From assembly GCF_901411515.1 (NCBI RefSeq), contig NZ_CABDUX010000002.1, forward strand, positions 1,612,001 through 1,676,000: 64,000 nt of DNA, written 5' to 3'. The translations under genes and the position numbers were made by a program. How positions within the stretch are numbered: the first letter of the stretch is position 1; the number at the start of each line of letters is the position of its first letter. This document shows, one piece after another, positions 1-64,000 of this stretch. Under the pieces are notes generated by a model, which was not told where the DNA came from, did not search any database, and saw only the letters and a list, made by a program, of their open reading frames with translations. Source of the stretch: Raoultibacter phocaeensis. Lineage in GTDB: Bacteria > Actinomycetota > Coriobacteriia > Coriobacteriales > Eggerthellaceae.

Positions 1-50
1 CCGTCGAGCAGGGAGTATTCAGTGTGGTTGTGCAGATGAACGAATGCCAT
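1..50 (-). CDS. dnaE: DNA polymerase III subunit alpha, N-terminal end only
   Basis: Only the first 16 codons are inside the window; the gene runs leftward off the edge. On the minus strand the translation from the ATG at 50-48 reads MAFVHLHNHTEYSLLDG. This is the start of the PHP domain of bacterial DnaE, whose consensus is close to F-V-H-L-H-x-H-T-E-Y-S-L-L-D-G; the two spaced histidines belong to the PHP metal site. An AAAGG sequence lies eight bases before the ATG. DnaE is the replicative polymerase subunit. The match is short but very characteristic, so the identification is likely despite the truncation. The gene is oriented like pyrE and rsgA but is separated from them by about 650 bases. 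Confidence 0.85.
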   Translation of the reverse strand, partial: MAFVHLHNHTEYSLLD

Positions 51-704
51 ATCATGTGCCTTTGCGGTTTCTCGTATGCTTTCTCTGGTGTCGTGTCCAT
101 GATAACAGCTTAGCCGCGCAACCGCTGAGGATAAAGCGTGGATTTTCGGCTACAGAGCCGACCGCCTGCTGCCCTGGGTAGCTCATCGCGTCGATGCGCG
201 GCACCGCTCGAAGGCCGTACATCGGCGAGGCACCCGAACGTGGGCAAGCGGCGGGCTGCACTCCAACTTGGAAGATTCCACCTTTCGAAAGCCCAAAAAG
301 TCGCACCGTGAAGGGATCGGGCAGGTTTTCCAAGCCGCATCGGGTCGCGGGCGGCGACCGCTCTGGTAGCCTTCGATATCACAAGCAGCTGACCTGGTGT
401 TTTCCAAGTTGAGAATTCGATGCGAAAAGGTTCCGCGTTACCGGGTCCTTCACACCGCGACTTTTTGGGCTTTCGGCCCCCGTTTCAGCCGCAATACCGA
501 TGTCGGGAGCCGCTGAGCGCCCCGGCACGTTTCGAGCTGCGGGCGGAAGGATCCGCCGAGCGCTTAGCGGCCATCCAATGTTTCGCAGCAGGGAGCAGCA
601 CGCCCCCGCAGCGCCCTGGGCGACATTCCGCAACCGCGGGCGAACACTCTCGTCGATCCAGGTTCGGCGGCAGACGGAAAACCCCTCCCGATCCGCATCG
701 AATG
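51..704. other. Intergenic stretch between dnaE and pyrE, no supported gene
   Basis: Open frames exist on both strands, but none has a convincing ribosome site, a recognisable domain or sensible composition. The main content is a long-range inverted repeat, listed separately. Confidence 0.6.
286..475. repeat. Inverted repeat with perfect 19-bp arms
   Basis: CGAAAGCCCAAAAAGTCGC at 286-304 is repeated as its exact reverse complement at 457-475. The similarity continues imperfectly past the arms (GTGAAGG on one side, CCTTCAC on the other). The space between the arms is about 150 bases and has no gene. It may be a small non-autonomous element or a structured transcript downstream of pyrE; no transposase or obvious target duplication is seen. 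Confidence 0.7.
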
Positions 705-1382
705 CTATTCCACTCCGTACTTCTCATAGTACGCATCAAGCGCCGCCTTCACGTCATCGTCGATGATTACGCGACCTTGGCATTCCTTGTTGTGCAAGCA
801 CTCCGTGACCTCTTCCATGGTGACGATGGCCGCCGTTGGGAAGCCGTAGCGATCGCGCACCTCGTCGAGGGCGCACACCTGGCCGCCTTTGCCGACCTCC
901 ATGCGGTTTAGCGACACCATAAGCCCCTTGATCTCCACATCGGCCTGGCCCTTGAGGATAGGATGGGTTTCTTCGATGGACTTGCCCGAGGTGGTCACAT
1001 CCTCCACCATGACCACGCGGTCGCCGTCGCGAAGCCCGCTACCGAGCAGGATGCCCGTATCGCCGTGGTCCTTGACCTCCTTGCGATTCGAGCAGTAGCG
1101 CACTTCGACGCCGTACAGTTCGCTCAAGGCCATCGTGGTGATGACCGCAAGCGGTATGCCCTTGTATGCAGGGCCGAACACCACGTCGAAGTCGAGTCCG
1201 AACGTGTCGTGGATGGCGCGGGCGTAGTACTGGCCCAGCCGACGAAGCTGCGAGCCAGTCACGTACGCGCCGGCGTTCATGAAAAACGGGGACTTCCTGC
1301 CGCTCTTCAGCGTGAAATCGCCGAACTTCAGCACTTCGCTTTCCACCATGAACTCGATGAACTCCCGCTTGTACTGCTCCAT
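705..1382 (-). CDS. pyrE: Orotate phosphoribosyltransferase
   Basis: Catalyses orotate plus PRPP to orotidine 5'-monophosphate in cytoplasmic pyrimidine synthesis. The 225-residue product has the type I PRTase PRPP loop VVMVEDVTTSGKS near residue 125, with the paired acidic residues and the TSGKS turn. A lysine-rich flexible-loop segment (NRKEVKDHGDTG) lies before it. Length is normal for the family. The frame stays open much further upstream, but the start at 1382 (MEQYKREF) is chosen because a GATAGG sequence lies about nine bases ahead; an ATG three codons earlier at 1391 is also possible. The gene is followed on the same strand, after the repeat-bearing gap, by dnaE. Identification is secure. 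Confidence 0.95.
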   Translation of the reverse strand: MEQYKREFIEFMVESEVLKFGDFTLKSGRKSPFFMNAGAYVTGSQLRRLGQYYARAIHDTFGLDFDVVFGPAYKGIPLAVITTMALSELYGVEVRYCSNRKEVKDHGDTGILLGSGLRDGDRVVMVEDVTTSGKSIEETHPILKGQADVEIKGLMVSLNRMEVGKGGQVCALDEVRDRYGFPTAAIVTMEEVTECLHNKECQGRVIIDDDVKAALDAYYEKYGVE

Positions 1383-1427
1383 GTGACCCATCCTATCGCC
1401 AACCCGGTTTTCCTCTGCATTCGGCCG

Positions 1428-1464
1428 ATCATGGGACCGCGTCCTACCGGCACGATCCCATGAT
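1428..1464. promoter_or_regulatory. Palindrome upstream of pyrE
   Basis: ATCATGGGA at 1428-1436 and its exact complement TCCCATGAT at 1456-1464 are separated by 19 bases. It lies 46-82 bases upstream of the pyrE start and could be an operator or a leader hairpin. No U-tract follows on either strand, so it is not a simple terminator. Confidence 0.4.
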
Positions 1465-1656
1465 ACAAGACCCGATGGCTGCACGCACGAGATAATCTTC
1501 GTCCGACGCGCGGCAAGCCGCCGAGCGTACCTGCGAAGGCGCACGGGGCGATCCCCCTGCCTGCGCAGCGAACTGCCGTCCACCCGCAGCGCCTGCGCGC
1601 AGGCAGGCACCGAGCATACGGCCATCCGGCATTAGCCAGCAAGCGCAGCCGAGCCA

Positions 1657-3114
1657 TCAACCCATCGCCGCCTGCTGTCCGCCGACGTCCCACAGTGGGA
1701 AGGGCGGATTCGCGAGCGGTTTCGTGGCGATCGACATCAAAAGCACACTGTTATCGTCTGCCGCGATCCTGTTCGATACAATTTTGCCGCATGACGAACA
1801 GCGATGGATGAGGGCCCATTCCCCGTTCTTGCGTACCCAAACGCCGATCGGCTCCATCACTCCTTTGCAAAGCGACGCACGATCTCCCGGCTTGTTGTCC
1901 ACATGTACGCTCGACAAGCACTGGGGACAGTGGTTTCGGTGGCTGCTTCCCGCATGCTCAGGCACGACGACAGCGCCGCAGACTGCGCAGGCGAAGGTCT
2001 CGTCGCATGCCTCATGGCGATAATCGGGCATGTCGGTGCGGCCCGGCTGCTTCATCTGCCGTATCTGCTTGGACAAACTCTTCTCCCATTGCCGCTTCTC
2101 ACGCAGGAAGCCTTCCTTATCCCGGGACAGACGCGTTTCGGTTTTGAGTTTTCGGTAGCTTTCCCACCGCTCGGGAGCGAGCTCGCCTTTACGGATCGCT
2201 TCGACGATCGCGCACCCTGGCTCACCGTCGTGGTTGCAGTCTCTGAACTTGCAGGCACCGAAGTACTGCTCGACATCGGCGAAACCCTGGGCGATGCCGT
2301 CGTCCGCTTCCCACATGCCCAGCTCGCGCATGCCGGGCGTATCGATCAACATGGCTCCGCCATCGAGCATGATAAGCTGCCGGCACGACGTGGTATGCCT
2401 GCCGCGGCCGTCGCTTGCGCGGACCTCTCCTGTTGCATGAACGTCTTCGCCTGCAAGCGCGTTCACCAAACTCGTTTTTCCGACACCCGACGATCCAAGC
2501 AATACGATAGTCGTGCGGGGCGCAAGGTAGCGCTCGAGGTGCCCCATCCCCTCGCCAGTGCGAACGCTCAGCGCGAATACGTCGACTCCGAGCGCAAGAC
2601 TCTCGGCGATCTGCACCTGCGTTTCGACATCGTTCGCGCAATCGGCCTTCGTAAGCACGACTACGGGAGTTGCGCCCGACTGCCAGGCGAGCGCAAGGTA
2701 GCGCTCGAGGCGCCGCTCGTTGAAATCGCGGTCGAGCGCCTGCACGACGAAGACGTAGTCGAAGTTAGCCGCTACCGCCTGTTCACCATGGCCCGCCGAC
2801 GACGGATCGCGCCTCGAAAAATACGAAGTGCGGGAAAGCGTGGCGAGAATCCTGCTCTCGCCGTCTGGCTCCCAGTCGATCGTCACGAAGTCGCCGACCG
2901 TGGGATGATCGTTTTTTCGATTGCGGTACGCACCTGGCTTCACATGGGCGAATCCGCAGCCTTTGTCGCAGACGATCTCGAACAGCCCGCGATGGACGGC
3001 GGTGATGCGGGCGGGGATACCCTGTATGGTCTCGGGTCTGCTGCGAGGATCGAACCCGTATGCTTGCATGGTCTCGGGTCGACAAGGTGCGGACCCGTAC
3101 TCGTTCCTGTTCAT
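1657..3114 (-). CDS. rsgA: Ribosome small-subunit-dependent GTPase A fused to an RNHCP domain
   Basis: RsgA is a circularly permuted GTPase that acts in late maturation of the 30S subunit. This 485-residue protein shows the OB-like N-terminal part, then the permuted motifs: LTKAD (G4), GSSGVGKTSL (G1, near residue 205) and DTPGMRELG (G3). These are followed by the zinc module C-x4-C-x-H-x5-C (ACKFRDCNHDGEPGC). The family normally ends about 50 residues later, near residue 355. Here about 125 further residues carry a cysteine pair (CAVC) and the signature RNHCPQC followed by H-x-D and PGDRASLC-x-G, which is the RNHCP zinc-binding family. The start at 3114 has AAGGAG nine bases upstream. RsgA assignment is firm; the role of the C-terminal domain is unknown, possibly RNA or ribosome contact. 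Confidence 0.93.
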   Translation of the reverse strand: MNRNEYGSAPCRPETMQAYGFDPRSRPETIQGIPARITAVHRGLFEIVCDKGCGFAHVKPGAYRNRKNDHPTVGDFVTIDWEPDGESRILATLSRTSYFSRRDPSSAGHGEQAVAANFDYVFVVQALDRDFNERRLERYLALAWQSGATPVVVLTKADCANDVETQVQIAESLALGVDVFALSVRTGEGMGHLERYLAPRTTIVLLGSSGVGKTSLVNALAGEDVHATGEVRASDGRGRHTTSCRQLIMLDGGAMLIDTPGMRELGMWEADDGIAQGFADVEQYFGACKFRDCNHDGEPGCAIVEAIRKGELAPERWESYRKLKTETRLSRDKEGFLREKRQWEKSLSKQIRQMKQPGRTDMPDYRHEACDETFACAVCGAVVVPEHAGSSHRNHCPQCLSSVHVDNKPGDRASLCKGVMEPIGVWVRKNGEWALIHRCSSCGKIVSNRIAADDNSVLLMSIATKPLANPPFPLWDVGGQQAAMG

Positions 3115-3193
3115 TGCTTGATGCTCCTTGAATCACTAGCATTTCGTGTACGTTCGGTTCTTTCGAATGCTGCTTTCCAGGGCTCATACGAAA

Positions 3194-3240
3194 ACGATCC
3201 CGTCAACCGACGCCTTTGCGAAAGTCGAAAACGGGATCGT
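3194..3240 (-). terminator. Possible terminator or attenuator hairpin ahead of rsgA
   Basis: ACGATCCCGT at 3194-3203 pairs exactly with ACGGGATCGT at 3231-3240, with a nested CGAC/GTCG pair inside. Read on the minus strand the outer stem runs into TTTTCG. It sits 80 bases upstream of rsgA, so it could attenuate a leader or end a short transcript. The U-tract is weak. Confidence 0.4.
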
Positions 3241-3471
3241 ATTGAAGCAAGATCGGAATACAGATGTACGTATACCTGCGATAAGGAAGAACGAACGATA
3301 TGCGCGAAAGGCGGCGGATGGCTGCACGGCCGTCAAGCGGGCGCAGTGCAATCATCCTCGGTATGAGGTTTTAGAGGAAAGCGACCTTTACAACCGCCGA
3401 CATCAAACAACTCTTTTCTAGCGTTTACGCGTTCGTGTGCGTATCAATGCCTGCACATGGTAGCAGCATAC

Positions 3472-3494
3472 AGAGCCCTTGCGCAAGAGGCTCT
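3472..3494. repeat. Strong hairpin without a U-tract
   Basis: AGAGCC and GGCTCT flank the self-complementary CTTGCGCAAG, giving an almost continuous stem. No run of T follows on either strand, so it is listed as a structured repeat only. Confidence 0.4.
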
Positions 3495-3724
3495 CACAAG
3501 AAAGGTGCATCTTACTCAGCCCGCGCTGGGTCGTACATGCGCCCACCAGTACAACAAAGGCCAATACATCATGCTCAAACCCACCCGTAGCCAGAGTTTC
3601 ACCCGGTAGTTCAACCTTCGCCACAGCGAGAGTCTAGGTTCTTCCATTTTTCGAGCACATCGCGCGCAGGTTAGGTATCATAGCAATAGCCGCATAAACA
3701 TCGAACGAACCACGGAGGCATCGC

Positions 3725-4579
3725 GTGAAGCACGTCATCCTGAGCGCAGACAGCACCTGCGACCTCAGCCCCGAACTGAAACAGCGCTACGACGTTCAGT
3801 ACTATCCTTTTCACATCATCTACCGGGATACAAGCTATACCGACAACGTCGACATCAAACCCGAAGACCTCTACGAGGGATACTACGAGGACAAGAGCCT
3901 TCCGCAGACGGCGGCTATCAACGTGCAGGAGTACCTCGACCACTTCAGGCCGTTCGTCGAAGCGGGATGCGAAGTGATCCACCTGAATCTCGGCGGAGCG
4001 CTTTCGAGCGCGTACGAAAACGCTTGCAAGGCGGCCGAGCAGCTGTCGGGCGTCTATCCCATCGACAGCCGCAACCTTTCGACCGGCATCGGACAGCTCG
4101 TCATCCGCGCCGGCCGCATGATCGAGGAAGGCCGCTCGGCCGAAGAGGTCGCTCGGGAGATCGGCATGATGCGCAGCCGCGTGCACTCGTCGTTCGTGCT
4201 CGACACGCTCGATTTCATGGCGGCAGGCGGACGCTGCCCCCAAGTTGTCGCCCATGTCGGCAAGATGGTGAGCTTCAAGCCCGAGATACTCGTCGACAAC
4301 AAAAGCGGCTCGATGGGCATCGGGCGCATCTACCGCGGCAAACTCAAGAAGGTGCTGCCCCGCTACGTCGAGGACACGCTTGCGCGCTTCACCGACATCG
4401 TCTGCGACGATTTGTTCATAACCCATTCGGGAGTGGCATCTGAGCTCATCGAGCTCGTCCGAAGCGAAGTGCTCAGCCGGCTTCCTGTGGAAAACATCCA
4501 CGTCACGCAAGCAAGCTGCACGATCTCGAGCCATTGTGGACCGAATACGCTGGGAATTTTGTTCGTCACAGAACACTAG
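3725..4579 (+). CDS. DegV family fatty-acid-binding protein
   Basis: DegV (FakB-type) proteins bind a fatty acid and, in Gram-positive bacteria, present it to a fatty-acid kinase. The 284-residue product has the N-terminal ILSADSTCDLS signature, the T-A-A-I-N stretch near residue 63, the NLGGALSSAYENA ligand loop, the DSRNLSTGIG motif, and the LDTLDFMAAGGRC region that closes the pocket; the last is typically LDTLEYLKKGGRI in relatives. Length matches the family. The start is a GTG at 3725, with GGAGG six bases ahead. No FakA-type kinase gene is present in the window. It is followed after 26 bases by an SdpI-like membrane protein on the same strand, possibly cotranscribed. Family assignment is firm; the bound lipid is unknown. 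Confidence 0.93.
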   Translation: MKHVILSADSTCDLSPELKQRYDVQYYPFHIIYRDTSYTDNVDIKPEDLYEGYYEDKSLPQTAAINVQEYLDHFRPFVEAGCEVIHLNLGGALSSAYENACKAAEQLSGVYPIDSRNLSTGIGQLVIRAGRMIEEGRSAEEVAREIGMMRSRVHSSFVLDTLDFMAAGGRCPQVVAHVGKMVSFKPEILVDNKSGSMGIGRIYRGKLKKVLPRYVEDTLARFTDIVCDDLFITHSGVASELIELVRSEVLSRLPVENIHVTQASCTISSHCGPNTLGILFVTEH

Positions 4580-4605
4580 CTTCGGATTATTCGAAAGGAA
4601 GCTTC

Positions 4606-5391
4606 ATGGCGGTAATCGTCGGCGCCCTCATCATTGATGCTCTGCTCATCGGACTCGGAGCGCTCATGCGTACGGCAGAGTACGATCCGAACCCTGTATT
4701 CGGGTACCGTACAACCCGCTCCATGCAAAGCCCCGAGGCATGGGCCTATGCGAACCGCAAAAGCGGATCGCTCATGGTCGTCGTCGGGCTCATGGGACTT
4801 GCCGTTGCACTCATCGTCGCCGCCCTCGCTGCCGCCACGCCCCTTGCCTCGACCGATACGGGTAGCATGGTGGCAACGTGCGTTTCCATGGGATTGCCGC
4901 TTGCGGGCGTTCTGATTGCAACAGCACTCGTTGAGCGTGATCTCAAGAAACGGTTCCCCCTTGCGGGCGCAGAGACGCCGAAAGGGGTTGCAGAAACGCA
5001 GGCGAACAACGTGGGGGCGAACGGCTCAGGCGAGGTTGCACGATCCCGCACCGTTTGGCTCGGCACCTCCCAAAAGGCGATTTTCGGAGTCCTGTGCGTT
5101 CTGCCGCTTGTCATAGCTGCATGCAGTTTTTTCGTATTGCCCGACATCATCGCCGTGCACTTCGACGCCGCGGGCGCCGACGGATGGGCACCGAAAACAC
5201 AGGTGTTTTTGTTCGCAGCGATCTTGGTGGCAAGCAACGCCGCGCTCATCTTCGCCTACCGCACGTTCCTGCGGGCGCAGACTCGCCCCGCCGTACCTTC
5301 CGTTCGCTCTGTTCCCTTCCTCGCCTTCTCGGCGTGCATGCTCGCTTCGAGCTGTGCGGTTCTGTACGTCATCGCGTACAACCTCGCCTGA
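4606..5391 (+). CDS. SdpI-like / DUF1648 fusion membrane protein
   Basis: This 261-residue membrane protein joins two modules known from the Bacillus SdpI immunity family in the reverse of the usual order. The N-terminal half has the SdpI signature N-P-x-F-G-Y-R-T-T-R-S-M-x-S-P-E-A-W (residues 28-47), followed by helices near 52-75 and 88-105. The C-terminal half has the DUF1648 signature LPDIIAVHFDAAGADGWAPK near residue 180, inside three further helices. SdpI itself is an immunity and signalling protein; relatives of this architecture are mostly uncharacterised. The start at 4606 has AAAGGAA five bases upstream; a longer frame overlapping degV lacks a ribosome site. No toxin-like gene is adjacent, so an immunity role is only a possibility. 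Confidence 0.8.
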   Translation: MAVIVGALIIDALLIGLGALMRTAEYDPNPVFGYRTTRSMQSPEAWAYANRKSGSLMVVVGLMGLAVALIVAALAAATPLASTDTGSMVATCVSMGLPLAGVLIATALVERDLKKRFPLAGAETPKGVAETQANNVGANGSGEVARSRTVWLGTSQKAIFGVLCVLPLVIAACSFFVLPDIIAVHFDAAGADGWAPKTQVFLFAAILVASNAALIFAYRTFLRAQTRPAVPSVRSVPFLAFSACMLASSCAVLYVIAYNLA

Positions 5392-5820
5392 ACGCCCCTC
5401 GCGCTAGGGCGACGACGACTCTCTGGCTGCGCCCATGATTCACCGAAAATCGGAACACAGTGGCAAAGGGCACTACTCGAGGCAGGGTTTTGTCGAAAAC
5501 AGCGTCCTTCGGTGGCGCCCGATGCGGTCCGAACGAGCGTGGGTGAAGCAAAGATCGTGCCATATGGCATAATCCGCGATCGGGGATAATCCTCACGATG
5601 GAAGCATGCTGTCCTGATCAGGTGCGACGCTGAGGGCACTTTTCGTTCGCCGAAGCAGCGCAGAGAGAGCGGTACAACAATCGTGCCAAATGGCACGATT
5701 GTTGTCCAAGCGGATCGCCCTGCGGGAGCAGGTTGGGGGACGTCCTCCGACAACTTTGTGGGAGCGGGCCGAAGGTCGTCCTCCGATAAGCCTGCGGGAG
5801 CGGGTCGGAAGTCGTCCGTC
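5392..5820. other. Repeat-rich intergenic stretch
   Basis: This lies between two convergent transcription units. It contains two palindromes of the GTGCCA/TGGCAC type 126 bp apart, followed by three 36-bp tandem repeat units. Frames run through it on both strands but look like read-through of repeats rather than genes. Confidence 0.7.
5557..5705. repeat. Paired palindrome element, copy 1
   Basis: Site A has core GTGCCATATGGCAT at 5557-5570. Site B has core GTGCCAAATGGCAC at 5683-5696 and extends to a perfect inverted repeat with 15-bp arms at 5674-5705. The centres are 126 bp apart. A GGATAAT lies 27 bases after the start of site A. The same arrangement recurs at 25342-25490. It could be an operator pair or a small repeated element. 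Confidence 0.8.
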
Positions 5821-5822
5821 CT
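5717..5822. repeat. Three tandem units of about 36 bp
   Basis: The anchor TGCGGGAGC or TGTGGGAGC begins at 5721, 5757 and 5793, each followed by a GGTCGTCCTCCGA-like stretch. It is an intergenic minisatellite that ends at the stop of the next minus-strand gene. Confidence 0.75.
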
Positions 5823-6126
5823 ACCCAATCGCCTCGCCTGGCGGCTTGAAGGCAGGAACCTTCGCGCTTCCCTTTTCGAGGGCCGCATGGAAGCGTTCCT
5901 CCATGATGCGGTTACGCGTGCTCCACGTCGCGCCCGCCACCGCATCGATCAAGTCCTGCACGTCGTCATCGGACGCGTTGGATCCATCGACGAGACCTTT
6001 GCCCTTCTCATCGGGCTGACAGCCTTTCGAGCCGTCGACAGTCGGCCGTCCCGAAACCGAACCCGACCCCCGCTCGAAAGCGGGGGTCGCACCGGAACTC
6101 GCATCCGCAAGGTACCGCTTAGGCAT
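5821..6126 (-). CDS. Small protein coupled to the molybdoenzyme membrane subunit
   Basis: This 101-residue protein is not recognised. Its ATG lies inside the end of the upstream membrane-protein gene: ATGCCTAA carries both the start of this gene and the stop TAA of the other, an eight-base overlap typical of translational coupling. The N-terminal half is polar and low in order (Gly, Ser, Lys, Asp). The C-terminal half, from about residue 57, looks helical and structured (DVQDLIDAVAGATWSTRN, EERFHAALEK). It has no signal peptide or membrane helix. It is the last gene of the operon and could be an accessory or assembly factor for the oxidoreductase. That role is inferred from position only. Confidence 0.6.
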   Translation of the reverse strand: MPKRYLADASSGATPAFERGSGSVSGRPTVDGSKGCQPDEKGKGLVDGSNASDDDVQDLIDAVAGATWSTRNRIMEERFHAALEKGSAKVPAFKPPGEAIG

Positions 6127-6658
6127 GGACAGCCTCGTCGGTTGCCGCATCGGGTACCTGCGCGAAACGGTCGGCCGGCTTCACGCAAAGCTTGGCCAGG
6201 CCGCCTGCCGCCGGATCGGACAGAAACGCCACGATCACGATGGTCGGCCAGAACTGGATGCAGAGCGCCGCGAAGCGGTCGAACAAATTCACCGGATCCA
6301 CCAGACCAGTCATCGGGTTCACAGCCTCCGTGATACCCACGCCCGTCATGAACGCAGTCATGACGATGCCGAGGATGAACATGATGAGCGTGCTGAAGAA
6401 GATGTTCTGCACGATGCGATAGCCGAGCGTACCAGGCTTCGCGTCGTAGTACTCGGCTGCAGCCCCCGCGATGCGGGCCATCGGAATGACCGCCGTCACC
6501 ACAAACGACGTGACGAACGCGATGCCGAAGCTCATAAGGTAGAACATCGGATCGATGTGCGCGATCCCCTGCGCGAACGTGAGCGCCAGACACAGAATGG
6601 CCGCCACGATGAAGGAAAAGAACAAGCCGTAGAAAATGTAGTACTTCTTGCTATACAT
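6119..6658 (-). CDS. Four-helix membrane protein with an internal DUF2798-like duplication
   Basis: The 179-residue product begins MYSKKYYIFYGLFFSF and has four predicted helices near residues 8-30, 38-60, 85-108 and 130-150. The two halves look like repeats of one two-helix unit: a long first helix, a short loop, then a second helix ending in a small P/A-rich turn (VIPMARIAG in the first half, SDPAAGGLAK in the second). This resembles two DUF2798 units in tandem. It is not an NrfD- or DmsC-type anchor and has no histidine pattern typical of cytochrome b. The start at 6658 has GGAG seven bases upstream. Its place after the ferredoxin gene suggests it anchors the enzyme or links it to quinones. 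Function is inferred. Confidence 0.7.
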   Translation of the reverse strand: MYSKKYYIFYGLFFSFIVAAILCLALTFAQGIAHIDPMFYLMSFGIAFVTSFVVTAVIPMARIAGAAAEYYDAKPGTLGYRIVQNIFFSTLIMFILGIVMTAFMTGVGITEAVNPMTGLVDPVNLFDRFAALCIQFWPTIVIVAFLSDPAAGGLAKLCVKPADRFAQVPDAATDEAVHA

Positions 6659-6749
6659 AGCCGATCTCCTTGTCTTCGGGCGATCGGTCCCACCGGCAAG
6701 GCGAATGCTCGCCTGCGGACGTGAACCGCCGCCCGGGTTTCCCCTTGGC

Positions 6750-6771
6750 GGGCACCGGGCCTCCGGTGCCC
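6750..6771 (-). other. Intercistronic hairpin
   Basis: GGGCACCGG and CCGGTGCCC form a perfect 9-bp stem with a 4-base loop in the 225-base gap between the ferredoxin and membrane-protein genes. A weaker CTGAC/GTCAG stem lies nearby at 6789-6802. No U-tract follows, so it more likely stabilises or processes the mRNA than ends it. Confidence 0.55.
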
Positions 6772-6883
6772 GCGATGGTATGCAATAGCTGACTGCGGTC
6801 AGATCGTGCGGAACCGCATTCAGATGCCGGCTGGCGCCCATCAGGTTTCGAACAGGCGCGCAACCGGCCGGGTCATGCGGGTC

Positions 6884-7225
6884 TTACGCAACCACGAACA
6901 GCGTCTTCTGCTTCTGATCAAGCGTCTGGCTGAGCTCTTCGAGGGGCCCGAACTCAAGGCACTTCGACTGGCAGTGCTGCACGCAGGTGGGCACCTTGCC
7001 GAGTCCGCGACGTGCGGCGCAGGTATCGCACTGCTTGGTCGGGATGGGCAGGTACGAGAACTGCCAGTTGTCGTCGGCTTCGTCGCCGATGGGCCAGGGG
7101 CCGATCTTCACGACTTGGATGCCGGTCTGGCCGACGGGCAGCCCGTGTTCCATCTGGCAGGCGATCTCGCAAGAGTGGCAGCCCGAGCACCACTGGGCAT
7201 CCACCAAAATTCCGAACTTTGCCAT
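6884..7225 (-). CDS. Ferredoxin-like electron-transfer subunit with two [4Fe-4S] motifs
   Basis: This 113-residue protein has an N-terminal motif C13-x2-C16-x2-C19-x3-C23 and a second group C66-x2-C69-x11-C81-x3-C85, plus C89. That fits two [4Fe-4S] clusters. It is about half the size of DmsB-type subunits, which bind four clusters. It has no signal peptide and so is cytoplasmic. The gene starts three bases after the stop of the catalytic subunit gene, showing co-translation. It should carry electrons between the membrane side and the molybdenum subunit. A close relative with the same cysteine spacing is encoded at 62320-62667 beside the second molybdoenzyme. Confidence 0.88.
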   Translation of the reverse strand: MAKFGILVDAQWCSGCHSCEIACQMEHGLPVGQTGIQVVKIGPWPIGDEADDNWQFSYLPIPTKQCDTCAARRGLGKVPTCVQHCQSKCLEFGPLEELSQTLDQKQKTLFVVA

Positions 7226-7228
7226 GGT

Positions 7229-9463
7229 TTATTCCTCCCCCTCTACTTTGTAAATCTTGCAGATCGAGCTCTTATAGTTGGATCCGAATCCGCTCTTGCC
7301 GGGGATCCAAGGCAGCGTGTTGTTGATGTTGAGGTCGAACACGTCGTAGAACTTCTCGGGATCGCCCTCGGGGAACCACCAGCCGTGGTCGCACGATACG
7401 ATGCGGCGGTCCATGATGGGAGTGAGCTTCGCCTTGCGCTTCGCGCGTCCCATCGGGCCCTCCATCCACACCCAGTCGCCGTCATTGATGCCGTACTTCG
7501 CAGCGGTCTCAGGATGGATCTCCATGAGCGGCCAGGGGCGGTAGTAGCGCATGCGCTCGATCTGGCGATGCTCGGAGTGGAACATGCCCCAGAAACGCGC
7601 GCCGCTCGTCATGACCAAGGGGAACTCTTCCATGAGCTCAGGCGTCGACGTCGGGCCGGGCTCGGGCTCCTCGAAGTACGGAAGCGGATCGAGGCCTGCT
7701 TGGTTGTAGAAGTTGCTCCACAGCTCGATACGGCCAGTCGGGGTGTTGAAGCCGGGCTTGCCGTCGGCGCGGAGCTTGCCTGTCTTGTAGCGGTAGTACT
7801 CGATGGGCTGGTAGGCAGGCGCCACTTCCTGCAGTTCTTCGAACGACATATCGGTGGGCTTGAGCATGTCGGTGAACATCTCATCCACGTTGTCCCACGG
7901 CCATGCCTCGGGGTTCCACATCTTGCCGAGCTCTAAGTTGATCTGCATGTCTGACTTGCACTCGCCCACGTCGGTCACCTTGTTGATGGTGCTTCCGCGC
8001 TGCGCGCCCGACACGAATGCGATGCCGTTTCTTTCGGGGAATGTCTGAGCGGGCAGGACCACGTCGGCAAGCGCCGCGATCGTCGGGGTCTTGAACAGGT
8101 CGACGACTACGATGAAGTCGAGCTTGTTGAGCGCGTTGTACAGACGGACGGGATCGGCGCCCATGCACGCGATGGGGTTGGTGGTCTGCAGCCATGCGCC
8201 GTGGATCTCGTACGGATCGCCGGTCTCCATGGTCTTCACCGTCTCGTCGGGCTGCGATACCGCAAAGCCGAAGTTGTAGAGCGGGTAATCCTTGATGCCG
8301 ATGCGCTTGGCTTCCTGCTCAGGCCCCAGCACCTCGCGGCCCCAGCCGCCGGCAACCGAGAGGATTTCGGGAGCGACGATCATGCCGCCCGGGCGCTCCA
8401 TGTTGCCCGTGATCTCCCAGAGTGCGAGGATGGCCTGACCTGCCGGCATGGCTTCGCGGGTCATGTCGACGGCGACGCCCCACTGCAGCGTGGAGTTCTT
8501 CGCGTTACCGAGCATGCGTGCGGCGGCGATGATCTTATCCTCGGGCACCCAGGTGATCTCAGAGACGCGCTTCACATCGAACTCGGCAGCTCGTTCCTTG
8601 AGCTCCTCGAAGCCGTAGCACCACTCGTCGACGAACTCGTGATCGTAGAGGTCCTCTTCGATGATGATCTTCATCATGCCGAGCGCGAGCGCGGCGTCGG
8701 TACCGGGCCGCACGCGCAGGTGCAGTTCGGACTTCGACGCGAGCCACGTGACCTTCGGATCGACGGTCACGAGCTTCATGCCGCGCTTCATGAGGTCGAT
8801 GACCCAGTGGCCGTAGAAGCCCTCGATGTTCGACTTGAGCGGGTAGTTACCCCAGACGAACATGACTTCGGGCACTTCGTAGTCGGGATGGTCGTAGCGC
8901 TCGGGGAACTGCTGCGCGGCATCGGGAATCCAAGGATGACCCGTCGTCGCCGCCATGCCGGCGATGCGCGGCAGGTAGCACGCCTGGCCCGAAAGAAGGC
9001 CCGTGTAGTTAGGAGATCCGAACGACCAGGACAAGCGCGTGATGTACGCGGCGATGTCACGACCAGTGCCCTGTGCGAAGATAACGGATTCCGCGCCGTA
9101 CTTCTCCTTCATATCCATGAACTTCTCGGTGATAAGCTCGTAGGCCTCATCCCACGTGATACGCTCCCAGATGTCCTTGCCGCGGTCTTTCGGATCGCGC
9201 TTCATGGGGTACTGCAGGCGCTCTTTGTGGTTGGTTACCTCGGGCACGTCGAGGCAGCGCATGCACAAACGTCCGTCGGTCCACGGGTCCTCCGGATCGC
9301 CCTCGCATTTGACGAGCTTGCCCTCATCGTCCGTATACATGATGACGCCGCAGCCCAAATGGCAGCCCGGACCCGTCCATGCGCACCCGCGTGTAACGTC
9401 GTAGTCCCCCTCGCGATAGTGGAACGGTTTCTCATGGTCTACCAGTTTGTAATCGGTTTCCAT
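7229..9463 (-). CDS. Molybdopterin oxidoreductase catalytic subunit, DMSO reductase superfamily
   Basis: The 744-residue protein has cysteines 27, 34, 38 and 67 placed to hold an N-terminal [4Fe-4S] cluster, although the first spacing (six residues) is longer than usual. The bis-MGD fold follows, with WERITWDEAYELI near 100, GQACYLPRIAG near 160 and a C-terminal dinucleotide domain from about 620 (TSGARFWGMFHSEHRQ). Cys162 is a candidate molybdenum ligand. There is no twin-arginine signal, so the enzyme should be cytoplasmic. The start at 9463 has GAGGAGG directly upstream. The layout (catalytic subunit, small ferredoxin, membrane protein, neighbouring transmembrane LuxR gene) resembles catechol dehydroxylase-type loci of Eggerthella and Gordonibacter. 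The true substrate cannot be read from the sequence. Confidence 0.92.
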   Translation of the reverse strand: METDYKLVDHEKPFHYREGDYDVTRGCAWTGPGCHLGCGVIMYTDDEGKLVKCEGDPEDPWTDGRLCMRCLDVPEVTNHKERLQYPMKRDPKDRGKDIWERITWDEAYELITEKFMDMKEKYGAESVIFAQGTGRDIAAYITRLSWSFGSPNYTGLLSGQACYLPRIAGMAATTGHPWIPDAAQQFPERYDHPDYEVPEVMFVWGNYPLKSNIEGFYGHWVIDLMKRGMKLVTVDPKVTWLASKSELHLRVRPGTDAALALGMMKIIIEEDLYDHEFVDEWCYGFEELKERAAEFDVKRVSEITWVPEDKIIAAARMLGNAKNSTLQWGVAVDMTREAMPAGQAILALWEITGNMERPGGMIVAPEILSVAGGWGREVLGPEQEAKRIGIKDYPLYNFGFAVSQPDETVKTMETGDPYEIHGAWLQTTNPIACMGADPVRLYNALNKLDFIVVVDLFKTPTIAALADVVLPAQTFPERNGIAFVSGAQRGSTINKVTDVGECKSDMQINLELGKMWNPEAWPWDNVDEMFTDMLKPTDMSFEELQEVAPAYQPIEYYRYKTGKLRADGKPGFNTPTGRIELWSNFYNQAGLDPLPYFEEPEPGPTSTPELMEEFPLVMTSGARFWGMFHSEHRQIERMRYYRPWPLMEIHPETAAKYGINDGDWVWMEGPMGRAKRKAKLTPIMDRRIVSCDHGWWFPEGDPEKFYDVFDLNINNTLPWIPGKSGFGSNYKSSICKIYKVEGEE

Positions 9464-9549
9464 TCCTACCTCCTCAAGCTTTCTTCCTCGTCTTGCACGA
9501 CATCCGAAGCGCATCGCAATCGCATGGTGCCCCGGATTTGAGAATGGTC

Positions 9550-9574
9550 GGCGGCTGCCCTGAAAGCTGCCGCC
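9550..9574. promoter_or_regulatory. Candidate operator between the molybdoenzyme operon and its LuxR gene
   Basis: GGCGGC at 9550 and GCCGCC at 9569 form an inverted repeat in the 192-base divergent intergenic region. The spacing fits a dimeric regulator, but the composition is GC-rich like the genome, so chance is possible. Confidence 0.35.
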
Positions 9575-9655
9575 GCGCACCCTCAACTTGTCTTTACTCT
9601 AGAGACCGCGTATCATGAACGCCATCGACCGATCGACTGGTTTTTACGGGGGAAC

Positions 9656-11179
9656 ATGCGAAACGAACCTATGGAAAAAAGCATGAGTGCCGAAGTTTTC
9701 CCACGTCAATCGCTATCATCGGCACTTCTCCTCGTAGCGGTCGGCGGGTTTTCGCTCTTCTGGGCGGTCTTTCTTTCCATGCTGATGCGCAACTCGTTTC
9801 TCGATGTCGATATCGAGAACCTCTGGCATCATCTCGTATTGAGAATCGCCTTTTTCATCGGGTTCGGCCTATGCAGCTTCGCGCTGTCGCGCACCGCCGA
9901 CGGCACCATCGGAAAGCGGCGGCGGGGCGCCATGTACGCTCTCGTCGTGCTGTTCTCGGTGATCGCAGCGGCTTCTTCTGCGTCGTATTTCGTCACGCAA
10001 ACGGCTCATGCCCTGCCGTTCGATCTCGTTGCATGGGCGCTTTCGGGCATTGGGTTGTGCTGTTTGTTCTTTCTCTGGATCGAAGCGGTTGCTGCCGTCT
10101 CGCCCTCGTCGACCGTGAAATGCCTCGCGCTTTCCGTCGTGTGCGGAAGCGGCTTCTACCTCATCATCACCATGCTTCCCTCCCCCTTCAACATCGCCAT
10201 GCTCGCCGTATGCCCGCTTATCAGCCTCGGCATCCTCAAGGCCATGCCGCAAAGCGGCGAGCAGCCCGAAGCCGCTGAAATTCCCTTGAGCGAATCGAAG
10301 AAGAACGCCCATCTGTCGGGGGCGTTCGGCGCGATCTACGTGATATACGGCATCGTATTCGGCTTGGGAGCAGGATCGATCACCCAGATCGCGGGCGATG
10401 CGACGCTGTTCGTGGGCATCGCCGCGCTCACGGCACTCGGAGCGCTCGCAGCGTTCGGCTTCATGACGCGTTTTTCGGGCCGCATCGAGCAGGGCAACAT
10501 GCTCAAGATGGTGTTCCCGTTTCTCGTGATCGCGCTCGTGCCCATGTCGTTCATGTCCGATATGGTCTATGCGCTCTGCAACCTGCTGCTCATGGGCGCG
10601 TACGTGTTTCTGCTCTTATCGAGCATCGCGTTCGAGCTCCAGACGGCCCGCGCACGACGCGCGTCGTACCTGTTCTTTGTCGGCATGAGCCAAACGGCGC
10701 TTTCGGCCGGCCTCGCCGTAGGCTACGGGCTCGGGCTGCTGGCTTCGGGCACGGGAGCCGTGAACCTCTCGGTGCTCTCGGGTATCGCGCTTGGCCTTGT
10801 CGTCCTGCTTGCCGCGTTCGTCACGTTCGCGCCGATCGAAAGGCCCCTGATGCACGAAGCGGTTGCTCCCGAGGCCCAAGGCGATGCGCAGCAGGACGAA
10901 GCCGACACAGGCGACCGCGACGTCGACCACGAGCAGGGCCACTGGAAGGCGAGCTGTACGGCCCTCGCAGAGCGCTACGGGCTCTCGCCGCGCGAAACCG
11001 AGGTGTTCTTCTACCTTGCGAAGGGACGCGGCATCGAGCACATCCAAAACCAGCTCTACATTTCGAGCCATACGGTCAAAACGCATACCTACAACATCTA
11101 CCGCAAGATGAACATCGGCTCACGCGAAGAGCTTCTCGACCTCATCGAGGCCGAGAAGCAAACGCTGCGCGGCGAATGA
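9656..11179 (+). CDS. Transmembrane LuxR-family transcriptional regulator
   Basis: The 507-residue protein has an MFS-like membrane domain of about 12 helices (residues 20-400), an acidic linker (EAQGDAQQDEADTGD) and a C-terminal LuxR helix-turn-helix. The latter reads YGLSPRETEVFFYLAKGR followed by YISSHTVKTHTYNIYRKM. There is no receiver domain, so the membrane part presumably senses a ligand. Transmembrane LuxR regulators beside molybdoenzyme operons are known in Eggerthella lenta, where they induce catechol dehydroxylation. This gene is divergent from the molybdoenzyme operon and should control it. The start at 9656 has a G-run just ahead; ATGs at 9671 and 9683 are alternatives. Confidence 0.9.
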   Translation: MRNEPMEKSMSAEVFPRQSLSSALLLVAVGGFSLFWAVFLSMLMRNSFLDVDIENLWHHLVLRIAFFIGFGLCSFALSRTADGTIGKRRRGAMYALVVLFSVIAAASSASYFVTQTAHALPFDLVAWALSGIGLCCLFFLWIEAVAAVSPSSTVKCLALSVVCGSGFYLIITMLPSPFNIAMLAVCPLISLGILKAMPQSGEQPEAAEIPLSESKKNAHLSGAFGAIYVIYGIVFGLGAGSITQIAGDATLFVGIAALTALGALAAFGFMTRFSGRIEQGNMLKMVFPFLVIALVPMSFMSDMVYALCNLLLMGAYVFLLLSSIAFELQTARARRASYLFFVGMSQTALSAGLAVGYGLGLLASGTGAVNLSVLSGIALGLVVLLAAFVTFAPIERPLMHEAVAPEAQGDAQQDEADTGDRDVDHEQGHWKASCTALAERYGLSPRETEVFFYLAKGRGIEHIQNQLYISSHTVKTHTYNIYRKMNIGSREELLDLIEAEKQTLRGE

Positions 11180-11284
11180 CCGCAGCCGCGCACCCGCCGC
11201 GACGGCTGTAGCCTCCGCCCCCGCTCACGCGGGCGCATGGACGGCTGTCTCGCGCCGTCGTCTGCCGGAGTCGGTACCTGCTGC

Positions 11285-12625
11285 CTACGACTGCTCGAAC
11301 GCCGGCTTCGCCGCAGCGGCCTTCACCCGCGTGCAGTGCCGTCTTCGCAGAAGCACCCCCGCCACGCAAGCGAGAATCATCTGCACGACGGTTACCGACA
11401 GCCAGATGCCGTCGAGACCGGCAAGCCGCGCCAAACCGAACACCACGAGCACCACGAGGACCGCCTCACCGTACACGATCGTATTCGAGGCCCGCGCATC
11501 GTCGACCGCGTAGAAGTACGATGTCGACGCATGGGTGAACCCGTAGAAGATGTAGGCTATCGAGAAGATGGGGAGCGCCCACGCGACGAGCACGGCCGCG
11601 TCTCCCGTTGCACCGAACAGCAGCGGTATCTCTTCACGGAAGGCGAACATGGCCGCAAGGCCGAGCACGCCGATGCTGATGGTGATGAGATAGTTCGTGT
11701 TACGGAACCGCCGCACGCCGTCGGCGTCGCCCGCGCCGTAGTGTTTCGAGATGAGCGGCTGGCTGCCGTCGCCGACGCCCTGGATGAGCATCTGGATCAC
11801 GCAAGCGGTATACGCGATGACCGCATACGCGGCAACCGCCGTTTCGCCGCCGTATGCGACCGCGTTCACGTTGATGGCCACAACGGTTGCCTCGGGCAGC
11901 AGCGTGAGCCCGAACGGCGCGAGGCCAAGCTTGAGCACGTGCGCGGCGATGCCGCCGTCGATGCGCAGATCGCGCCCCGCGATGCGGTTTCTCTTCAGCA
12001 GGAAGAACACCGCCACGAGTACGAACGCAGCAACCTGAGAGAGCACCGTCGCAAGTGCGGCACCAGCGGTCCCCCATCCGAAGAGGATCACGAACACATA
12101 GTCCAACACCACGTTCATGAGACCGGCGAACACCTGCACCACCATAGCGTAAGCCACCTTGCCCTGGTTGCGGATGAGCGGCGTGCAGCCGGTTACGAAT
12201 ATCTGGAACGGCACGCCCCATGCAATGACGGCAATGTAGGAAACCGCCTGGGAAAGCGTCTCCCCCCTGCCGCCGAGTGCGGTAAGGATGGGTTCTGCAA
12301 ACAGGAAAAGCGCAGCCATAATGGGAAGCGCTGCAACGAGCAGCATGAGAAACGTCGTACCCACGGCGCACCGCGACTTGGCATCGTCTGCCGCACCCTT
12401 CGCGATGGACGAGATAACGCCGCCGCCCATGCCAATGCCGGTACCGATTGCCATGACGAGCGCAACAAGCGGAAACGCCACGTTGATCCCGGCTAGTCCC
12501 GCATTTCCCACCGCATGGCCTACAAACACGCCGTCGACAATGCTGTAAACGCTTGCCAGCGTGAACGTGAGCATCGTAGGCACGATGTACTTGAGGTATT
12601 CCCTCACCATAGAACGCGTAATCAT
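11285..12625 (-). CDS. MATE family efflux transporter
   Basis: A 446-residue, 12-helix transporter of the MOP/MATE superfamily. The N-terminal segment shows the family pattern P-T-x5-L-A-S-V-Y-S-I-V-D-G-V-F-V-G-H (residues 12-35), then NVAFPLVALVMAIGTGIGMGG. The second half repeats the fold, with QMLIQGVGDGSQPLISKHYG near residue 280. MATE proteins export cationic drugs or metabolites using a sodium or proton gradient. The start at 12625 has GGAAG six bases upstream. The gene is divergent from a MerR regulator with a MerR-type operator between them, so the regulator probably controls this pump. The substrate is unknown. Confidence 0.92.
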   Translation of the reverse strand: MITRSMVREYLKYIVPTMLTFTLASVYSIVDGVFVGHAVGNAGLAGINVAFPLVALVMAIGTGIGMGGGVISSIAKGAADDAKSRCAVGTTFLMLLVAALPIMAALFLFAEPILTALGGRGETLSQAVSYIAVIAWGVPFQIFVTGCTPLIRNQGKVAYAMVVQVFAGLMNVVLDYVFVILFGWGTAGAALATVLSQVAAFVLVAVFFLLKRNRIAGRDLRIDGGIAAHVLKLGLAPFGLTLLPEATVVAINVNAVAYGGETAVAAYAVIAYTACVIQMLIQGVGDGSQPLISKHYGAGDADGVRRFRNTNYLITISIGVLGLAAMFAFREEIPLLFGATGDAAVLVAWALPIFSIAYIFYGFTHASTSYFYAVDDARASNTIVYGEAVLVVLVVFGLARLAGLDGIWLSVTVVQMILACVAGVLLRRRHCTRVKAAAAKPAFEQS

Positions 12626-12679
12626 GATTCACTTCCGTTACGTTGTTGCTTGATTTTTGTCCAGGTGATACTCTAAACC

Positions 12680-12694
12680 TTAAAGTAACTTTAA
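12680..12694. promoter_or_regulatory. MerR-type operator
   Basis: TTAAAGTAACTTTAA is a perfect palindrome (7 + 1 + 7) in the 89-base gap between the MATE and MerR genes. Palindromes of the form CTTTAAAGTTACTTTAAG are the classic sites of MerR-family proteins, placed inside long-spacer promoters. It should serve one or both divergent promoters. Confidence 0.75.
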
Positions 12695-12714
12695 TGTAAA
12701 GGGAGCAATTCGCC

Positions 12715-13605
12715 ATGTTCTCCGAATCTCCAAATACCACGTTGTACGATGATAAAACCGCGAAACGCTATGACATCAAAGACGCGGCCCGCTACCTCGA
12801 CATCGCACCTTCGACGCTGCGCTATTGGGAAAGCGAAGGGCTCGTGCGCTCAGAGCGCAATCCTGAAAACGACTATCGCCAGTATTCGCTTCACAGCCTC
12901 ATCGATGCGAGCGAGATCGCCTTTTATCGTCAGATCGGTGTTCCGGTGAAGGAACTGAAGCACTATCATGCGCTCACCGTGGACGCGCTCGATGAAGCGC
13001 TGGAGCGTACCGAGGCGAGCATCGAGCGTCGCATGGCCGAGCTTGCGGCTTCGCGCGAGCGGCTTGCGAAACAGCGTGGCCTCAACGCGCAAGCCGAAGC
13101 GCTCCGATCAGCCGGCATGCGCCCGAGAACGCCGAGCATCGATCGGCTCGTCGCCATAGAGTACGACAATCCCCTGCATTGGATGCTGCTCGTCGACGAG
13201 CCGTGGCGCTACGGCCTGTTCATCGACGCCGCCGATCCCGACACCGCACTCGAAGGCATCGTCGAGGGGCCGGCGGCACAGGGCGATGCGGATGTTCGGC
13301 TCGCAGGCGTTTCGGGGGGAAGCGCATCGAGCGAACCTACGGGCGAAAGCACCTCGGTCCTCTGGGAGTGCCGCAAACGAGGGCATCGCCAGCCGAGCCT
13401 CGAGTGCCTGCTTCGCATCGCCCCGTACGGCAGCACATCGAACGTGCAGGATCTTCTCTCGAAAGCCTCGCAACGCGGCATAAACCCCACCGCCATCGTA
13501 GCAACCTATCTCGTCACCGGTGCTGAAACCTCCGACGGACCCCGCTGGGACTACTACCACGCCTGGATAATCGGCGACGAACGCGATAACGTTGTACCGC
13601 GCTGA
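12715..13605 (+). CDS. MerR family transcriptional regulator
   Basis: The 296-residue protein opens with a MerR winged helix-turn-helix (YDIKDAARYLDIAPSTLRYW, then ESEGLVRSERNPENDYRQYS, residues 18-65), followed by a dimerising coiled coil to about residue 125. The remaining 170 residues form an effector domain that may be GyrI-like; it contains a variable Gly/Ser-rich stretch near 205 (GVSGGSASSEPTGESTS). The start at 12715 has AAGGGAG eight bases upstream. Family members bend a long-spacer promoter when they bind a ligand, often a drug. Its divergent partner is a MATE pump, so drug-responsive control of efflux is the likely role. The ligand is not predictable. Confidence 0.88.
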   Translation: MFSESPNTTLYDDKTAKRYDIKDAARYLDIAPSTLRYWESEGLVRSERNPENDYRQYSLHSLIDASEIAFYRQIGVPVKELKHYHALTVDALDEALERTEASIERRMAELAASRERLAKQRGLNAQAEALRSAGMRPRTPSIDRLVAIEYDNPLHWMLLVDEPWRYGLFIDAADPDTALEGIVEGPAAQGDADVRLAGVSGGSASSEPTGESTSVLWECRKRGHRQPSLECLLRIAPYGSTSNVQDLLSKASQRGINPTAIVATYLVTGAETSDGPRWDYYHAWIIGDERDNVVPR

Positions 13606-13656
13606 AGTTTGCATGCATACCACACTGAAACTCTGCGGTTCGCTGGTAACCCGGGA

Positions 13657-14008
13657 TTGATGCAGCCCCGCATGGCGCCAAACTGCGATCCGACGCTTTG
13701 GCGCTCCGAGCGGGTATATGTCAATGGCGGTTTAACGGCGGAATGGCTTCCTTTTACACAGTTTCTCACGTTGTGTTGCGCTCGGAGCCCTGATGTTGCA
13801 GAACGGCTACCGCCCAGCACGGACTCACGGGTTGTTTCTGCAGGTGGCTTGTAAAGAATAGCCTGATCGAAAGGAATTCAGGCTGCTACAGCGCAACACA
13901 ACGCGGAAAACCGTGCAGATTGGGGCCATTCCGCCGCCGAGTCAGTATTGATGCGACCTCGCATGGCACCGATGGCGATCCGATGCTGGCGCTTCGAACG
14001 GGCACATG
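13657..14008. repeat. Diverged intergenic repeat in direct and inverted copies
   Basis: A stretch of about 62 bases beginning TTGATGC is present directly at 13657-13720 and 13948-14008, at roughly three-quarters identity. A second stretch of 46 bases occurs at 13737-13782 and, as a reverse complement, at 13890-13935; it starts AGCGCAACACAACG and ends GCCATTCCGCC. The two modules thus appear in opposite relative order, as if one half had been inverted. No transposase is present. Confidence 0.65.
13860..13884. repeat. Hairpin in the middle of the repeat region
   Basis: AGCCTGA and TCAGGCT form perfect 7-bp arms around 11 bases. It separates the two inverted repeat modules. Confidence 0.5.
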
Positions 14009-14226
14009 CCGATCCTGGTATAGCAGCGGGTTCTGCGGGGCATGCCGCTGCGAGCCAACGTGTCGATCTCGTCACTTCGCTCCGGCTGGGCATCGGACGG
14101 CACCGTCGGCTCGGGCTAGGCATCGGACGGCTCCGTCGGCTCGGGCTGGTGCCTGCCCGCCATGACGCGCCCGCCGTGCGTCCAAACAGTCCCAAGCACC
14201 CATGCGCAAGCAGGCATCCTGCAACG

Positions 14227-14256
14227 AAAAAGGCCCCGGGATCGCTCCCGAGGCCT
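14227..14256 (-). terminator. Rho-independent terminator of the atp operon
   Basis: Read on the minus strand, AGGCCTCGGGA pairs with TCCCGGGGCCT-like sequence around a GCGA loop, followed by TTTTT. It lies 36 bases past the atpC stop. Confidence 0.9.
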
Positions 14257-14291
14257 CAACCGATTCAATGCTAGCGGATCGTGCGCGCGTG

Positions 14292-14698
14292 TTACTCGAC
14301 TGCGGCGATCTGCAGTTTGCACCAGGCAATGTCCGAGCTAAGCGGAGTCTTTCTGGCTTCCTCTTCGGAGAGCGCCGCAAGCTGGGCCTCGAGTTCGCCG
14401 AGCTTTTCGCGGGCGGCTGCCGCGTCGATATCAGACACCGGAAGCGCGCGGTCGGCAAGGATGATAACCTTATCACCCGTCACCTCGACATACCCGCCCT
14501 GCAGTGCAAAGCGCTGCTTGTCGCCGCCCTCTTTTTCGCGCTGGATGCGGACGATACCGTCCGCGAGCGCTGAAACCAGCGGCACGTGGCCGTGCAGATA
14601 ACCCATTTCGCCTTCGACGCCGGGTACGACCACCATATATGCTTCGTCGGAGTAAAGCTTAGCCGCAGGAGTCACGATGTCGCATATCAGCTTTGCCA

Positions 14699-14699
<1 letters not shown>
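14292..14699 (-). CDS. atpC: ATP synthase F1 subunit epsilon
   Basis: The 135-residue protein is the epsilon subunit of the central stalk, which couples rotation to catalysis and restrains ATP hydrolysis. The N-terminal beta-barrel shows the hallmark sequence VVPGVEGEMGYLHGHVPLVSAL, covering residues 23-45. A C-terminal helical hairpin follows from about residue 90 (DAAAAREKLGELEAQLAALS). Length is normal. Its ATG overlaps the stop of atpD by one base (TAATG), so translation is coupled. It is the last gene of the operon and is followed by a strong terminator. Confidence 0.96.
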
Positions 14700-16141
<1,442 letters not shown>

Positions 16142-17101
16142 TTAATCCTCCAATGCCGCGGCGCCGCCAACGATCTCCGAAATCTCGGTGGTGATGGCGC
16201 CCTGGCGAACACGGTTGTACAATCTGGTCAAAGAATCGACCATGTCGTTAGCATTATCGGTTGCCGACTTCATTGCCGTACGGCGAGCACCCTGCTCGGC
16301 AGCGGCAGAATCGAGCAGCGCGTGGTAAAGGGTGGTCCGAACGTATGCCGGGAGCAGCCTATCGAGAACGGTCGCGGCGTCAGGCTCGAACACGACATCG
16401 CCCGGAAGAGCGTCGCGCGAACGGTTGACCTGCAGCCTTTCCGCCTCAGAGGTCGCCTCGTCCGGGTGATCGCCCGAAGGCATGACCACGTTGTCGGCTA
16501 TCTCCCCGAGCAAAACCTCCGAGTCGATCGGCAAGACGAGCTCTTGGCGCAGCACCTGTTCGGCCGCATTCTTCGCATGGTTGAACACGACGATGACCTC
16601 GTCGAGGCTCCCATCGACGTACCCTGCGATAGCGTACGTTGCAAGCGCGGCGGCCTCGTCGACCGTCGGGTCGGCGGACAGATCCTTGAACTCGATGACC
16701 GGCTCGATCTTGCGGTAGTTGAAATAGCCGATGGCCTTTTTCCCGCAGGCGGCGATATGGACGTTCGCGCCTTGCGCGCTCTTCTCCTTGATGAGGCGCT
16801 CGACGTGACGCAGCACGTTGCTGTTGAAGCCGCCCGCAAGGCCTCGGTCCGACACGATGACTACAACGAGCACGTTTTTCACTTCGTCATGCTTTTGCAG
16901 CAAGGCGTTCTCAGAGCCACCTACACGCTCGGCGACGTTCGCCAGAATCTCAACCATGGAGATGGAGTACGGCGTGGCCGCGACGGCGCGCTCGGTTGCG
17001 CGACGGATCTTGGCAGCAGCGACCATCTCCATGGTGCGCGTGATCTGCTTCGTCGAAGAGACGGATTTGATTCGTCTTTCTATGTCGTGAAGGTTGGGCA
17101 T
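16142..17101 (-). CDS. atpG: ATP synthase F1 subunit gamma
   Basis: The rotating central shaft, 319 residues. The N-terminal helix shows the family start RIKSVSSTKQITRTMEMVAAAK, covering residues 9-30. The central domain has VVIVSDRGLAGGFNSNVLR, and the C-terminal helix has ATDNANDMVDSLTRLYNRVR followed by QGAITTEISEIVGGA, the conserved end. It is slightly longer than the usual 285-295 residues owing to a central insertion around residues 195-225 (GDHPDEATSEAERLQVNRSR). The gene starts 12 bases after atpA and abuts atpD. Confidence 0.97.
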   Translation of the reverse strand: MPNLHDIERRIKSVSSTKQITRTMEMVAAAKIRRATERAVAATPYSISMVEILANVAERVGGSENALLQKHDEVKNVLVVVIVSDRGLAGGFNSNVLRHVERLIKEKSAQGANVHIAACGKKAIGYFNYRKIEPVIEFKDLSADPTVDEAAALATYAIAGYVDGSLDEVIVVFNHAKNAAEQVLRQELVLPIDSEVLLGEIADNVVMPSGDHPDEATSEAERLQVNRSRDALPGDVVFEPDAATVLDRLLPAYVRTTLYHALLDSAAAEQGARRTAMKSATDNANDMVDSLTRLYNRVRQGAITTEISEIVGGAAALED

Positions 17102-17113
17102 GATCTACCTGCC

Positions 17114-18684
<1,571 letters not shown>

Positions 18685-18691
<7 letters not shown>

Positions 18692-19263
18692 TCACCTCCA
18701 TCTGTTGATAGTTTTAGCACGTTGCGAGCGCTTTCGAGCTGCGACAGGACGCTTGCGTCGATGCGCTTGCCGTTTGCACTCATGATAACGCCGCCCAAAA
18801 TGGACTTGTCGATGTGCTCGCGCAACACGACGTCGGTGCCCAGATCGGCTTCGGCTTTCTTGCGTATGACCTCGCGCAGGTTCTCGTCGAGGGGCACCAC
18901 GGTCGTGACGTCCACTACGGCGATGTTCAGCTTGCTCTCGATCTGCTCCTCGTAGCTGTTCAGCACGCGAGGAAGCAGTGCGATGTCTCCGCGCTCCGCC
19001 ATAACGGCCAGCACGTCCGCGAGCACCTTCTCGTAGGGGGCGAACACGCCCCGGGCGATCTCGATGCGCTGTTCGGGCGTGTAGGTCGTATCTTCCAGAG
19101 CGTTGGAAAGATCCATGTTCGAACGCATGAAGCCGACGATTTGCTCAGCTTGGTCGCGCACCTCGAGCACGGCGTCCTGTCCGCCCGCCTCCGCAGCAGC
19201 GTCCAGAAGGACGCTCGCGTAGGTGGCTACTTCTTCCTTGATGACAAGACGGTTAGTTGGCAT
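18685..19263 (-). CDS. atpH: ATP synthase F1 subunit delta
   Basis: The 192-residue OSCP/delta subunit joins F1 to the peripheral stalk. It has the N-terminal helical domain and the conserved C-terminal region: [19 protein letters not shown], then [20 protein letters not shown], which matches the family signature for G-G-x-x-I-x-x-G-x-x-x-D-x-S. The start overlaps the atpF end by 11 bases, which suggests coupling. Confidence 0.96.
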
Positions 19264-19870
19264 TGAAACTACCTGCCTCGTTCACGTAGCGCTCGACGAT
19301 CGCACGGTGCTCGTCGTCGTTGAGATCGCTACCGATCAAACGCGACGCAACGGCGATCGAGGTATCGGCGACCGAACTCTGAAGCTCCGCGATAGCGGCC
19401 TTCTTCTCTGATTCGATGGCGGCTTTCGCCTTCGCGATCATGTCGGTGGCTTCTTCCTGCGCCTTGGTGGTGATGTCGGCTTTCACCGATTCACCGGTTT
19501 TCTTTGCATCGGCAACGATCTGGGCTGCCTGCGTTTTCGCCTCGGCGAGTTGCTGCTTGTATTCCTCAAGCAAACGCTCGCTCTCGATGCGAGCGGCTTC
19601 GGACTTCTCAAGAGAATCCTTGATGGTCTTCTCACGCTTATCGAGCATTGCGGCGAAAGCGGGCCAACCGAGTTTACCCAGCACTACGCACAGGATGATG
19701 AAGCAGACGAGCATCGGGATGAACTCCGCCATATTGGGCAGAATCGCCGAGATGCCGCCTGACTCTTCCTCAGCTGCGAGCGCGAGCGCGGGAAAAGCAA
19801 CAGACATGCCGCTGACAGCGAGTGTTACCGCACCCGTGCGAGCTATTGCTTTTTTCGCTCCTGCTTTCAC
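19253..19870 (-). CDS. atpF: ATP synthase F0 subunit b with N-terminal signal-like extension
   Basis: The peripheral-stalk subunit, 205 residues. After an unusual first segment (MKAGAKKAIARTGAVTLAVS, then a hydrophobic run ending ALALAAEEES) comes the usual membrane anchor (FIPMLVCFIILCVVLGKLGW). A long charged coiled coil follows (ESERLLEEYKQQLAEAKTQA and onward), then the delta-binding end with ASRLIGSDLNDDEHR. The first 33 residues look like a cleavable signal peptide with an A-x-A site. That would still leave the mature N-terminus outside, as expected for subunit b. Its gene lies 57 bases after atpE. Confidence 0.95.
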   Translation of the reverse strand: MKAGAKKAIARTGAVTLAVSGMSVAFPALALAAEEESGGISAILPNMAEFIPMLVCFIILCVVLGKLGWPAFAAMLDKREKTIKDSLEKSEAARIESERLLEEYKQQLAEAKTQAAQIVADAKKTGESVKADITTKAQEEATDMIAKAKAAIESEKKAAIAELQSSVADTSIAVASRLIGSDLNDDEHRAIVERYVNEAGSFNAN

Positions 19871-19927
19871 TTGCTTTCCTCCTTAAAGCCTTTTTCTACG
19901 GCTAGATTTCCGAATAAAGGCCAAAGG

Positions 19928-20146
19928 TTAGACGATGAACGCGAGAACGAAGCCGATCAGGCCGAGGGCTTCAGCAAGGGCTGCGCCGATGATGAAGTTC
20001 GTGAACAGACGTCCCTGCAGTTCGGGCTGGCGGGCGGTAGCCATGCAGCAGCCGTAGCAGGCGATGCCGATGCCCAGGCCAGGCCCGAGCGTTGCGAGGC
20101 CGTAGCCCACGAGTTTCAGCGCCGCAAGTCCAAGTGTAATTTCCAC
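19928..20146 (-). CDS. atpE: ATP synthase F0 subunit c
   Basis: The 72-residue ring subunit forms a two-helix hairpin. The first helix has the glycine-rich packing motif GPGLGIGIACYG, and the polar loop is ARQPELQGR. The second helix has the ion-carrying carboxylate in GAALAEALGLIGF (Glu56). The residues that define sodium binding in other c subunits (Gln in helix 1, Ser or Thr after the Glu) are absent, so proton use is likely. The cysteines in helix 1 (ACYGCC) are unusual. Confidence 0.97.
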   Translation of the reverse strand: MEITLGLAALKLVGYGLATLGPGLGIGIACYGCCMATARQPELQGRLFTNFIIGAALAEALGLIGFVLAFIV

Positions 20147-20238
20147 AATTTCCTCCTTTAACCGTCTTTGAGTCTGCTCTCAAAAACACTTAGCAACTTA
20201 TTTTCGACCAGCAGTGGAAGTGCCGGCGAAACCCAATC

Positions 20239-21024
20239 TTAGTGGTCCGACGTAGCCAGACCGATGTACACTGCGCTCAGGATGGTGAACACGTAGGCCT
20301 GCAAGAAGGCCACGAGCACCTCGAGGGCGTACATGCACAACAGAAACGCAACCCAGCCGATGGCCGGAAGAGCGGTGACGAAATCGGCGTTCACAATGGC
20401 GGCGTTGATAAAGACGCTCGTCGCGAGTGCGAAGATGCCGAGCACCATGTGGCCTGCGAACATATTGCCGTAGAGTCGGACGGCAAGGGTGAGCGCACGC
20501 AGGATCGTCGAGAAGAGCTCGAGGAACCACACGACCGGCACCATGACGACGGGCAGGCCCGACGGGGCGAACGACTTGATGTAGCCCAAGCCCCCCTTGG
20601 TCTTGAAGCCCCAGTAATTGAAGTACACAAACGAGATGATGGCGAGCGCCCACGTGACACTGATCGAGCCGGTCGGCGTTTTGCAACCGGGGATCAGGCC
20701 TACGAAGTTGCTGATGAGGATGAAGAAGAACAGGGTTGCGAGAAACGGAATGTGCTTCTTGTAGCCGTGCCCGATGGGATCTTCGCCCATGTCTTTGCGG
20801 ACGAACTGATAGCCGTACTCGACCATGTTGACGAACTTGTTGTTGGGAACGAGCGTGAGCCTCTTCGAGGCCGCCAGAACCACCACAACCGTGAGGATGA
20901 GACAGATGATCATCCAAAAGGTGTACTGAGTGAGACCGAACGCACCCGACCCGACGATGTAAGCCGAGTCGAACGAATGCACTAGATGTTCGGCTCCCTT
21001 AGAGAGTTCTGCAAGAGCGTCCAC
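20239..21024 (-). CDS. atpB: ATP synthase F0 subunit a
   Basis: The 261-residue stator subunit forms the ion half-channels. The essential arginine lies in LTLAVRLYGNMFAGHMVLG (near residue 185), the family signature. The C-terminal helices include LEVLVAFLQAYVFTILSAVY, also conserved. The N-terminal part has the expected hydrophilic segment with NKFVNMVEYGYQFVRKDMGE. The start is GTG at 21024 with AGGAAAGGG upstream. A gap of 92 bases separates it from atpE. Confidence 0.96.
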   Translation of the reverse strand: MDALAELSKGAEHLVHSFDSAYIVGSGAFGLTQYTFWMIICLILTVVVVLAASKRLTLVPNNKFVNMVEYGYQFVRKDMGEDPIGHGYKKHIPFLATLFFFILISNFVGLIPGCKTPTGSISVTWALAIISFVYFNYWGFKTKGGLGYIKSFAPSGLPVVMVPVVWFLELFSTILRALTLAVRLYGNMFAGHMVLGIFALATSVFINAAIVNADFVTALPAIGWVAFLLCMYALEVLVAFLQAYVFTILSAVYIGLATSDH

Positions 21025-21044
21025 GTATCAACCCTTTCCTCGTT

Positions 21045-21326
21045 TTACTTCCGAACCAACTTGTACGCGCCGAATGCGATGGCGGAGGCGCTCAAAGCGA
21101 CGACTTCCGCGAGGGCAAACGGCAAAACTGCATCGCGGGCTCCCACGATGCAGACGATCAGCGTTCCGATGAGCAGCACAAACGAACCGAACACCCCGAG
21201 AAGCAATGCGCCTGCGTGACCGATGTTGCTGGTCGGCGTAGCCTTTCGGGCGAGTCTCAAGCCGGCTATCAAGGGTAAGAACCCGAGAACCCCGCATACC
21301 GCCCCGAGCACGATCGGAAGTATCAT
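21045..21326 (-). CDS. Small membrane protein at the head of the atp operon, probable AtpI
   Basis: The 93-residue product has three predicted helices (residues 2-24, 34-58 and 66-88). It is located where atpI usually sits, 20 bases before atpB, and probably helps assemble the c ring or supply magnesium, as proposed for AtpI. Sequence similarity to AtpI is not obvious by eye, so the name rests on position, size and topology. The start at 21326 has a weak AGCAGG site; a longer start at 21371 (108 residues) lacks a ribosome site. Confidence 0.65.
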   Translation of the reverse strand: MILPIVLGAVCGVLGFLPLIAGLRLARKATPTSNIGHAGALLLGVFGSFVLLIGTLIVCIVGARDAVLPFALAEVVALSASAIAFGAYKLVRK

Positions 21327-21763
21327 ATCCTGCTTTCTACCTAGAAACTCATACAAGTCATACAAAACCATCAGTATGGTAACGGAACTTCAACAAGCTT
21401 CCGCGAGAAAGCGGCGAAAATGAAGAAAAAACTTGGTAAATGGAGCCGGTTGATGAGAAAAACTGAATAAAGCTGCACGCATAAGCCTGCGATATGCGAA
21501 AACGCCGCACCGTTTCTGCATAAAATCAATCTGAAACCGGATCAAGGTGCAACCGTTCGCCGACAGGCTCGCACGGTCGCACCTCGGAATCGATGGAACC
21601 GCAACCGCCCGCCGACAGGTTCTGCACGGTCGCGCCACGATGCTGCAAAGAGCTCAGCGCCCGAAACGGAGAAGTCCGGTCGCGCGCGGCCGCTCCCGAA
21701 TCCGGGGTCGAAACCGCACGCCAGCTCGGCTTCCCGCTCGGTCGCGCTTTGGTCTCGCGATCC
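21327..21763. other. Leader region of the atp operon with a direct repeat
   Basis: This 437-base stretch must hold the atp promoter, but no convincing -35/-10 pair could be fixed. The part next to the operon is AT-richer. A direct repeat of about 34 bases with a 52-base period lies at 21549-21636, anchored by GCCGACAGG and GCACGGTCGC. Confidence 0.55.
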
Positions 21764-22243
21764 CTAGCGTTCGAACACCCGGATTGCGATGCCCGACTCT
21801 TCGAGCATCGACATGGCGAGCTCGTCGGGATAGGGGTTCTGATACACGATTTCCTCGATACCCGCATTGATGAGCATCTTGGCGCACACGACGCACGGTT
21901 GCGTAGTGATGTAGATCGAAGCGCCGGTTATATTGATGCCGTAGCGGGCAGCTTGGATGATAGCGTTCTGCTCGGCATGGAGCCCGCGGCATATCTCGTG
22001 GCGCTGGCCGCTCGGGACGCCGAGCTCGGCGCGGAGGCAGCCCGTCTCCTTGCAGTGGCGAAGCCCCGTGGGTACGCCGTTGTATCCCGTAGCGAGGATG
22101 CGGCGGTCCTTTACGATAATCGCCCCCACCCCGCGGCGCATGCACGTGGTGCGCGTGGCAACCTCGGTCGCGAGCTTCATGAAGTACTCGTCCCACGAGG
22201 GACGCTCGTCGGCGTCGAGAGGATGGTCGATGTGATCGGTCAT
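21764..22243 (-). CDS. Deoxycytidylate deaminase / ComEB-type protein
   Basis: A 159-residue zinc-dependent deaminase that probably converts dCMP to dUMP for thymidylate synthesis. The zinc site is H-A-E in [13 protein letters not shown] (near residue 88) together with PCVVCAK (near 116), the canonical C-x2-C. The nucleotide-binding region [13 protein letters not shown] and the family's extra zinc-type cysteines lie ahead of it. The start at 22243 has AAGGGAA upstream. It is followed 85 bases later in the same direction only by the atp leader, and upstream lies upp, so it sits in a nucleotide-metabolism cluster. Confidence 0.92.
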
Positions 22244-22328
22244 GTGCGGATTCCCTTTCTAGCAGGTACGGTAGATGCTCGGCGCTTCGCACCGTCGAGC
22301 ATCTACCGCTCGACGAACAGCGGGCGCG

Positions 22329-22973
22329 CTACTTCGTTCCGAAGATACGGTCGCCCGCATCGCCGAGACCCGGCACGATATAGGCTTCGTCGTTGAGGTG
22401 ATCGTCGATGGCGCACGTAAATATCTGCACGTCGTCGTCTGAAGCGAGCACCGCCTCTATCCCGACAGGGGCCGCCACGATCACCATGAGCTTGATCGTG
22501 CCCGCCACGCCGCGCTTGCGCAGGTACCCGATGGCAGCCGTGGCCGATCCGCCCGTAGCGAGCATGGGATCGACGACGATGACCTCGCGCTCGGCGATGT
22601 CTTCGGGAAGCTTCGCGTAGTACTCGACCGGCTCATGCGTCTCCTCGTTGCGGTACATGCCCAGATGTCCCACGCGCGCTGCGGGCATAAGCTCCTGCAC
22701 GCCTTCGACCATACCGAGCCCGGCGCGCAGAATCGGCACGATGGCAAGCTTCTTGCCGCTCACCTTCTTGCACGTCGTCTTGCACAGAGGCGTTTCGACC
22801 TCGACGTCGGCGAGCGGAAGGTTGCGCGTTGCCTCGTAACCCTCGAACAAGGCGAGCTCCTTGATGAGTTCGCGGAACTTCTTCGAGGACGTCTCTTTGT
22901 CGCGCAGGATAGAGAGCTTGTGCTGCACCATCGGATGGTCGACAAGCGTCACGCGTTCGTATTCGGTGGCCAT
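22329..22973 (-). CDS. upp: Uracil phosphoribosyltransferase
   Basis: Converts uracil and PRPP to UMP in pyrimidine salvage. The 214-residue protein has the PRPP motif [16 protein letters not shown] near residue 132, the uracil-binding end [16 protein letters not shown], and the N-terminal [20 protein letters not shown] that is nearly invariant in Upp. The start at 22973 is chosen over an upstream ATG because AAAGGGAA precedes it. The gene lies between glyA and the dCMP deaminase gene, all in one direction with gaps of 85-90 bases. Confidence 0.97.
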
Positions 22974-23063
22974 GGCGGAGATTCCCTTTCGTCGGATCGG
23001 ACAATCGGCAGGACGCATCGCATCGAGCCGCCCGAAGCGTTGGCATTCGGACGGCACATTTTC

Positions 23064-24323
23064 CTATGCGTGCTGGTATTCAGGATACAGCGGATGCGCG
23101 TCGAGCATGGCGTTTACCTTCGAGCGCACGTCGGCGAGCATCGCGTCGTCTTCGGCGTGGAACACCGTGGTTGCGATGAGCTGGCCTACCTGGTAGAAGT
23201 CTTCGGCAGTGAAACCGCGGGTAGTGGCAGCTGCCGAACCCACGCGGATGCCGCTTGTGACAAACGGCGAGCGGGGCTCGTTGGGAATGGAGTTCTTGTT
23301 CACCGTGAGGCCCACGGTCTCAAGGAGCTTTTCGGCATCCTTGCCCGTTACATCGGCGGGCGTGAGGTCTACGAGGCACAGATGGTTGTCGGTACCGCCC
23401 GACACGAGGCGAAGGCCCCCGTCGATCATACCCTCGCCGAGGCGCTTGGCGTTCTCGACCACGTGCTCGATGTAGGTTGTGTACTCGGGGCGCAGCGCCT
23501 CGCCGAACGCGACCGCCTTGCCGGCGATCACGTGCATGAGCGGGCCGCCCTGTGCGCCGGGGAATACGGCTTTGTCGACCTTCTTCGCGATATCCTCGTC
23601 GTTGGTGAGAATGAAACCGCCGCGCGGGCCGCGCAGCGTCTTGTGGCTTGTGGACGTGACGATATCGGCATAGGGCACCGGGCTCGGATGGGCTCCGGTA
23701 GCAACGAGGCCCGCGATATGCGCCATGTCGACCATGAAGTACGCGTCGACCTCTTTGGCGATGGCGGCCATACGCTCGAAGTCGATCGTGCGCGGGTATG
23801 CCGAAGCGCCGCCCACGATGAGCTTGGGGCGGACCTCCTTCGCAATGCGCAGCACGTCGTCGTAATCGATCGTTTCGGTTTCGGGATCGAGGCCGTAGGC
23901 GGCGAAGTTGTAGAACTTGCCCGAGAAGTTCACCGGCGAGCCGTGGGTGAGGTGTCCGCCCTGGTCGAGACTCATGCCGAGGACGGTGTCGCCGAGCTCG
24001 ATGACGGCGGTGTACGCGCCGAAGTTCGCGTTCGCACCCGAATGGGGTTGCACGTTGGCGAAGCCTGCCCCGTAGAGTTCGCATGCGCGCGACCGGGCGA
24101 TGTCCTCGACGATATCGACCTTCTCGCAGCCGCCATAGTAGCGCTTGCCGGGATACCCTTCAGCGTATTTGTTGGTAAGGACGCTGCCGACCGCCTCCAT
24201 GACCGCCGGCGACGTGAAATTCTCCGATGCGATCAACTCCACGCTGCCGCGCTGCCGCGCCAGCTCCTGCGATATGGCATCGGCAACCTGTGGATCTTCC
24301 TTCGAAACGTAAGACAGCGGCAT
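23064..24323 (-). CDS. glyA: Serine hydroxymethyltransferase
   Basis: A PLP enzyme that interconverts serine and glycine with tetrahydrofolate, the main one-carbon source. The 419-residue protein has [19 protein letters not shown] at the N-terminus, [15 protein letters not shown] near 95 and the PLP lysine in [15 protein letters not shown] near 227. The C-terminal T-x-G-I-R-x-G-S/T motif appears as [16 protein letters not shown]. The start at 24323 has AAAGGGG nine bases upstream; an ATG ten codons earlier has none. Length is standard. Confidence 0.98.
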
Positions 24324-24405
24324 TGCCCGCACCCCTTTCAACGTATGCGACAAAATGGTTTTTCACATGCTAGCACAACGTGCGCCCGCTCGCGCCAGAC
24401 GAACG

Positions 24406-24437
24406 AAAAAGGGCCGATCCATCAAGCGGATCGGCCC
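24406..24437 (-). terminator. Rho-independent terminator after the lipoprotein gene
   Basis: On the minus strand GGGCCGATCC pairs perfectly with GGATCGGCCC around a 7-base loop and is followed by TTTTT. It ends the transcript of the lipoprotein gene and insulates glyA, whose start lies 83 bases further on. Confidence 0.93.
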
Positions 24438-24608
24438 CTGGCCTTCGGGATGCGCAGATGCATTCGCTCTGCGGTGCGCGCGAATGCCGTCCCACCACGC
24501 ACGGTTCGCCGAGCCCGGACCATCATCGACCGGATGAGGCAGCAACCCTTTGCGTGCGCTTCGGCACCGCTTCGCACGCACGCGAACGTCGGCGAAACCC
24601 CTTGCGTG

Positions 24609-25199
24609 CTACAGCGCGCCTCCGGCGAACGCCTCGCTCAGCGCGGTGTCGAACCCGGCGCCCGGCTCCCAGGTGTTGCCGTTGAGCGCATAGGGAAGAT
24701 CGACCGTGTTGGTCTCGAGCGGAGCTTCGCCGAGCGACTCCATGAGCATGGTGCCCATCTGCAGGTTCAGCTCTTCCATCGGCTTGCTCATGGCCTCGGT
24801 GTCCTCGGTGAGCGCGGTCACCTTGTCCATGAAGATGGTCATGCCCTCCATGAGCGATTTGCAGGTGATGGTGACCGTGGCGGTGGCGTTTTCGCCGTCG
24901 ACCGTCACGTTGTCGACCGAGTAATCGAAGCCCTCGAGCCACGTGCGGCAGAACTCTTCCATGTCGATGCCGTACTCGTCGAGCCCCGCATCGGCGGCGC
25001 CGGCGCCGGCCATGATCTCGTCGAGCGCAGCCTGGTCGAGGTTCTTGATGCTCTCAAGCTCCTCGGTGACGCCCTTGCGGATGACGTCCTCGGCGGATTC
25101 TCCCCCGCACGCGGTGAGCCCGACGAGCATCGTGGCCGACAAAGCGGCGGTAAGCGCGAGCATCGCCCACTTTGTCAGATGTTTCGTTGCAGTTTTCAC
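24609..25199 (-). CDS. Predicted lipoprotein, NTF2-like type
   Basis: The 196-residue protein has a lipoprotein signal peptide with the lipobox LVGLTACGG (lipidated cysteine near residue 31). It is followed by an acidic helical part and then alternating strands (YSVDNVTVDGENATATVTIT) as in DUF5105/DUF4878-type NTF2-like lipoproteins. No catalytic motif is visible. The start is GTG at 25199 with GGAGGG five to seven bases upstream. It is transcribed alone and ends at a strong terminator. A surface or envelope role is likely but the function is unknown. Confidence 0.8.
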   Translation of the reverse strand: MKTATKHLTKWAMLALTAALSATMLVGLTACGGESAEDVIRKGVTEELESIKNLDQAALDEIMAGAGAADAGLDEYGIDMEEFCRTWLEGFDYSVDNVTVDGENATATVTITCKSLMEGMTIFMDKVTALTEDTEAMSKPMEELNLQMGTMLMESLGEAPLETNTVDLPYALNGNTWEPGAGFDTALSEAFAGGAL

Positions 25200-25605
25200 T
25201 GTCCCTCCTCAATAACCGTACCTATCTACCGTGCCCAGTATACAAGAAGTCATGGACGAGGTCGCGAAATTAACCAAGTTTTGCTACTTGATATATAACA
25301 CATTAGATAAGACTTCGAAAACGGCGCCGTCGACAACAATCGTGCCATTTGGCATTATCTTTGACAAGGATAATTTGGAGGTTTGAGAGGTGCGAGCCTC
25401 CGAACAGGCATGATGCGCGCATGCCCTTAACACGGCGAAATCGAGTGAGCCGCATAGGACAAAGATCGTGCCAAATGGCACGATTGTTGCTCCGTACACG
25501 AGACGGAATCCTGCGGCACGGCTTGACCCGCGCATTCCGAGGGCCGCGGTCGCGTGCCGCGCCCAACCCGGGCTTACCGCGCAGCGAGGCTTGGCGATGC
25601 CGGCG
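25200..25605. other. Intergenic stretch with the second paired palindrome element
   Basis: The part next to the lipoprotein gene is AT-rich (TTGATATATAACACATTAGA region) and probably holds its promoter. The rest is occupied by the repeated palindrome pair. No gene is supported. Confidence 0.65.
25342..25490. repeat. Paired palindrome element, copy 2
   Basis: Site A has core GTGCCATTTGGCAT at 25342-25355, preceded by ACAACAATC. Site B has core GTGCCAAATGGCAC at 25468-25481, followed by GATTGTTG. The centres are 126 bp apart, exactly as in the copy at 5557-5705. GGATAAT again follows site A, here by 26 bases. The sequence between the sites is not conserved apart from this. Confidence 0.8.
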
Positions 25606-26040
25606 TTAATCGAGCTCCATGATCTTCGCGACGCGGCCCGCGTGGCGCCCTCCACCGAAATCGGTGGAGAGGAACGCGTCGAGAATCCGCTCGTTCACCT
25701 TAAGATCGACGAACCTGCCCGAAAGCGCGATCACGTTCGCGTCGTTGTGCTCGCGGCAGAGAACCGCGAATTCGGCATCCACGATGTTCGCCGCGCGGAT
25801 GCCGGGCACTTTGCCCGCCGCCATGGCCATGCCGATGCCGGTGCCGCACACGAGCACGCCGCGCTCGGCGCGACCCTCGGCTACGTCGCGGGCGACGAGG
25901 GCGGCGTAGTCGGGATAGTCCACACGGTCGTCGTTATCGGGACCGCGGTCGGCGACGTCGTGGCCGCGCGAAACGAGGTAGTCGACCAGCTGCTGTTTCT
26001 GTTCGAATCCCGCATGATCGCTCGCTATCGATATCTTCAT
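25606..26040 (-). CDS. rpiB: Ribose 5-phosphate isomerase B
   Basis: Interconverts ribose 5-phosphate and ribulose 5-phosphate in the pentose phosphate pathway; some relatives act on allose or galactose phosphates. The 144-residue protein has the N-terminal IASDHAGFEQK, the catalytic cysteine in GVLVCGTGIGMAMAANK-like sequence (GVLVCGTGIGMAMAAGKVPG), and the REHNDANVIALSGRF motif. Length is standard. The start at 26040 has AAAGGGTG upstream. It follows glpK by 31 bases and is probably cotranscribed. Confidence 0.95.
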   Translation of the reverse strand: MKISIASDHAGFEQKQQLVDYLVSRGHDVADRGPDNDDRVDYPDYAALVARDVAEGRAERGVLVCGTGIGMAMAAGKVPGIRAANIVDAEFAVLCREHNDANVIALSGRFVDLKVNERILDAFLSTDFGGGRHAGRVAKIMELD

Positions 26041-26071
26041 CGCACACCCTTTCGTTTCGATACCGTCGGCC

Positions 26072-27568
26072 TTACGCCGCGCGCGTGCGGGCCACGGCCT
26101 CGTGCCAGCCCTCGATGAGCGCGACGCGCGCAGGTTCGGGCATGTCGGGCGAAAACGACGTGTCGCCCGTCCGCCTGTCGCACAGCTCGCCGGTGCTCTT
26201 CCAGAACCCCGTGCGCAGACCCGCCAAGTACGCGGCTCCCAGCGCCGTCGTCTCCGTATTCTGAGGGCGCGCAAGCGGCGTGCGCAAGAGATCGGACTGG
26301 AACTGCATGAGAAAATCGTTTGCCGACGCTCCCCCGTCCACATTGAGCACGCGCATCCGCTTGCCGGCATCGGCCTCCATGGCGCACGCGAGGTCGTGCA
26401 CCTGGTATGCGAGGGATTCAAGAGCCGCCCGCACCACGTGCGCCTTCGTCGTTCCCCGCGTGAGGCCGAAGATCGCGCCGCGCGCATCGGCATCCCAGTA
26501 CGGAGCGCCGAGGCCCGTGAACGCGGGTACGATGTAGACCCCGCCCGTATCGCCCACGCTGCGGGCGAGCGCTTCGGTTTCCTCGGCGGCGTCGATGAGG
26601 CCGAGTTCGTCGCGGAGCCACTGCACGAGTGCGCCGGCCACGAACACGCTGCCCTCGAGCGCGTATTCGGTATGGCCCACCCCCGGCGCCGAAGCCGCGA
26701 TGGTGGTGACGAGGTTGTTTCTCGAGGCGCACGCCTCGGCCCCGGTGTGCATGAGCAGAAAGCAGCCGGTGCCGTAGGTGTTCTTCGCCTCGCCCGCCGC
26801 GTAGCAGCACTGGCCGAACAGCGCCGACTGCTGGTCGCCCGCCACGCCCGCAAGCGGAATGCCTCCGAAGATGCCGGGGTGGGCGGTCTCGCCGAAGAAC
26901 GAGGAAGAGGGCTTCACCTCGGGAAGCATCGAGGCCGGAACGTCGAAGAGCTCGCACAGCCACGGATCCCAGCACCCTTTGTGGATGTCGAAGAGCATGG
27001 TGCGGCTCGCGTTGGTGACGTCGGTTGCGTGCACCTTGCCGTAGGTGAGCGACCAGACTAGCCAGCTGTCCACCGTGCCGAACGCGAGTCTGCCCGCGAG
27101 CGCCGCCTCCCGGGCGCCGGGCGTGTTGTCGAGGATCCACTTGATCTTGCTCGCGGAGAAGTACGCGTCGGGCACAAGCCCGGTCGAGGCGGTGATGCGC
27201 TCGGCTACGGCGGGATCGGAGCACAGCTCATCGATGATGGGAGCCGTGCGGCGGCACTGCCACACGATGGCGTTTCCCACGGGGACCCCGGTTTCGCGGT
27301 CCCACACGATCGTGGTCTCGCGTTGGTTGGTGATGCCGATGCTGTCGATCTCGTCGGGCCCCACATCGCGCGAGACGAGCAGCTCGGTCAAAGCCGCCAT
27401 CTGCGACGAGAGGATGTCCTGCGGATTGTGCTCGACCCAGCCCGGCTGCGGGTAGATCTGCTCGAAGGGATGCTGCGCCATAGCGACAAGCCGGCCTTGG
27501 CGGTCGAACAGGATGGCGCGCGATGAAGTCGTGCCCTGGTCGAGCGCGACGACGTATTTCTTCGGCAT
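26072..27568 (-). CDS. glpK: Glycerol kinase
   Basis: Phosphorylates glycerol to sn-glycerol 3-phosphate. The 498-residue protein has the FGGY fold with DQGTTSSRAILFD at the N-terminus, GWVEHNPQDI, ITNQRETTIVWDRETG, VIWQCRRTA, and the FGGY-type signature GVAGDQQSALFGQ. The ATP region is NTYGTGCFLLM and later VLNVDGGASANDFLMQ. The HPr-phosphorylated histidine known in Firmicute GlpK is not apparent; the corresponding stretch around residue 230 reads SFFGETAHPG. The start at 27568 has AAAGG nine bases upstream. No glpF or glpD is in the window. Confidence 0.97.
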   Translation of the reverse strand: MPKKYVVALDQGTTSSRAILFDRQGRLVAMAQHPFEQIYPQPGWVEHNPQDILSSQMAALTELLVSRDVGPDEIDSIGITNQRETTIVWDRETGVPVGNAIVWQCRRTAPIIDELCSDPAVAERITASTGLVPDAYFSASKIKWILDNTPGAREAALAGRLAFGTVDSWLVWSLTYGKVHATDVTNASRTMLFDIHKGCWDPWLCELFDVPASMLPEVKPSSSFFGETAHPGIFGGIPLAGVAGDQQSALFGQCCYAAGEAKNTYGTGCFLLMHTGAEACASRNNLVTTIAASAPGVGHTEYALEGSVFVAGALVQWLRDELGLIDAAEETEALARSVGDTGGVYIVPAFTGLGAPYWDADARGAIFGLTRGTTKAHVVRAALESLAYQVHDLACAMEADAGKRMRVLNVDGGASANDFLMQFQSDLLRTPLARPQNTETTALGAAYLAGLRTGFWKSTGELCDRRTGDTSFSPDMPEPARVALIEGWHEAVARTRAA

Positions 27569-27739
27569 GGCGGTCAGCCTTTCGGTCCGGGAGACGATGC
27601 GTCCATGATAGGCCAAACGAAAGCGGAAGCGCAACCGGCGGACCGCACGGACATGCCGACGACCGGCGGGAAACGACAGCGCAGACATCCGGAGAACGGC
27701 GGCGCAGAAGGCGGCCGCGCGGGCCTTGCCGGCGGGTGG

Positions 27740-30700
27740 CTACCTCCTTTCGCGCGTGCGGCGCGCTCTCTGCACGAGGGCGATCGCCGCGAGCGCGGCG
27801 GCGGCGAGCGCGGTTGCGGCCGACGCGGCGAACGGCAGGCACGCGGCGTCGCCGGTCGAAGGCGTTGCGGCCCCCTCCCGACGCTCGCCCGACGACGGTG
27901 GGTCGGAAGCGGGCGGCAGCGGGATCGCGGCTTCCGGCTTTTCCGCGAACACGGCGGACACCGTCACGTCCTCGTCCGGCATGACGAACGAGCCTTTCTC
28001 GACCGCGCGGCCGTTCGCGCGAACCTCCTCAAGCTCGTAACCCTCGTCGGGCACGGCGGCCACGACGACGGTCTCGCCCTTGACGGCCTGCGTCTTGTCC
28101 ACGGCGAGCGTGCCGTGCTCGGGCGCCTCGACCGTGATGGTGCGCAGGATGTCGTAGGCCGGCGCGTAGGTGCTGAACATGTCGCTCGCGAACACGCGCG
28201 CGCCGTCGGCGCGGACGGCCACGCCAAGCGCATCGGCCGCGCCGCCGTGCACGCGCAGCATGCACTCGTTGGCGTGGTCGAGCCCGTCGTCGGGAAACGC
28301 CATGGAGAACACGATGGGCTGCTCGGTCACCTCGACGACGACCCGCCTGACGAGCGATCCGTGGCCGTTCTTCTCGAATACGTCGATCGAAAGCTCGATG
28401 GAGAAGCACTCGCCCAGCACGCTTTCGCCCGCCGCTTGAAGCAACAGGGCGCGCTCGGCCTCGGCCACCTCGCCGTCCGCCAAAGGCGCGATGGCGAGCG
28501 TGACGCGCGCGACCTGGTTGTCTTCGAGCAAAGGTAGGTCAAAGGGGTTGATGGCCGCAAGCAGGTTCGACGTCTCGACGGCGAACCCCGTCTGGTTGTC
28601 CACCACGGCGGTCGCCCAACCGGTGCACATGAGCATGATGGTGGCGCTGTCGCTCGCCGTCTGCCCGTACGCGGTCACCTTGATGCGCGCCGACTTCACG
28701 CCGGGCGCGATCACAAGCCGCGTGCCCTCGATCTGCACCGCATCGGCCGGCGCCGCGCCGCCGTCGAGCATCGCGACCTCGAGCGCTTCCAGCTTGACGC
28801 GGTCGTCGGCCAGCACGCCGCCCACCTGGGGCGTGAGGGTAAGCGCCGTCGCGCCGCCTTCGCCGGGGACGAGCGCCGCAGCGTAATCGGCCTCGTCCCG
28901 GCCCACGTAGACGGCGCTGCGCGGCGAGCTTTCCCCCTCGACGTCCAACAGCAGGTCGCTGATGCTCACCGTGTCGCTGGAGCCGGAAACGGAGAACGTC
29001 CAATCTCCCTCGGCCAAGCCGTTAAACGGCTTGCCGTACGTTTGCGTGAACAGCGTGCCCGGCCCGCAGGTCACCGTGTAGGTGCCGTACGGCTCGAACG
29101 CGTCGGGCAGACGCAGCTTCACCGTTTTCCCGTCGTCGGAAACCCTCACCCGCAAAGCGCCCACGTTGAGCTTCGCGAACTCGGTTTTGTTCGCATCCGT
29201 TATCGTGAAGTACCCGCGCCCCTTCTCGATCGGCTGATCGAACGAAAGCGTAAGCACGGTGTTTGCCGGGTCGTGGTACTGCTCGCCGTGCGCAGGGGAA
29301 AGCGAGGTCACCGTAAGCGGCTTGGTGAACAGGTTGAAGCTCGTCTGCGCCGCCGAGGTGTAGGCGCCGGTGGCGGATTTCTTCACCATGAGCGCGAGGT
29401 CCACGGTGCGCGGCGCGTCGTCGCTCGTGTACGAGAGCGAGGAATGCCACGTGGCTCCCCCGTCGTCGGACACGAGGTCGTAGCCGTCCCGGCCGTCCGG
29501 CGCGACGGTCACCTCGCCCACGTACCACTCGTCGTGGCCGCCATCTCCCTTCTGGCCGCTCACGGTGAAGCGGCCGTCGGCACTATCCTGCTTCACGGTA
29601 AGCGTGCCGGGGGTGGTCGCGATCTCGTAGTTGTTGTCGGTTGCGGCGGTGAACTCGATGGGATAGGCGCCCACACCGGAGGTCGCGTCGGCCGCACAGG
29701 CAAGCTCCACCGCGTCGAGCACGTCGGTCTTCTCACCGTTAACCAGCCCCTCGGCCGCGTACGTGAGCTCCGGGTTCTCCTCGCCCACCAGGCGCGTCTT
29801 GTTCTCGGCTGTAAGCGCGAGCGGCGCTTTGCGAATGGTCTGGTAATAGACGTGCGTCGAGGGTTCGAGATCCGGGTTCTCCTCGACGTTCACCCTCGTG
29901 TTGACATGATAGGACCCTGCATTCACGGGCGGCGTTTCCGATTCCTCGTACACCGTGCCGCTGGAGCCCGCATACGTGACGGTGCACGTGGGCGGTGCGG
30001 TTTCCACTCCCTCGCAGAGCGACGGTATTACCGTAGCCGCATGCTGCGTGCCGTCGTATGTGACATCCAGGTTCGATACATCGAGTTTTACCGAATACCC
30101 CATGGTGCGGAAATGGGCCCTGCCCGGCCCGAGCGGCTCGCTCACCGCGCCCGCCGTGCTGCACACGGGGCCCACCCCTTGCGTGAGGATGTCGATTTCG
30201 GCGTTGGGCAGCAACGGCGCTATGAGGAAGTCGATATCGCTGGAGCCAACCTTGAGCAACCGGTCCTGTTCCTCTTTTTGAGCGTCCTCGATCGGATCGA
30301 TGGTGTAGGAAAGCTCTCCGTTCACATACACCAGAAACACGCCGCCGCCCTCTTGCATCAGCTCAATCGTATTGCCCCAAACAAGTTCAGGCACCAGCTC
30401 GGGCATCTGGGTGCCCGAAGGCGTATAGGTATACGCAAGCGGTTTACCGTAGTTGAAGGTGACGCTTCCGCTATCCGACGTTGCCCCCGTCTGGGAATTC
30501 TTCAACGTGAAGGACACCTTGTGGTTCGCCGTGTCCTTGTCGAGCTCGACGACGAGGGCTTTCTCCCAATCCTGATCGGTTTTTATCAAGTCGTAGCCGT
30601 TCGTCGGGGTGATGGTCACTGGCCCGATGAGCCAATCTTCATGGCCGTTTGCGCCCTTCGCCGCATACGCGAGGTCGTAGTGGCCCTCGATAGGTTCCCG

Positions 30701-33700
30701 CACGTTATGCAGCTGTCCGTAGGGGCTTCCGGCATCGGTGATTTCGTAGTTGTTGTCGCTCGCATGAGAGAGCGTGATATCGTAATCTCCGAGGGAGCTC
30801 GGGCTGTAGTTCAGGCAGCGCCACACCACCTCGTCCAGACACGATTCGTCGTCGGTGCCGAGCAGTCCATAGGCCGTAAACGTGACCTCGTCCAGAGAGA
30901 ACTCTTCCATGTACTGGGCGTTCGCGTCGTTCGCCCTCACGGTGAGGGGCGCCTTCGTGATGTGCATCTCGGCGTATTCCAAACGGTAGCCCACCGCTAC
31001 GCCCGGGTCGGTGAACCTCAGCAGCACCAGATACTCGCCTACGTCTTTGGGGCACCCGCGGTTGAGCGAGGTCGGCGCCGCGAACGGCGTGGCGGCCCTC
31101 GTGCTCACCATGCGGGCGGCAAGCGCGGTCTTCTCCGCATACCCGATCGCCTCGTAGGTCGCCCCGTTGTAGAGCGACTCATGGTAGGCGATGGGAAACC
31201 CGGTGTACACGTACGAGGCAACCACGTCGACCTTCTGGTCGTAGGGCTCGACCACCTCCTCGCTCGACCAATCCGTGTTGCGCAGGTCGAGGGAGGGGTA
31301 ATACGCCGTGTAGTACACGTTCTGGTCGCCGTCCCCGATGTGCGCGCTTCCCGACGGCTTGGTCCGCCAGACGCCGTCTTTGTTGAGCGCGGTCATCTTG
31401 CCCGCGGCCTCGAGCGCATCGTCGCCGGTCATGTTGGCCGTTGAAAGCCCTGCGATGGTGTTGGCCTGAAGGTACGCGTCGTCGAACACCTGCGAAGAAT
31501 CGCTGCAGATGAGCGCAGGGCTTCCGCAGAAGAGGTTGAAGTACAAACGCTTGAATTCCGCACTGATTTTCACGCTTGCATCCACCAGCGCGATACCCGC
31601 GCGGTTCACCTGCGAGCCGGGGGGCACCGTGCTTATGAAGTTGCCTGCGAAGAAGCTTTGCTGCAGCTTGAAGACGCCCTGCGGATTAATGTCGTTCTGA
31701 GCGTACCCCACAAGGCCGCCCGCATTGAACGTCTGCGTTTTATTCTGCGCCCCCGTGCAGCGGATGTCGCCGACGAAACTGCAATTGGAAACGTCGAGGT
31801 GCCAACAGTCGGCAAGACCCACCAAACCACCCGCGGTGTACCCGCCTCCATCGCTCATCGTTTCGGCGGACAGCGCCACATCGGCTTGCACCATGCACGA
31901 AGCAAGGGATGCCGAACCCATCACGGTGCCCACCAGCCCGCCGACACGAATATGCCCGGTCACGGTACTTGCGGCAGAGGTGAAGCAGTTCTGTATCCTG
32001 CACTCGCTGCTTCCCTTGTCAACCGAGCCGAGCAGCCCGCCCACGTAGTCTTTGCCCGTCACGCTCCCCCTGTGAGAACTTTCCCGTATTTCCATACGAC
32101 CTTGCCCTTGCGGAACGCAACCGACCAGGCCGCCGGCCTTCCAGCTGCCGCTCACCGTGCCGTAGCTGCTGCAGTTGTCCACGATGGCGTTCTCCCCCGC
32201 AAGACCCGCGATCCCGCCCGTGCACTGGCCGCCATTCGTCACCGTTCCTCTGTTTTCGCTATACTGCACGAACCCGTACAGCTCGCCGGCGATGCCGCCG
32301 ACGTTCGCGGCGTTACCGGTGTCGGTATCGCCGCGCACCGTGCCGTAGTTGATGCAGAAGATGCCCTGTTTCGTTGTATCTTCCGAGCTCTGGGGCACGT
32401 AGCTCACGCCCACAATGCCGCCGACCGTGCGGCTTCCCGCAACCACGCCGTCGGTTTGGTTGGCGCAGTTGTCGATGGTTGTATTCACATTGCCCATCGC
32501 GCGACCCACGATGCCGCCGGTGTAGGCACTGCTACCGCCGTCGACAGTGGCATTGTTCATACACCAGATAACGCTTGCATTCATGCCGTCCACCACAGCG
32601 GCGATGCCTCCGACCGCGGCATCGGGGCCACCGTCAAGCGTGATGTCGACCAGGTTCGTGCAGCGGTACAGCGTCCCCCCGTTGAGCACCAGGTGGGCGA
32701 AAGCGCCCACGTCACCCGTGGAGGCCGCGCTGGAGCGAATGGAGCCGTCCAGCTTGAGCCGCATCACGCGCCCGTTAAGGGTTTTTATCAGGCCGTGCTC
32801 GGAATCGATGTCGGTGATGGTGTTGTCCAGGCCGTCCAACATGCCGGAAAATTCGCCCTCGCCGCCCAGCCACGGAAGCGGGGCGCCCTGCATGCTGATG
32901 TCGTTGGCCAACACGTAGCAGCCTTGAGAATTGTTCTCGACGCGCTTGAGATCGTCTGCAGTGGTCAGGTTCTCGAACAGCTTATAGCACACCTCGTCGC
33001 GCTCCGGGATGCCGAAATCGTGCATGAGAATGCTCGGGTAGTTCACCTTGTACGGCTCGCTCAGTTGCGTAAACTCCGTGATCATCGGATAGAGAAAGCG
33101 ATAGGTTCTCTCCTGATCCGTCGGCTCGGCCTCGGCTTTGAAGCTCCACGATGTCCACTCGCTGCCGAGCTCTTCTGCAAGCTCATCGCCGACCATCGTC
33201 ACCGTCGTGCGTCCCTCGATATTGCGGTCGTACGCTTGGCTGACCTTATGGCTGCCGAACGGGGGAAGGTCGCCCGTGAAATCGGTGTTGTAGTACAGGT
33301 CGTGCATCCAGCTGATAGAACTGGAGTCGTTGCGTATACCCACGAGCGCGCCAAGGTTCTGCTCGTCTCCGCCCCACCCCAGCACCCGTCCGGTGCTATA
33401 GGAAAAGGAGACGGCGTTGGTGGCCATCAGTCCGCTCGAGTCACCCACGAGGCCACCCGCCCCGTTGTTGCCCGTGACGTCGCCGGTGTTGTAGCACGAG
33501 GACACGGCGACCTCGGCCTCGCCCACGACGCCGCCTACCCGGTCGTCACCGGTGACGGTGCCCTCGTTGAACACAAGCTCGACGAGGTGCCCTTCAGCGC
33601 GACCCACGACGCCGCCAACTACATCCCCGTCGTCGCCGCCCGGTATGTCGTCATTGATGTCGCCTTTGACCTCGCCGTAGTTGCCCGCCACCGCGAACGC

Positions 33701-35467
33701 GTGGTCGAGGCCGATGTTCACCTTGAAGTTGACCTGGGACGCCGTGGTCCTACCCACAACACCGCCAACCATCGAGTTGCCCAATACGCACCCGTAGTTG
33801 AACACGTACCCGGCGTTGCCGAATTTGGAATTGAGGCCGATGACGCCGCCCACCTCTTCATCGCCGGTCACCTCGCCGTGGTTGATCAGGTTCTTCGCGC
33901 CGCAGTTGTTGAGGCCGATGACGCCGCCCACCTGTTTTGCACTTCCCGTGACCTTTCCGTAGTTCGTGCAGTCGGTCACGTAGCAGTCTACGCTGAATTC
34001 CGCGCCCACCTCGCCCACGATGCCGCCCACGCGGTGCTGGCCGCTCACGGCGCCGTAGTTGACGCAGTTGGTAACGGTGTTCTTCCCCTCCATCTCGCCC
34101 ACGACGCCCGCCGTTCTGCCCGCGGCCTTCGCGGTGACGGTGCCTTTGTTGACGCAGTTCACCATGGTGGCGGCATCTTCCATTCTGCCCACGACGCCGA
34201 CCACGCGGTTATCGTTGTCGGGCTGATCGGCATCGGGGAACCACACCTCGCCGTAGTTGGTGCAGTTTTCAACCCGCACAGTGTCGTGCACGCCGATCGC
34301 GATGCCCGCCATTTCACCCGCGGAATCGTCGCTTGCGGCAATGCGCCCGTAGTTTTCGCAGTTCGTGAGCGACCCGTTGCCGCTCACGTATTCCACGATG
34401 CCGGCGCAGCGGTGTCCCGTGTCGTTGCCGACCGCCGCGCGGTTCACGCACCCGTCGATGGTTCCCGTGCCTTCCCCGACGAGGCCCACGGAAGTGCTCG
34501 CCGCTATAACGCTGGCTTCGTCGGTTGTGCAGTTCTCAACCCGGCCGTAGTTGTATTTCACCAGACCCACGGCGTCGTGACCGTTGTTGTTGCTGTCGAA
34601 GTGCGATTCATCCATGTTCCCCGTGACGACGCACCCTTTCAGGTGGACGCTGCGCACCACCCCGTCGTTCGTTTCGGCCAGTCCGTAGGCGTTTTCGGCG
34701 CTGGTCATGCTGCCCGTCAGCGTCAGGTTCTGCACGACGCTTCCGGAACTCAGGTGATAGAACAGCGTCGCCAGCACGTAGTGCCACTTCGGCTGGTTGT
34801 GATCCCGGGCCTGCGACAGGTCTTCAGTGACGTTCAGATTGAACCGGAGCGTCTTGTTGTTGCCGTCGAATTTGCCGGTGAACGTCGCGGGGTAGGCTTG
34901 GTCGGTGGGCACGCCGATGGGGCGAAAGCCCGCCGGCAGCTCGATGCCGCTGTCGGGAACGGAATCGGCCAGGAAGTAGTTCGCATCGAGCGGGTAGGCC
35001 GCGTCCGCGCCGATCTTGGCCAGCTCCTCGCCCGAGGCGATGGGGATGGCCGAGAGCACGCCGTAGCCTTCGCCGAAATCGTGCTGTACGGGCGTCGGTG
35101 CGGACAGGTCGCGCACGGTGACATCGCTCGAAGAGCCGTTTGCGGGGACAGGTGCGGAGTCGGGCGCGGGGGCGCTCGGCTGCGAGTCGTCCTCGGGCTG
35201 CGCGCCCGGATCGGGGGCGGAGCCGTCAGCCGGCTGGTCTCCCTGCGGCTGGCCGCCGACCGGCGGGGTGGCAGCATCGTGCTGCGGCTGCCCATCGGCG
35301 GCGGGGGTATCCTGCGGATCGGGCGCGGGGGTGTCGGCGGGTTGGTTCTGGCCTTCCTGCACAGGCTGCGGATCGACCGGCTCGACCGCAAACGAGGCCG
35401 AGGGCACCAGGGCCGCCACCATCGCACAAGCGGTGAATGCCGCTATGAAGCGCCGTGTTCTATCCAT
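27740..35467 (-). CDS. Giant GLUG-repeat surface protein
   Basis: A 2,575-residue secreted wall or surface protein. Residues 1-27 are a signal peptide ending PSASFA. A Pro/Gln/Asp-rich linker runs to about 130. Two blocks of GLUG-type repeats follow (about 235-740 and 880-1350), with units such as VGGVVGEAEVAVSSCYNTGD. Two MBG-type beta domains begin near 1500 (ITKAPLTVRANDANA) and 1880 (IRKAPLALTAENKTRL). A Big_5/SbsA Ig-like domain is at about 2055-2155 and an InlB-B-like repeat near 2445-2500 (VAAVPDEGYELEEV). The tail has ATPSTGDA, a helix and RARRTRERR, a divergent sorting signal. The start at 35467 has GGAAGGG upstream. Adhesion is the likely role; no enzyme domain is seen. Confidence 0.88.
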   Translation of the reverse strand: MDRTRRFIAAFTACAMVAALVPSASFAVEPVDPQPVQEGQNQPADTPAPDPQDTPAADGQPQHDAATPPVGGQPQGDQPADGSAPDPGAQPEDDSQPSAPAPDSAPVPANGSSSDVTVRDLSAPTPVQHDFGEGYGVLSAIPIASGEELAKIGADAAYPLDANYFLADSVPDSGIELPAGFRPIGVPTDQAYPATFTGKFDGNNKTLRFNLNVTEDLSQARDHNQPKWHYVLATLFYHLSSGSVVQNLTLTGSMTSAENAYGLAETNDGVVRSVHLKGCVVTGNMDESHFDSNNNGHDAVGLVKYNYGRVENCTTDEASVIAASTSVGLVGEGTGTIDGCVNRAAVGNDTGHRCAGIVEYVSGNGSLTNCENYGRIAASDDSAGEMAGIAIGVHDTVRVENCTNYGEVWFPDADQPDNDNRVVGVVGRMEDAATMVNCVNKGTVTAKAAGRTAGVVGEMEGKNTVTNCVNYGAVSGQHRVGGIVGEVGAEFSVDCYVTDCTNYGKVTGSAKQVGGVIGLNNCGAKNLINHGEVTGDEEVGGVIGLNSKFGNAGYVFNYGCVLGNSMVGGVVGRTTASQVNFKVNIGLDHAFAVAGNYGEVKGDINDDIPGGDDGDVVGGVVGRAEGHLVELVFNEGTVTGDDRVGGVVGEAEVAVSSCYNTGDVTGNNGAGGLVGDSSGLMATNAVSFSYSTGRVLGWGGDEQNLGALVGIRNDSSSISWMHDLYYNTDFTGDLPPFGSHKVSQAYDRNIEGRTTVTMVGDELAEELGSEWTSWSFKAEAEPTDQERTYRFLYPMITEFTQLSEPYKVNYPSILMHDFGIPERDEVCYKLFENLTTADDLKRVENNSQGCYVLANDISMQGAPLPWLGGEGEFSGMLDGLDNTITDIDSEHGLIKTLNGRVMRLKLDGSIRSSAASTGDVGAFAHLVLNGGTLYRCTNLVDITLDGGPDAAVGGIAAVVDGMNASVIWCMNNATVDGGSSAYTGGIVGRAMGNVNTTIDNCANQTDGVVAGSRTVGGIVGVSYVPQSSEDTTKQGIFCINYGTVRGDTDTGNAANVGGIAGELYGFVQYSENRGTVTNGGQCTGGIAGLAGENAIVDNCSSYGTVSGSWKAGGLVGCVPQGQGRMEIRESSHRGSVTGKDYVGGLLGSVDKGSSECRIQNCFTSAASTVTGHIRVGGLVGTVMGSASLASCMVQADVALSAETMSDGGGYTAGGLVGLADCWHLDVSNCSFVGDIRCTGAQNKTQTFNAGGLVGYAQNDINPQGVFKLQQSFFAGNFISTVPPGSQVNRAGIALVDASVKISAEFKRLYFNLFCGSPALICSDSSQVFDDAYLQANTIAGLSTANMTGDDALEAAGKMTALNKDGVWRTKPSGSAHIGDGDQNVYYTAYYPSLDLRNTDWSSEEVVEPYDQKVDVVASYVYTGFPIAYHESLYNGATYEAIGYAEKTALAARMVSTRAATPFAAPTSLNRGCPKDVGEYLVLLRFTDPGVAVGYRLEYAEMHITKAPLTVRANDANAQYMEEFSLDEVTFTAYGLLGTDDESCLDEVVWRCLNYSPSSLGDYDITLSHASDNNYEITDAGSPYGQLHNVREPIEGHYDLAYAAKGANGHEDWLIGPVTITPTNGYDLIKTDQDWEKALVVELDKDTANHKVSFTLKNSQTGATSDSGSVTFNYGKPLAYTYTPSGTQMPELVPELVWGNTIELMQEGGGVFLVYVNGELSYTIDPIEDAQKEEQDRLLKVGSSDIDFLIAPLLPNAEIDILTQGVGPVCSTAGAVSEPLGPGRAHFRTMGYSVKLDVSNLDVTYDGTQHAATVIPSLCEGVETAPPTCTVTYAGSSGTVYEESETPPVNAGSYHVNTRVNVEENPDLEPSTHVYYQTIRKAPLALTAENKTRLVGEENPELTYAAEGLVNGEKTDVLDAVELACAADATSGVGAYPIEFTAATDNNYEIATTPGTLTVKQDSADGRFTVSGQKGDGGHDEWYVGEVTVAPDGRDGYDLVSDDGGATWHSSLSYTSDDAPRTVDLALMVKKSATGAYTSAAQTSFNLFTKPLTVTSLSPAHGEQYHDPANTVLTLSFDQPIEKGRGYFTITDANKTEFAKLNVGALRVRVSDDGKTVKLRLPDAFEPYGTYTVTCGPGTLFTQTYGKPFNGLAEGDWTFSVSGSSDTVSISDLLLDVEGESSPRSAVYVGRDEADYAAALVPGEGGATALTLTPQVGGVLADDRVKLEALEVAMLDGGAAPADAVQIEGTRLVIAPGVKSARIKVTAYGQTASDSATIMLMCTGWATAVVDNQTGFAVETSNLLAAINPFDLPLLEDNQVARVTLAIAPLADGEVAEAERALLLQAAGESVLGECFSIELSIDVFEKNGHGSLVRRVVVEVTEQPIVFSMAFPDDGLDHANECMLRVHGGAADALGVAVRADGARVFASDMFSTYAPAYDILRTITVEAPEHGTLAVDKTQAVKGETVVVAAVPDEGYELEEVRANGRAVEKGSFVMPDEDVTVSAVFAEKPEAAIPLPPASDPPSSGERREGAATPSTGDAACLPFAASAATALAAAALAAIALVQRARRTRERR

Positions 35468-35591
35468 CGCGCTACCCTTCCGCTCGCCCGCATGGGAATC
35501 GCCGCTCAAGGCTTTCAACCGGGCTTCTGCACACGTCGCCTTTTATTTTCCCAAACGTTGTTCCCCCCGTGCGTCCCTGCGTCGTATCGGT

Positions 35592-35611
35592 ATCTTTTTG
35601 CGCAAAATTAG
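35592..35611. promoter_or_regulatory. Shared palindromic motif upstream of the giant surface gene
   Basis: ATCGG, five bases and TTTTGCGCAAAAT occur here, about 125 bases upstream of the surface protein start. TTTTGCGCAAAA is a perfect palindrome. The same layout is seen upstream of the BspA-type gene and of the LytTR regulator. Confidence 0.55.
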
Positions 35612-35689
35612 TAAAGGGAGCATCGGGGGTCGCAGGTGTGCTTTCCCCGTGGTTGCTTTCGTCGGTTGCTTTCCGCTAAAATGAGTACA

Positions 35690-35745
35690 ACATTTACGGA
35701 TGCAATGTCACTACATTTACGGAATAATTCTTACTACATTTACGG
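35690..35745. repeat. Three direct repeats of ACATTTACGG with a 23-bp period
   Basis: ACATTTACGG occurs at 35690, 35713 and 35736; the second and third extend leftward as CTACATTTACGG. The regular spacing of about two helical turns suggests an iterated operator for the downstream ATPase gene, whose start lies 40 bases on. Confidence 0.7.
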
Positions 35746-35785
35746 TTTTTTGCTGGTCATCGTCTTTTCAGGAGGAGCGCAGAAC

Positions 35786-37075
35786 ATGGAAATAGAGGGA
35801 AATCGTTACCTACCGCGGCTCATCGATCCTTCCGTCGAACTGCACCTTCGCGCGTTCGGCGCCGTCGAAATAACCGGAACAATGTGGTCGGGGAAGACGT
35901 GGACCTCACGTGCGCACGGCAAAAGCAGAGTGACCTTCGACAGTAAACAGACCCGGGAGCTCGCTGAAATCGACGTCGATGCCGTGCTTAAAGGCGAGGC
36001 GCCGCATATCATCGACGAGTGGCAGGAGGTGCCGCAGGTTTGGGATGCGGTCCGCAACAAGGTGGACGAAGCCGGCGGGAAACGCGGCCTGTTCATCCTG
36101 ACCGGCTCGTCTCGGCCAGCCAAGGGCAAAACGCGCCATACCGGCTCCGGAAGGATAGCGAGGCTGAAGATGTGGCCCATGACGCTTTCCGAATCGGGCC
36201 ATTCACGAAAGTCCGTTTCTCTTGCAGGACTGTTCGAGAAAACGTTCGAGCCCGGCCCCGTCGAGACAGACTTGGAGCAGCTTGCCGAACTCGCATGCCG
36301 CGGCGGCTGGCCTGCGGCCGTCGACCTCGACAGCGAGGCGGCTCGAATCGTGCCCGCGCAGTACTTGGACGCCTTGTTCGCGAAAGAGGACGATAAGGCA
36401 CCCGGATCCGAGCGGGAACTTAGGCTGTTTTTGCAATCTCTCGCACGTAACGTGGGCAGCGCCGCCACCTTGGAAACGCTTGCGAAAGATATGGGGCTCG
36501 ATGATGGCGGAAAGGTGTCCGACGCGAACACGCGGAGGGTGAGCACGTTTCTCGATTACTTCCTCGGCCGCTACGTAGTATGCGATCTGCATGGCTGGGA
36601 CGCGCCCATCAAATCGAGAAGCCGCTTGCGCACTAAACCGAAGTACGGTTTTGCAGACCCTTCACTGCCCGCCGCTCTGCTCGGCGCTGGACCGGATACG
36701 CTCATGGGCAATCTTCAGCTCTTCGGACAGCTCTTTGAGGAACTATGCCTGCGCGACTTGCGGGTATACGCCTCCACCATGAGTCAAGCGCAGCTCGACC
36801 CGTTGCGCTACTATCGGGATGCCGACGGTTTGGAGGTTGATGTCATCATCGAATTGCGCGACGGCCGCTGGGGGGCGATAGAAGTAAAGCTGGGAGCCAA
36901 CAAAGCGGATGCCGGCGTGCGAAACCTGCTAAGGCTTAAGAACAAAATTGCCGCGAATCCGGCAGCCCGCAATCCCGAGCCCAGCTTCATGCTCGTTCTC
37001 GTCGGGAAGACGGACTACCAGTACAGGACGCCTGAGGGCGTCATCGTGGCCCCCATAACCGAGCTGACCGCATAA
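35786..37075 (+). CDS. AAA ATPase with DUF4143 domain
   Basis: A 430-residue protein of the widespread AAA_14/DUF4143 family. The N-terminal half has a Walker A EITGTMWSGKTWTS (near residue 30) and Walker B HIIDEWQEVP. The C-terminal half is DUF4143, with a nuclease-like core typical of the family (DADGLEVDVIIE, then IEVKLG, an E-x-K motif). Relatives are abundant in anaerobes; their function is unsettled, with links to mobile elements and toxin-antitoxin-like loci. The start at 35786 has GGAGGAG eight or more bases upstream; the frame extends 50 codons further but without a ribosome site. It is followed by a broken relative. Confidence 0.88.
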   Translation: MEIEGNRYLPRLIDPSVELHLRAFGAVEITGTMWSGKTWTSRAHGKSRVTFDSKQTRELAEIDVDAVLKGEAPHIIDEWQEVPQVWDAVRNKVDEAGGKRGLFILTGSSRPAKGKTRHTGSGRIARLKMWPMTLSESGHSRKSVSLAGLFEKTFEPGPVETDLEQLAELACRGGWPAAVDLDSEAARIVPAQYLDALFAKEDDKAPGSERELRLFLQSLARNVGSAATLETLAKDMGLDDGGKVSDANTRRVSTFLDYFLGRYVVCDLHGWDAPIKSRSRLRTKPKYGFADPSLPAALLGAGPDTLMGNLQLFGQLFEELCLRDLRVYASTMSQAQLDPLRYYRDADGLEVDVIIELRDGRWGAIEVKLGANKADAGVRNLLRLKNKIAANPAARNPEPSFMLVLVGKTDYQYRTPEGVIVAPITELTA

Positions 37076-37084
37076 GCGGCGCCA

Positions 37085-37441
37085 AATCCCCGACCAAGCC
37101 AGAGGTGCCGGGGCCTCGAACTTCGCTACAGTTCTACTTTTGCAGGATTTGGCCGTTTTCCAATGCGACTTTTGCGGTATTTCTTCAAAAAAACGTCGGC
37201 GAAGTGGACTTCCTCATAGAGGACGGTCTCAACCCGGCCGTGTTACCCGTGGAGGTGAAGAGCGGCAAGTACAGCACGAAGCATGCGGCGCTGGACAGGC
37301 TGATGGACGTGAAGAATTACGGAATAGAGCGCGCCTGCGTGCTGCATCGCTACAACGTGGCCAACGAGGGAGCGGTGACGTACCTGCCCCTCTACATGGC
37401 CGCGTTCCTATGATGCAAAAACGGGGCGAATCCCCGACCAA
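37085..37441. repeat. 13-bp direct repeats flanking the ATPase gene fragment
   Basis: AATCCCCGACCAA occurs at 37085-37097, just after the ATPase stop, and again at 37429-37441, just after the fragment's stop. The pair brackets the gene remnant and suggests a duplication or recombination scar. Confidence 0.7.
37189..37413 (+). pseudogene. C-terminal fragment of a DUF4143 ATPase
   Basis: Seventy-four codons encode KNVGEVDFLIEDG, then VLPVEVKSGKYSTKHAALDR and a YNVANEG-containing end. This matches the nuclease-like D-(x)n-E-x-K end of DUF4143 ATPases but not the sequence of the intact neighbour, so it comes from a different family member. The ATPase domain is missing. The open frame begins upstream at 37105, but that part has no similarity. 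It is likely a remnant of a second gene. Confidence 0.75.
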
Positions 37442-37444
37442 ACC

Positions 37445-40400
37445 CTACCCGCGCCTCCTTGCCAGCGCCAGTCCGCCGACGGCGAAGGCAGCCAATGTCA
37501 GCACTGCGCCGGCGGCAAACCCGAGCGGGTCGCCGACGGCAACGAGTGACGCGCCGCCCGTTTCATCGCCGCCGCCTTCAGGCAACGGTTTCGGTGCGGG
37601 TGCGCCCTCGATGGTGAACACGGCTGTCGACGAACCATCCGTAAATGTCACGTCCAGCGTGTGCTCGCCCGCAGCCAGCCCGGCAAGGTAGGTCGGACGC
37701 AGCACGATCACCGTGCTGCCCGCAGTGGCGTCGTAGTCCTTTCCAGCGGTCAGCCGGGTACCGTCCACCGCCACATCGAGGAACTTGTCGAGTGAGGCGT
37801 CTATCTTGAAGCGCATGCCGTCCGAGCCATCCTTATTCCACGTGCCTTTGTCGCCCTCTACCACCGGATAGACAAACGCCGCCTTGACGGTCACCTCGGC
37901 AGTGGCCGTAGCAGCGGCATAGGGCTCGCCCCCCACCGTCTTCGCGGGCAGGGTTGCGGTTACCTCCCATGTGCCCTCGTTTGCGGGAAGGCCTGCCGTC
38001 GGGGCATCCTGCGTGCCCTTCGCGCGGTAGGAGAAGGTCACGTCCGCCTTCGCGTCCGTCGTGCCGTACGAAGCCGCCTCCAGCACGTCGTCGGCCGCGA
38101 AGGCCTTGCCGTCGTAGGTCTTCTCCACGCCCTGCTTGAGCTTAAGCGCAGAGGTCTTGGCGACGTAGAACGGGTATACGGCCGCATCGGCGCCCTCGTT
38201 CGCCCATACCTTGAAATCGGCCTGCGGCGTAATGCCGTACACCGTCTGCGCGGTCGCGTCGCCCACACCGAAGTACCCGCCGCTGATCTCCGCGCCCGCG
38301 TCGATGGCCGCCGTGGTGCCCTTCGCGGTCACCTTGCCGCCCGTGATGACGACCGTTGCCGGCGCGCTGGTGCTCCCCGAGCCGATGCCCTGGGCGCCGT
38401 AGCCCTCTGCCGTCACGGTGCCGCCTTCGATGACGATGGTCCCGCCCTCGCCGGTGCCGCTTTCGGGGCCCTCCCCGCCGCCGCCGATGCCACAATGAGA
38501 GCCGGTAGCCGTGATGGTGCCGTCCTTGATGGTGATGGACTCGAACGATTTGCAGCCTTTTCGCCAGTTGCCGCCTATGCCGGCCGAGGCGTCACTCCCC
38601 TTCGCCACGAGCGATCCCTCGCCGGAGACGGTCAGTACAAGCTTGTTCTCGGCATCGACCGCATTCCCCAGGCCGCAGGAAAGGCGGGAGTCGAGCACGT
38701 TGTCGCCCACGAGCTCCAGGTCGAGCCTTCCCTTCTTCACGCCGAGGGCGGGGTCGTCGAATACGCTTTTGACCTTCAGCCCGTTTATCGTCAGCCGAGC
38801 CGTGTCGGTCGATTCGGGGCATTCCACCTGGATGCGGGCATTCGTCGAGACAACGTCCTCAGCCATGGAGATGTCCAGGGGCGTGGTGGTGAGCACCTTC
38901 AGCAGCTTTTTGCCGATGTCGTAGCTCCAGTCGGTTCCCTCCGTGCCGCCGGCCACGACGAAGGGGTTCTTTGTGGATGCAACCTGGTACGGATAGCGCG
39001 ACTCCCCGGAGTCGACGACCTTGCATCCCTCTGCCGCCTGGATGCCGTACACCGTGTTCGCGCTTATGTTGCCCTCCTTGAAGAGGCCTGCGGTGATCGT
39101 CGTACCCGACGAGAAGGCCGGTGCGGTGGTAACATTGAAGGAGCACGAAGTTGGCCTTATCCCGTTGTGCCCTTCCTCGATGACGATGCCTGAAGCGCTG
39201 CCGCCAGCACCGGCGCCCACGCCCGCACCGCCGTTGTCGGCGGTCAGCTTGTACGTGCCTTGCTTGAACCGCAGGTTGCTCGCCGTGCCGCTCGTGCCGC
39301 TGCCGATGGCCGCGCCTCCTCCGGTTGCGGTGAAGGTATACGTAACGTTGTCGTTGTCGTTGTCGAACAGCAGGTCGGACGCGTTGCCGCCCTTGCCGCC
39401 GCCGATGGCCGCGCCGCCTCCTGTGGCGGTCACGGTGTGCCCCTTCCCGGCAGTGAACTTTATATCCGAAGCGCTGCCGCCTTCGCCGCCGCCGATGCCT
39501 GCGGCACCCGCGCCGCCGATCACGTTGAGAGGGGCGCTGCTTTCCGTGAACGACAGGTTGGTCGCGCTGCCTCCCTCGGCGCCGCCGATGCCCGCGCAGC
39601 CCGGCGCGCCCTTCACGGTGACAGCCTTGTCGGCGCCGGAGGACAGGGCGAAGTTCCCCGCGTCCCTGCGGCCATCGGCATCGACTCCACCGATGCCCGC
39701 GCCGCCTTTGGAGGATTCTATCGTGATCTTCTCGCCAGAGGAGCCGGTGCCGGCGACCGAGAGCTTGAGAGGGTTCGTGCCATGCTCGATGCCGGCCCCG
39801 TTGGACGACACGAGGTTAACGGGATTGTTAGCGGCTATGAAAGCGGTTTCCAGCTTCAGGTCGAGCGCGCCGCTCGCCACCTGCAAAGCGGATCCTTTGT
39901 CGGTGTTGATGTTGACGGAACTGAGCGTGACGTCCGCGGTCTCGCCCTCGCCGCAGTCCACCACGATGCGGACGTTCTTTACCTCGATCGTGTTCAAGGC
40001 GGTCGCCACGCCGCCGACGATCACCGGCGTGGCGGTTCTGATGGTGAGCACGGTGTTGTTGTCCGACCAGCTCCAGTCTTGGTCCTTGACGCCGCCTCTC
40101 ACCGTGAAGGGCCAGTTTGACACGTTGACCGACCAATTCGAGGCATTGTCGCCGAAGGCGCTCTTCATCCACTCCTCGTCGAACCCGGAAGCATTTCCTT
40201 CTTCGCAGATCAACATGCCCGCAGAGTACGAGCCGAAGGCATCCGCCGCCACCGACGTCGGCGCTGCGCCCACGAAGGTCAGCTGGGTGAGATAGTGGCT
40301 TGTGCCGTCCGAGTACGCTATATCGAACGCGCGGGACCCGATCGTCTTCACCTTGGCGGGGAACTTCATGCGCTTCAGGTCGGTGCAGCCTTGGAAGGCG

Positions 40401-41044
40401 CCGTCGGAGACCGTCTCCGCGTTGTCGGGCATCTCTGACAACCTGAGGCTCTTGCACCCCCTGAACGCCTCCTTCCCGATGCTCTTCACGCTGTCCGGCA
40501 GGTCGCTCAAGGTGAGGGTTTTGCAACCGTAGAACGCGCCGTCCCCGATGGTTTCGACTATGTTGCCGAAGCTGATGTCGTACAGGTTCGCGCAGTTCCG
40601 GAAGGCGTGGTTGCCGATGGTCTTGGGCTGCGCCCCATCCCAGGAAAAGCTCGCTTTTACAAGTTTGGAGGGCTCCGACGTACTCGCAGAGGAGGTGAAA
40701 CCGACGCTCTCGATATTGGGCATAACTCTGAAGTTGAGGTACTTGAGGGCGTCCCAGCCGCTGTCCGCCGTGAAACAAGCCCGGAGGGCCTCCCAGTTGC
40801 CGTCGGTTATGTCGGTCGCGGCTCCGGTGACCTTGATGACGGTGACGGTTGCCTTAGCTGGCGCGCCTTGCGCCGCGAGGGCATCGGCGATGGCGGTGTC
40901 CATCGCGCCTTCCGCATTGTCGTTGTACGTGACTGCGAGCTCCACGTCGGCGGCCAGCGCCGTCGCCGGCAAGAGCGCGCATGCGAGCACCGCTCCCGCC
41001 ACGACCGTCCAGAACCCCAGCAGCAACCGTTTCGCCATCGCCAT
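37445..41044 (-). CDS. BspA-type leucine-rich-repeat surface protein
   Basis: A 1,199-residue secreted protein. A signal peptide ends ATALAAD. Residues 80-265 carry BspA-like LRR_5 repeats (TIGDGAFYGCKTLTLSDLPD, SIGKEAFRGCKSLRLSEMPD). Glycine-rich beta-helix-like repeats of the form A-G-I-G-G-x-x-G-G-S-A-S occupy about 365-630 and 700-920. An MBG-like domain lies near 970-1050 and an X2-like domain (PTYLAGLAAGEHTLDVTFTD) near 1065-1145. The tail has DETGGAS, a helix and ARRRG, without a canonical LPxTG. BspA proteins bind host matrix proteins. The start at 41044 has GAGGG six bases ahead; an ATG two codons later is possible. The gene is divergent from a sensor kinase. Confidence 0.88.
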   Translation of the reverse strand: MAMAKRLLLGFWTVVAGAVLACALLPATALAADVELAVTYNDNAEGAMDTAIADALAAQGAPAKATVTVIKVTGAATDITDGNWEALRACFTADSGWDALKYLNFRVMPNIESVGFTSSASTSEPSKLVKASFSWDGAQPKTIGNHAFRNCANLYDISFGNIVETIGDGAFYGCKTLTLSDLPDSVKSIGKEAFRGCKSLRLSEMPDNAETVSDGAFQGCTDLKRMKFPAKVKTIGSRAFDIAYSDGTSHYLTQLTFVGAAPTSVAADAFGSYSAGMLICEEGNASGFDEEWMKSAFGDNASNWSVNVSNWPFTVRGGVKDQDWSWSDNNTVLTIRTATPVIVGGVATALNTIEVKNVRIVVDCGEGETADVTLSSVNINTDKGSALQVASGALDLKLETAFIAANNPVNLVSSNGAGIEHGTNPLKLSVAGTGSSGEKITIESSKGGAGIGGVDADGRRDAGNFALSSGADKAVTVKGAPGCAGIGGAEGGSATNLSFTESSAPLNVIGGAGAAGIGGGEGGSASDIKFTAGKGHTVTATGGGAAIGGGKGGNASDLLFDNDNDNVTYTFTATGGGAAIGSGTSGTASNLRFKQGTYKLTADNGGAGVGAGAGGSASGIVIEEGHNGIRPTSCSFNVTTAPAFSSGTTITAGLFKEGNISANTVYGIQAAEGCKVVDSGESRYPYQVASTKNPFVVAGGTEGTDWSYDIGKKLLKVLTTTPLDISMAEDVVSTNARIQVECPESTDTARLTINGLKVKSVFDDPALGVKKGRLDLELVGDNVLDSRLSCGLGNAVDAENKLVLTVSGEGSLVAKGSDASAGIGGNWRKGCKSFESITIKDGTITATGSHCGIGGGGEGPESGTGEGGTIVIEGGTVTAEGYGAQGIGSGSTSAPATVVITGGKVTAKGTTAAIDAGAEISGGYFGVGDATAQTVYGITPQADFKVWANEGADAAVYPFYVAKTSALKLKQGVEKTYDGKAFAADDVLEAASYGTTDAKADVTFSYRAKGTQDAPTAGLPANEGTWEVTATLPAKTVGGEPYAAATATAEVTVKAAFVYPVVEGDKGTWNKDGSDGMRFKIDASLDKFLDVAVDGTRLTAGKDYDATAGSTVIVLRPTYLAGLAAGEHTLDVTFTDGSSTAVFTIEGAPAPKPLPEGGGDETGGASLVAVGDPLGFAAGAVLTLAAFAVGGLALARRRG

Positions 41045-41113
41045 GCGAACCCTCTTTCGACCATGCCGCCTGCGCGGCTCATCGCACACTTTGAAAACAG
41101 TTTCGCAAAGAGA

Positions 41114-41122
41114 CCCCCCCCC
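41114..41122. repeat. Homopolymer of nine C in the divergent promoter region
   Basis: The tract lies 70 bases upstream of the BspA-type gene and about 200 bases upstream of the kinase gene, next to the shared regulatory motif. Tracts like this can slip during replication and switch promoter strength. Confidence 0.6.
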
Positions 41123-41132
41123 GTGGGGCGTT

Positions 41133-41165
41133 TGCGAAGCATCAGCGCCGTTTTGCGCAGAATCG
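41133..41165. promoter_or_regulatory. Shared motif upstream of the BspA-type gene and kinase gene
   Basis: Thirty-three bases beginning TGCGAAGCATC and ending GTTTTGCGCAGAATCG match the site at 42872-42904 at 29 positions. It is placed between the divergent surface gene (89 bases from its start) and the kinase gene (156 bases from its start). Confidence 0.65.
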
Positions 41166-41321
41166 GTTCGTTGCGCCCGGCTCGCGGCAGCAGAACCCCT
41201 TGCTCAAGGAGGGCTTCCGGAATGCCGACAACCCGCCAACCAAGAACCCTTTGCGCTGTTCGCCTTCGGCCCGTGGTACACTTCTGCTGCAAACCGCCCC
41301 GATGCGCCCGAGGGGGATGCT

Positions 41322-42728
41322 ATGGCCGACGCGCTGGCAACCGAGCTGTTCTGGGAATCGTTCTTCGACGTGCTCCGGCAGGACCTGTTCTGCTGGCTTT
41401 CCGTGTACGCGCTCATCGTGCTTGCCGTACGGCACCGCCTGCGCCCGCCGGCCGTGCGCAACGTTTCCTTGGGGGCCGCCGCCATCGTCGTCGGCGACGC
41501 CTTCTCGGCCGCCTTCATGACGCTCGTACCGTCGCTCAACTTCAATCTCTCCATGATCGTGCTGCTCCCGGTGTTCTTCGGCGTGCTGCACCTCGTAGCG
41601 CGCGTGCCGCTTCGCATGCGCGCGTTCGCGTTCTTGTCGGGAGCGGCGGTCGCGGCCTTCACGGTGCTCGCAGTGGACGTGGCGCTGCTGATCATGGAGA
41701 TGCAGGACATCGCCGAGGCGGCCGTGCTCGCCGTAGATGCGGCGCTGTCCCTCACGCTGCCGCTTTCGCTCGCGCCGCTGTTCGGCGGGCGCATGGCGTG
41801 GGCCATCGACGAGACGACCGACGATGCGATCTGGGGCGGGCTCTGGATCGTGCCGAGTGCGTTTTGCGCGGTGGCGGTTGCCGTGTACTCGTTTCGCTGG
41901 GAGGTTGCCATGGAGTCGCCTGCGGCGATCGGGTTCTACGCGGCCGCCTGCGTTTTGCTGGTGGCGCTTCTGGCCGTGGCGTACCGAGCGCTGTTCGCCA
42001 CCATGCAGACGACGATCGAAAACGAGCGGTTGAAGGCCGAAGCGCAGATCGGCGCGCTGCAAGCCGCCCGCTACACCGCGCTGCGCGATCACATGCGCGA
42101 GACGGCCGTCATGCGCCACGACTTCCGGCATCGCGCGCTCGTGCTCGCAACCCTCGCCGACGAGGGCGATTTGGACGGCCTCAAGGAAGAGCTCGGCGAC
42201 TACCGCCTTTTGGCGAACGAGGCGCCCGAGCGCGGCGCGCTCTGCGAGAACCCCGCGGTTGACGCCGTGTCCGCGCACTTCACCGAACGCGCCCGCGAAG
42301 AGGGCGTCGAGGTGCGCTGCCGCCTCGACCTGCCCGAGCGCCTCCCGGTGCCCGAGGGGGATTTCTGCATGGCGCTTGCGAACCTGCTGGAGAACGCCGT
42401 AGAGGCCGCAGCCGAAGCGGGCGGCGCGAACGCCGTCGGCGTGCGGGGCGAGGTGCGTCCGGGGGCCGTGGTGCTGACGGTGACCAACAGCATGAGCGAA
42501 CGCGCCCGATCCACCGTCGCAAACCCGGCGCGCCTCGACGAGGGCGACCTTGAGCAGGGCATCGCCTCCACGAAGCACGAGGGCGCCGGCATGGGCCTCG
42601 CGTCGACGGCCTCGCTTGCCCGCAAGCGCGGCGGGGCCTTCCGCGTCGAGCGAGACGACGATTCCTTCACGGCCTCGCTCGCGCTGCCCTTCGACGCCTT
42701 GGCGGGCGCATCGGACGCCACGCGCTGA
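41322..42728 (+). CDS. AgrC/LytS-type sensor histidine kinase
   Basis: A 468-residue kinase with six or seven N-terminal helices (residues 15-235), a short coiled segment (ENERLKAEAQIGALQAARYT), and a GHKL-type kinase core. The phosphorylated histidine is in MRHDFRHRALVLATL (near residue 268), the N-box is MALANLLENAVEAAAEAGG, and the G-box is GAGMGLAS. This is the HPK10 type that pairs with LytTR regulators, often in quorum or peptide sensing. The start at 41322 has GAGGGGG seven bases ahead. The regulator gene lies 310 bases downstream. No obvious precursor peptide gene was found nearby. Confidence 0.9.
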   Translation: MADALATELFWESFFDVLRQDLFCWLSVYALIVLAVRHRLRPPAVRNVSLGAAAIVVGDAFSAAFMTLVPSLNFNLSMIVLLPVFFGVLHLVARVPLRMRAFAFLSGAAVAAFTVLAVDVALLIMEMQDIAEAAVLAVDAALSLTLPLSLAPLFGGRMAWAIDETTDDAIWGGLWIVPSAFCAVAVAVYSFRWEVAMESPAAIGFYAAACVLLVALLAVAYRALFATMQTTIENERLKAEAQIGALQAARYTALRDHMRETAVMRHDFRHRALVLATLADEGDLDGLKEELGDYRLLANEAPERGALCENPAVDAVSAHFTERAREEGVEVRCRLDLPERLPVPEGDFCMALANLLENAVEAAAEAGGANAVGVRGEVRPGAVVLTVTNSMSERARSTVANPARLDEGDLEQGIASTKHEGAGMGLASTASLARKRGGAFRVERDDDSFTASLALPFDALAGASDATR

Positions 42729-43038
42729 CCGGCGAAGCGAAGGCGGCCGGGCGCAGCGCACCGGTCGGCGCGGCGGGCGCAACCCGGGCGCAGCGCACCG
42801 GATACCGAGGTGGGCGGCCCATGCGGCGCGGCGGACGGCGAGGCGCGGCAGGACGAGCGCTGCACATGGGATGCGAAACATCGGCGCTGTTTTGCGCAAA
42901 ATCGTCAAGATGGTGTCATCGCAGGCGGCGAAGATCAGAACTACAATGGTTTTCGACCGATGCCGAGCGCACAAACGACGCGTTTTGCGAAGATTCGCCT
43001 TATCGGCAAACACCGCCCCTATTTTCGAGGAGGAGACC
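42729..43038. other. Gap between kinase and response-regulator genes
   Basis: The first 140 bases are GC-rich and featureless. The rest carries the shared 33-bp motif and a partial second copy, so the regulator probably has its own promoter here. Confidence 0.6.
42872..42904. promoter_or_regulatory. Shared motif upstream of the LytTR regulator gene
   Basis: The site begins TGCGAAACATC and contains GTTTTGCGCAAAATCG. It matches 41133-41165 at 29 of 33 positions. A further partial copy, GCGTTTTGCGAAGATTCG, lies at 42980-42997. Together they suggest autoregulation. Confidence 0.65.
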
Positions 43039-43815
43039 TTGACGACAATCGCCTTGTGCGACGACGACCCCCGCGACCTCGCCCGCATTGCGGAGGCGAT
43101 CGGCGCCTTGCAGCCGCACGACGGCGATGAACTGCTCGTCTTTCCGTTCGCCTCCCCGCTCAAGCTGCTCGACCATGTGGAGCGGCAGGGCCCGTTCGAC
43201 GTGTATCTGCTCGACATCATCATGCCCGGCTCCCCTACCCAGGGCATCGAGGCCGCACGCCGGATCCGCGAGCTCGACGAGGACGCCTGCATCGTGTTTC
43301 TCACCGTGTCGCCCGAATTCGCGCTCGACGCCTTTTCGGTCCACCCCTTCGACTACCTGCTGAAGCCCGTCGAGCCCGCCCGCCTGAAGAATGTGCTGGA
43401 CAAGGCGCTCAAGCACCGGGAAGCGGATCTCGTCCCCTCCGTCGTGGTCAAGACGGCGGCGGGGCTGGTCAGGCTGCCCCTGAACGACATCGTGTACGCC
43501 GAGACCGACCAGCGCGCCGTTCGCTACCACCTGCGCAAGGGCGACGACGTGCGCTCGCTCACCCGCCGCACGTCGTTCAAGGAAGCCGTGGCGCCCCTTT
43601 TGGGAAGCGGGCGGTTCGTGTGCACCTCGTCGTCGCACGCGGTGAACCTGCACTTCATCGAGACGATGGGCAAGACCGCGCTGCGCCTGAGCGACGGAAC
43701 GGAGCTGCCCTTGACGCGCCTGCAGGCCGAAGGCGCCCGCCGCGCCTGGCTGGAGCACTGGCTGGACGGCGGCGAAGGCGCGAAGGACGCCGCAGGCCCG
43801 AACCGCGCGTTGTAA
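43039..43815 (+). CDS. LytTR-type response regulator
   Basis: A 258-residue regulator with an N-terminal receiver (ALCDDDPRDL acidic pocket, phosphorylated aspartate in VYLLDIIMPG near residue 59, T in IVFLTVS, K in YLLKPV). A C-terminal LytTR DNA-binding domain follows (IVYAETDQRAVRYHLRKGDD, FVCTSSSHAVNLHFIETM, LPLTRLQAEG). The start is TTG at 43039, chosen because AGGAGGAG lies five bases ahead and the receiver begins exactly there. It should be phosphorylated by the kinase encoded upstream. Such regulators control surface proteins, toxins or competence genes. Confidence 0.92.
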   Translation: MTTIALCDDDPRDLARIAEAIGALQPHDGDELLVFPFASPLKLLDHVERQGPFDVYLLDIIMPGSPTQGIEAARRIRELDEDACIVFLTVSPEFALDAFSVHPFDYLLKPVEPARLKNVLDKALKHREADLVPSVVVKTAAGLVRLPLNDIVYAETDQRAVRYHLRKGDDVRSLTRRTSFKEAVAPLLGSGRFVCTSSSHAVNLHFIETMGKTALRLSDGTELPLTRLQAEGARRAWLEHWLDGGEGAKDAAGPNRAL

Positions 43816-43824
43816 CGCGCGCAG

Positions 43825-44808
43825 CTACGAAAGGTGCACTCCGATCCATTCGGCCACGTCGGCGTACACCTGGGCGCGGCCGGGCTCGTTGAGGATCTCG
43901 TGGCGCATGCCCTCGTAGAGCGTGAGATCCACGGTCTCGATGCCCGCGCGGCGGTACTGCTCGACGGCCTTCTCGACCCCTTTTCCCATCTCGCCCACCG
44001 GATCGAGCGCGCCTGCGATGAACAGGATCGGCAGACCTTTCGGCACCGCTTCGGCCGCAGCTGCGCCTACCACTTCGCCCGTGAGGTCGGTGAGCGTGGC
44101 GTAGCCGCCCGCCGAGAACATGACCCCGCACGATTCGTCGGCGATGTAGGCGTCCACCACCGCATCGTCGGTGGATATCCAGTCGAACTCGGTGCGCGGG
44201 TTGTCGATCTTCTTGGCGAAGGCCCCGGCCCCGAGCCCGTCGAGAAACGCGCTCTTGTAGTTTTCGCCCTTTGACGAGGCGATGCGGCGGGCGACGAGGT
44301 TCCCGAACTTCGAGAGCAGCAGCGGCTGCTGCCCCGTTCCGCAGATGACGGCCGCGCTGAGGCCTTCGGCATGGCGCGCGAGGTAGGCGCGCACGATGAA
44401 GCTGCCCATCGAGTGGCCGAACATGACGTAGGGGGTCTGCCGGGAATAGCGCGACCCGACCGTTTTGCGCAGCTCGTGCACGTCGGCGATGAGCACGTCT
44501 TTGCCGCCGACGCTGGGAAGGCAGCCCCATTCGCTTTTGTCGGTGACGCTCTTGCCGTGGCCGACGTGGTCGTTCGCGCACACGATGTAGCCCAGACCCG
44601 CGAGGTAGCGGGCGAACTCGTCGTAGCGCTCCACGTGCTCCGACATGCCGTGCACGATCTGCACGATGCCCACAGGCGCTATGCCGGCACTTTTCTCGGG
44701 TTCCCACAAAAGAGCTCTGATCTGGGTTTTTCCATCAGCTGAACGATAGCCGATCTTGCTCGCCTTCACTGCATCGCGCACGTCGGCGCGCTGGGCGCGT
44801 GTAACCAT
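43825..44808 (-). CDS. Alpha/beta hydrolase, monoacylglycerol lipase-like
   Basis: A 327-residue serine hydrolase of the Hydrolase_4 (lysophospholipase) type. The oxyanion motif is VQIVHGMSEHVERY (near residue 52), a classic of this group; the nucleophile elbow is MFGHSMGSFI (near 133); the acid is probably in FIAGALDPVG and the histidine in YEGMRHEILNE near the C-terminus. The triad therefore looks complete. It has no signal peptide. The start at 44808 has GGGAGGG six bases ahead. The gene is convergent with the response regulator gene, with only nine bases between the stops. The substrate is likely a lipid ester. Confidence 0.88.
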   Translation of the reverse strand: MVTRAQRADVRDAVKASKIGYRSADGKTQIRALLWEPEKSAGIAPVGIVQIVHGMSEHVERYDEFARYLAGLGYIVCANDHVGHGKSVTDKSEWGCLPSVGGKDVLIADVHELRKTVGSRYSRQTPYVMFGHSMGSFIVRAYLARHAEGLSAAVICGTGQQPLLLSKFGNLVARRIASSKGENYKSAFLDGLGAGAFAKKIDNPRTEFDWISTDDAVVDAYIADESCGVMFSAGGYATLTDLTGEVVGAAAAEAVPKGLPILFIAGALDPVGEMGKGVEKAVEQYRRAGIETVDLTLYEGMRHEILNEPGRAQVYADVAEWIGVHLS

Positions 44809-45008
44809 GGCTTCCCTCCCGCGGTCGCTGAAACCCCATTATACCGCGAATCGCACGATCGCCCGGTAACGTTGCGCACCCGGTCCAACACGCGGCGCAC
44901 ACGCGGCCCGCGCTCGGCCTCGGGCCGCGTCGAGGCCCGCGAAGCCGCAGCGCGCTGCACGTCCGCACCCGCGCAGCGCGCTTCTCCGGACAAAGCGCGC
45001 CCGGTTCG

Positions 45009-45608
45009 CTATCCGAGCGCCTGGATGTCGGCGATCGAAACGCCGCCTTCGCGAACCATCACCGGGTGATCGCCCGTGCAATCGACAACCGACGAGGCGA
45101 CACCGCTCTTCTCGCTCCCGTCGCGCACGGCAACTTGAACGCGGCCGAGCAGCACCTCGTCGAGTTCGTCGAAGGAACGCGGCGGCTTTTGTCCGCTGAT
45201 GTTCGCCGATGTGGTGGCAAGGGGTACTCCCAGCCGTCCGATCAGGGAAAGCGCAAGCTCGTTGTCGGGCATGCGCAGAGCGATCGTACCGCTTTCGGAT
45301 TGGAACGGCCCAGGCACGTTCGCCCCCGCCTTCACGACGAGCGTGAGCGGTCCCGGCCAGAACGTGCGGGCGAGCACGCAGGCGAACTCGGGTACGGCAG
45401 CGCCATAGAGCGCAAGCGCCTCGGGGTTCGCCACAAGCCACGCGACCGGCTTGCCGTGATCGCGCTCTTTGATGTCGTAGAGTATCTCCGGCGTTTCGGC
45501 TACGCCTACCGCTACGCCGAGCCCGTAGACCGTATCGGTCGGAAAGATGACAGGCTGACCTGCGGAGAGCGCAGCTACAGCCGCGGTAAGATTGTGCTCG
45601 TCCGGCAT
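45009..45608 (-). CDS. Threonylcarbamoyl-AMP synthase, Sua5/YrdC family
   Basis: Makes the threonylcarbamoyl-AMP used for the t6A modification of tRNAs reading ANN codons. The 199-residue protein has VIFPTDTVYGLGV at residues 20-33, the K-x-R/K-x-x-x-K-P motif as DIKERDHGKPVAWLV, WPGPLTLV, and TTSANISGQ, all canonical. The frame extends far upstream. The start at 45608 (MPDEH) is chosen because GGAG lies six bases ahead; an ATG at 45620 is an alternative. A partially duplicated sequence covers the region just upstream. Confidence 0.92.
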   Translation of the reverse strand: MPDEHNLTAAVAALSAGQPVIFPTDTVYGLGVAVGVAETPEILYDIKERDHGKPVAWLVANPEALALYGAAVPEFACVLARTFWPGPLTLVVKAGANVPGPFQSESGTIALRMPDNELALSLIGRLGVPLATTSANISGQKPPRSFDELDEVLLGRVQVAVRDGSEKSGVASSVVDCTGDHPVMVREGGVSIADIQALG

Positions 45609-45617
45609 ATCGTGCTC

Positions 45618-45713
45618 CATGATCGCTTCGTTTCGACTCGGGTTGCGGCACAGCCGACCGCGCGCTGCGCCGTTGCAGCGCATGATCGCTTCGCTTCGGC
45701 TCGGGTTCGCTGC
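45618..45713. repeat. Direct repeat of about 33 bp in the leader of the YrdC gene
   Basis: CATGATCGCTTCG begins copies at 45618 and 45681, 63 bases apart, and about 28 of 33 positions agree. One copy includes the alternative ATG of the YrdC gene. It looks like a local duplication. Confidence 0.65.
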
Positions 45714-45802
45714 ACTATCCGCACTCCCGAACCGCACGCTCGGTGAAGCGCCGTACCGCTCGATTTCGGGCATGCATTGTAGCACGAAACGGTTCGCTCG
45801 GG

Positions 45803-46486
45803 TCAGATTCCGTACTTGCGTTTGATGCGCTCGAGCTTCTTCTTCCACGGCTGGTAGAGGATGCCGAGGAAGATCACCGTCGCCACCGCATGCGTCAGGT
45901 CGAATGCGATGCCCGCAGCGTAAGCGAGCAAGGCACTCTCCCAGGTGATGGGGTGCACGAACCCGACGATGTGCCACGTATTGAGCAAGAATCCGTACAG
46001 CAGAGGCGAAACGAACCCGTACGCGTACAATAGCGGCGTGCGCTCGAACACCCCGCGCTCGGCGAGGAAGCCGGCGAAGTACCCGATGAGCCCCCATGCG
46101 TACATCTGCCACGGCGTCCACGGCCCCTGACCGAGAAACAGGTTCGAGACGAGCGCCGCTATCGCCCCCACCATGAAGCCCGCCTGCCGACCGAACACGG
46201 CGCCTGCGATGATGGCGATAGCCGAAACCGGTTTGAAATCCGCAACCGCCGCGAAGAGCAACCGTCCCGCCGCAGCAAGCGCGGCGAGCACGACCACGGG
46301 CATAATCTGGCGCAGCGCCGGTTTCGAGGTTTCGAAGCGGGCGAAGAACACGGCTATCGCCGCGAGGACCACGACAAGCACGAGCAAAGCGGTCTGATCC
46401 GTCTGCATGATCGCTCCCAAACCGAGCGCAACCGGCACGGCGAGCAGTGCCGGAATTTCAAGGTGGCGAAGCGCGCGCGATACCAT
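45803..46486 (-). CDS. ECF transporter S component, probably for cobalamin
   Basis: A 227-residue membrane protein with about six helices, the substrate-binding S component of an energy-coupling-factor transporter. Typical features are the A-x-x-x-A coupling face and the stretch AIIAGAVFGRQAGFMVGAIA followed by LGQGPWTPWQMYAWGLIGY. This is characteristic of S components for large ligands such as the CbrT type. The basic tail KKKLERIKRKYG is cytoplasmic. It is the last gene in an operon headed by a cobalamin riboswitch and transcobalamin-like proteins, so B12 is the likely ligand. The start at 46486 follows the ATPase stop by one base; an ATG at 46504 overlaps it. Neither has a strong ribosome site. 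Confidence 0.85.
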   Translation of the reverse strand: MVSRALRHLEIPALLAVPVALGLGAIMQTDQTALLVLVVVLAAIAVFFARFETSKPALRQIMPVVVLAALAAAGRLLFAAVADFKPVSAIAIIAGAVFGRQAGFMVGAIAALVSNLFLGQGPWTPWQMYAWGLIGYFAGFLAERGVFERTPLLYAYGFVSPLLYGFLLNTWHIVGFVHPITWESALLAYAAGIAFDLTHAVATVIFLGILYQPWKKKLERIKRKYGI

Positions 46487-46487
46487 G

Positions 46488-48104
46488 CTAGCTCGCCGTT
46501 CCATCTGCGTTCTCGGCGCGCCATAGGCGCAAAAATTCGTCTTCGCGGTACCGGTAGAACAGGTTTTCCGAAAAGAACGATGCGGTTTTTTCGGTGCTTA
46601 CCACCTCGCCGTCGAACAGCATGGAAACCTCGGTTGCCATGACCGAAAGGAATGCGAGATCGTGAGTGGAAAATACGATCGTCTTACCCTGCCTGTGCAG
46701 CTCGGTAAGGTTTTCGGCAAGCTTGAGCTTCGAGGGCGCATCGAGGCCTTTGGTGGGCTCGTCGAGCAACAGAAGTTCGGGGTCGGTCAAAAGCAGCTTC
46801 GCGAACGCGAGGTTCTGCTGCTGCCCGCCGCTCAGATCGAACGGATGACGGCCCTCGAGGCCGTCGAACCCGAAGCGATGCACGGCTTGGGCTACCGCCT
46901 CGTCGCCGTACCCGCGGATCTTCTGCCACTCGCGCAGCTCTTCGCCAACGCTGTCGCACACGAACAGCGCCTTGGGGTCTTGGGGCAGAAGCACCTGGCT
47001 GTTTCGCAGCGCGTTTCTCAGAGAGCCCCGTTCGGGTTTGAGCACGCCCGCCATCAGGCGCAGCATCGTCGATTTGCCTGATCCGTTGCCGCCCACGAGC
47101 GCATGGACGCCACCTTGGCGCACACGGATGTCGGCGCCCTTGAGCACCCATGCGGCTTCGCGCGCATAGCGGAAGAACACGTCGGCTGCTTCGATGCATG
47201 CGGCAGCCGCGTCTTCGGGCGCGACGGAAGGTGGCGTGGCGGCGGCCAGCTTTGCGGAAGGCGTCGTGGCAGCGACGGCCGGATTCGCGGCGGAAGGTGG
47301 CGTGGCAACGTAAGCCTGCGCGGCAGCGGAAGGCCGCGTGGCGGCGAGCGGCTCCATGGCGGAAGGCGGCGTCTCGGCCACGCCCGCTTCCCCGATCGAA
47401 TTCGCACCCGCGCCCTTCGCTGTACCCGTTGCCGGCGAGACGCTCTCGATGCGGCCTTCCGCAATGCAAAACGCTTCGGTGGCGTAATCGGCCATCGATT
47501 CGGGCGCATGGGTGGCAACCGCGACGGTGATGCCGAGTTCGCGATTGATGCGGAAAAGCGCGTGGAGGAAGTTCTTCTCGGCGATGGGATCGAGCTGGGC
47601 CGTCGGCTCGTCGAGCAGAAGCAGCCTCGGCTGCAGGGCGAGGATGCCCGCAAGGTTTACGAGCTGCTTCTGCCCGCCCGAAAGCTCGGCCGTCTGCGCA
47701 TGCAGCCAAGGTTCGATGCCGAAGAACGCCGCCGTCTCGGCCACGCGCCGGCGCATCGCATCGGGATCGATACCCGCGTTCTCGAGGCCGAATACGAGCT
47801 CATGCAGCACCGTATCGCAGACGATCTGGTTTTCGGGATTCTGAAACACGTATCCCACCAGGGAATTCGACGACACGCCATCCGCCGCGGCGACCGACCG
47901 ACCGAACACCTGCGCGCTTCCCGCACGCTCGCCGACCGGTGCGATCTCGGGTTTCAGGCACTTGAGGAGCGTGGTCTTGCCGCTTCCCGTCCTGCCGACG
48001 ATAAGCGCGAACGAACCAGACTCGATGCGCAGGTCGATGCCTTGTAATACCGGTGCGCAACCGGGATAGGAAAACCCGAAGCCCCGAAGCTCAACCGCGT
48101 CCAT
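46488..48104 (-). CDS. ECF transporter ATPase, two domains fused
   Basis: A 538-residue protein carrying both ABC ATPases of an ECF transporter. Domain 1 (residues 1-235) has GRTGSGKTT, Q-loop YVFQNPENQIV, LSGGQKQL and LLLLDEPTAQLD. Domain 2 (about 305-520) has GGNGSGKST, LLPQDPKALFV, LSGGQQQN and LLLLDEPTKGLD. Each has an H-loop histidine (ATHAPES, STHDLAF). Between them is a linker of about 60 residues made of repeated A-T-P-P-S-A-like units. The start at 48104 lies 14 bases inside the end of the T-component gene, with GAGGAAGG upstream, and translation is probably coupled. Confidence 0.95.
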   Translation of the reverse strand: MDAVELRGFGFSYPGCAPVLQGIDLRIESGSFALIVGRTGSGKTTLLKCLKPEIAPVGERAGSAQVFGRSVAAADGVSSNSLVGYVFQNPENQIVCDTVLHELVFGLENAGIDPDAMRRRVAETAAFFGIEPWLHAQTAELSGGQKQLVNLAGILALQPRLLLLDEPTAQLDPIAEKNFLHALFRINRELGITVAVATHAPESMADYATEAFCIAEGRIESVSPATGTAKGAGANSIGEAGVAETPPSAMEPLAATRPSAAAQAYVATPPSAANPAVAATTPSAKLAAATPPSVAPEDAAAACIEAADVFFRYAREAAWVLKGADIRVRQGGVHALVGGNGSGKSTMLRLMAGVLKPERGSLRNALRNSQVLLPQDPKALFVCDSVGEELREWQKIRGYGDEAVAQAVHRFGFDGLEGRHPFDLSGGQQQNLAFAKLLLTDPELLLLDEPTKGLDAPSKLKLAENLTELHRQGKTIVFSTHDLAFLSVMATEVSMLFDGEVVSTEKTASFFSENLFYRYREDEFLRLWRAENADGTAS

Positions 48105-49026
48105 CGAACACCTTCCTCGCGTCGGTAATCTGCGCCTCCCGACGCTTCCACCGCGCACGGTCGATACCCTCTGCGAGCAGGGGGAGAAACGCAAACAGCA
48201 CATAGGGCACGTAGCCCCACCAGAGCACAAGCGGACTCATGACCGGATAGAACGCGTACTGCGAGCAGGCGATCCAAACGAGTACCGCGTTGCCCACGGC
48301 CAGAAGACCAACCGCCGTGCACGCCGCAGCGTCCGCCCCCCTAAAGCGGTAGGGCTTGTACTGCGTCCGCTTTCCTGCAGAGCCCCAACCGCGCGCCCGC
48401 ATCGCATCGGCGCGTTCGAGCGAGTCTTCCATCGACCACCCCATGAGCACGGTAACCACGCGCCCCTTCCACGCAACGCGCTGGCCGAGCGTCTCAGGCA
48501 CCGCCACCGAGCAGGCGCGCTGCGCGGCTTCGATATCCCGCCCGCGCCCGACGAACTGCGGCACGAGGCGCGCCGTCATCGAGAGTACGAGCGCGATCGC
48601 AGGAGACGCATCGCCGAACAGCGCCATCACCTTGTCCGACGTGAGGATGCGCGAAGCATTCGAAAACCACAGGAACACCGCCATGAGCATGAACCCCATG
48701 CAGATGCCGTAGGCGAAGCTTTCGGCGTAGACCGCCCTGTGCCCGATGCGGAAGAGCTCGGTCGAACCCATAGCGGAAAACAGCGGGTTGATCACGGCGA
48801 TGAGCGCGACGAGCGGAAGCTGCCAGGCCGTCGTTCGCAGGGCGTTTTTCCAACCGCGAAGCCACGCGTTGGTGCACCAGGCAGCCGCCACCGTAATCGC
48901 AATGCAGACCGGCTGCATAGCCGCCATGGTGAACACGAGCACGGCCGCGAAGAAGACGAACGGCACGACCGGATGGTACCGGTCGAACACCGTCGGCTTC
49001 GATTCCGCTGTCGCCGCACCGATCAT
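48091..49026 (-). CDS. ECF transporter T component
   Basis: A 311-residue membrane scaffold protein with about six helices that joins the S component to the ATPases. It shows the EcfT coupling helices: TARLVPQFVGRGRDIEAAQR near residue 170 and the second A-R-G motif in LERADAMRARGWG near 215. The C-terminal part has two or three more helices, longer than the shortest EcfT proteins. The start at 49026 follows the DUF4430 gene stop by three bases, and the end overlaps the ATPase gene. It belongs to the B12 operon. Confidence 0.92.
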   Translation of the reverse strand: MIGAATAESKPTVFDRYHPVVPFVFFAAVLVFTMAAMQPVCIAITVAAAWCTNAWLRGWKNALRTTAWQLPLVALIAVINPLFSAMGSTELFRIGHRAVYAESFAYGICMGFMLMAVFLWFSNASRILTSDKVMALFGDASPAIALVLSMTARLVPQFVGRGRDIEAAQRACSVAVPETLGQRVAWKGRVVTVLMGWSMEDSLERADAMRARGWGSAGKRTQYKPYRFRGADAAACTAVGLLAVGNAVLVWIACSQYAFYPVMSPLVLWWGYVPYVLFAFLPLLAEGIDRARWKRREAQITDARKVFDGRG

Positions 49027-49029
49027 GCG

Positions 49030-50091
49030 CTAGACGTCGCTTCCCAAATCGAGCGTGTACACCCACGTGATGCTTTCGCCACCGTACAGGGGGTAGCCGC
49101 CGCTGCCGTAGCCGGGCGAATACCCGTTGACGTAGTAGAGCCATCCGCTCGTGGCCCCGCAGCTGAACTCGGCGAGTCCGCCGATAGAGCTCACATACGA
49201 GCCCGAACCGCCCACGCCCACACCTGTGGCGCAGAGGGCGTCGTAGACCGAAGCGCCCTCGGGAAGCGTCACCGACGTCGAGGCCAAGCACGAAGGATAG
49301 CCGTAGCTTGCGGCGCGCGAACTGTCGACGTACACCGACACCGTGATGGTCGCAGGCTCGGGCGCAGGAGCAGGCTCCGGAGCAGGTGCGGGGGCGGGAG
49401 CCGGGGTTTCGGCAGGAGCGGGCCCGGCAGAAGCGCCTTCGGACGGAGCTTCCGGCTGGTTTGCGGAGACGCCGTCTTGTGTAGCGGCCTCGGCATCCTC
49501 TGAAGCCTCCTCCGCCGCAGCAACATCGTCCGCTTCCTCTTCGGTTTTCTTGTCTTCTTCGACCTTCGGCTCAGGTGCTTCGGGCTCGGCCTCTGGCTCT
49601 GGCTTCGGCGCTGTTTGCTCGGTCGTGCGGAATAGATCGTCGGGAAGGATGGAAAGCCCCGCAGCCTGCGCCGTCGCAACGCCCACGACGCAGACGAGCA
49701 CGAGCGCTATGCAGGCCGCCGCAAGGGTTGCCGGCCGCTTCCAAGCAGGCCGCTTCGCCGAGGTACCGACATTGTCGGGCTGAACGGCCTCGGCGATGCC
49801 GGGAGCGACCCGACCTGCCGCGTCGGTTATATCGCTTGCGGGGAAAGCTTCGGGCATCGCCGCCGTTGCGGCAGCGTCAGGCGATTTTCCCTGTTCGCCG
49901 CTCTGCTCGGACACCGCCGCCGTGGCCGCAGCGTCGGGCGCATCGTTTCGGCATGGCTGAGGCATCGCCGCCGTTGATGCAGCGTCGAAAGAATCCTCCT
50001 GCTCGACGCTCTGCTCGGGCATTTCGGACGTCGTGTCGGGATCGGCCGAAAGCCCCCGTTTCTCGGTGTTCTGTTCGGAATGCTCTGACAC
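49030..50091 (-). CDS. Membrane-anchored DUF4430 (transcobalamin-like C-terminal) protein
   Basis: A 353-residue protein with an unusual N-terminal cytoplasmic tail of about 115 residues made of three degenerate D-A-A-(A/S)-T-A-A-(M/V) repeats, then one membrane helix (LAAACIALVLVCVVGVATAQ). A long acidic and Pro/Ala/Glu-rich stalk follows. The C-terminal DUF4430 domain, from about residue 255, has PEGASVYDAL, GGLAEFSCGATSGWLYYVNG and GESITWVY, the hallmark of the beta domain of intrinsic factor and transcobalamin. It should display a cobalamin-binding or cobalamin-handling domain just outside the membrane next to the ECF transporter. The start is GTG at 50091 with AGGAG eight bases ahead. 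Confidence 0.85.
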   Translation of the reverse strand: MSEHSEQNTEKRGLSADPDTTSEMPEQSVEQEDSFDAASTAAMPQPCRNDAPDAAATAAVSEQSGEQGKSPDAAATAAMPEAFPASDITDAAGRVAPGIAEAVQPDNVGTSAKRPAWKRPATLAAACIALVLVCVVGVATAQAAGLSILPDDLFRTTEQTAPKPEPEAEPEAPEPKVEEDKKTEEEADDVAAAEEASEDAEAATQDGVSANQPEAPSEGASAGPAPAETPAPAPAPAPEPAPAPEPATITVSVYVDSSRAASYGYPSCLASTSVTLPEGASVYDALCATGVGVGGSGSYVSSIGGLAEFSCGATSGWLYYVNGYSPGYGSGGYPLYGGESITWVYTLDLGSDV

Positions 50092-50100
50092 GGTACGCTC

Positions 50101-52203
50101 CTATCGGTCTGCGGTGCGGGCAGCTTCGGTACGCCTGCGCACCGCAAGGGCGACGCCTGCAATCGCGCAGACTCCAAGCGCCGCGATCGGTGCGACCGCA
50201 ACGCCGTCCCCTGTTTGCACGAGCTTGTTCTGAGGATTGTCCTGCTGATCACTGGGCTTCTGAGCGTTCGCCTCAACTCCGGGAAGCCCCGCCACTCCGT
50301 CGGCAGCCTGCAGGTACACGTTGTATGCTGTACCGGTGTTCTTGAAACCCTGATAGGCGACCATCGCGCGGAAACCCTGCTCAGTTGCTATGTCGTTCAC
50401 GCTGGTGCCGAAGATGAACCCGGTGCGCGACTCGTTGGCGAACGACAGCAGAGCCGACACGGGCGTCGCACCGTTCTCGACGGCCCACGACGAAGCCGGG
50501 TCGATGCCTGCGGCAGCAAGCGCGATCACCGCAACTGCCGTCGAGTTCACGTTGGACTCAGTCGCACCCAGCGAAGGGAAGCCGCCGTCGGCGAGTTGCA
50601 GGTTCTGGAGCGCGGCAAGTGCGGCCTGCAACGCCGTCTCGACGCGCGCATCGCTTCGGTACGGGGCGAGAGCGGCGATCACCATAGCCGTTATGTCGGC
50701 ATCAGCAGTGGCGCCCTGAAGCGCGAATCCGCCATCATCAAGCTGACCTGCAAGTATATCATTGATCAGCTGCTGCTCGGTTTGGACTCTCGCAAAAGCT
50801 GCGTAGGATCCGCTCTTGTAGGCGAGCAGCGCGAACGCGCGTCCGTTGACCATACTCGTGGCCATCGCTGTCGAACCGAGCGCATCGATCAGGCTCGTCC
50901 CGTTCTGGTCGACCACCGAGGCCGCATCGACGCCGAGAGCCGTAAGGGCAAGGATGTTCTTCTGCAAGGCCGTCGGGTTGTCAACGCCGATCGAGGCGCG
51001 TGCCGCAGCGACGAGCGCGTTTTCGTCGGCGGCAGACGCCTGGCCGATCGCGGCGAGGTCGAGCGCTTCCCACGGCTCGGCTGTTCCCGCAAACGAGCCC
51101 GCGATCGTCGAGAACAGCTGGGTATACGCTTTGCTATCGAGGGCGACCGGGGTGTACTTCGAATCCTCGGGCTTCTGAACCGGCTTTCCGGGCGCAATTT
51201 CCGATCCGTCGGTTGCGGCCGCGATGATGGCGGCCCAATCCGAGGGCGCGACCGCAGTCGGATAGCTCGACCATGCGAACTGGTAGGTTACCCCGTCAGC
51301 GAGCGGCTCGCTCTTCTGGCCGTCTGTTCCGCTGGCATACGTTTCGTCCTTGTACGTAGACCACAAGAGCGAAAAGTCGGACGCGTTCGCAACCACGGTG
51401 CCGTCGTTCATCGTTACCGATGACAAGTAGTCACCCGAAAACGCATAGCCTTTGATATCCCCCGCAGCTTTCGCGGCAGCGAACAGATCTTCCACCGTCG
51501 CACCGGATGCGAACTCGTACTTCTTGTTCATGACGATGTCGGGGTCGCCCGTGAAACCAAGCCCGTAGACGATCGTCAGCGTAGCCGTGCCGGCCTTCGC
51601 ACCGGTGCCAGCCATCCCCGTTCCATCTGTTGCCGCCGAAACGATAGGAGTCCAATCAGACGGCGCTGCAGCTGTCGGGTAGCTCGACCATGCGAACTGG
51701 TAGGTCACCCCGTCGGCGAGCGCCTCGGTACCCTGGGCTTCACCGGGATTAACAACGTACGAGCCGTTCTTGAAGTTGCCCCAATACAGCGAGCCCGCCG
51801 CATTGTTCTTGATCTCCGTTCCGTCGTTTTTGGTTACCGAGTTGAGGGTGGATCCGTACCCGCCGTCGACGAACGCGTAATCCTTGATATCCCCCGCCGC
51901 CTTTGCAGCTGCGAAGAGGTCTTCGACCGTAGCGCCTTCGGCGAACGGGTACTTCTTGTTCACGACGATATCGGGATCGCCGTTCATGCCGAGCCCGTAC
52001 ACGATCGTGAGCGTCGCGGTCCCGACCGCTTGCTCCGGCGAGGCGGCGGCTGGCGCTGCAGCGGCTTCGGCCCCCTCGGCGTACGATGCTGCCGGTACCA
52101 TACCTAAGCAGAGCGCCACCGCAAGCAGTACGGCCCCGAGCTTCATGAATACCTGCTGATACGTGCCCGATCGGGCGATAGAGCGAGCGCTTGTTCGATG
52201 CAC
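50101..52203 (-). CDS. Surface protein with two DUF4430 domains and an alpha6/alpha6 domain, probable B12 binder
   Basis: A 700-residue secreted protein. A signal peptide ends PAASYAEG near residue 44. Two DUF4430 domains (about 61-175 and 205-318) share the stretch TATLTIVYGLG and the end GVTYQFAWSSYP. Residues 350-640 form an alpha6/alpha6 prenyltransferase-like barrel with LDDGGFALQGATADADITAM and LADGGFPSLGATESNVNSTA repeats. Human intrinsic factor and transcobalamin combine the same two folds in the other order. The tail has LVQTGD, a helix and RRRTEAAR, a sortase-like anchor. The start is GTG at 52203, chosen for AAAGGAG seven bases ahead; the in-frame ATG at 52146 lacks one. A cobalamin riboswitch lies upstream. 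Cobalamin capture is inferred. Confidence 0.87.
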   Translation of the reverse strand: MHRTSARSIARSGTYQQVFMKLGAVLLAVALCLGMVPAASYAEGAEAAAAPAAASPEQAVGTATLTIVYGLGMNGDPDIVVNKKYPFAEGATVEDLFAAAKAAGDIKDYAFVDGGYGSTLNSVTKNDGTEIKNNAAGSLYWGNFKNGSYVVNPGEAQGTEALADGVTYQFAWSSYPTAAAPSDWTPIVSAATDGTGMAGTGAKAGTATLTIVYGLGFTGDPDIVMNKKYEFASGATVEDLFAAAKAAGDIKGYAFSGDYLSSVTMNDGTVVANASDFSLLWSTYKDETYASGTDGQKSEPLADGVTYQFAWSSYPTAVAPSDWAAIIAAATDGSEIAPGKPVQKPEDSKYTPVALDSKAYTQLFSTIAGSFAGTAEPWEALDLAAIGQASAADENALVAAARASIGVDNPTALQKNILALTALGVDAASVVDQNGTSLIDALGSTAMATSMVNGRAFALLAYKSGSYAAFARVQTEQQLINDILAGQLDDGGFALQGATADADITAMVIAALAPYRSDARVETALQAALAALQNLQLADGGFPSLGATESNVNSTAVAVIALAAAGIDPASSWAVENGATPVSALLSFANESRTGFIFGTSVNDIATEQGFRAMVAYQGFKNTGTAYNVYLQAADGVAGLPGVEANAQKPSDQQDNPQNKLVQTGDGVAVAPIAALGVCAIAGVALAVRRRTEAARTADR

Positions 52204-52299
52204 TGTCCTTCTCCTTTCATCGCATCTGACATCGAAAAAAGAAGACAGCATCGATTCCGCAGCATACGCTGCGGCCCGCTTCGGCCTTGCACGTCGAGC

Positions 52300-52475
52300 C
52301 GAGGTCGCACGCGACTCTCGGGTTTGCGCTCGCAGTAACTCGCTGCTTACGCAGACACGCTTCTCGGTAAGTGTTCTGGCTGAATGGCATGAGCCATATC
52401 ACAGTGGCGGTACCGTGCGGGATTTGCACCCGACTTTCCTCACGCGAGACGTCTTCTTTCGTTCGGGAGATTATA
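52300..52475 (-). promoter_or_regulatory. Cobalamin riboswitch
   Basis: On the minus strand, GGGTGCAAATCCCGCACGG is followed by ACCGCCACTGTGA and, after a variable stem, by AGCCAGAACACTTACC at 52381-52366. These are the conserved core and B12-box of the cobalamin (RF00174) riboswitch. Boundaries are approximate. It lies about 100 bases ahead of the surface-protein start, so adenosyl- or methylcobalamin should repress the whole uptake operon. Confidence 0.92.
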
Positions 52476-52598
52476 CACCGCCTTCGAACTGCGCAACAGG
52501 CAAATCGCCGCCTATCCTGTGATATCCTACCGATCGTGCTACGCGTGCGCGCAAAACGGAGCAAGATAAGCATTCAAGCATTAGGAGGCACGTATACC

Positions 52599-52964
52599 GT
52601 GGCGGAGTTTTCCGAACGCGTTCTCGACATTGTGAAGCAGATTCCCCGAGGCAAAGTTGCCTCGTACGGGCAGATCGCCCGCATGATGGGATCGCCCCGC
52701 TCGGCGCGCTACGTCGGCTATGCTTTGCGCGGAAACCACGACCCCATCGTTATCCCGTGCCATCGCGTCGTATTCAAAGACGGCCGCATCTGCGAAGGCT
52801 ACGCGTTCGGCGGCCCCGAGGTGCAGCGCGCGCTCCTCGAAGACGAGGGCGTGGCGTTTCTCGATGACATGCATATCGACATGGACGCGTGTCTGTGGCA
52901 ACCTGAAGCCGATCGCCTTTCTCGCCCGCCCGACATCGACTGGGAGAAAGAGATGGGGCTCTAA
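52599..52964 (+). CDS. MGMT-fold alkyltransferase-like protein
   Basis: A 121-residue protein consisting of the C-terminal winged-helix domain of O6-alkylguanine-DNA alkyltransferase without its N-terminal domain. It has IPRGKVASYGQIARMMGSPR (residues 15-34) and the active-site motif IPCHRVV (cysteine near residue 53), so the acceptor cysteine is kept, unlike in ATL proteins where it is Trp. The arginine finger region is ARYVGYALRGN. The start is GTG at 52599, with AGGAGG about ten bases ahead; the frame runs further upstream into the riboswitch but with no ribosome site. The last 35 residues (ADRLSRPPDIDWEKEMGL) are not part of the fold. Confidence 0.88.
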   Translation: MAEFSERVLDIVKQIPRGKVASYGQIARMMGSPRSARYVGYALRGNHDPIVIPCHRVVFKDGRICEGYAFGGPEVQRALLEDEGVAFLDDMHIDMDACLWQPEADRLSRPPDIDWEKEMGL

Positions 52965-53309
52965 GTCGCATCGGACGCACCGAGCGCAAAGGGCGAGCGA
53001 TAGCCGCCGAAACGCGAACGTGCCTTAAGGGATTCGCTGCCCTGAGGCTCGGAAGCGCATTGTGGCGAGCATACCCCGACGGGTTTCGAGGCATGGGATC
53101 GCATTGCGCCCTCTTTCGCCGGTTCGCATGCCGAGGTTTTGTCGGAAAACCGTCCCGAAATGGCGGCGAACCTCCGCTTTGCGCTGCGAAAACGCCTCCG
53201 AATGCCCCGTCGGTGGCGTTTTGTTAGATGCAGCTAACCGCAACCAGGCGTTTTGGCAAGCCTTCTCGCACCCGAAAGCGGCGGAAACTCGTTTGGTCTT
53301 CGCAAAGCG

Positions 53310-53338
53310 GGCCTTCGCCGCCATCGGAGGGCCTTTTT
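53310..53338 (+). terminator. Terminator-like hairpin
   Basis: GGCCTTC pairs with GAGGGCC (one G-U pair) around ten bases and is followed by TTTTT. It lies 345 bases beyond the alkyltransferase gene on the same strand, which is far for its terminator. Confidence 0.5.
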
Positions 53339-53431
53339 CGCGCAGAAACGCATTATCAATAAAAGGGTCCTAAAGGGACGTGGAATTACGGGCGAAGACG
53401 AGGCGAAACGAGAAATCGGGGGGTTGTTCCT

Positions 53432-53567
53432 GACCGAGGGAGCAACGAGGCTTTCCTGTATGCAGGAGCACCCGCGGCTTTCCCCATCCGAGGGAGCAGC
53501 GAGGTTTCCCCGCCCGCGGGAGCAACGGGGTTTTCCCCGCCTGCGGGAGAAGCGGGGGTTTCCAGGG
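53432..53567. repeat. Tandem repeat, five units of about 27 bp
   Basis: The anchor GAGGGAGC or GCGGGAGC begins at 53436, 53462, 53490, 53516 and 53543, each followed by an AACGAGGTTTCC-like stretch. In one frame it would encode a nine-residue repeat, but no start or domain supports a gene. It lies just beyond the stop of the flavoprotein gene. Confidence 0.75.
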
Positions 53568-53595
53568 CGGACCGGTCAGATCGCTGCGGGTTGAA

Positions 53596-55392
53596 TCAAT
53601 CAGCGATTACCCAATCAGCCGCAAGCGCCTCGGCCACGCGCAGGCCGTCGACGGCGGCGCTCATGATGCCGCCCGCATAGCCCGCTCCCTCGCCGCAGGG
53701 ATAGAGGCCCGTCGCCGCCGAACGCCGCGCCTCGCCGCCCGAGCCGTCGCCGCTGCCCGAGGCACGACCGGCGCCCGAGCAGTCGCCGGTGCCCGAGCCG
53801 CCGCCCGGCCCCCCGACACCCGCCGGACACGCGGAACCGTCCGGGCCGCCGGACGGCTCGCCGGCCCACTGCGCCTGGAAGCCGCCGTCGCGCACGATGC
53901 GCACGGGGGAGGAACTGCGCGTTTCGACGCCGGTCAGCACCGCCTGCGCGTCGGCGAAGCCGGAAAGCTTGCGATCGAGCAGCGGCAGGGCCTCGGCGAG
54001 CGCATCGGCCACGAAACCCGGCAGGCACTCGCGCAGATCGCACCAGGCGACGCCGCGCGGGCAGGTCGGCCGCACGCGGTCGGACGGGCAGCCCGCACGC
54101 CCCGCGAGGAAATCGCCGACCGTCTGCGCAGGCGCGGCGTACGGCGCGCCTCCCGCTTCGGCGGCGCACCGGTAGGCGGCCCGCTCGATCGCGCGCTGAA
54201 ACTCCACGCCCGCAAGCACGTCGTCGCCTCCGAAGTCCGCAGGGTCGACGCCCACGAGCAGCGCGCTGTTCGCGTTTTCGCCGTCGCGCGCAAAGCGGCT
54301 CATGCCGTTGACCGCCACGCCGCCCCCCTCGCTCGCGGCGCACACGACCTCGCCGCCGGGGCACATGCAGAACGTGTACACGCCCCGCCCGCTCGGCAGG
54401 TGCACGGCGAGCTTGTACTCGGCTGCTCCGAGCGCCGGATGGTCGGCGGCGCTTCCGTACTGCGCCCGGCTGATATCCCGCTGCGAATGCTCGATGCGCA
54501 CGCCGACCGAAAACGGCTTGCGCTCCATCGCGATGCCTGCATCGCGCAGCATCGCGAACGTGTCGCGGGCGGAATGGCCGCAGGCGAGGACGACCTGCTC
54601 GGCTCCCACGGTTTCGCGCGCGCCCGTGCGCACGTCGAGAAGCTCGACTGCGCTGAGCGCGCCCTTTGAAAACGAAAGCGAAGAAAGCTGCGTTTCGAAC
54701 CGCGCGCTTCCGCCCGCACGCTCTATCTCCTCGCGCATCGAACGCACGACGGAGACGAGCCTATCGGTTCCGATATGGGGTTTCGCCTGCCAGAGTATCT
54801 CTTCGGGAGCGCCCGCCTCGACGAACCACGCGAGCACGTGCTTCGCGTAGGGGTTCTTGGTGTTGGTGGTAAGCTTGCCGTCCGAAAACGTACCCGCCCC
54901 GCCCTCGCCGAACTGGATGTTCGCCTGCTCGTCAAGGCGGCCGGTGCGCTCGAACTCTGCGACCGCCCGGATGCGCTCTTCGACTGCAGGCCCGCGCTCG
55001 ACGAGAAGCGGCCGCAATCCCGCACGCGCAAGGTAGAGCGCCGCGAACAGCCCCGCGGGGCCCGCGCCTGCGACGACGGGCCTCGATCCGGATTCCGTGC
55101 GCTTCGACAGATCGCGGACGGAAAGCGGCTCGTAGGGGACGTGGCGCTTCGCCCCGGCGGCAACCAAGCGCTCCTCGCGCGCGGCATCGGCAAGCCCGAC
55201 GACGAGCGTACACGCGAAATGGACGTCGGACTTCTTGCGGGCGTCGACGCTGCGCTTCGCAAGCCGCACCTCGCTAAGCTCGCCGGGCGCGAGGCCGAGC
55301 GCCTTAGCCGCAGCCGCGCGCAGCAGGGGCCCGCGGTCGCATCCCGGCGAAAACGCGTCGAGCGGCACCTGCACGTTGGGCACCTCGATCAT
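53596..55392 (-). CDS. FAD-dependent dehydrogenase, COG2509 family
   Basis: A 598-residue flavoprotein. An N-terminal domain of about 100 residues (LAKRSVDARKKSDVHFACTL) precedes the FAD-binding motif VVAGAGPAGLFAALYLARAG near residue 108. Then come LVERGPAVEERI and the family signature FGEGGAGTFSDGKLTT. The C-terminal FAD loop GLYPCGEGAGYAGGIMSAA is at the end. Between SSPVRIVRDGGFQAQW and this loop lies a glycine- and serine-rich insertion of about 50 residues, which is unusual. Enzymes of this family are mostly uncharacterised. Its ATG overlaps the stop of the upstream flavoprotein gene by four bases (ATGA). Confidence 0.88.
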   Translation of the reverse strand: MIEVPNVQVPLDAFSPGCDRGPLLRAAAAKALGLAPGELSEVRLAKRSVDARKKSDVHFACTLVVGLADAAREERLVAAGAKRHVPYEPLSVRDLSKRTESGSRPVVAGAGPAGLFAALYLARAGLRPLLVERGPAVEERIRAVAEFERTGRLDEQANIQFGEGGAGTFSDGKLTTNTKNPYAKHVLAWFVEAGAPEEILWQAKPHIGTDRLVSVVRSMREEIERAGGSARFETQLSSLSFSKGALSAVELLDVRTGARETVGAEQVVLACGHSARDTFAMLRDAGIAMERKPFSVGVRIEHSQRDISRAQYGSAADHPALGAAEYKLAVHLPSGRGVYTFCMCPGGEVVCAASEGGGVAVNGMSRFARDGENANSALLVGVDPADFGGDDVLAGVEFQRAIERAAYRCAAEAGGAPYAAPAQTVGDFLAGRAGCPSDRVRPTCPRGVAWCDLRECLPGFVADALAEALPLLDRKLSGFADAQAVLTGVETRSSSPVRIVRDGGFQAQWAGEPSGGPDGSACPAGVGGPGGGSGTGDCSGAGRASGSGDGSGGEARRSAATGLYPCGEGAGYAGGIMSAAVDGLRVAEALAADWVIAD

Positions 55393-56657
55393 CGCGCCAC
55401 CCGCCTGACGGACGAACGCCCGGCGAGCATGCCGCTCGTCCACGCCCAATGGAGGTTGAATCCCCCGCACGGCCCGTCGACGTCGAGCGCCTCGCCGGCC
55501 GCGAACAAACCCGGATGCGCGCGCGACTCCATCGTCTCGGGACCGAATGAGTCGACGGCGATGCCGCCCCGCATCACCTGGCATTGCCGCACGTCGCCGA
55601 TGCCGCGCACTTCGAGCTCGAACGATTTGACCGCGCGCGCGAGCTTCGCCCGTTCGCCGCGGGAAAGCGGGCCGTCGGGCCGCACGCCGGCGGCGCCCAG
55701 GACCGCGCGCGCCACCGGAGCGAGCAGCATGCCCGAAAGCAACTCGACGGCGCTGCGCGAGCCGAAGCGCTCGGTGCGCGACGCGATGTCGGCCGCAAGC
55801 TCTTCCTCGGAAACGCCGGGAACCAGATCGATCGAGAGCACGTCGCCCGGCTCGGCGAACCGCGACAGGTCAAACACCGCAATGCCCGATACCCCGTACT
55901 CGCGAAAGAGCACCTCGCCGACCTCGCGCGCCTTGAGCGCATTCGCGCCGTGTTGCGCCCCGCCGGCCCGCGCGCGAACGCCGGCGTCGTCGAACACGAC
56001 ATCCGCACACGCGTCCCCCCTCGCGCCCCGCAGCGACGCCGCACACTTCACGCGGATGTTGTTGAGGCCCTTGATCGGCGCCGTGTCGGTTTCGAGCGGC
56101 CCGAGCACGGGGAGGGCGGCGGCGAACGGATAGCCGGGCGGCAGCATCGAGCGCGCAACCGATCCCCCGCAGGCGACCACCGCCGCGTCGGCGAACACCG
56201 TGCCCTCGTCGGCGAAGCTCACGAGGAAGCGATCCTCCACGGGCGTCACGGCGATCGCCTCGGCTTTGCACCGCTGCTCGATCCCGAGCTCGGCGAGGGC
56301 GAAGCGCAGCACGTCGAGCACCGAGCTCGCCTTGTTCGCAAGGGGGTAGAGCCGCCCTTCGGACTCTTCGCGCACGCACAGCCCGAGCTCGGCAAACAGC
56401 GAGAGGACCTCTTCGGGCCGAAGTGCGCGCAAAGCGGCATCCACGAAGCCGGGGCTGCGGTACGCATCGGCGCGAATGTCCGAATTCGACAGGTTGCAGC
56501 GGCCGTTGCCCGTGGCGAGGATGCTCTTGCCCACGCGGTCGGCCGCCTCGTACACCGTGATTTCCGCGGGAACGCCTAAACGCCGCGCCGCGCGCCCGGC
56601 CTCCACGGCGGCGGCGAGACCCGCGGCCCCGCCCCCTATGATAGCTATCGTCTTCAT
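55389..56657 (-). CDS. HI0933/YhiN family flavoprotein
   Basis: A 422-residue FAD-binding protein. The N-terminal dinucleotide fold is TIAIIGGGAAGLAAAVEAGR, followed by the family signature GKSILATGNGRCNLSN near residue 45. The middle has GRLYPLANKASSVLDVLR and the C-terminus VMRGGIAVDSFGPETMES, then GLFAAGEALDVDGPCGGFNLHWAW, the closing FAD loop. Members may act on folate-like or aminoacetone-type substrates, but most have no assigned function. The start at 56657 is fixed by the FAD motif; its ribosome site is weak. Translation is coupled to the next flavoprotein gene. Confidence 0.92.
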   Translation of the reverse strand: MKTIAIIGGGAAGLAAAVEAGRAARRLGVPAEITVYEAADRVGKSILATGNGRCNLSNSDIRADAYRSPGFVDAALRALRPEEVLSLFAELGLCVREESEGRLYPLANKASSVLDVLRFALAELGIEQRCKAEAIAVTPVEDRFLVSFADEGTVFADAAVVACGGSVARSMLPPGYPFAAALPVLGPLETDTAPIKGLNNIRVKCAASLRGARGDACADVVFDDAGVRARAGGAQHGANALKAREVGEVLFREYGVSGIAVFDLSRFAEPGDVLSIDLVPGVSEEELAADIASRTERFGSRSAVELLSGMLLAPVARAVLGAAGVRPDGPLSRGERAKLARAVKSFELEVRGIGDVRQCQVMRGGIAVDSFGPETMESRAHPGLFAAGEALDVDGPCGGFNLHWAWTSGMLAGRSSVRRVAR

Positions 56658-56924
56658 GGGTTCATGATACCGCACTTCGCACCCATCGCGCCCGCGCCGT
56701 GCGGGCGCCGCCCAATCCCCGCCGCCGCGCGGACCCGCAGCGCTTCGAGGCCCGGGCAGCTTCGAGCCCGCGTTCGAAAACCGCAGATGCACCCGAGCCG
56801 GAATATGCGCGACCGCCGAGGCGCTGCACCCGCAAAGTGTTCTATAATACACAGGCGTCGGGTAGCGGCTTCAGGTTCATCCGGCTCAGCGGCAGCGTCG
56901 TTCATACGTGCACGAGGGGGATCC

Positions 56925-58508
56925 ATGCTAAACGCGAATGCGGAATCGTTGCGGGAGAAAGCCACGGCGCTCAGCAACGCTCTGTACCTTGAAAGCCCGT
57001 TGGTCCTCGGGTTCGCCATACAACTCCTCTGGCTGTTCATCCTGTTCTTCCAAGCGTCCTTCTACTTCGACAACCTGCACGCGATCGACAAGCCGCACTA
57101 CCTCCTTCTCACGCTCGCGTTTCTGATCGCGTTTCCCGCAACCTGCTTCGCCGTCGGATACTACCGCGAAAAGGTCACCGCGCAGCTGCGCAAGAAATCG
57201 GTGCATTTCCTCACGGGGCTCTGCGGGACGATCGGCATGCTGTGCGCGAGCTGCATCGTGCTGTCGGCCGGCCAGGCGCCCTTTGCGCTCGCCTTGGCGG
57301 GAACCGTGCTCGCAAGCGTTGCGTGCGCGCCCTCGACGCTTCTGTGGGGGGAAGCGGCGCGAAGGCGGGATCAGAGCATCCTGGCAATCGCAACCATCCT
57401 CTCGCTTTTGCTGGCGTTCGCCTTCATACTCGTCATGGCCTACCTGACCGAGGTGAGCTCTGCGAGCATAACGGTCGTCGCATGCCTCTGCCCCCTTTTC
57501 TCGGTCGTCTTCGTCTACAAGGCGCAGCACGACAACGAAAGCTACTTCAAGCCGCAGGAGTTCGTAGTTCTGCCCGACGGCACCAAACGGGCGAAGGAGG
57601 GCAAGGCCTGGGTGGAGACTTTCCATAATCTGCGCATCAGCAAGCGGGCGTTTGCGCTCAGGCTGGGCAAGAGCGCGCTTCCCTTCGGCATCGTGTACGG
57701 CTCTTTTCTGCTCGAAGGCTATCGCTCGCTCCTCTGGAAAGCTCCCCTTACCCAGGATTTCCCCTTCGAGACGATCTGCCCCCTCATCGCCATCCTGCTG
57801 TTCACCGGATTGTTTTTCTGGCCCTTCCGAAGCGACGACGGCTCGTACGCCTCCCACCGGCTCGTGCCCTTTTTCCTGGTGTTCCTGCTGTTCTCGTGCT
57901 CCCAAAGCTTTTTCGACGCGGGCAACCCGAACTACGCCTGCGTGGCCCTGCTGGCGTTGGCAAGCGTCGCGTTCTGGCTTTACCCGGCCGAGCTCACCAC
58001 GAGGTACCGCGTTTCCTCCATGATCACGTTCGGGTTCTTCAACGGCTTTCTCACGATCGGGTTGCTCGCGGTGTTCGTCTTGAACGTCTTCGTGCCCCTC
58101 GAAACCATCCCCTACCTCCCCGTCACCCTCGTCCGCCTCGCACTGCTCTTGCTCGGCTACGTTTCCCTCGTCACCAACGACCAGATGCGCGAGATCGCAA
58201 CCCTTGCCAGCCCGCAGGCCGAAGAGCTCGCGCACAAGAGCGGCGAAAAGCCGCATCGCGCGCACTTCAGCGAGCGCTGCCATCTCGTGGCGGACACGTT
58301 TTTGCTCTCGCAACGCGAGCTGGAAATCCTCTGCCTCTTGGCGAAGGGCCGCAACGCAGCCTACGTGCAGAAGGAGCTCGTCATCTCCGAAGGCACCGTG
58401 CGGACGCACATGAGGAACATCTACCGCAAGCTCGACGTGCACAGCCAGCAGGAGCTCATGGATCTCGTCGACACCGTGGGCCGTCGCCCGACCGGTCCCG
58501 CGCGCTGA
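56925..58508 (+). CDS. Transmembrane LuxR-family transcriptional regulator
   Basis: A 527-residue protein with an MFS-like membrane domain of about 12 helices (residues 30-440), a central cytoplasmic loop (AQHDNESYFKPQEFVVLPDG) and a C-terminal LuxR helix-turn-helix. The latter reads FLLSQRELEILCLLAKGRNA followed by LVISEGTVRTHMRNIYRKLD. It is the same type as the protein encoded at 9656-11179 but clearly diverged. It converges with the DASS transporter gene of the second molybdoenzyme locus and is the likely regulator of that locus. The start at 56925 has GAGGGGG five bases upstream. Confidence 0.9.
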   Translation: MLNANAESLREKATALSNALYLESPLVLGFAIQLLWLFILFFQASFYFDNLHAIDKPHYLLLTLAFLIAFPATCFAVGYYREKVTAQLRKKSVHFLTGLCGTIGMLCASCIVLSAGQAPFALALAGTVLASVACAPSTLLWGEAARRRDQSILAIATILSLLLAFAFILVMAYLTEVSSASITVVACLCPLFSVVFVYKAQHDNESYFKPQEFVVLPDGTKRAKEGKAWVETFHNLRISKRAFALRLGKSALPFGIVYGSFLLEGYRSLLWKAPLTQDFPFETICPLIAILLFTGLFFWPFRSDDGSYASHRLVPFFLVFLLFSCSQSFFDAGNPNYACVALLALASVAFWLYPAELTTRYRVSSMITFGFFNGFLTIGLLAVFVLNVFVPLETIPYLPVTLVRLALLLLGYVSLVTNDQMREIATLASPQAEELAHKSGEKPHRAHFSERCHLVADTFLLSQRELEILCLLAKGRNAAYVQKELVISEGTVRTHMRNIYRKLDVHSQQELMDLVDTVGRRPTGPAR

Positions 58509-58554
58509 GCACGCGGGACGACGCGAGGAGATGCCCGCCGAGCATGTTCGGGGC

Positions 58555-58618
58555 GACGCGAAGGCCCTTCCCGACGCCGTACGCCCGACGCGAAGGCCCT
58601 TCCCGACGCCGTACGCCC
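58555..58618. repeat. Exact 32-bp tandem duplication
   Basis: The unit begins GACGCGAAGGCCC and ends CGTACGCCC, and occurs at 58555-58586 and 58587-58618. A degenerate third unit starts at 58619. It lies just past the LuxR stop. Confidence 0.8.
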
Positions 58619-58661
58619 GACGCATCCGCGAGGGCCCTCCCGCCGCCATCGCCGCCGACTG

Positions 58662-58698
58662 AAAAAGGGGCCTCCCGGCAGCTTTGCCGAAAGGCCCC
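58662..58698 (-). terminator. Rho-independent terminator of the second molybdoenzyme locus
   Basis: On the minus strand GGGGCCT pairs with AGGCCCC, with a nested CGGCAAAGCTGCCG stem, then TTTTT. It lies 42 bases after the DASS gene stop. Confidence 0.9.
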
Positions 58699-58739
58699 CG
58701 GCCGCGAAACGCCTCCGACGATCCGCAGCCCGCGCCCGC

Positions 58740-60155
58740 TCAGTACCCCATCATCGTCACGAGGGGAAGCAGCACGGTCGCGTGCAGGATCATGAGCGCG
58801 ATCGTCGGGATGATGCCCGACTTGAAATAATCCACGAGCGTCCAGTAGTTGTACTTGTGCACCACCATGCTCGCGCTCTCCAACCCGTTCGCAAACGAGG
58901 TGGACGCGCTGATGGCCACCACGATCGTGAAGAACACCGGGCTGATGCCGAACGCGTCGCCGATCATGCACAGCGGCAGAAGCGTGGTGCCGATGAGCGC
59001 AGGCCCCACCGGTATGAACAGGCGAATCAGGGGAACCACGATGGCCGTGGCCACCACGAGCAGCCCCGCGCCCACCGCGAGCTTGCCGATCGACGCCTGC
59101 AGAAACCAGCTCGCCGAGCCCTGCTGCCGGATGCCGCCAGCAAGCGCCTGCACCGAGCCGATGAGCAGGATCACGTTCCACGACACGCTGTCCACGAACT
59201 CGTCCCACGAAAGCACCTCGATGCCCGGGACGAAGCACAGCACGAGCGCGAGAAGCGCGATGCCGGTCAGATCCCAGCCCGTCCAGTTGCTGCCGAGCCA
59301 CAAACCGAACGTCAGCACGAAGATGGCGAGCACCTTCCAGTCGAGCGCATCGAACTTCTCCTTGTTCGCCGAGAATTCGGCGATGCGCTCGAGCGTCTTT
59401 GGGGACAGGGGATCGGGCTTATGCACCAGCACGACCGAGAAATACGCGACGAACAGCAAAACGACCGCGATGGGCGTGCACATGACCGCCCAATCGAGAA
59501 ACGAGATCTGGATACCCGTACTCGCCTCGAGCATCCCCATCGCCATGATGTTCATGGAGCTTCCCGACGGAAGCGCCCCCCCGCCGATACACGCGGCGTA
59601 CGGTATGGATATCATGAGCGTGCGGCCGAATCGTGATCTTCCCGGTTCGGCACCCTCGATCTGCAAAACGCTGCTCACCGCAATGCCCGCAAAGAGCGCG
59701 CTGCAGGGTAGGTCCGATATGAACATCGAGCACAGAAACGTCGCCGCCATGAACGCGAAGATGACGCGCTTCTCGTTGCCCTTCGTGAACCTGAGCAGAA
59801 ACGAGACGATGCGCATGGGTATCTTGGTTTTCAGCAGCGCCGCCGAAAGCCCAAACGAAGCGAGCACGAAGAAGATGACGCTGCTCACCCACGCAAGCCA
59901 GACCGTCGTTCCCTCGCTCGACGAGAACGGCAGAATGCCGAACACCGGCAGCGCGATCATGATGGCGATGCCGGTGATGGCGAAGGGAACCGGTTCGGCC
60001 ACCCACAAGAGGATGCCCGCAACCAGCAAAGCGAGGCTCATCTTCCCCGGAAACGAGAGCCCTTCGGGTTCGGGCAGCACCATCGCCACGACGATGATGC
60101 CGAGCGCGACGAGAACGCATGCGATCCGTGCAGCTACCGACTTGTCTTTCAACAT
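58740..60155 (-). CDS. DASS (SLC13) family anion transporter
   Basis: A 471-residue transporter with about 12 helices. The family is known for sodium-coupled or exchange transport of dicarboxylates, sulfate or related anions. Features are WVAEPVPFAITGIAIMIALP in the N-terminal third, the first hairpin motif S-x-T-like region YAACIGGGALPSGSSMNIMA near 200, and the second one PALIGTTLLPLCMIGDAFG near 395. Both substrate loops are thus present, although the usual S-N-T motifs are altered. It is the last gene of the second molybdoenzyme locus, so it may import the electron acceptor or export its product. The start at 60155 has AAGGA close by; earlier GTG codons are possible. Confidence 0.85.
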   Translation of the reverse strand: MLKDKSVAARIACVLVALGIIVVAMVLPEPEGLSFPGKMSLALLVAGILLWVAEPVPFAITGIAIMIALPVFGILPFSSSEGTTVWLAWVSSVIFFVLASFGLSAALLKTKIPMRIVSFLLRFTKGNEKRVIFAFMAATFLCSMFISDLPCSALFAGIAVSSVLQIEGAEPGRSRFGRTLMISIPYAACIGGGALPSGSSMNIMAMGMLEASTGIQISFLDWAVMCTPIAVVLLFVAYFSVVLVHKPDPLSPKTLERIAEFSANKEKFDALDWKVLAIFVLTFGLWLGSNWTGWDLTGIALLALVLCFVPGIEVLSWDEFVDSVSWNVILLIGSVQALAGGIRQQGSASWFLQASIGKLAVGAGLLVVATAIVVPLIRLFIPVGPALIGTTLLPLCMIGDAFGISPVFFTIVVAISASTSFANGLESASMVVHKYNYWTLVDYFKSGIIPTIALMILHATVLLPLVTMMGY

Positions 60156-60236
60156 AGTCCTTATCACCCCCACACTAGATGTCAGCCATGCACGCGGCTT
60201 CCGCACCGAATCGTGCGGAAGCCGCGCCGAAATTCC

Positions 60237-61478
60237 TTACCGAAGGGTCTTTCGCGTGATGATCAACATGAGTGCGACGACGATGATGATCGGAGGCAGG
60301 CACAGGATGTGCGATCCGAGCGACCAACCGAACGGGCCGACGAAGTACCCGAGCGCCATGCCGCCCAGGATGTTGCCGCCGTTGCGGAACACGTTCATCA
60401 GGCCCATGCCCATCGCGTTTTGGGACGGATCCTCGAGAATTTCGGGGATGGAGGTCTGCACCATGGCGGGAATCCAGCCCTGGCAGAACCCGTTGACGAC
60501 GGCGATCACGTACACGAGCGTCAGATCGACCGTCGAGAACGCGAACCAGAGGAACACGAGCACGACGACCCACGCGGCCACGATCATCCACTTGCGCGTG
60601 CCGAGCTTATCGGAGAGCCATCCGCCGAACGGAATGCCGATTGCGCCGAGCACGGTGCAGAGGCTCACCGCGAAGGCCGCGACGGAAGCGTCGATGCCCG
60701 CGACTTCGCGCAGGTAGAGCGACCAGTACGAGCTCGTGGTGCCGGTCGTCGTGAGCGCGAACACTAAAAACATGATGCAGAGGATCCACAATGAGGGATT
60801 CTTGAACGCGGCGAACTTGTTGCCGCTTCCCACATCTTCCACGCGCTTGCCGGCAGTCGCCGCCATAACCTCCTTGGACGGCTCCTTGAAGAACAACATG
60901 AGCACGATAAAGGCCACGACGCAGTACGCGCACGCAAGCCACCAGACCGATTTCCACCCCATCGAGGCAGCCATGACGGGTGCGATGTTCATGGTGATGA
61001 GCGTGCCGAGCGGCATCCACGTCTGGAATACGGCTACCGCAAAGCCCTGCCGGCTTTTCGGAAACCACAGGCTGATGGCCGTTGGGCCCGCCACGCCGAT
61101 GAAGCCCATACCGCAGCCCTCGACAACACGGGATACGAGCAGCATTTCGAAGCTTGTCGACAAAGCGCCGATCAGAGATCCCACGAACAGCGATATGACC
61201 GAAACCGCCAAGGATTTCTTCATACCGAACCGGTACACGAGCCCTGTTGCGGGAAAAGCCAGAATCAGGCCCATGATCGAGAACACCGACATGATCCAGC
61301 CGTACGAAGACCCTGGGATGCTAAGCGCCTGAATGATCTCCACCGAGATCGTCGCAGGCTTGAACATATTCAACGGTGCCGCAATGGCCACGATCCACAC
61401 AGCGATCAGTATCGCCCATGCGCCTTTCGGGACAGCCTCTTTGGCCGGCTTCGAAGCCGAGCCGCTGGTCATTTCCAT
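60237..61478 (-). CDS. MFS transporter, OFA/nitrate-type
   Basis: A 413-residue transporter with 12 helices. The loop between helices 2 and 3 has the MFS motif A in degenerate form (GLVYRFGMKKSLA), and its C-terminal copy is GGWLSDKLGTRKWM. VVEGCGMGFIGVAGPTAISLWFP resembles oxalate/formate and nitrate-type exchangers. Some Gordonibacter-type dehydroxylase loci carry MFS genes thought to import the phenolic acceptor, and the enzyme here is likewise near an MFS gene. The start at 61478 has GGAAGGGG seven bases upstream. It sits 58 bases after a small zinc-protein gene and 81 bases before the DASS gene. Confidence 0.88.
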   Translation of the reverse strand: MEMTSGSASKPAKEAVPKGAWAILIAVWIVAIAAPLNMFKPATISVEIIQALSIPGSSYGWIMSVFSIMGLILAFPATGLVYRFGMKKSLAVSVISLFVGSLIGALSTSFEMLLVSRVVEGCGMGFIGVAGPTAISLWFPKSRQGFAVAVFQTWMPLGTLITMNIAPVMAASMGWKSVWWLACAYCVVAFIVLMLFFKEPSKEVMAATAGKRVEDVGSGNKFAAFKNPSLWILCIMFLVFALTTTGTTSSYWSLYLREVAGIDASVAAFAVSLCTVLGAIGIPFGGWLSDKLGTRKWMIVAAWVVVLVFLWFAFSTVDLTLVYVIAVVNGFCQGWIPAMVQTSIPEILEDPSQNAMGMGLMNVFRNGGNILGGMALGYFVGPFGWSLGSHILCLPPIIIVVALMLIITRKTLR

Positions 61479-61536
61479 ACAAATCCCCTTCCAATCGATT
61501 GAAGCAGATAGCATTGATGACGAAGCTCGCGCCACG

Positions 61537-61719
61537 TTATACAGAGTGGCGCTTTTCGAGCTCCTGCTTCGGGGAAAGCCTCGCTCCGCACGAGGAGCAC
61601 ACCTGGGCGCGAGGCCCGTTCAAGGTGTTGCAGCGTTGGCACAATCCCCGTGGAACGATTTGCTTGCGTTTTCCCGTGCCTTTGCATTCGCCGCATCCAG
61701 TACACGAATACCCGCACAT
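61537..61719 (-). CDS. Small zinc-binding protein with DnaJ-like and zinc-ribbon motifs
   Basis: A 60-residue protein with eight or more cysteines. The first group, CTGCGECKGTG, contains a C-x2-C-x-G-x-G motif as in DnaJ zinc repeats. The second is CQRC followed by CSSCGARLSP, a zinc ribbon. It has no membrane segment. The start at 61719 has AGGGGGAAG just upstream, so it is expressed. It is not assigned to a family. Its place in the molybdoenzyme locus suggests a role in maturation or in protein contact, which is inference. Confidence 0.7.
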   Translation of the reverse strand: MCGYSCTGCGECKGTGKRKQIVPRGLCQRCNTLNGPRAQVCSSCGARLSPKQELEKRHSV

Positions 61720-61753
61720 AGCTTCCCCCTATCAGAATTCCCTCGTCGCCACC

Positions 61754-61990
61754 CTACCGAGGGTCTTTTGGAGCCGACGGCGCCGCAGGGGCACCGGGGG
61801 CCTTCGGAGCGGATGGAGCCGCAGGCGATGCCGATGCAGCCGGTTTGGGCGATGCGGGCGCCTCGGGGAACTCCACCCCGCAAAACGGACATTTCTTCAA
61901 AGCGATGCCACCCATGCTCTGGATGGTCTTGCCGCAGCTCGGGCACGCGGATGGCCCTGCAGCGGATGCGTCAGCTGGTCTAAAACACAT
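61754..61990 (-). CDS. Small zinc-ribbon protein with Pro/Ala-rich tail
   Basis: A 78-residue protein: a zinc ribbon with ACPSCGKTIQSM and KKCPFCGVEF (two C-x2-C pairs), then a tail of P, A, S and K (PKAPGAPAAPSAPKDPR). It starts MCFRPADASAAGP. The start at 61990 is chosen from the composition; AAAGG lies 13 bases ahead, which is far, and an upstream start at 62062 cannot be excluded. Function unknown; it lies between the 71-residue and 60-residue proteins of the locus. Confidence 0.6.
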   Translation of the reverse strand: MCFRPADASAAGPSACPSCGKTIQSMGGIALKKCPFCGVEFPEAPASPKPAASASPAAPSAPKAPGAPAAPSAPKDPR

Positions 61991-62084
61991 GGTAAGTATA
62001 TACCTTTCATCCTGGATTTTTGGATGCGCTGCGTCCGGCTTTCGCAACCCGACGCAGCGCACGTTTTAACAGTACGGCGAACGA

Positions 62085-62300
62085 TCAGCCGAGCTTGGTC
62101 GGTTTCGTACGCGCATACCCGCGGGTCGGCTTCAGCATGAAGCGGTTCTTCACCACGAAAAACCCGACGCGAGCCATATCCATACGGGTCGTCGAGAGAT
62201 CGGTGCATATCTCGTCCACCGTTTTGCCTTCGTCGAGCTGGCCGTTCAGAAACTCGATCTGGGCGTCGTCGTCGAGCTCGAGCAACTCGTCAATCGTCAT
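62085..62300 (-). CDS. Small conserved-looking protein of the molybdoenzyme locus
   Basis: A 71-residue protein, acidic at the N-terminus and basic at the C-terminus. The middle resembles a helix-turn-helix (GKTVDEICTDLSTTRMDMAR). There is no cysteine pair or membrane helix. GGAGGAA lies seven bases before the start at 62300, and the gene follows the ferredoxin gene by 19 bases, so it is expressed with it. Possibly a DNA-binding or accessory protein. Not recognised. Confidence 0.7.
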   Translation of the reverse strand: MTIDELLELDDDAQIEFLNGQLDEGKTVDEICTDLSTTRMDMARVGFFVVKNRFMLKPTRGYARTKPTKLG

Positions 62301-62319
62301 GGCATTCCTCCGTTCTCGT

Positions 62320-62667
62320 TTATGGCAGATACACGGCGACCTTGTGATCCAGTTCAGCCGCGCGCTTTTGCATGTATTCCAAACTGCCGTATTCCAAACA
62401 GAACGACTGGCAGTGCTTCACACAGGTCGGCTCCTTGCCCTCTTCCAGACGAGAGGCGCAGTGGTCGCAGAGCGCCGTCGGAACCGGAAGGTAGATCCAA
62501 TCCCATGCATCGACCGCACCTTCGGCGATTTTCATCGGCTCCGTTTCGAGGAGCTTTATCCCGTACATACCTATATCGAAATCATGTTCGTTCTTACAGG
62601 CGACTTCGCAGCTATGGCACCCGGAGCAGTATTTGTAATCAACAAGCAGTGCAAAATCCTTGCTCAT
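62320..62667 (-). CDS. Ferredoxin-like electron-transfer subunit, second locus
   Basis: A 115-residue protein with C14, C17, C20, C24 and C67, C70, C82, C86, C90, giving two [4Fe-4S] motifs. Cysteine spacing and length match the protein encoded at 6884-7225, and the first motif, YCSGCHSCEVAC, is nearly the same. It should pass electrons to the neighbouring molybdenum subunit. No signal peptide is present. The start at 62667 has AAAGGGG upstream, and the gene begins 16 bases after the stop of the catalytic subunit gene. Confidence 0.88.
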   Translation of the reverse strand: MSKDFALLVDYKYCSGCHSCEVACKNEHDFDIGMYGIKLLETEPMKIAEGAVDAWDWIYLPVPTALCDHCASRLEEGKEPTCVKHCQSFCLEYGSLEYMQKRAAELDHKVAVYLP

Positions 62668-62683
62668 CTGCTTCCCCTTTCGT

Positions 62684-64000
62684 CTAATCGCTCAGTCCGT
62701 CAACTTTTTTGATATCGCACATCACGCCCTTGTAGGGAGCACCGAACCCGAGTTTGCCGATCTCCTTGTGCGGAAGCAGCTCGTTCACGTTGGATTTCCA
62801 CACGCCGAACAGGTTGGGTTCTTCGCCATCCTGCTCGGGGTACCACCAGCCGTGACGAGTATGCACAACGCGCGGATCGATGATGCCGGTGATGTGGGCC
62901 TTCTCGCGCGCCTTGCCGAACGGGCTTGCGATCTCCACCCAATCGCCCTCTTCGATGCCGTAGCGTGCAGCGGTTTCCGGATGGATTTCGACAACGGGCC
63001 ACGGCGTGATCTCGCGCATCTGAGCCAGCTGGCGATGCTCGGAGTGGAACGACGCGTAGTCGCGGGCGCCGGTGGTCATGATAAGCGGATATTCCTCGGC
63101 AAGTTCCGGGTGGCTCGTCTCGTCCCATCGGGGTTTCTCGAAGTACGGCAGCGGGTCCTCGCCCCACGCCTCGTACACGATGGAGTACAGCTCCACCTTG
63201 CCGGTGACGGTGTTGAACCCGGGCTCGCCGTCGGGACGCAGCATGCCCTTCTCGTACTTCTTGTAGGTGTAGCTCGGCTGATAGCAGCCGATCTGGCGCA
63301 GATCGTCGAACGTGAAACCGTATTCGGGCACGAGCAGCGAATCGAAGAAGTCCTCGACCGAATCGTAGGGCCACCCCGCTGGGTTCAGACGCTTGCCCAG
63401 CTCGAGATCGATTTCGAGGTCCGACTTGCACTCGCCGCGCTTCGACGCTTTGTTCATGCAGCCCAAGAACACCGAATTGCGCCCGTAGTGAGGAAGCACG
63501 ATGCCGTCGTGCTCGGGGAAGGCCGAAAGCGGCAGGAAAACGTCGGCGAACGCCATGGCGGTCGGGGTCATGAACAGGTCGGTACACACCGCGAAGTCGA
63601 CCTTTTTAAGGGCTTCATACCAGCGATGCGGCTGCGCAGAATTGGTGGGAGCGATCAGGTTCGTGGAATTGAACCAGCTCATATGGATCTCGTACGGATC
63701 GCCCGTCTCGAGCACGTCAAGCGTAACGTCGGGATGGGTCGTCGCATGGGTATACGCAAGCGCAGGGTACTCCTCTGCCCCAATGCGCTGCGCCCAATCC
63801 TCTTCGGCGACGAACTGGCGGCTGTCCATGCGCCACTTGCCCATGAAGCTGTTGGGCGCGCCGACCGTAAGTCCGCCGGGAACGTCGAGGTTGCCCGTGA
63901 TAGCCGCAAGCGCGAGGATGGCGTGTCCCGCCTGGATGCCGTTGGACTGCTGGTCGATGGCAAGGCCCCACGCCATGGCGCCCGGATGATGCGTACCGAG
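62684..64000 (-). CDS. Molybdopterin oxidoreductase catalytic subunit, C-terminal part
   Basis: The gene continues past the window's right end; about 438 C-terminal residues are seen. They are homologous to the enzyme encoded at 7229-9463: GHAILALAAITGNLDVPGG corresponds to GQAILALWEITGNMERPGG, and TTGARDYASFHSEHRQLAQM to TSGARFWGMFHSEHRQIERM. GFNTVTGKVELYS and HPETAARYGIEEGDWVEI mark the dinucleotide-binding C-terminal domain of the DMSO reductase superfamily. The [4Fe-4S] and molybdenum-ligand regions are outside the window. An internal ATG at 63976 is not the start; the frame stays open to the edge. Confidence 0.92.
   Translation of the reverse strand, partial: LGTHHPGAMAWGLAIDQQSNGIQAGHAILALAAITGNLDVPGGLTVGAPNSFMGKWRMDSRQFVAEEDWAQRIGAEEYPALAYTHATTHPDVTLDVLETGDPYEIHMSWFNSTNLIAPTNSAQPHRWYEALKKVDFAVCTDLFMTPTAMAFADVFLPLSAFPEHDGIVLPHYGRNSVFLGCMNKASKRGECKSDLEIDLELGKRLNPAGWPYDSVEDFFDSLLVPEYGFTFDDLRQIGCYQPSYTYKKYEKGMLRPDGEPGFNTVTGKVELYSIVYEAWGEDPLPYFEKPRWDETSHPELAEEYPLIMTTGARDYASFHSEHRQLAQMREITPWPVVEIHPETAARYGIEEGDWVEIASPFGKAREKAHITGIIDPRVVHTRHGWWYPEQDGEEPNLFGVWKSNVNELLPHKEIGKLGFGAPYKGVMCDIKKVDGLSD

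Follow-up and report, generated by a model that had tools for sequence, protein, structure and literature searches.

Does a Gram-positive bacterium pass vitamin B12 from its cell wall to a transporter in its membrane? The question is raised by an operon of Raoultibacter phocaeensis, located on the minus strand at positions 45803-52464 of the 64,000-nucleotide stretch of DNA that was analysed (the window), in which an AdoCbl riboswitch is followed by the genes for P1, P2, EcfT, a fused EcfA1-EcfA2 and an S-component (Table 1). To our knowledge, the common view of ECF transporters is that they need no extracellular binding protein. The five genes nearly abut, the first two spacings being 9 and 3 nt and the next two junctions overlapping by 14 and 17 nt, and the fusion of EcfA1 and EcfA2 corrects the gene reading of the initial annotation. 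On the other side of the riboswitch, family searches placed a divergent MGMT gene (52602-52964), a neighbour that recurs in at least two relatives. Elsewhere in the window, positions 56664-58508 encode a membrane protein rich in hydrophobic segments that ends in a LuxR-type HTH, a kind of regulator common in Eggerthellaceae, and positions 40548-43815, read by eye, hold an AgrC-like-looking sensor kinase adjoining a LytTR-like response regulator.

Table 1. Features of the R. phocaeensis operon, in window coordinates.
Feature	Position	Strand	Basis
AdoCbl (cobalamin) riboswitch aptamer, RF01482	52321..52464	-	cmscan
5' edge of aptamer, putative anti-sequestor, alternative partner of anti-SD arm	52445..52466	-	folding energy
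Hairpin over Shine-Dalgarno sequence and GTG start of P1, putative off-state	52195..52254	-	folding
P1, secreted, 700 aa: two beta-grasp (SLBB/DUF4430-like) domains, alpha6/alpha6 toroid, sortase-like tail	50101..52203	-	
P1 beta-grasp domain 1, aa 61-173	51685..52023	-	AF2 model; P2-derived profile, i-E 4e-9
P1 beta-grasp domain 2, aa 205-313	51265..51591	-	AF2 model; P2-derived profile, i-E 8e-8
P1 alpha/alpha toroid, aa 349-640	50284..51159	-	12 helices in AF2 model
P1 C-terminal sorting signal: LVQTGD, hydrophobic stretch, RRR tail	50104..50223	-	sequence
P2, 353 aa: N-terminal stretch, hydrophobic segment, Pro/Glu-rich linker, DUF4430	49030..50091	-	
P2 DUF4430 domain, aa 245-353, transcobalamin beta-domain fold	49030..49359	-	Pfam; model
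EcfT (CbiQ-like) transmembrane coupling subunit	48091..49026	-	conserved place by ECF ATPase
EcfA1-EcfA2 fused ATPase	46488..48104	-	ABC_tran twice; ECF_ATPase_1, 2.5e-84
S-component, CbrT-like (cobalamin)	45803..46504	-	PDB sequence match

The initial annotation had placed a cobalamin riboswitch at the head of an operon for an ECF transporter and an anchored DUF4430 protein, and all three elements were recovered, the transporter through clear family matches of its ATPase and S-component. The aptamer matched RF01482 over the full length of the model (1-149) with 62.6 bits (E 4e-9), exceeding the gathering threshold of 50 bits; no second cobalamin riboswitch was found in whole-genome searches. 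It lies 118 nt from the downstream P1 gene, for which GTG 52203 is the more likely start than ATG 52251, since a Shine-Dalgarno sequence, AAAGGAGAAGG, precedes the former. Simple scans of the leader itself found neither a sigma-70 promoter nor a terminator. Folding of the leader yielded a 60-nt hairpin of about -25 kcal/mol over the P1 start, and the anti-SD arm of this hairpin can form a duplex of about -19 kcal/mol with the 5' edge of the aptamer, which is its best partner in the leader outside the Shine-Dalgarno region, both here and in a congener (G001). When AdoCbl is scarce, the arm would thus be held by the aptamer edge and P1 would be translated; when AdoCbl is present, formation of the first helix of the aptamer would free the arm to fold onto the Shine-Dalgarno sequence and the GTG, and expression would fall. 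Both this mechanism and the direction of regulation are drawn from the thermodynamics of two related leaders, the folding of which makes an RBS-sequestering switch with repression of P1 by AdoCbl plausible. At three other loci (L110, L114 and L116), terminator-like hairpins, read by eye, take the place of the sequestering hairpin, and control there appears to be by an intrinsic terminator. At two of these loci, a further S-component gene lies some 6-7 kb away from the B12 operon and is preceded by an FMN riboswitch (L110, 3374-3541; L116, 2211-2371).

The transporter genes point to the same ligand. The only PDB sequence match of the S-component was 6fnp, CbrT of Lactobacillus delbrueckii (E 4.3e-9, residues 65-232); its Pfam matches (PF07155, PF20221 and PF12822) are vitamin-type or uncharacterised. 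CbrT binds and transports cobalamin in vitro, and also binds cobinamide (PMC5997447). By homology the S-component is of CbrT type and is predicted to bind cobalamin, and this match is the strongest single pointer to the likely ligand of the operon. EcfT gave no match in Pfam or NCBIfam; it is a membrane protein, the homologues of which in relatives hold the same place adjoining the ECF ATPase.

In order to gauge the need of the host for B12, corrinoid-dependent proteins and enzymes of B12 synthesis were sought in the genome, the latter through a few marker families only. R. phocaeensis encodes a MetH-type protein and corrinoid proteins with a DxHxxG motif, one of which lies beside methyltransferase-like genes; a single region (G000:C2:276580-357830) holds three small corrinoid proteins, at least one within a methyltransferase cluster, which probably use B12 for methyl transfer. 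Neither CbiC nor CobS was found in the genome, and just two TP-methylases were present, one of them in a SUMT-HemD fusion beside HemC. With B12-dependent proteins but no CbiC or CobS, the host therefore appears, on these marker families, to depend on imported, complete cobamides. An ABC importer of FecCD type, together with a binding protein, is encoded as well and could serve iron or B12, so that the P1/P2/ECF operon may not be the sole B12 route.

P2 has a single hydrophobic segment (aa about 117-145), and its DUF4430 domain scored above the Pfam cut-off (45.4 bits versus 23.8; E 1.2e-11 to 1.3e-12). A search of the PDB by sequence alone with a P2 profile gave chance-like matches only, so that fold comparison was needed. 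The model of the domain (pLDDT 94) matched the beta domains of intrinsic factor, haptocorrin and transcobalamin at Z 13-14, followed by a DUF4430-type bacterial structure, 3u7z, at Z 12.4, and then by other beta-grasp folds at Z 8; in this comparison, the modelled domain is a beta-grasp fold closest to the animal B12 carriers. Alignment of the P2 family with human transcobalamin by hhalign, using a human sequence checked against the PDB, gave E 7e-5 at a probability of only 64%. Many P2 orthologues, as read from the alignment, carry a lipobox Cys in place of the membrane segment; attachment to the membrane is thus kept by two different means.

The AF2 model of P1, built from 19 sequences, gave the two beta-grasp domains and the toroid at good confidence, with linkers of low confidence. 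The initial annotation had described P1 as two DUF4430 domains plus a barrel; the architecture holds, as two beta-grasp domains and a 12-helix toroid, but Pfam DUF4430 (PF14478) did not reach its cut-off in P1 and matched five of the 19 aligned P1-type proteins, so that the DUF4430 homology of both domains comes from iterated profiles and the AF2 model rather than from Pfam. The proposed folds of intrinsic factor and transcobalamin were borne out by structure prediction and fold comparison in the P1 toroid, as in the P2 domain: a Foldseek search with the P1 model placed transcobalamin chains among its top matches, and the toroid compared with intrinsic factor at Z 18.5, transcobalamin at Z 17.9 and haptocorrin at Z 17.4. 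PF01122, the intrinsic factor/transcobalamin family ('Eukaryotic cobalamin-binding protein'), had no match in P1 and weak matches in two of the 19 aligned proteins (best E 0.003); P1 may work like this family without formal membership of it.

The sorting motif of P1 is non-canonical. In its relatives the tail reads LAPTGD, LAQTGD or MPQTGD, Gram_pos_anchor was matched in two, and SLH domains replace the sortase-like tail in three; six sortase genes are present in the R. phocaeensis genome. No P1 relatives were found on viral contigs. At five loci of other Coriobacteriia (L071, L073, L076, L087 and L107), very large surface proteins stand in the position of P1; they are 1300-2400 aa long and contain two to four beta-grasp domains or a toroid.

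Conservation was examined in two ways, across 60 relatives and across loci gathered by similarity to P1. An S-component was present in 46 of the 60 relatives and a P1 match in only 10, and a P1-type protein is therefore not essential to the transporter. Seven genomes (G000, G001, G002, G003, G013, G032 and G039) held both RF01482 and the S-component, and in all seven the two were linked on one contig and one strand with the riboswitch upstream. Of 45 distinct S-component loci, 30 had a DUF4430 gene on the upstream side; another three were cut or masked. Independently of these features, 24 P1-type loci were collected from a scan of genome contigs by P1 similarity alone, using a pattern from a four-member alignment; they range from Adlercreutzia, Slackia and Enterorhabdus to Paenibacillus, Bacillus, Cohnella and Clostridium drakei. 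A cobalamin-family riboswitch (RF01482, RF01689 or RF00174) was above cut-off near the P1-type gene at 16 of these loci and weak at two more, and several of the others had no upstream sequence. In C. drakei (L117, 208-20000), three cobalamin riboswitches fall within 20 kb, together with several DUF4430 proteins, one toroid protein and two S-components; this region is an expanded version of the P1/P2/ECF system.

B12 uptake by the operon, the role first proposed for it, is strongly supported by the riboswitch, the CbrT-like S-component and a linkage conserved in other genera and in Bacillota, and we regard it as highly probable that this is a B12-repressed cobalamin scavenging operon, a judgement that concerns the scavenging. 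The further proposal of wall and membrane anchoring is supported by the sortase-like tail of P1 and the membrane segment of P2. From the gene content, predicted folds, riboswitch match, linkage across genera and CbrT match observed here, we infer that P1 and P2 may bind cobamides and that a hand-off may take place between them. P1, anchored by sortase in the wall, would capture corrinoids in the manner of intrinsic factor, using the toroid and the beta-grasp domains; P2, held by one helix, would expose its DUF4430 domain at the surface of the membrane and pass the ligand to the CbrT-like S-component, and the dedicated EcfT/EcfA1A2 module would drive import inward. For a strict relay from P1 to P2 to the transporter, we put the chances at about even; for the composite picture in which a wall-anchored intrinsic-factor-like protein feeds a binding domain dedicated to a CbrT-type ECF transporter, this domain being fixed to the membrane by a transmembrane helix in some lineages and by a lipid anchor in others, so that B12 crosses the Gram-positive wall in a two-step relay, our confidence stops just short of even.

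Corrinoids may instead be imported without sequential hand-off, with P1 concentrating or storing B12 at the wall and P2 or the S-component alone feeding the transporter, a reading to which we give a considerable chance, if below one half. It would account for the more frequent adjacency to ECF genes of P2-type genes than of P1-type toroid proteins, for the replacement of P1 in relatives by quite different large SLBB proteins, and for the description of Lactobacillus CbrT without any P1/P2-like partner (PMC5997447). Joint action is suggested, however, by ECF operons of Actinomycetota and of Bacillota in which a P1-type gene lies next to a P2-type gene.

It is improbable that the ECF part alone serves B12 while P1 and P2 bind another ligand, such as a carbohydrate, a terpenoid or a metal. 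The P1 toroid is closest in fold to terpene cyclases and carbohydrate-active enzymes, the former outscoring intrinsic factor (Z 21 versus 18.5), so that the toroid fold alone is not specific for B12 carriers; Prenyltrans matched weakly in P1 and down to E 3.4e-14 in its relatives, and the title of 3u7z, a structure with the DUF4430 fold, reads 'putative metal binding protein'. Against this stand a repeatedly observed linkage to cobalamin riboswitches and CbrT-like genes, and a P2 beta-grasp domain that fits the B12 carriers far better than other folds. P1 was likewise considered as a terpene cyclase or carbohydrate enzyme in its own right, given these fold matches, and set aside because the cobalamin-riboswitch linkage and the beta-grasp match favour B12. 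Least probable is an ECF system for cobalt or another metal, CbiMNQO-like, for although the ATPase also scores well against CbiO models, the S-component resembles CbrT and has no Pfam match to CbiM.

The operon type has a precedent in prediction. As far as the available text of Burroughs et al. (2007; PMC1796856) extends, it describes SLBB-toroid surface proteins with Gram-positive anchors, encoded in one operon with a second SLBB paralogue and CbiO/CbiQ, proposes B12 scavenging by hosts without B12 synthesis, and derives the animal carriers from low-GC Gram-positives. The R. phocaeensis operon likewise combines a toroid-SLBB surface protein, a second SLBB protein and CbiO/CbiQ-like ECF genes, shares the SLBB and alpha/alpha toroid fusion, the signal peptide and the sortase anchor, and belongs to a host which, by marker families, lacks key enzymes of B12 synthesis. 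It is thus a further case of the operon type predicted there, in Coriobacteriia, a class not among the hosts that this text names (low-GC Gram-positives, planctomycetes and euryarchaea). The initial claim of novelty accordingly holds for the taxonomic group and not for the operon type or for B12 scavenging, both already proposed in that text. The toroid is N- or C-terminal in the proteins of that report, whereas two SLBB domains precede it in P1; the word riboswitch is absent from the available text and the S-component is not discussed in it, both being features of the present operon. A literature search that covered few subscription journals found no paper testing the 2007 prediction. New here are the CbrT link, the riboswitch linkage across two phyla, the two alternative P2 anchors and a plausible RBS-sequestering switch.

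Comparison with other systems sets the operon apart in further respects. ECF-CbrT of L. delbrueckii shares with it an ECF module and S-component homology over the membrane domain, but draws on a module shared with FolT2, whereas R. phocaeensis has a dedicated module, a riboswitch and two SLBB proteins (PMC5997447). Human intrinsic factor, haptocorrin and transcobalamin have in common with P1, by model, a toroid plus a beta-grasp domain; the animal carriers are soluble proteins with a receptor, in which the toroid is followed by one beta domain, whereas in the wall-anchored P1 two beta domains precede the toroid. BtuG and BtuH of Bacteroides, from the available text of the reports (PMC6143338, PMC8941943) and in part from general knowledge, likewise capture B12 at the surface of a gut bacterium, but are different proteins of an outer-membrane, TonB-type system.

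The P1/P2/ECF system raises the question of whether every ECF transporter does without a delivery protein. Being a compact operon with a known type of transporter, it also opens to direct test the idea, put forward in 2007, that the B12 carriers of animals arose from surface proteins of bacteria, and it would reveal how gut Gram-positives that make no B12 compete for cobamides.
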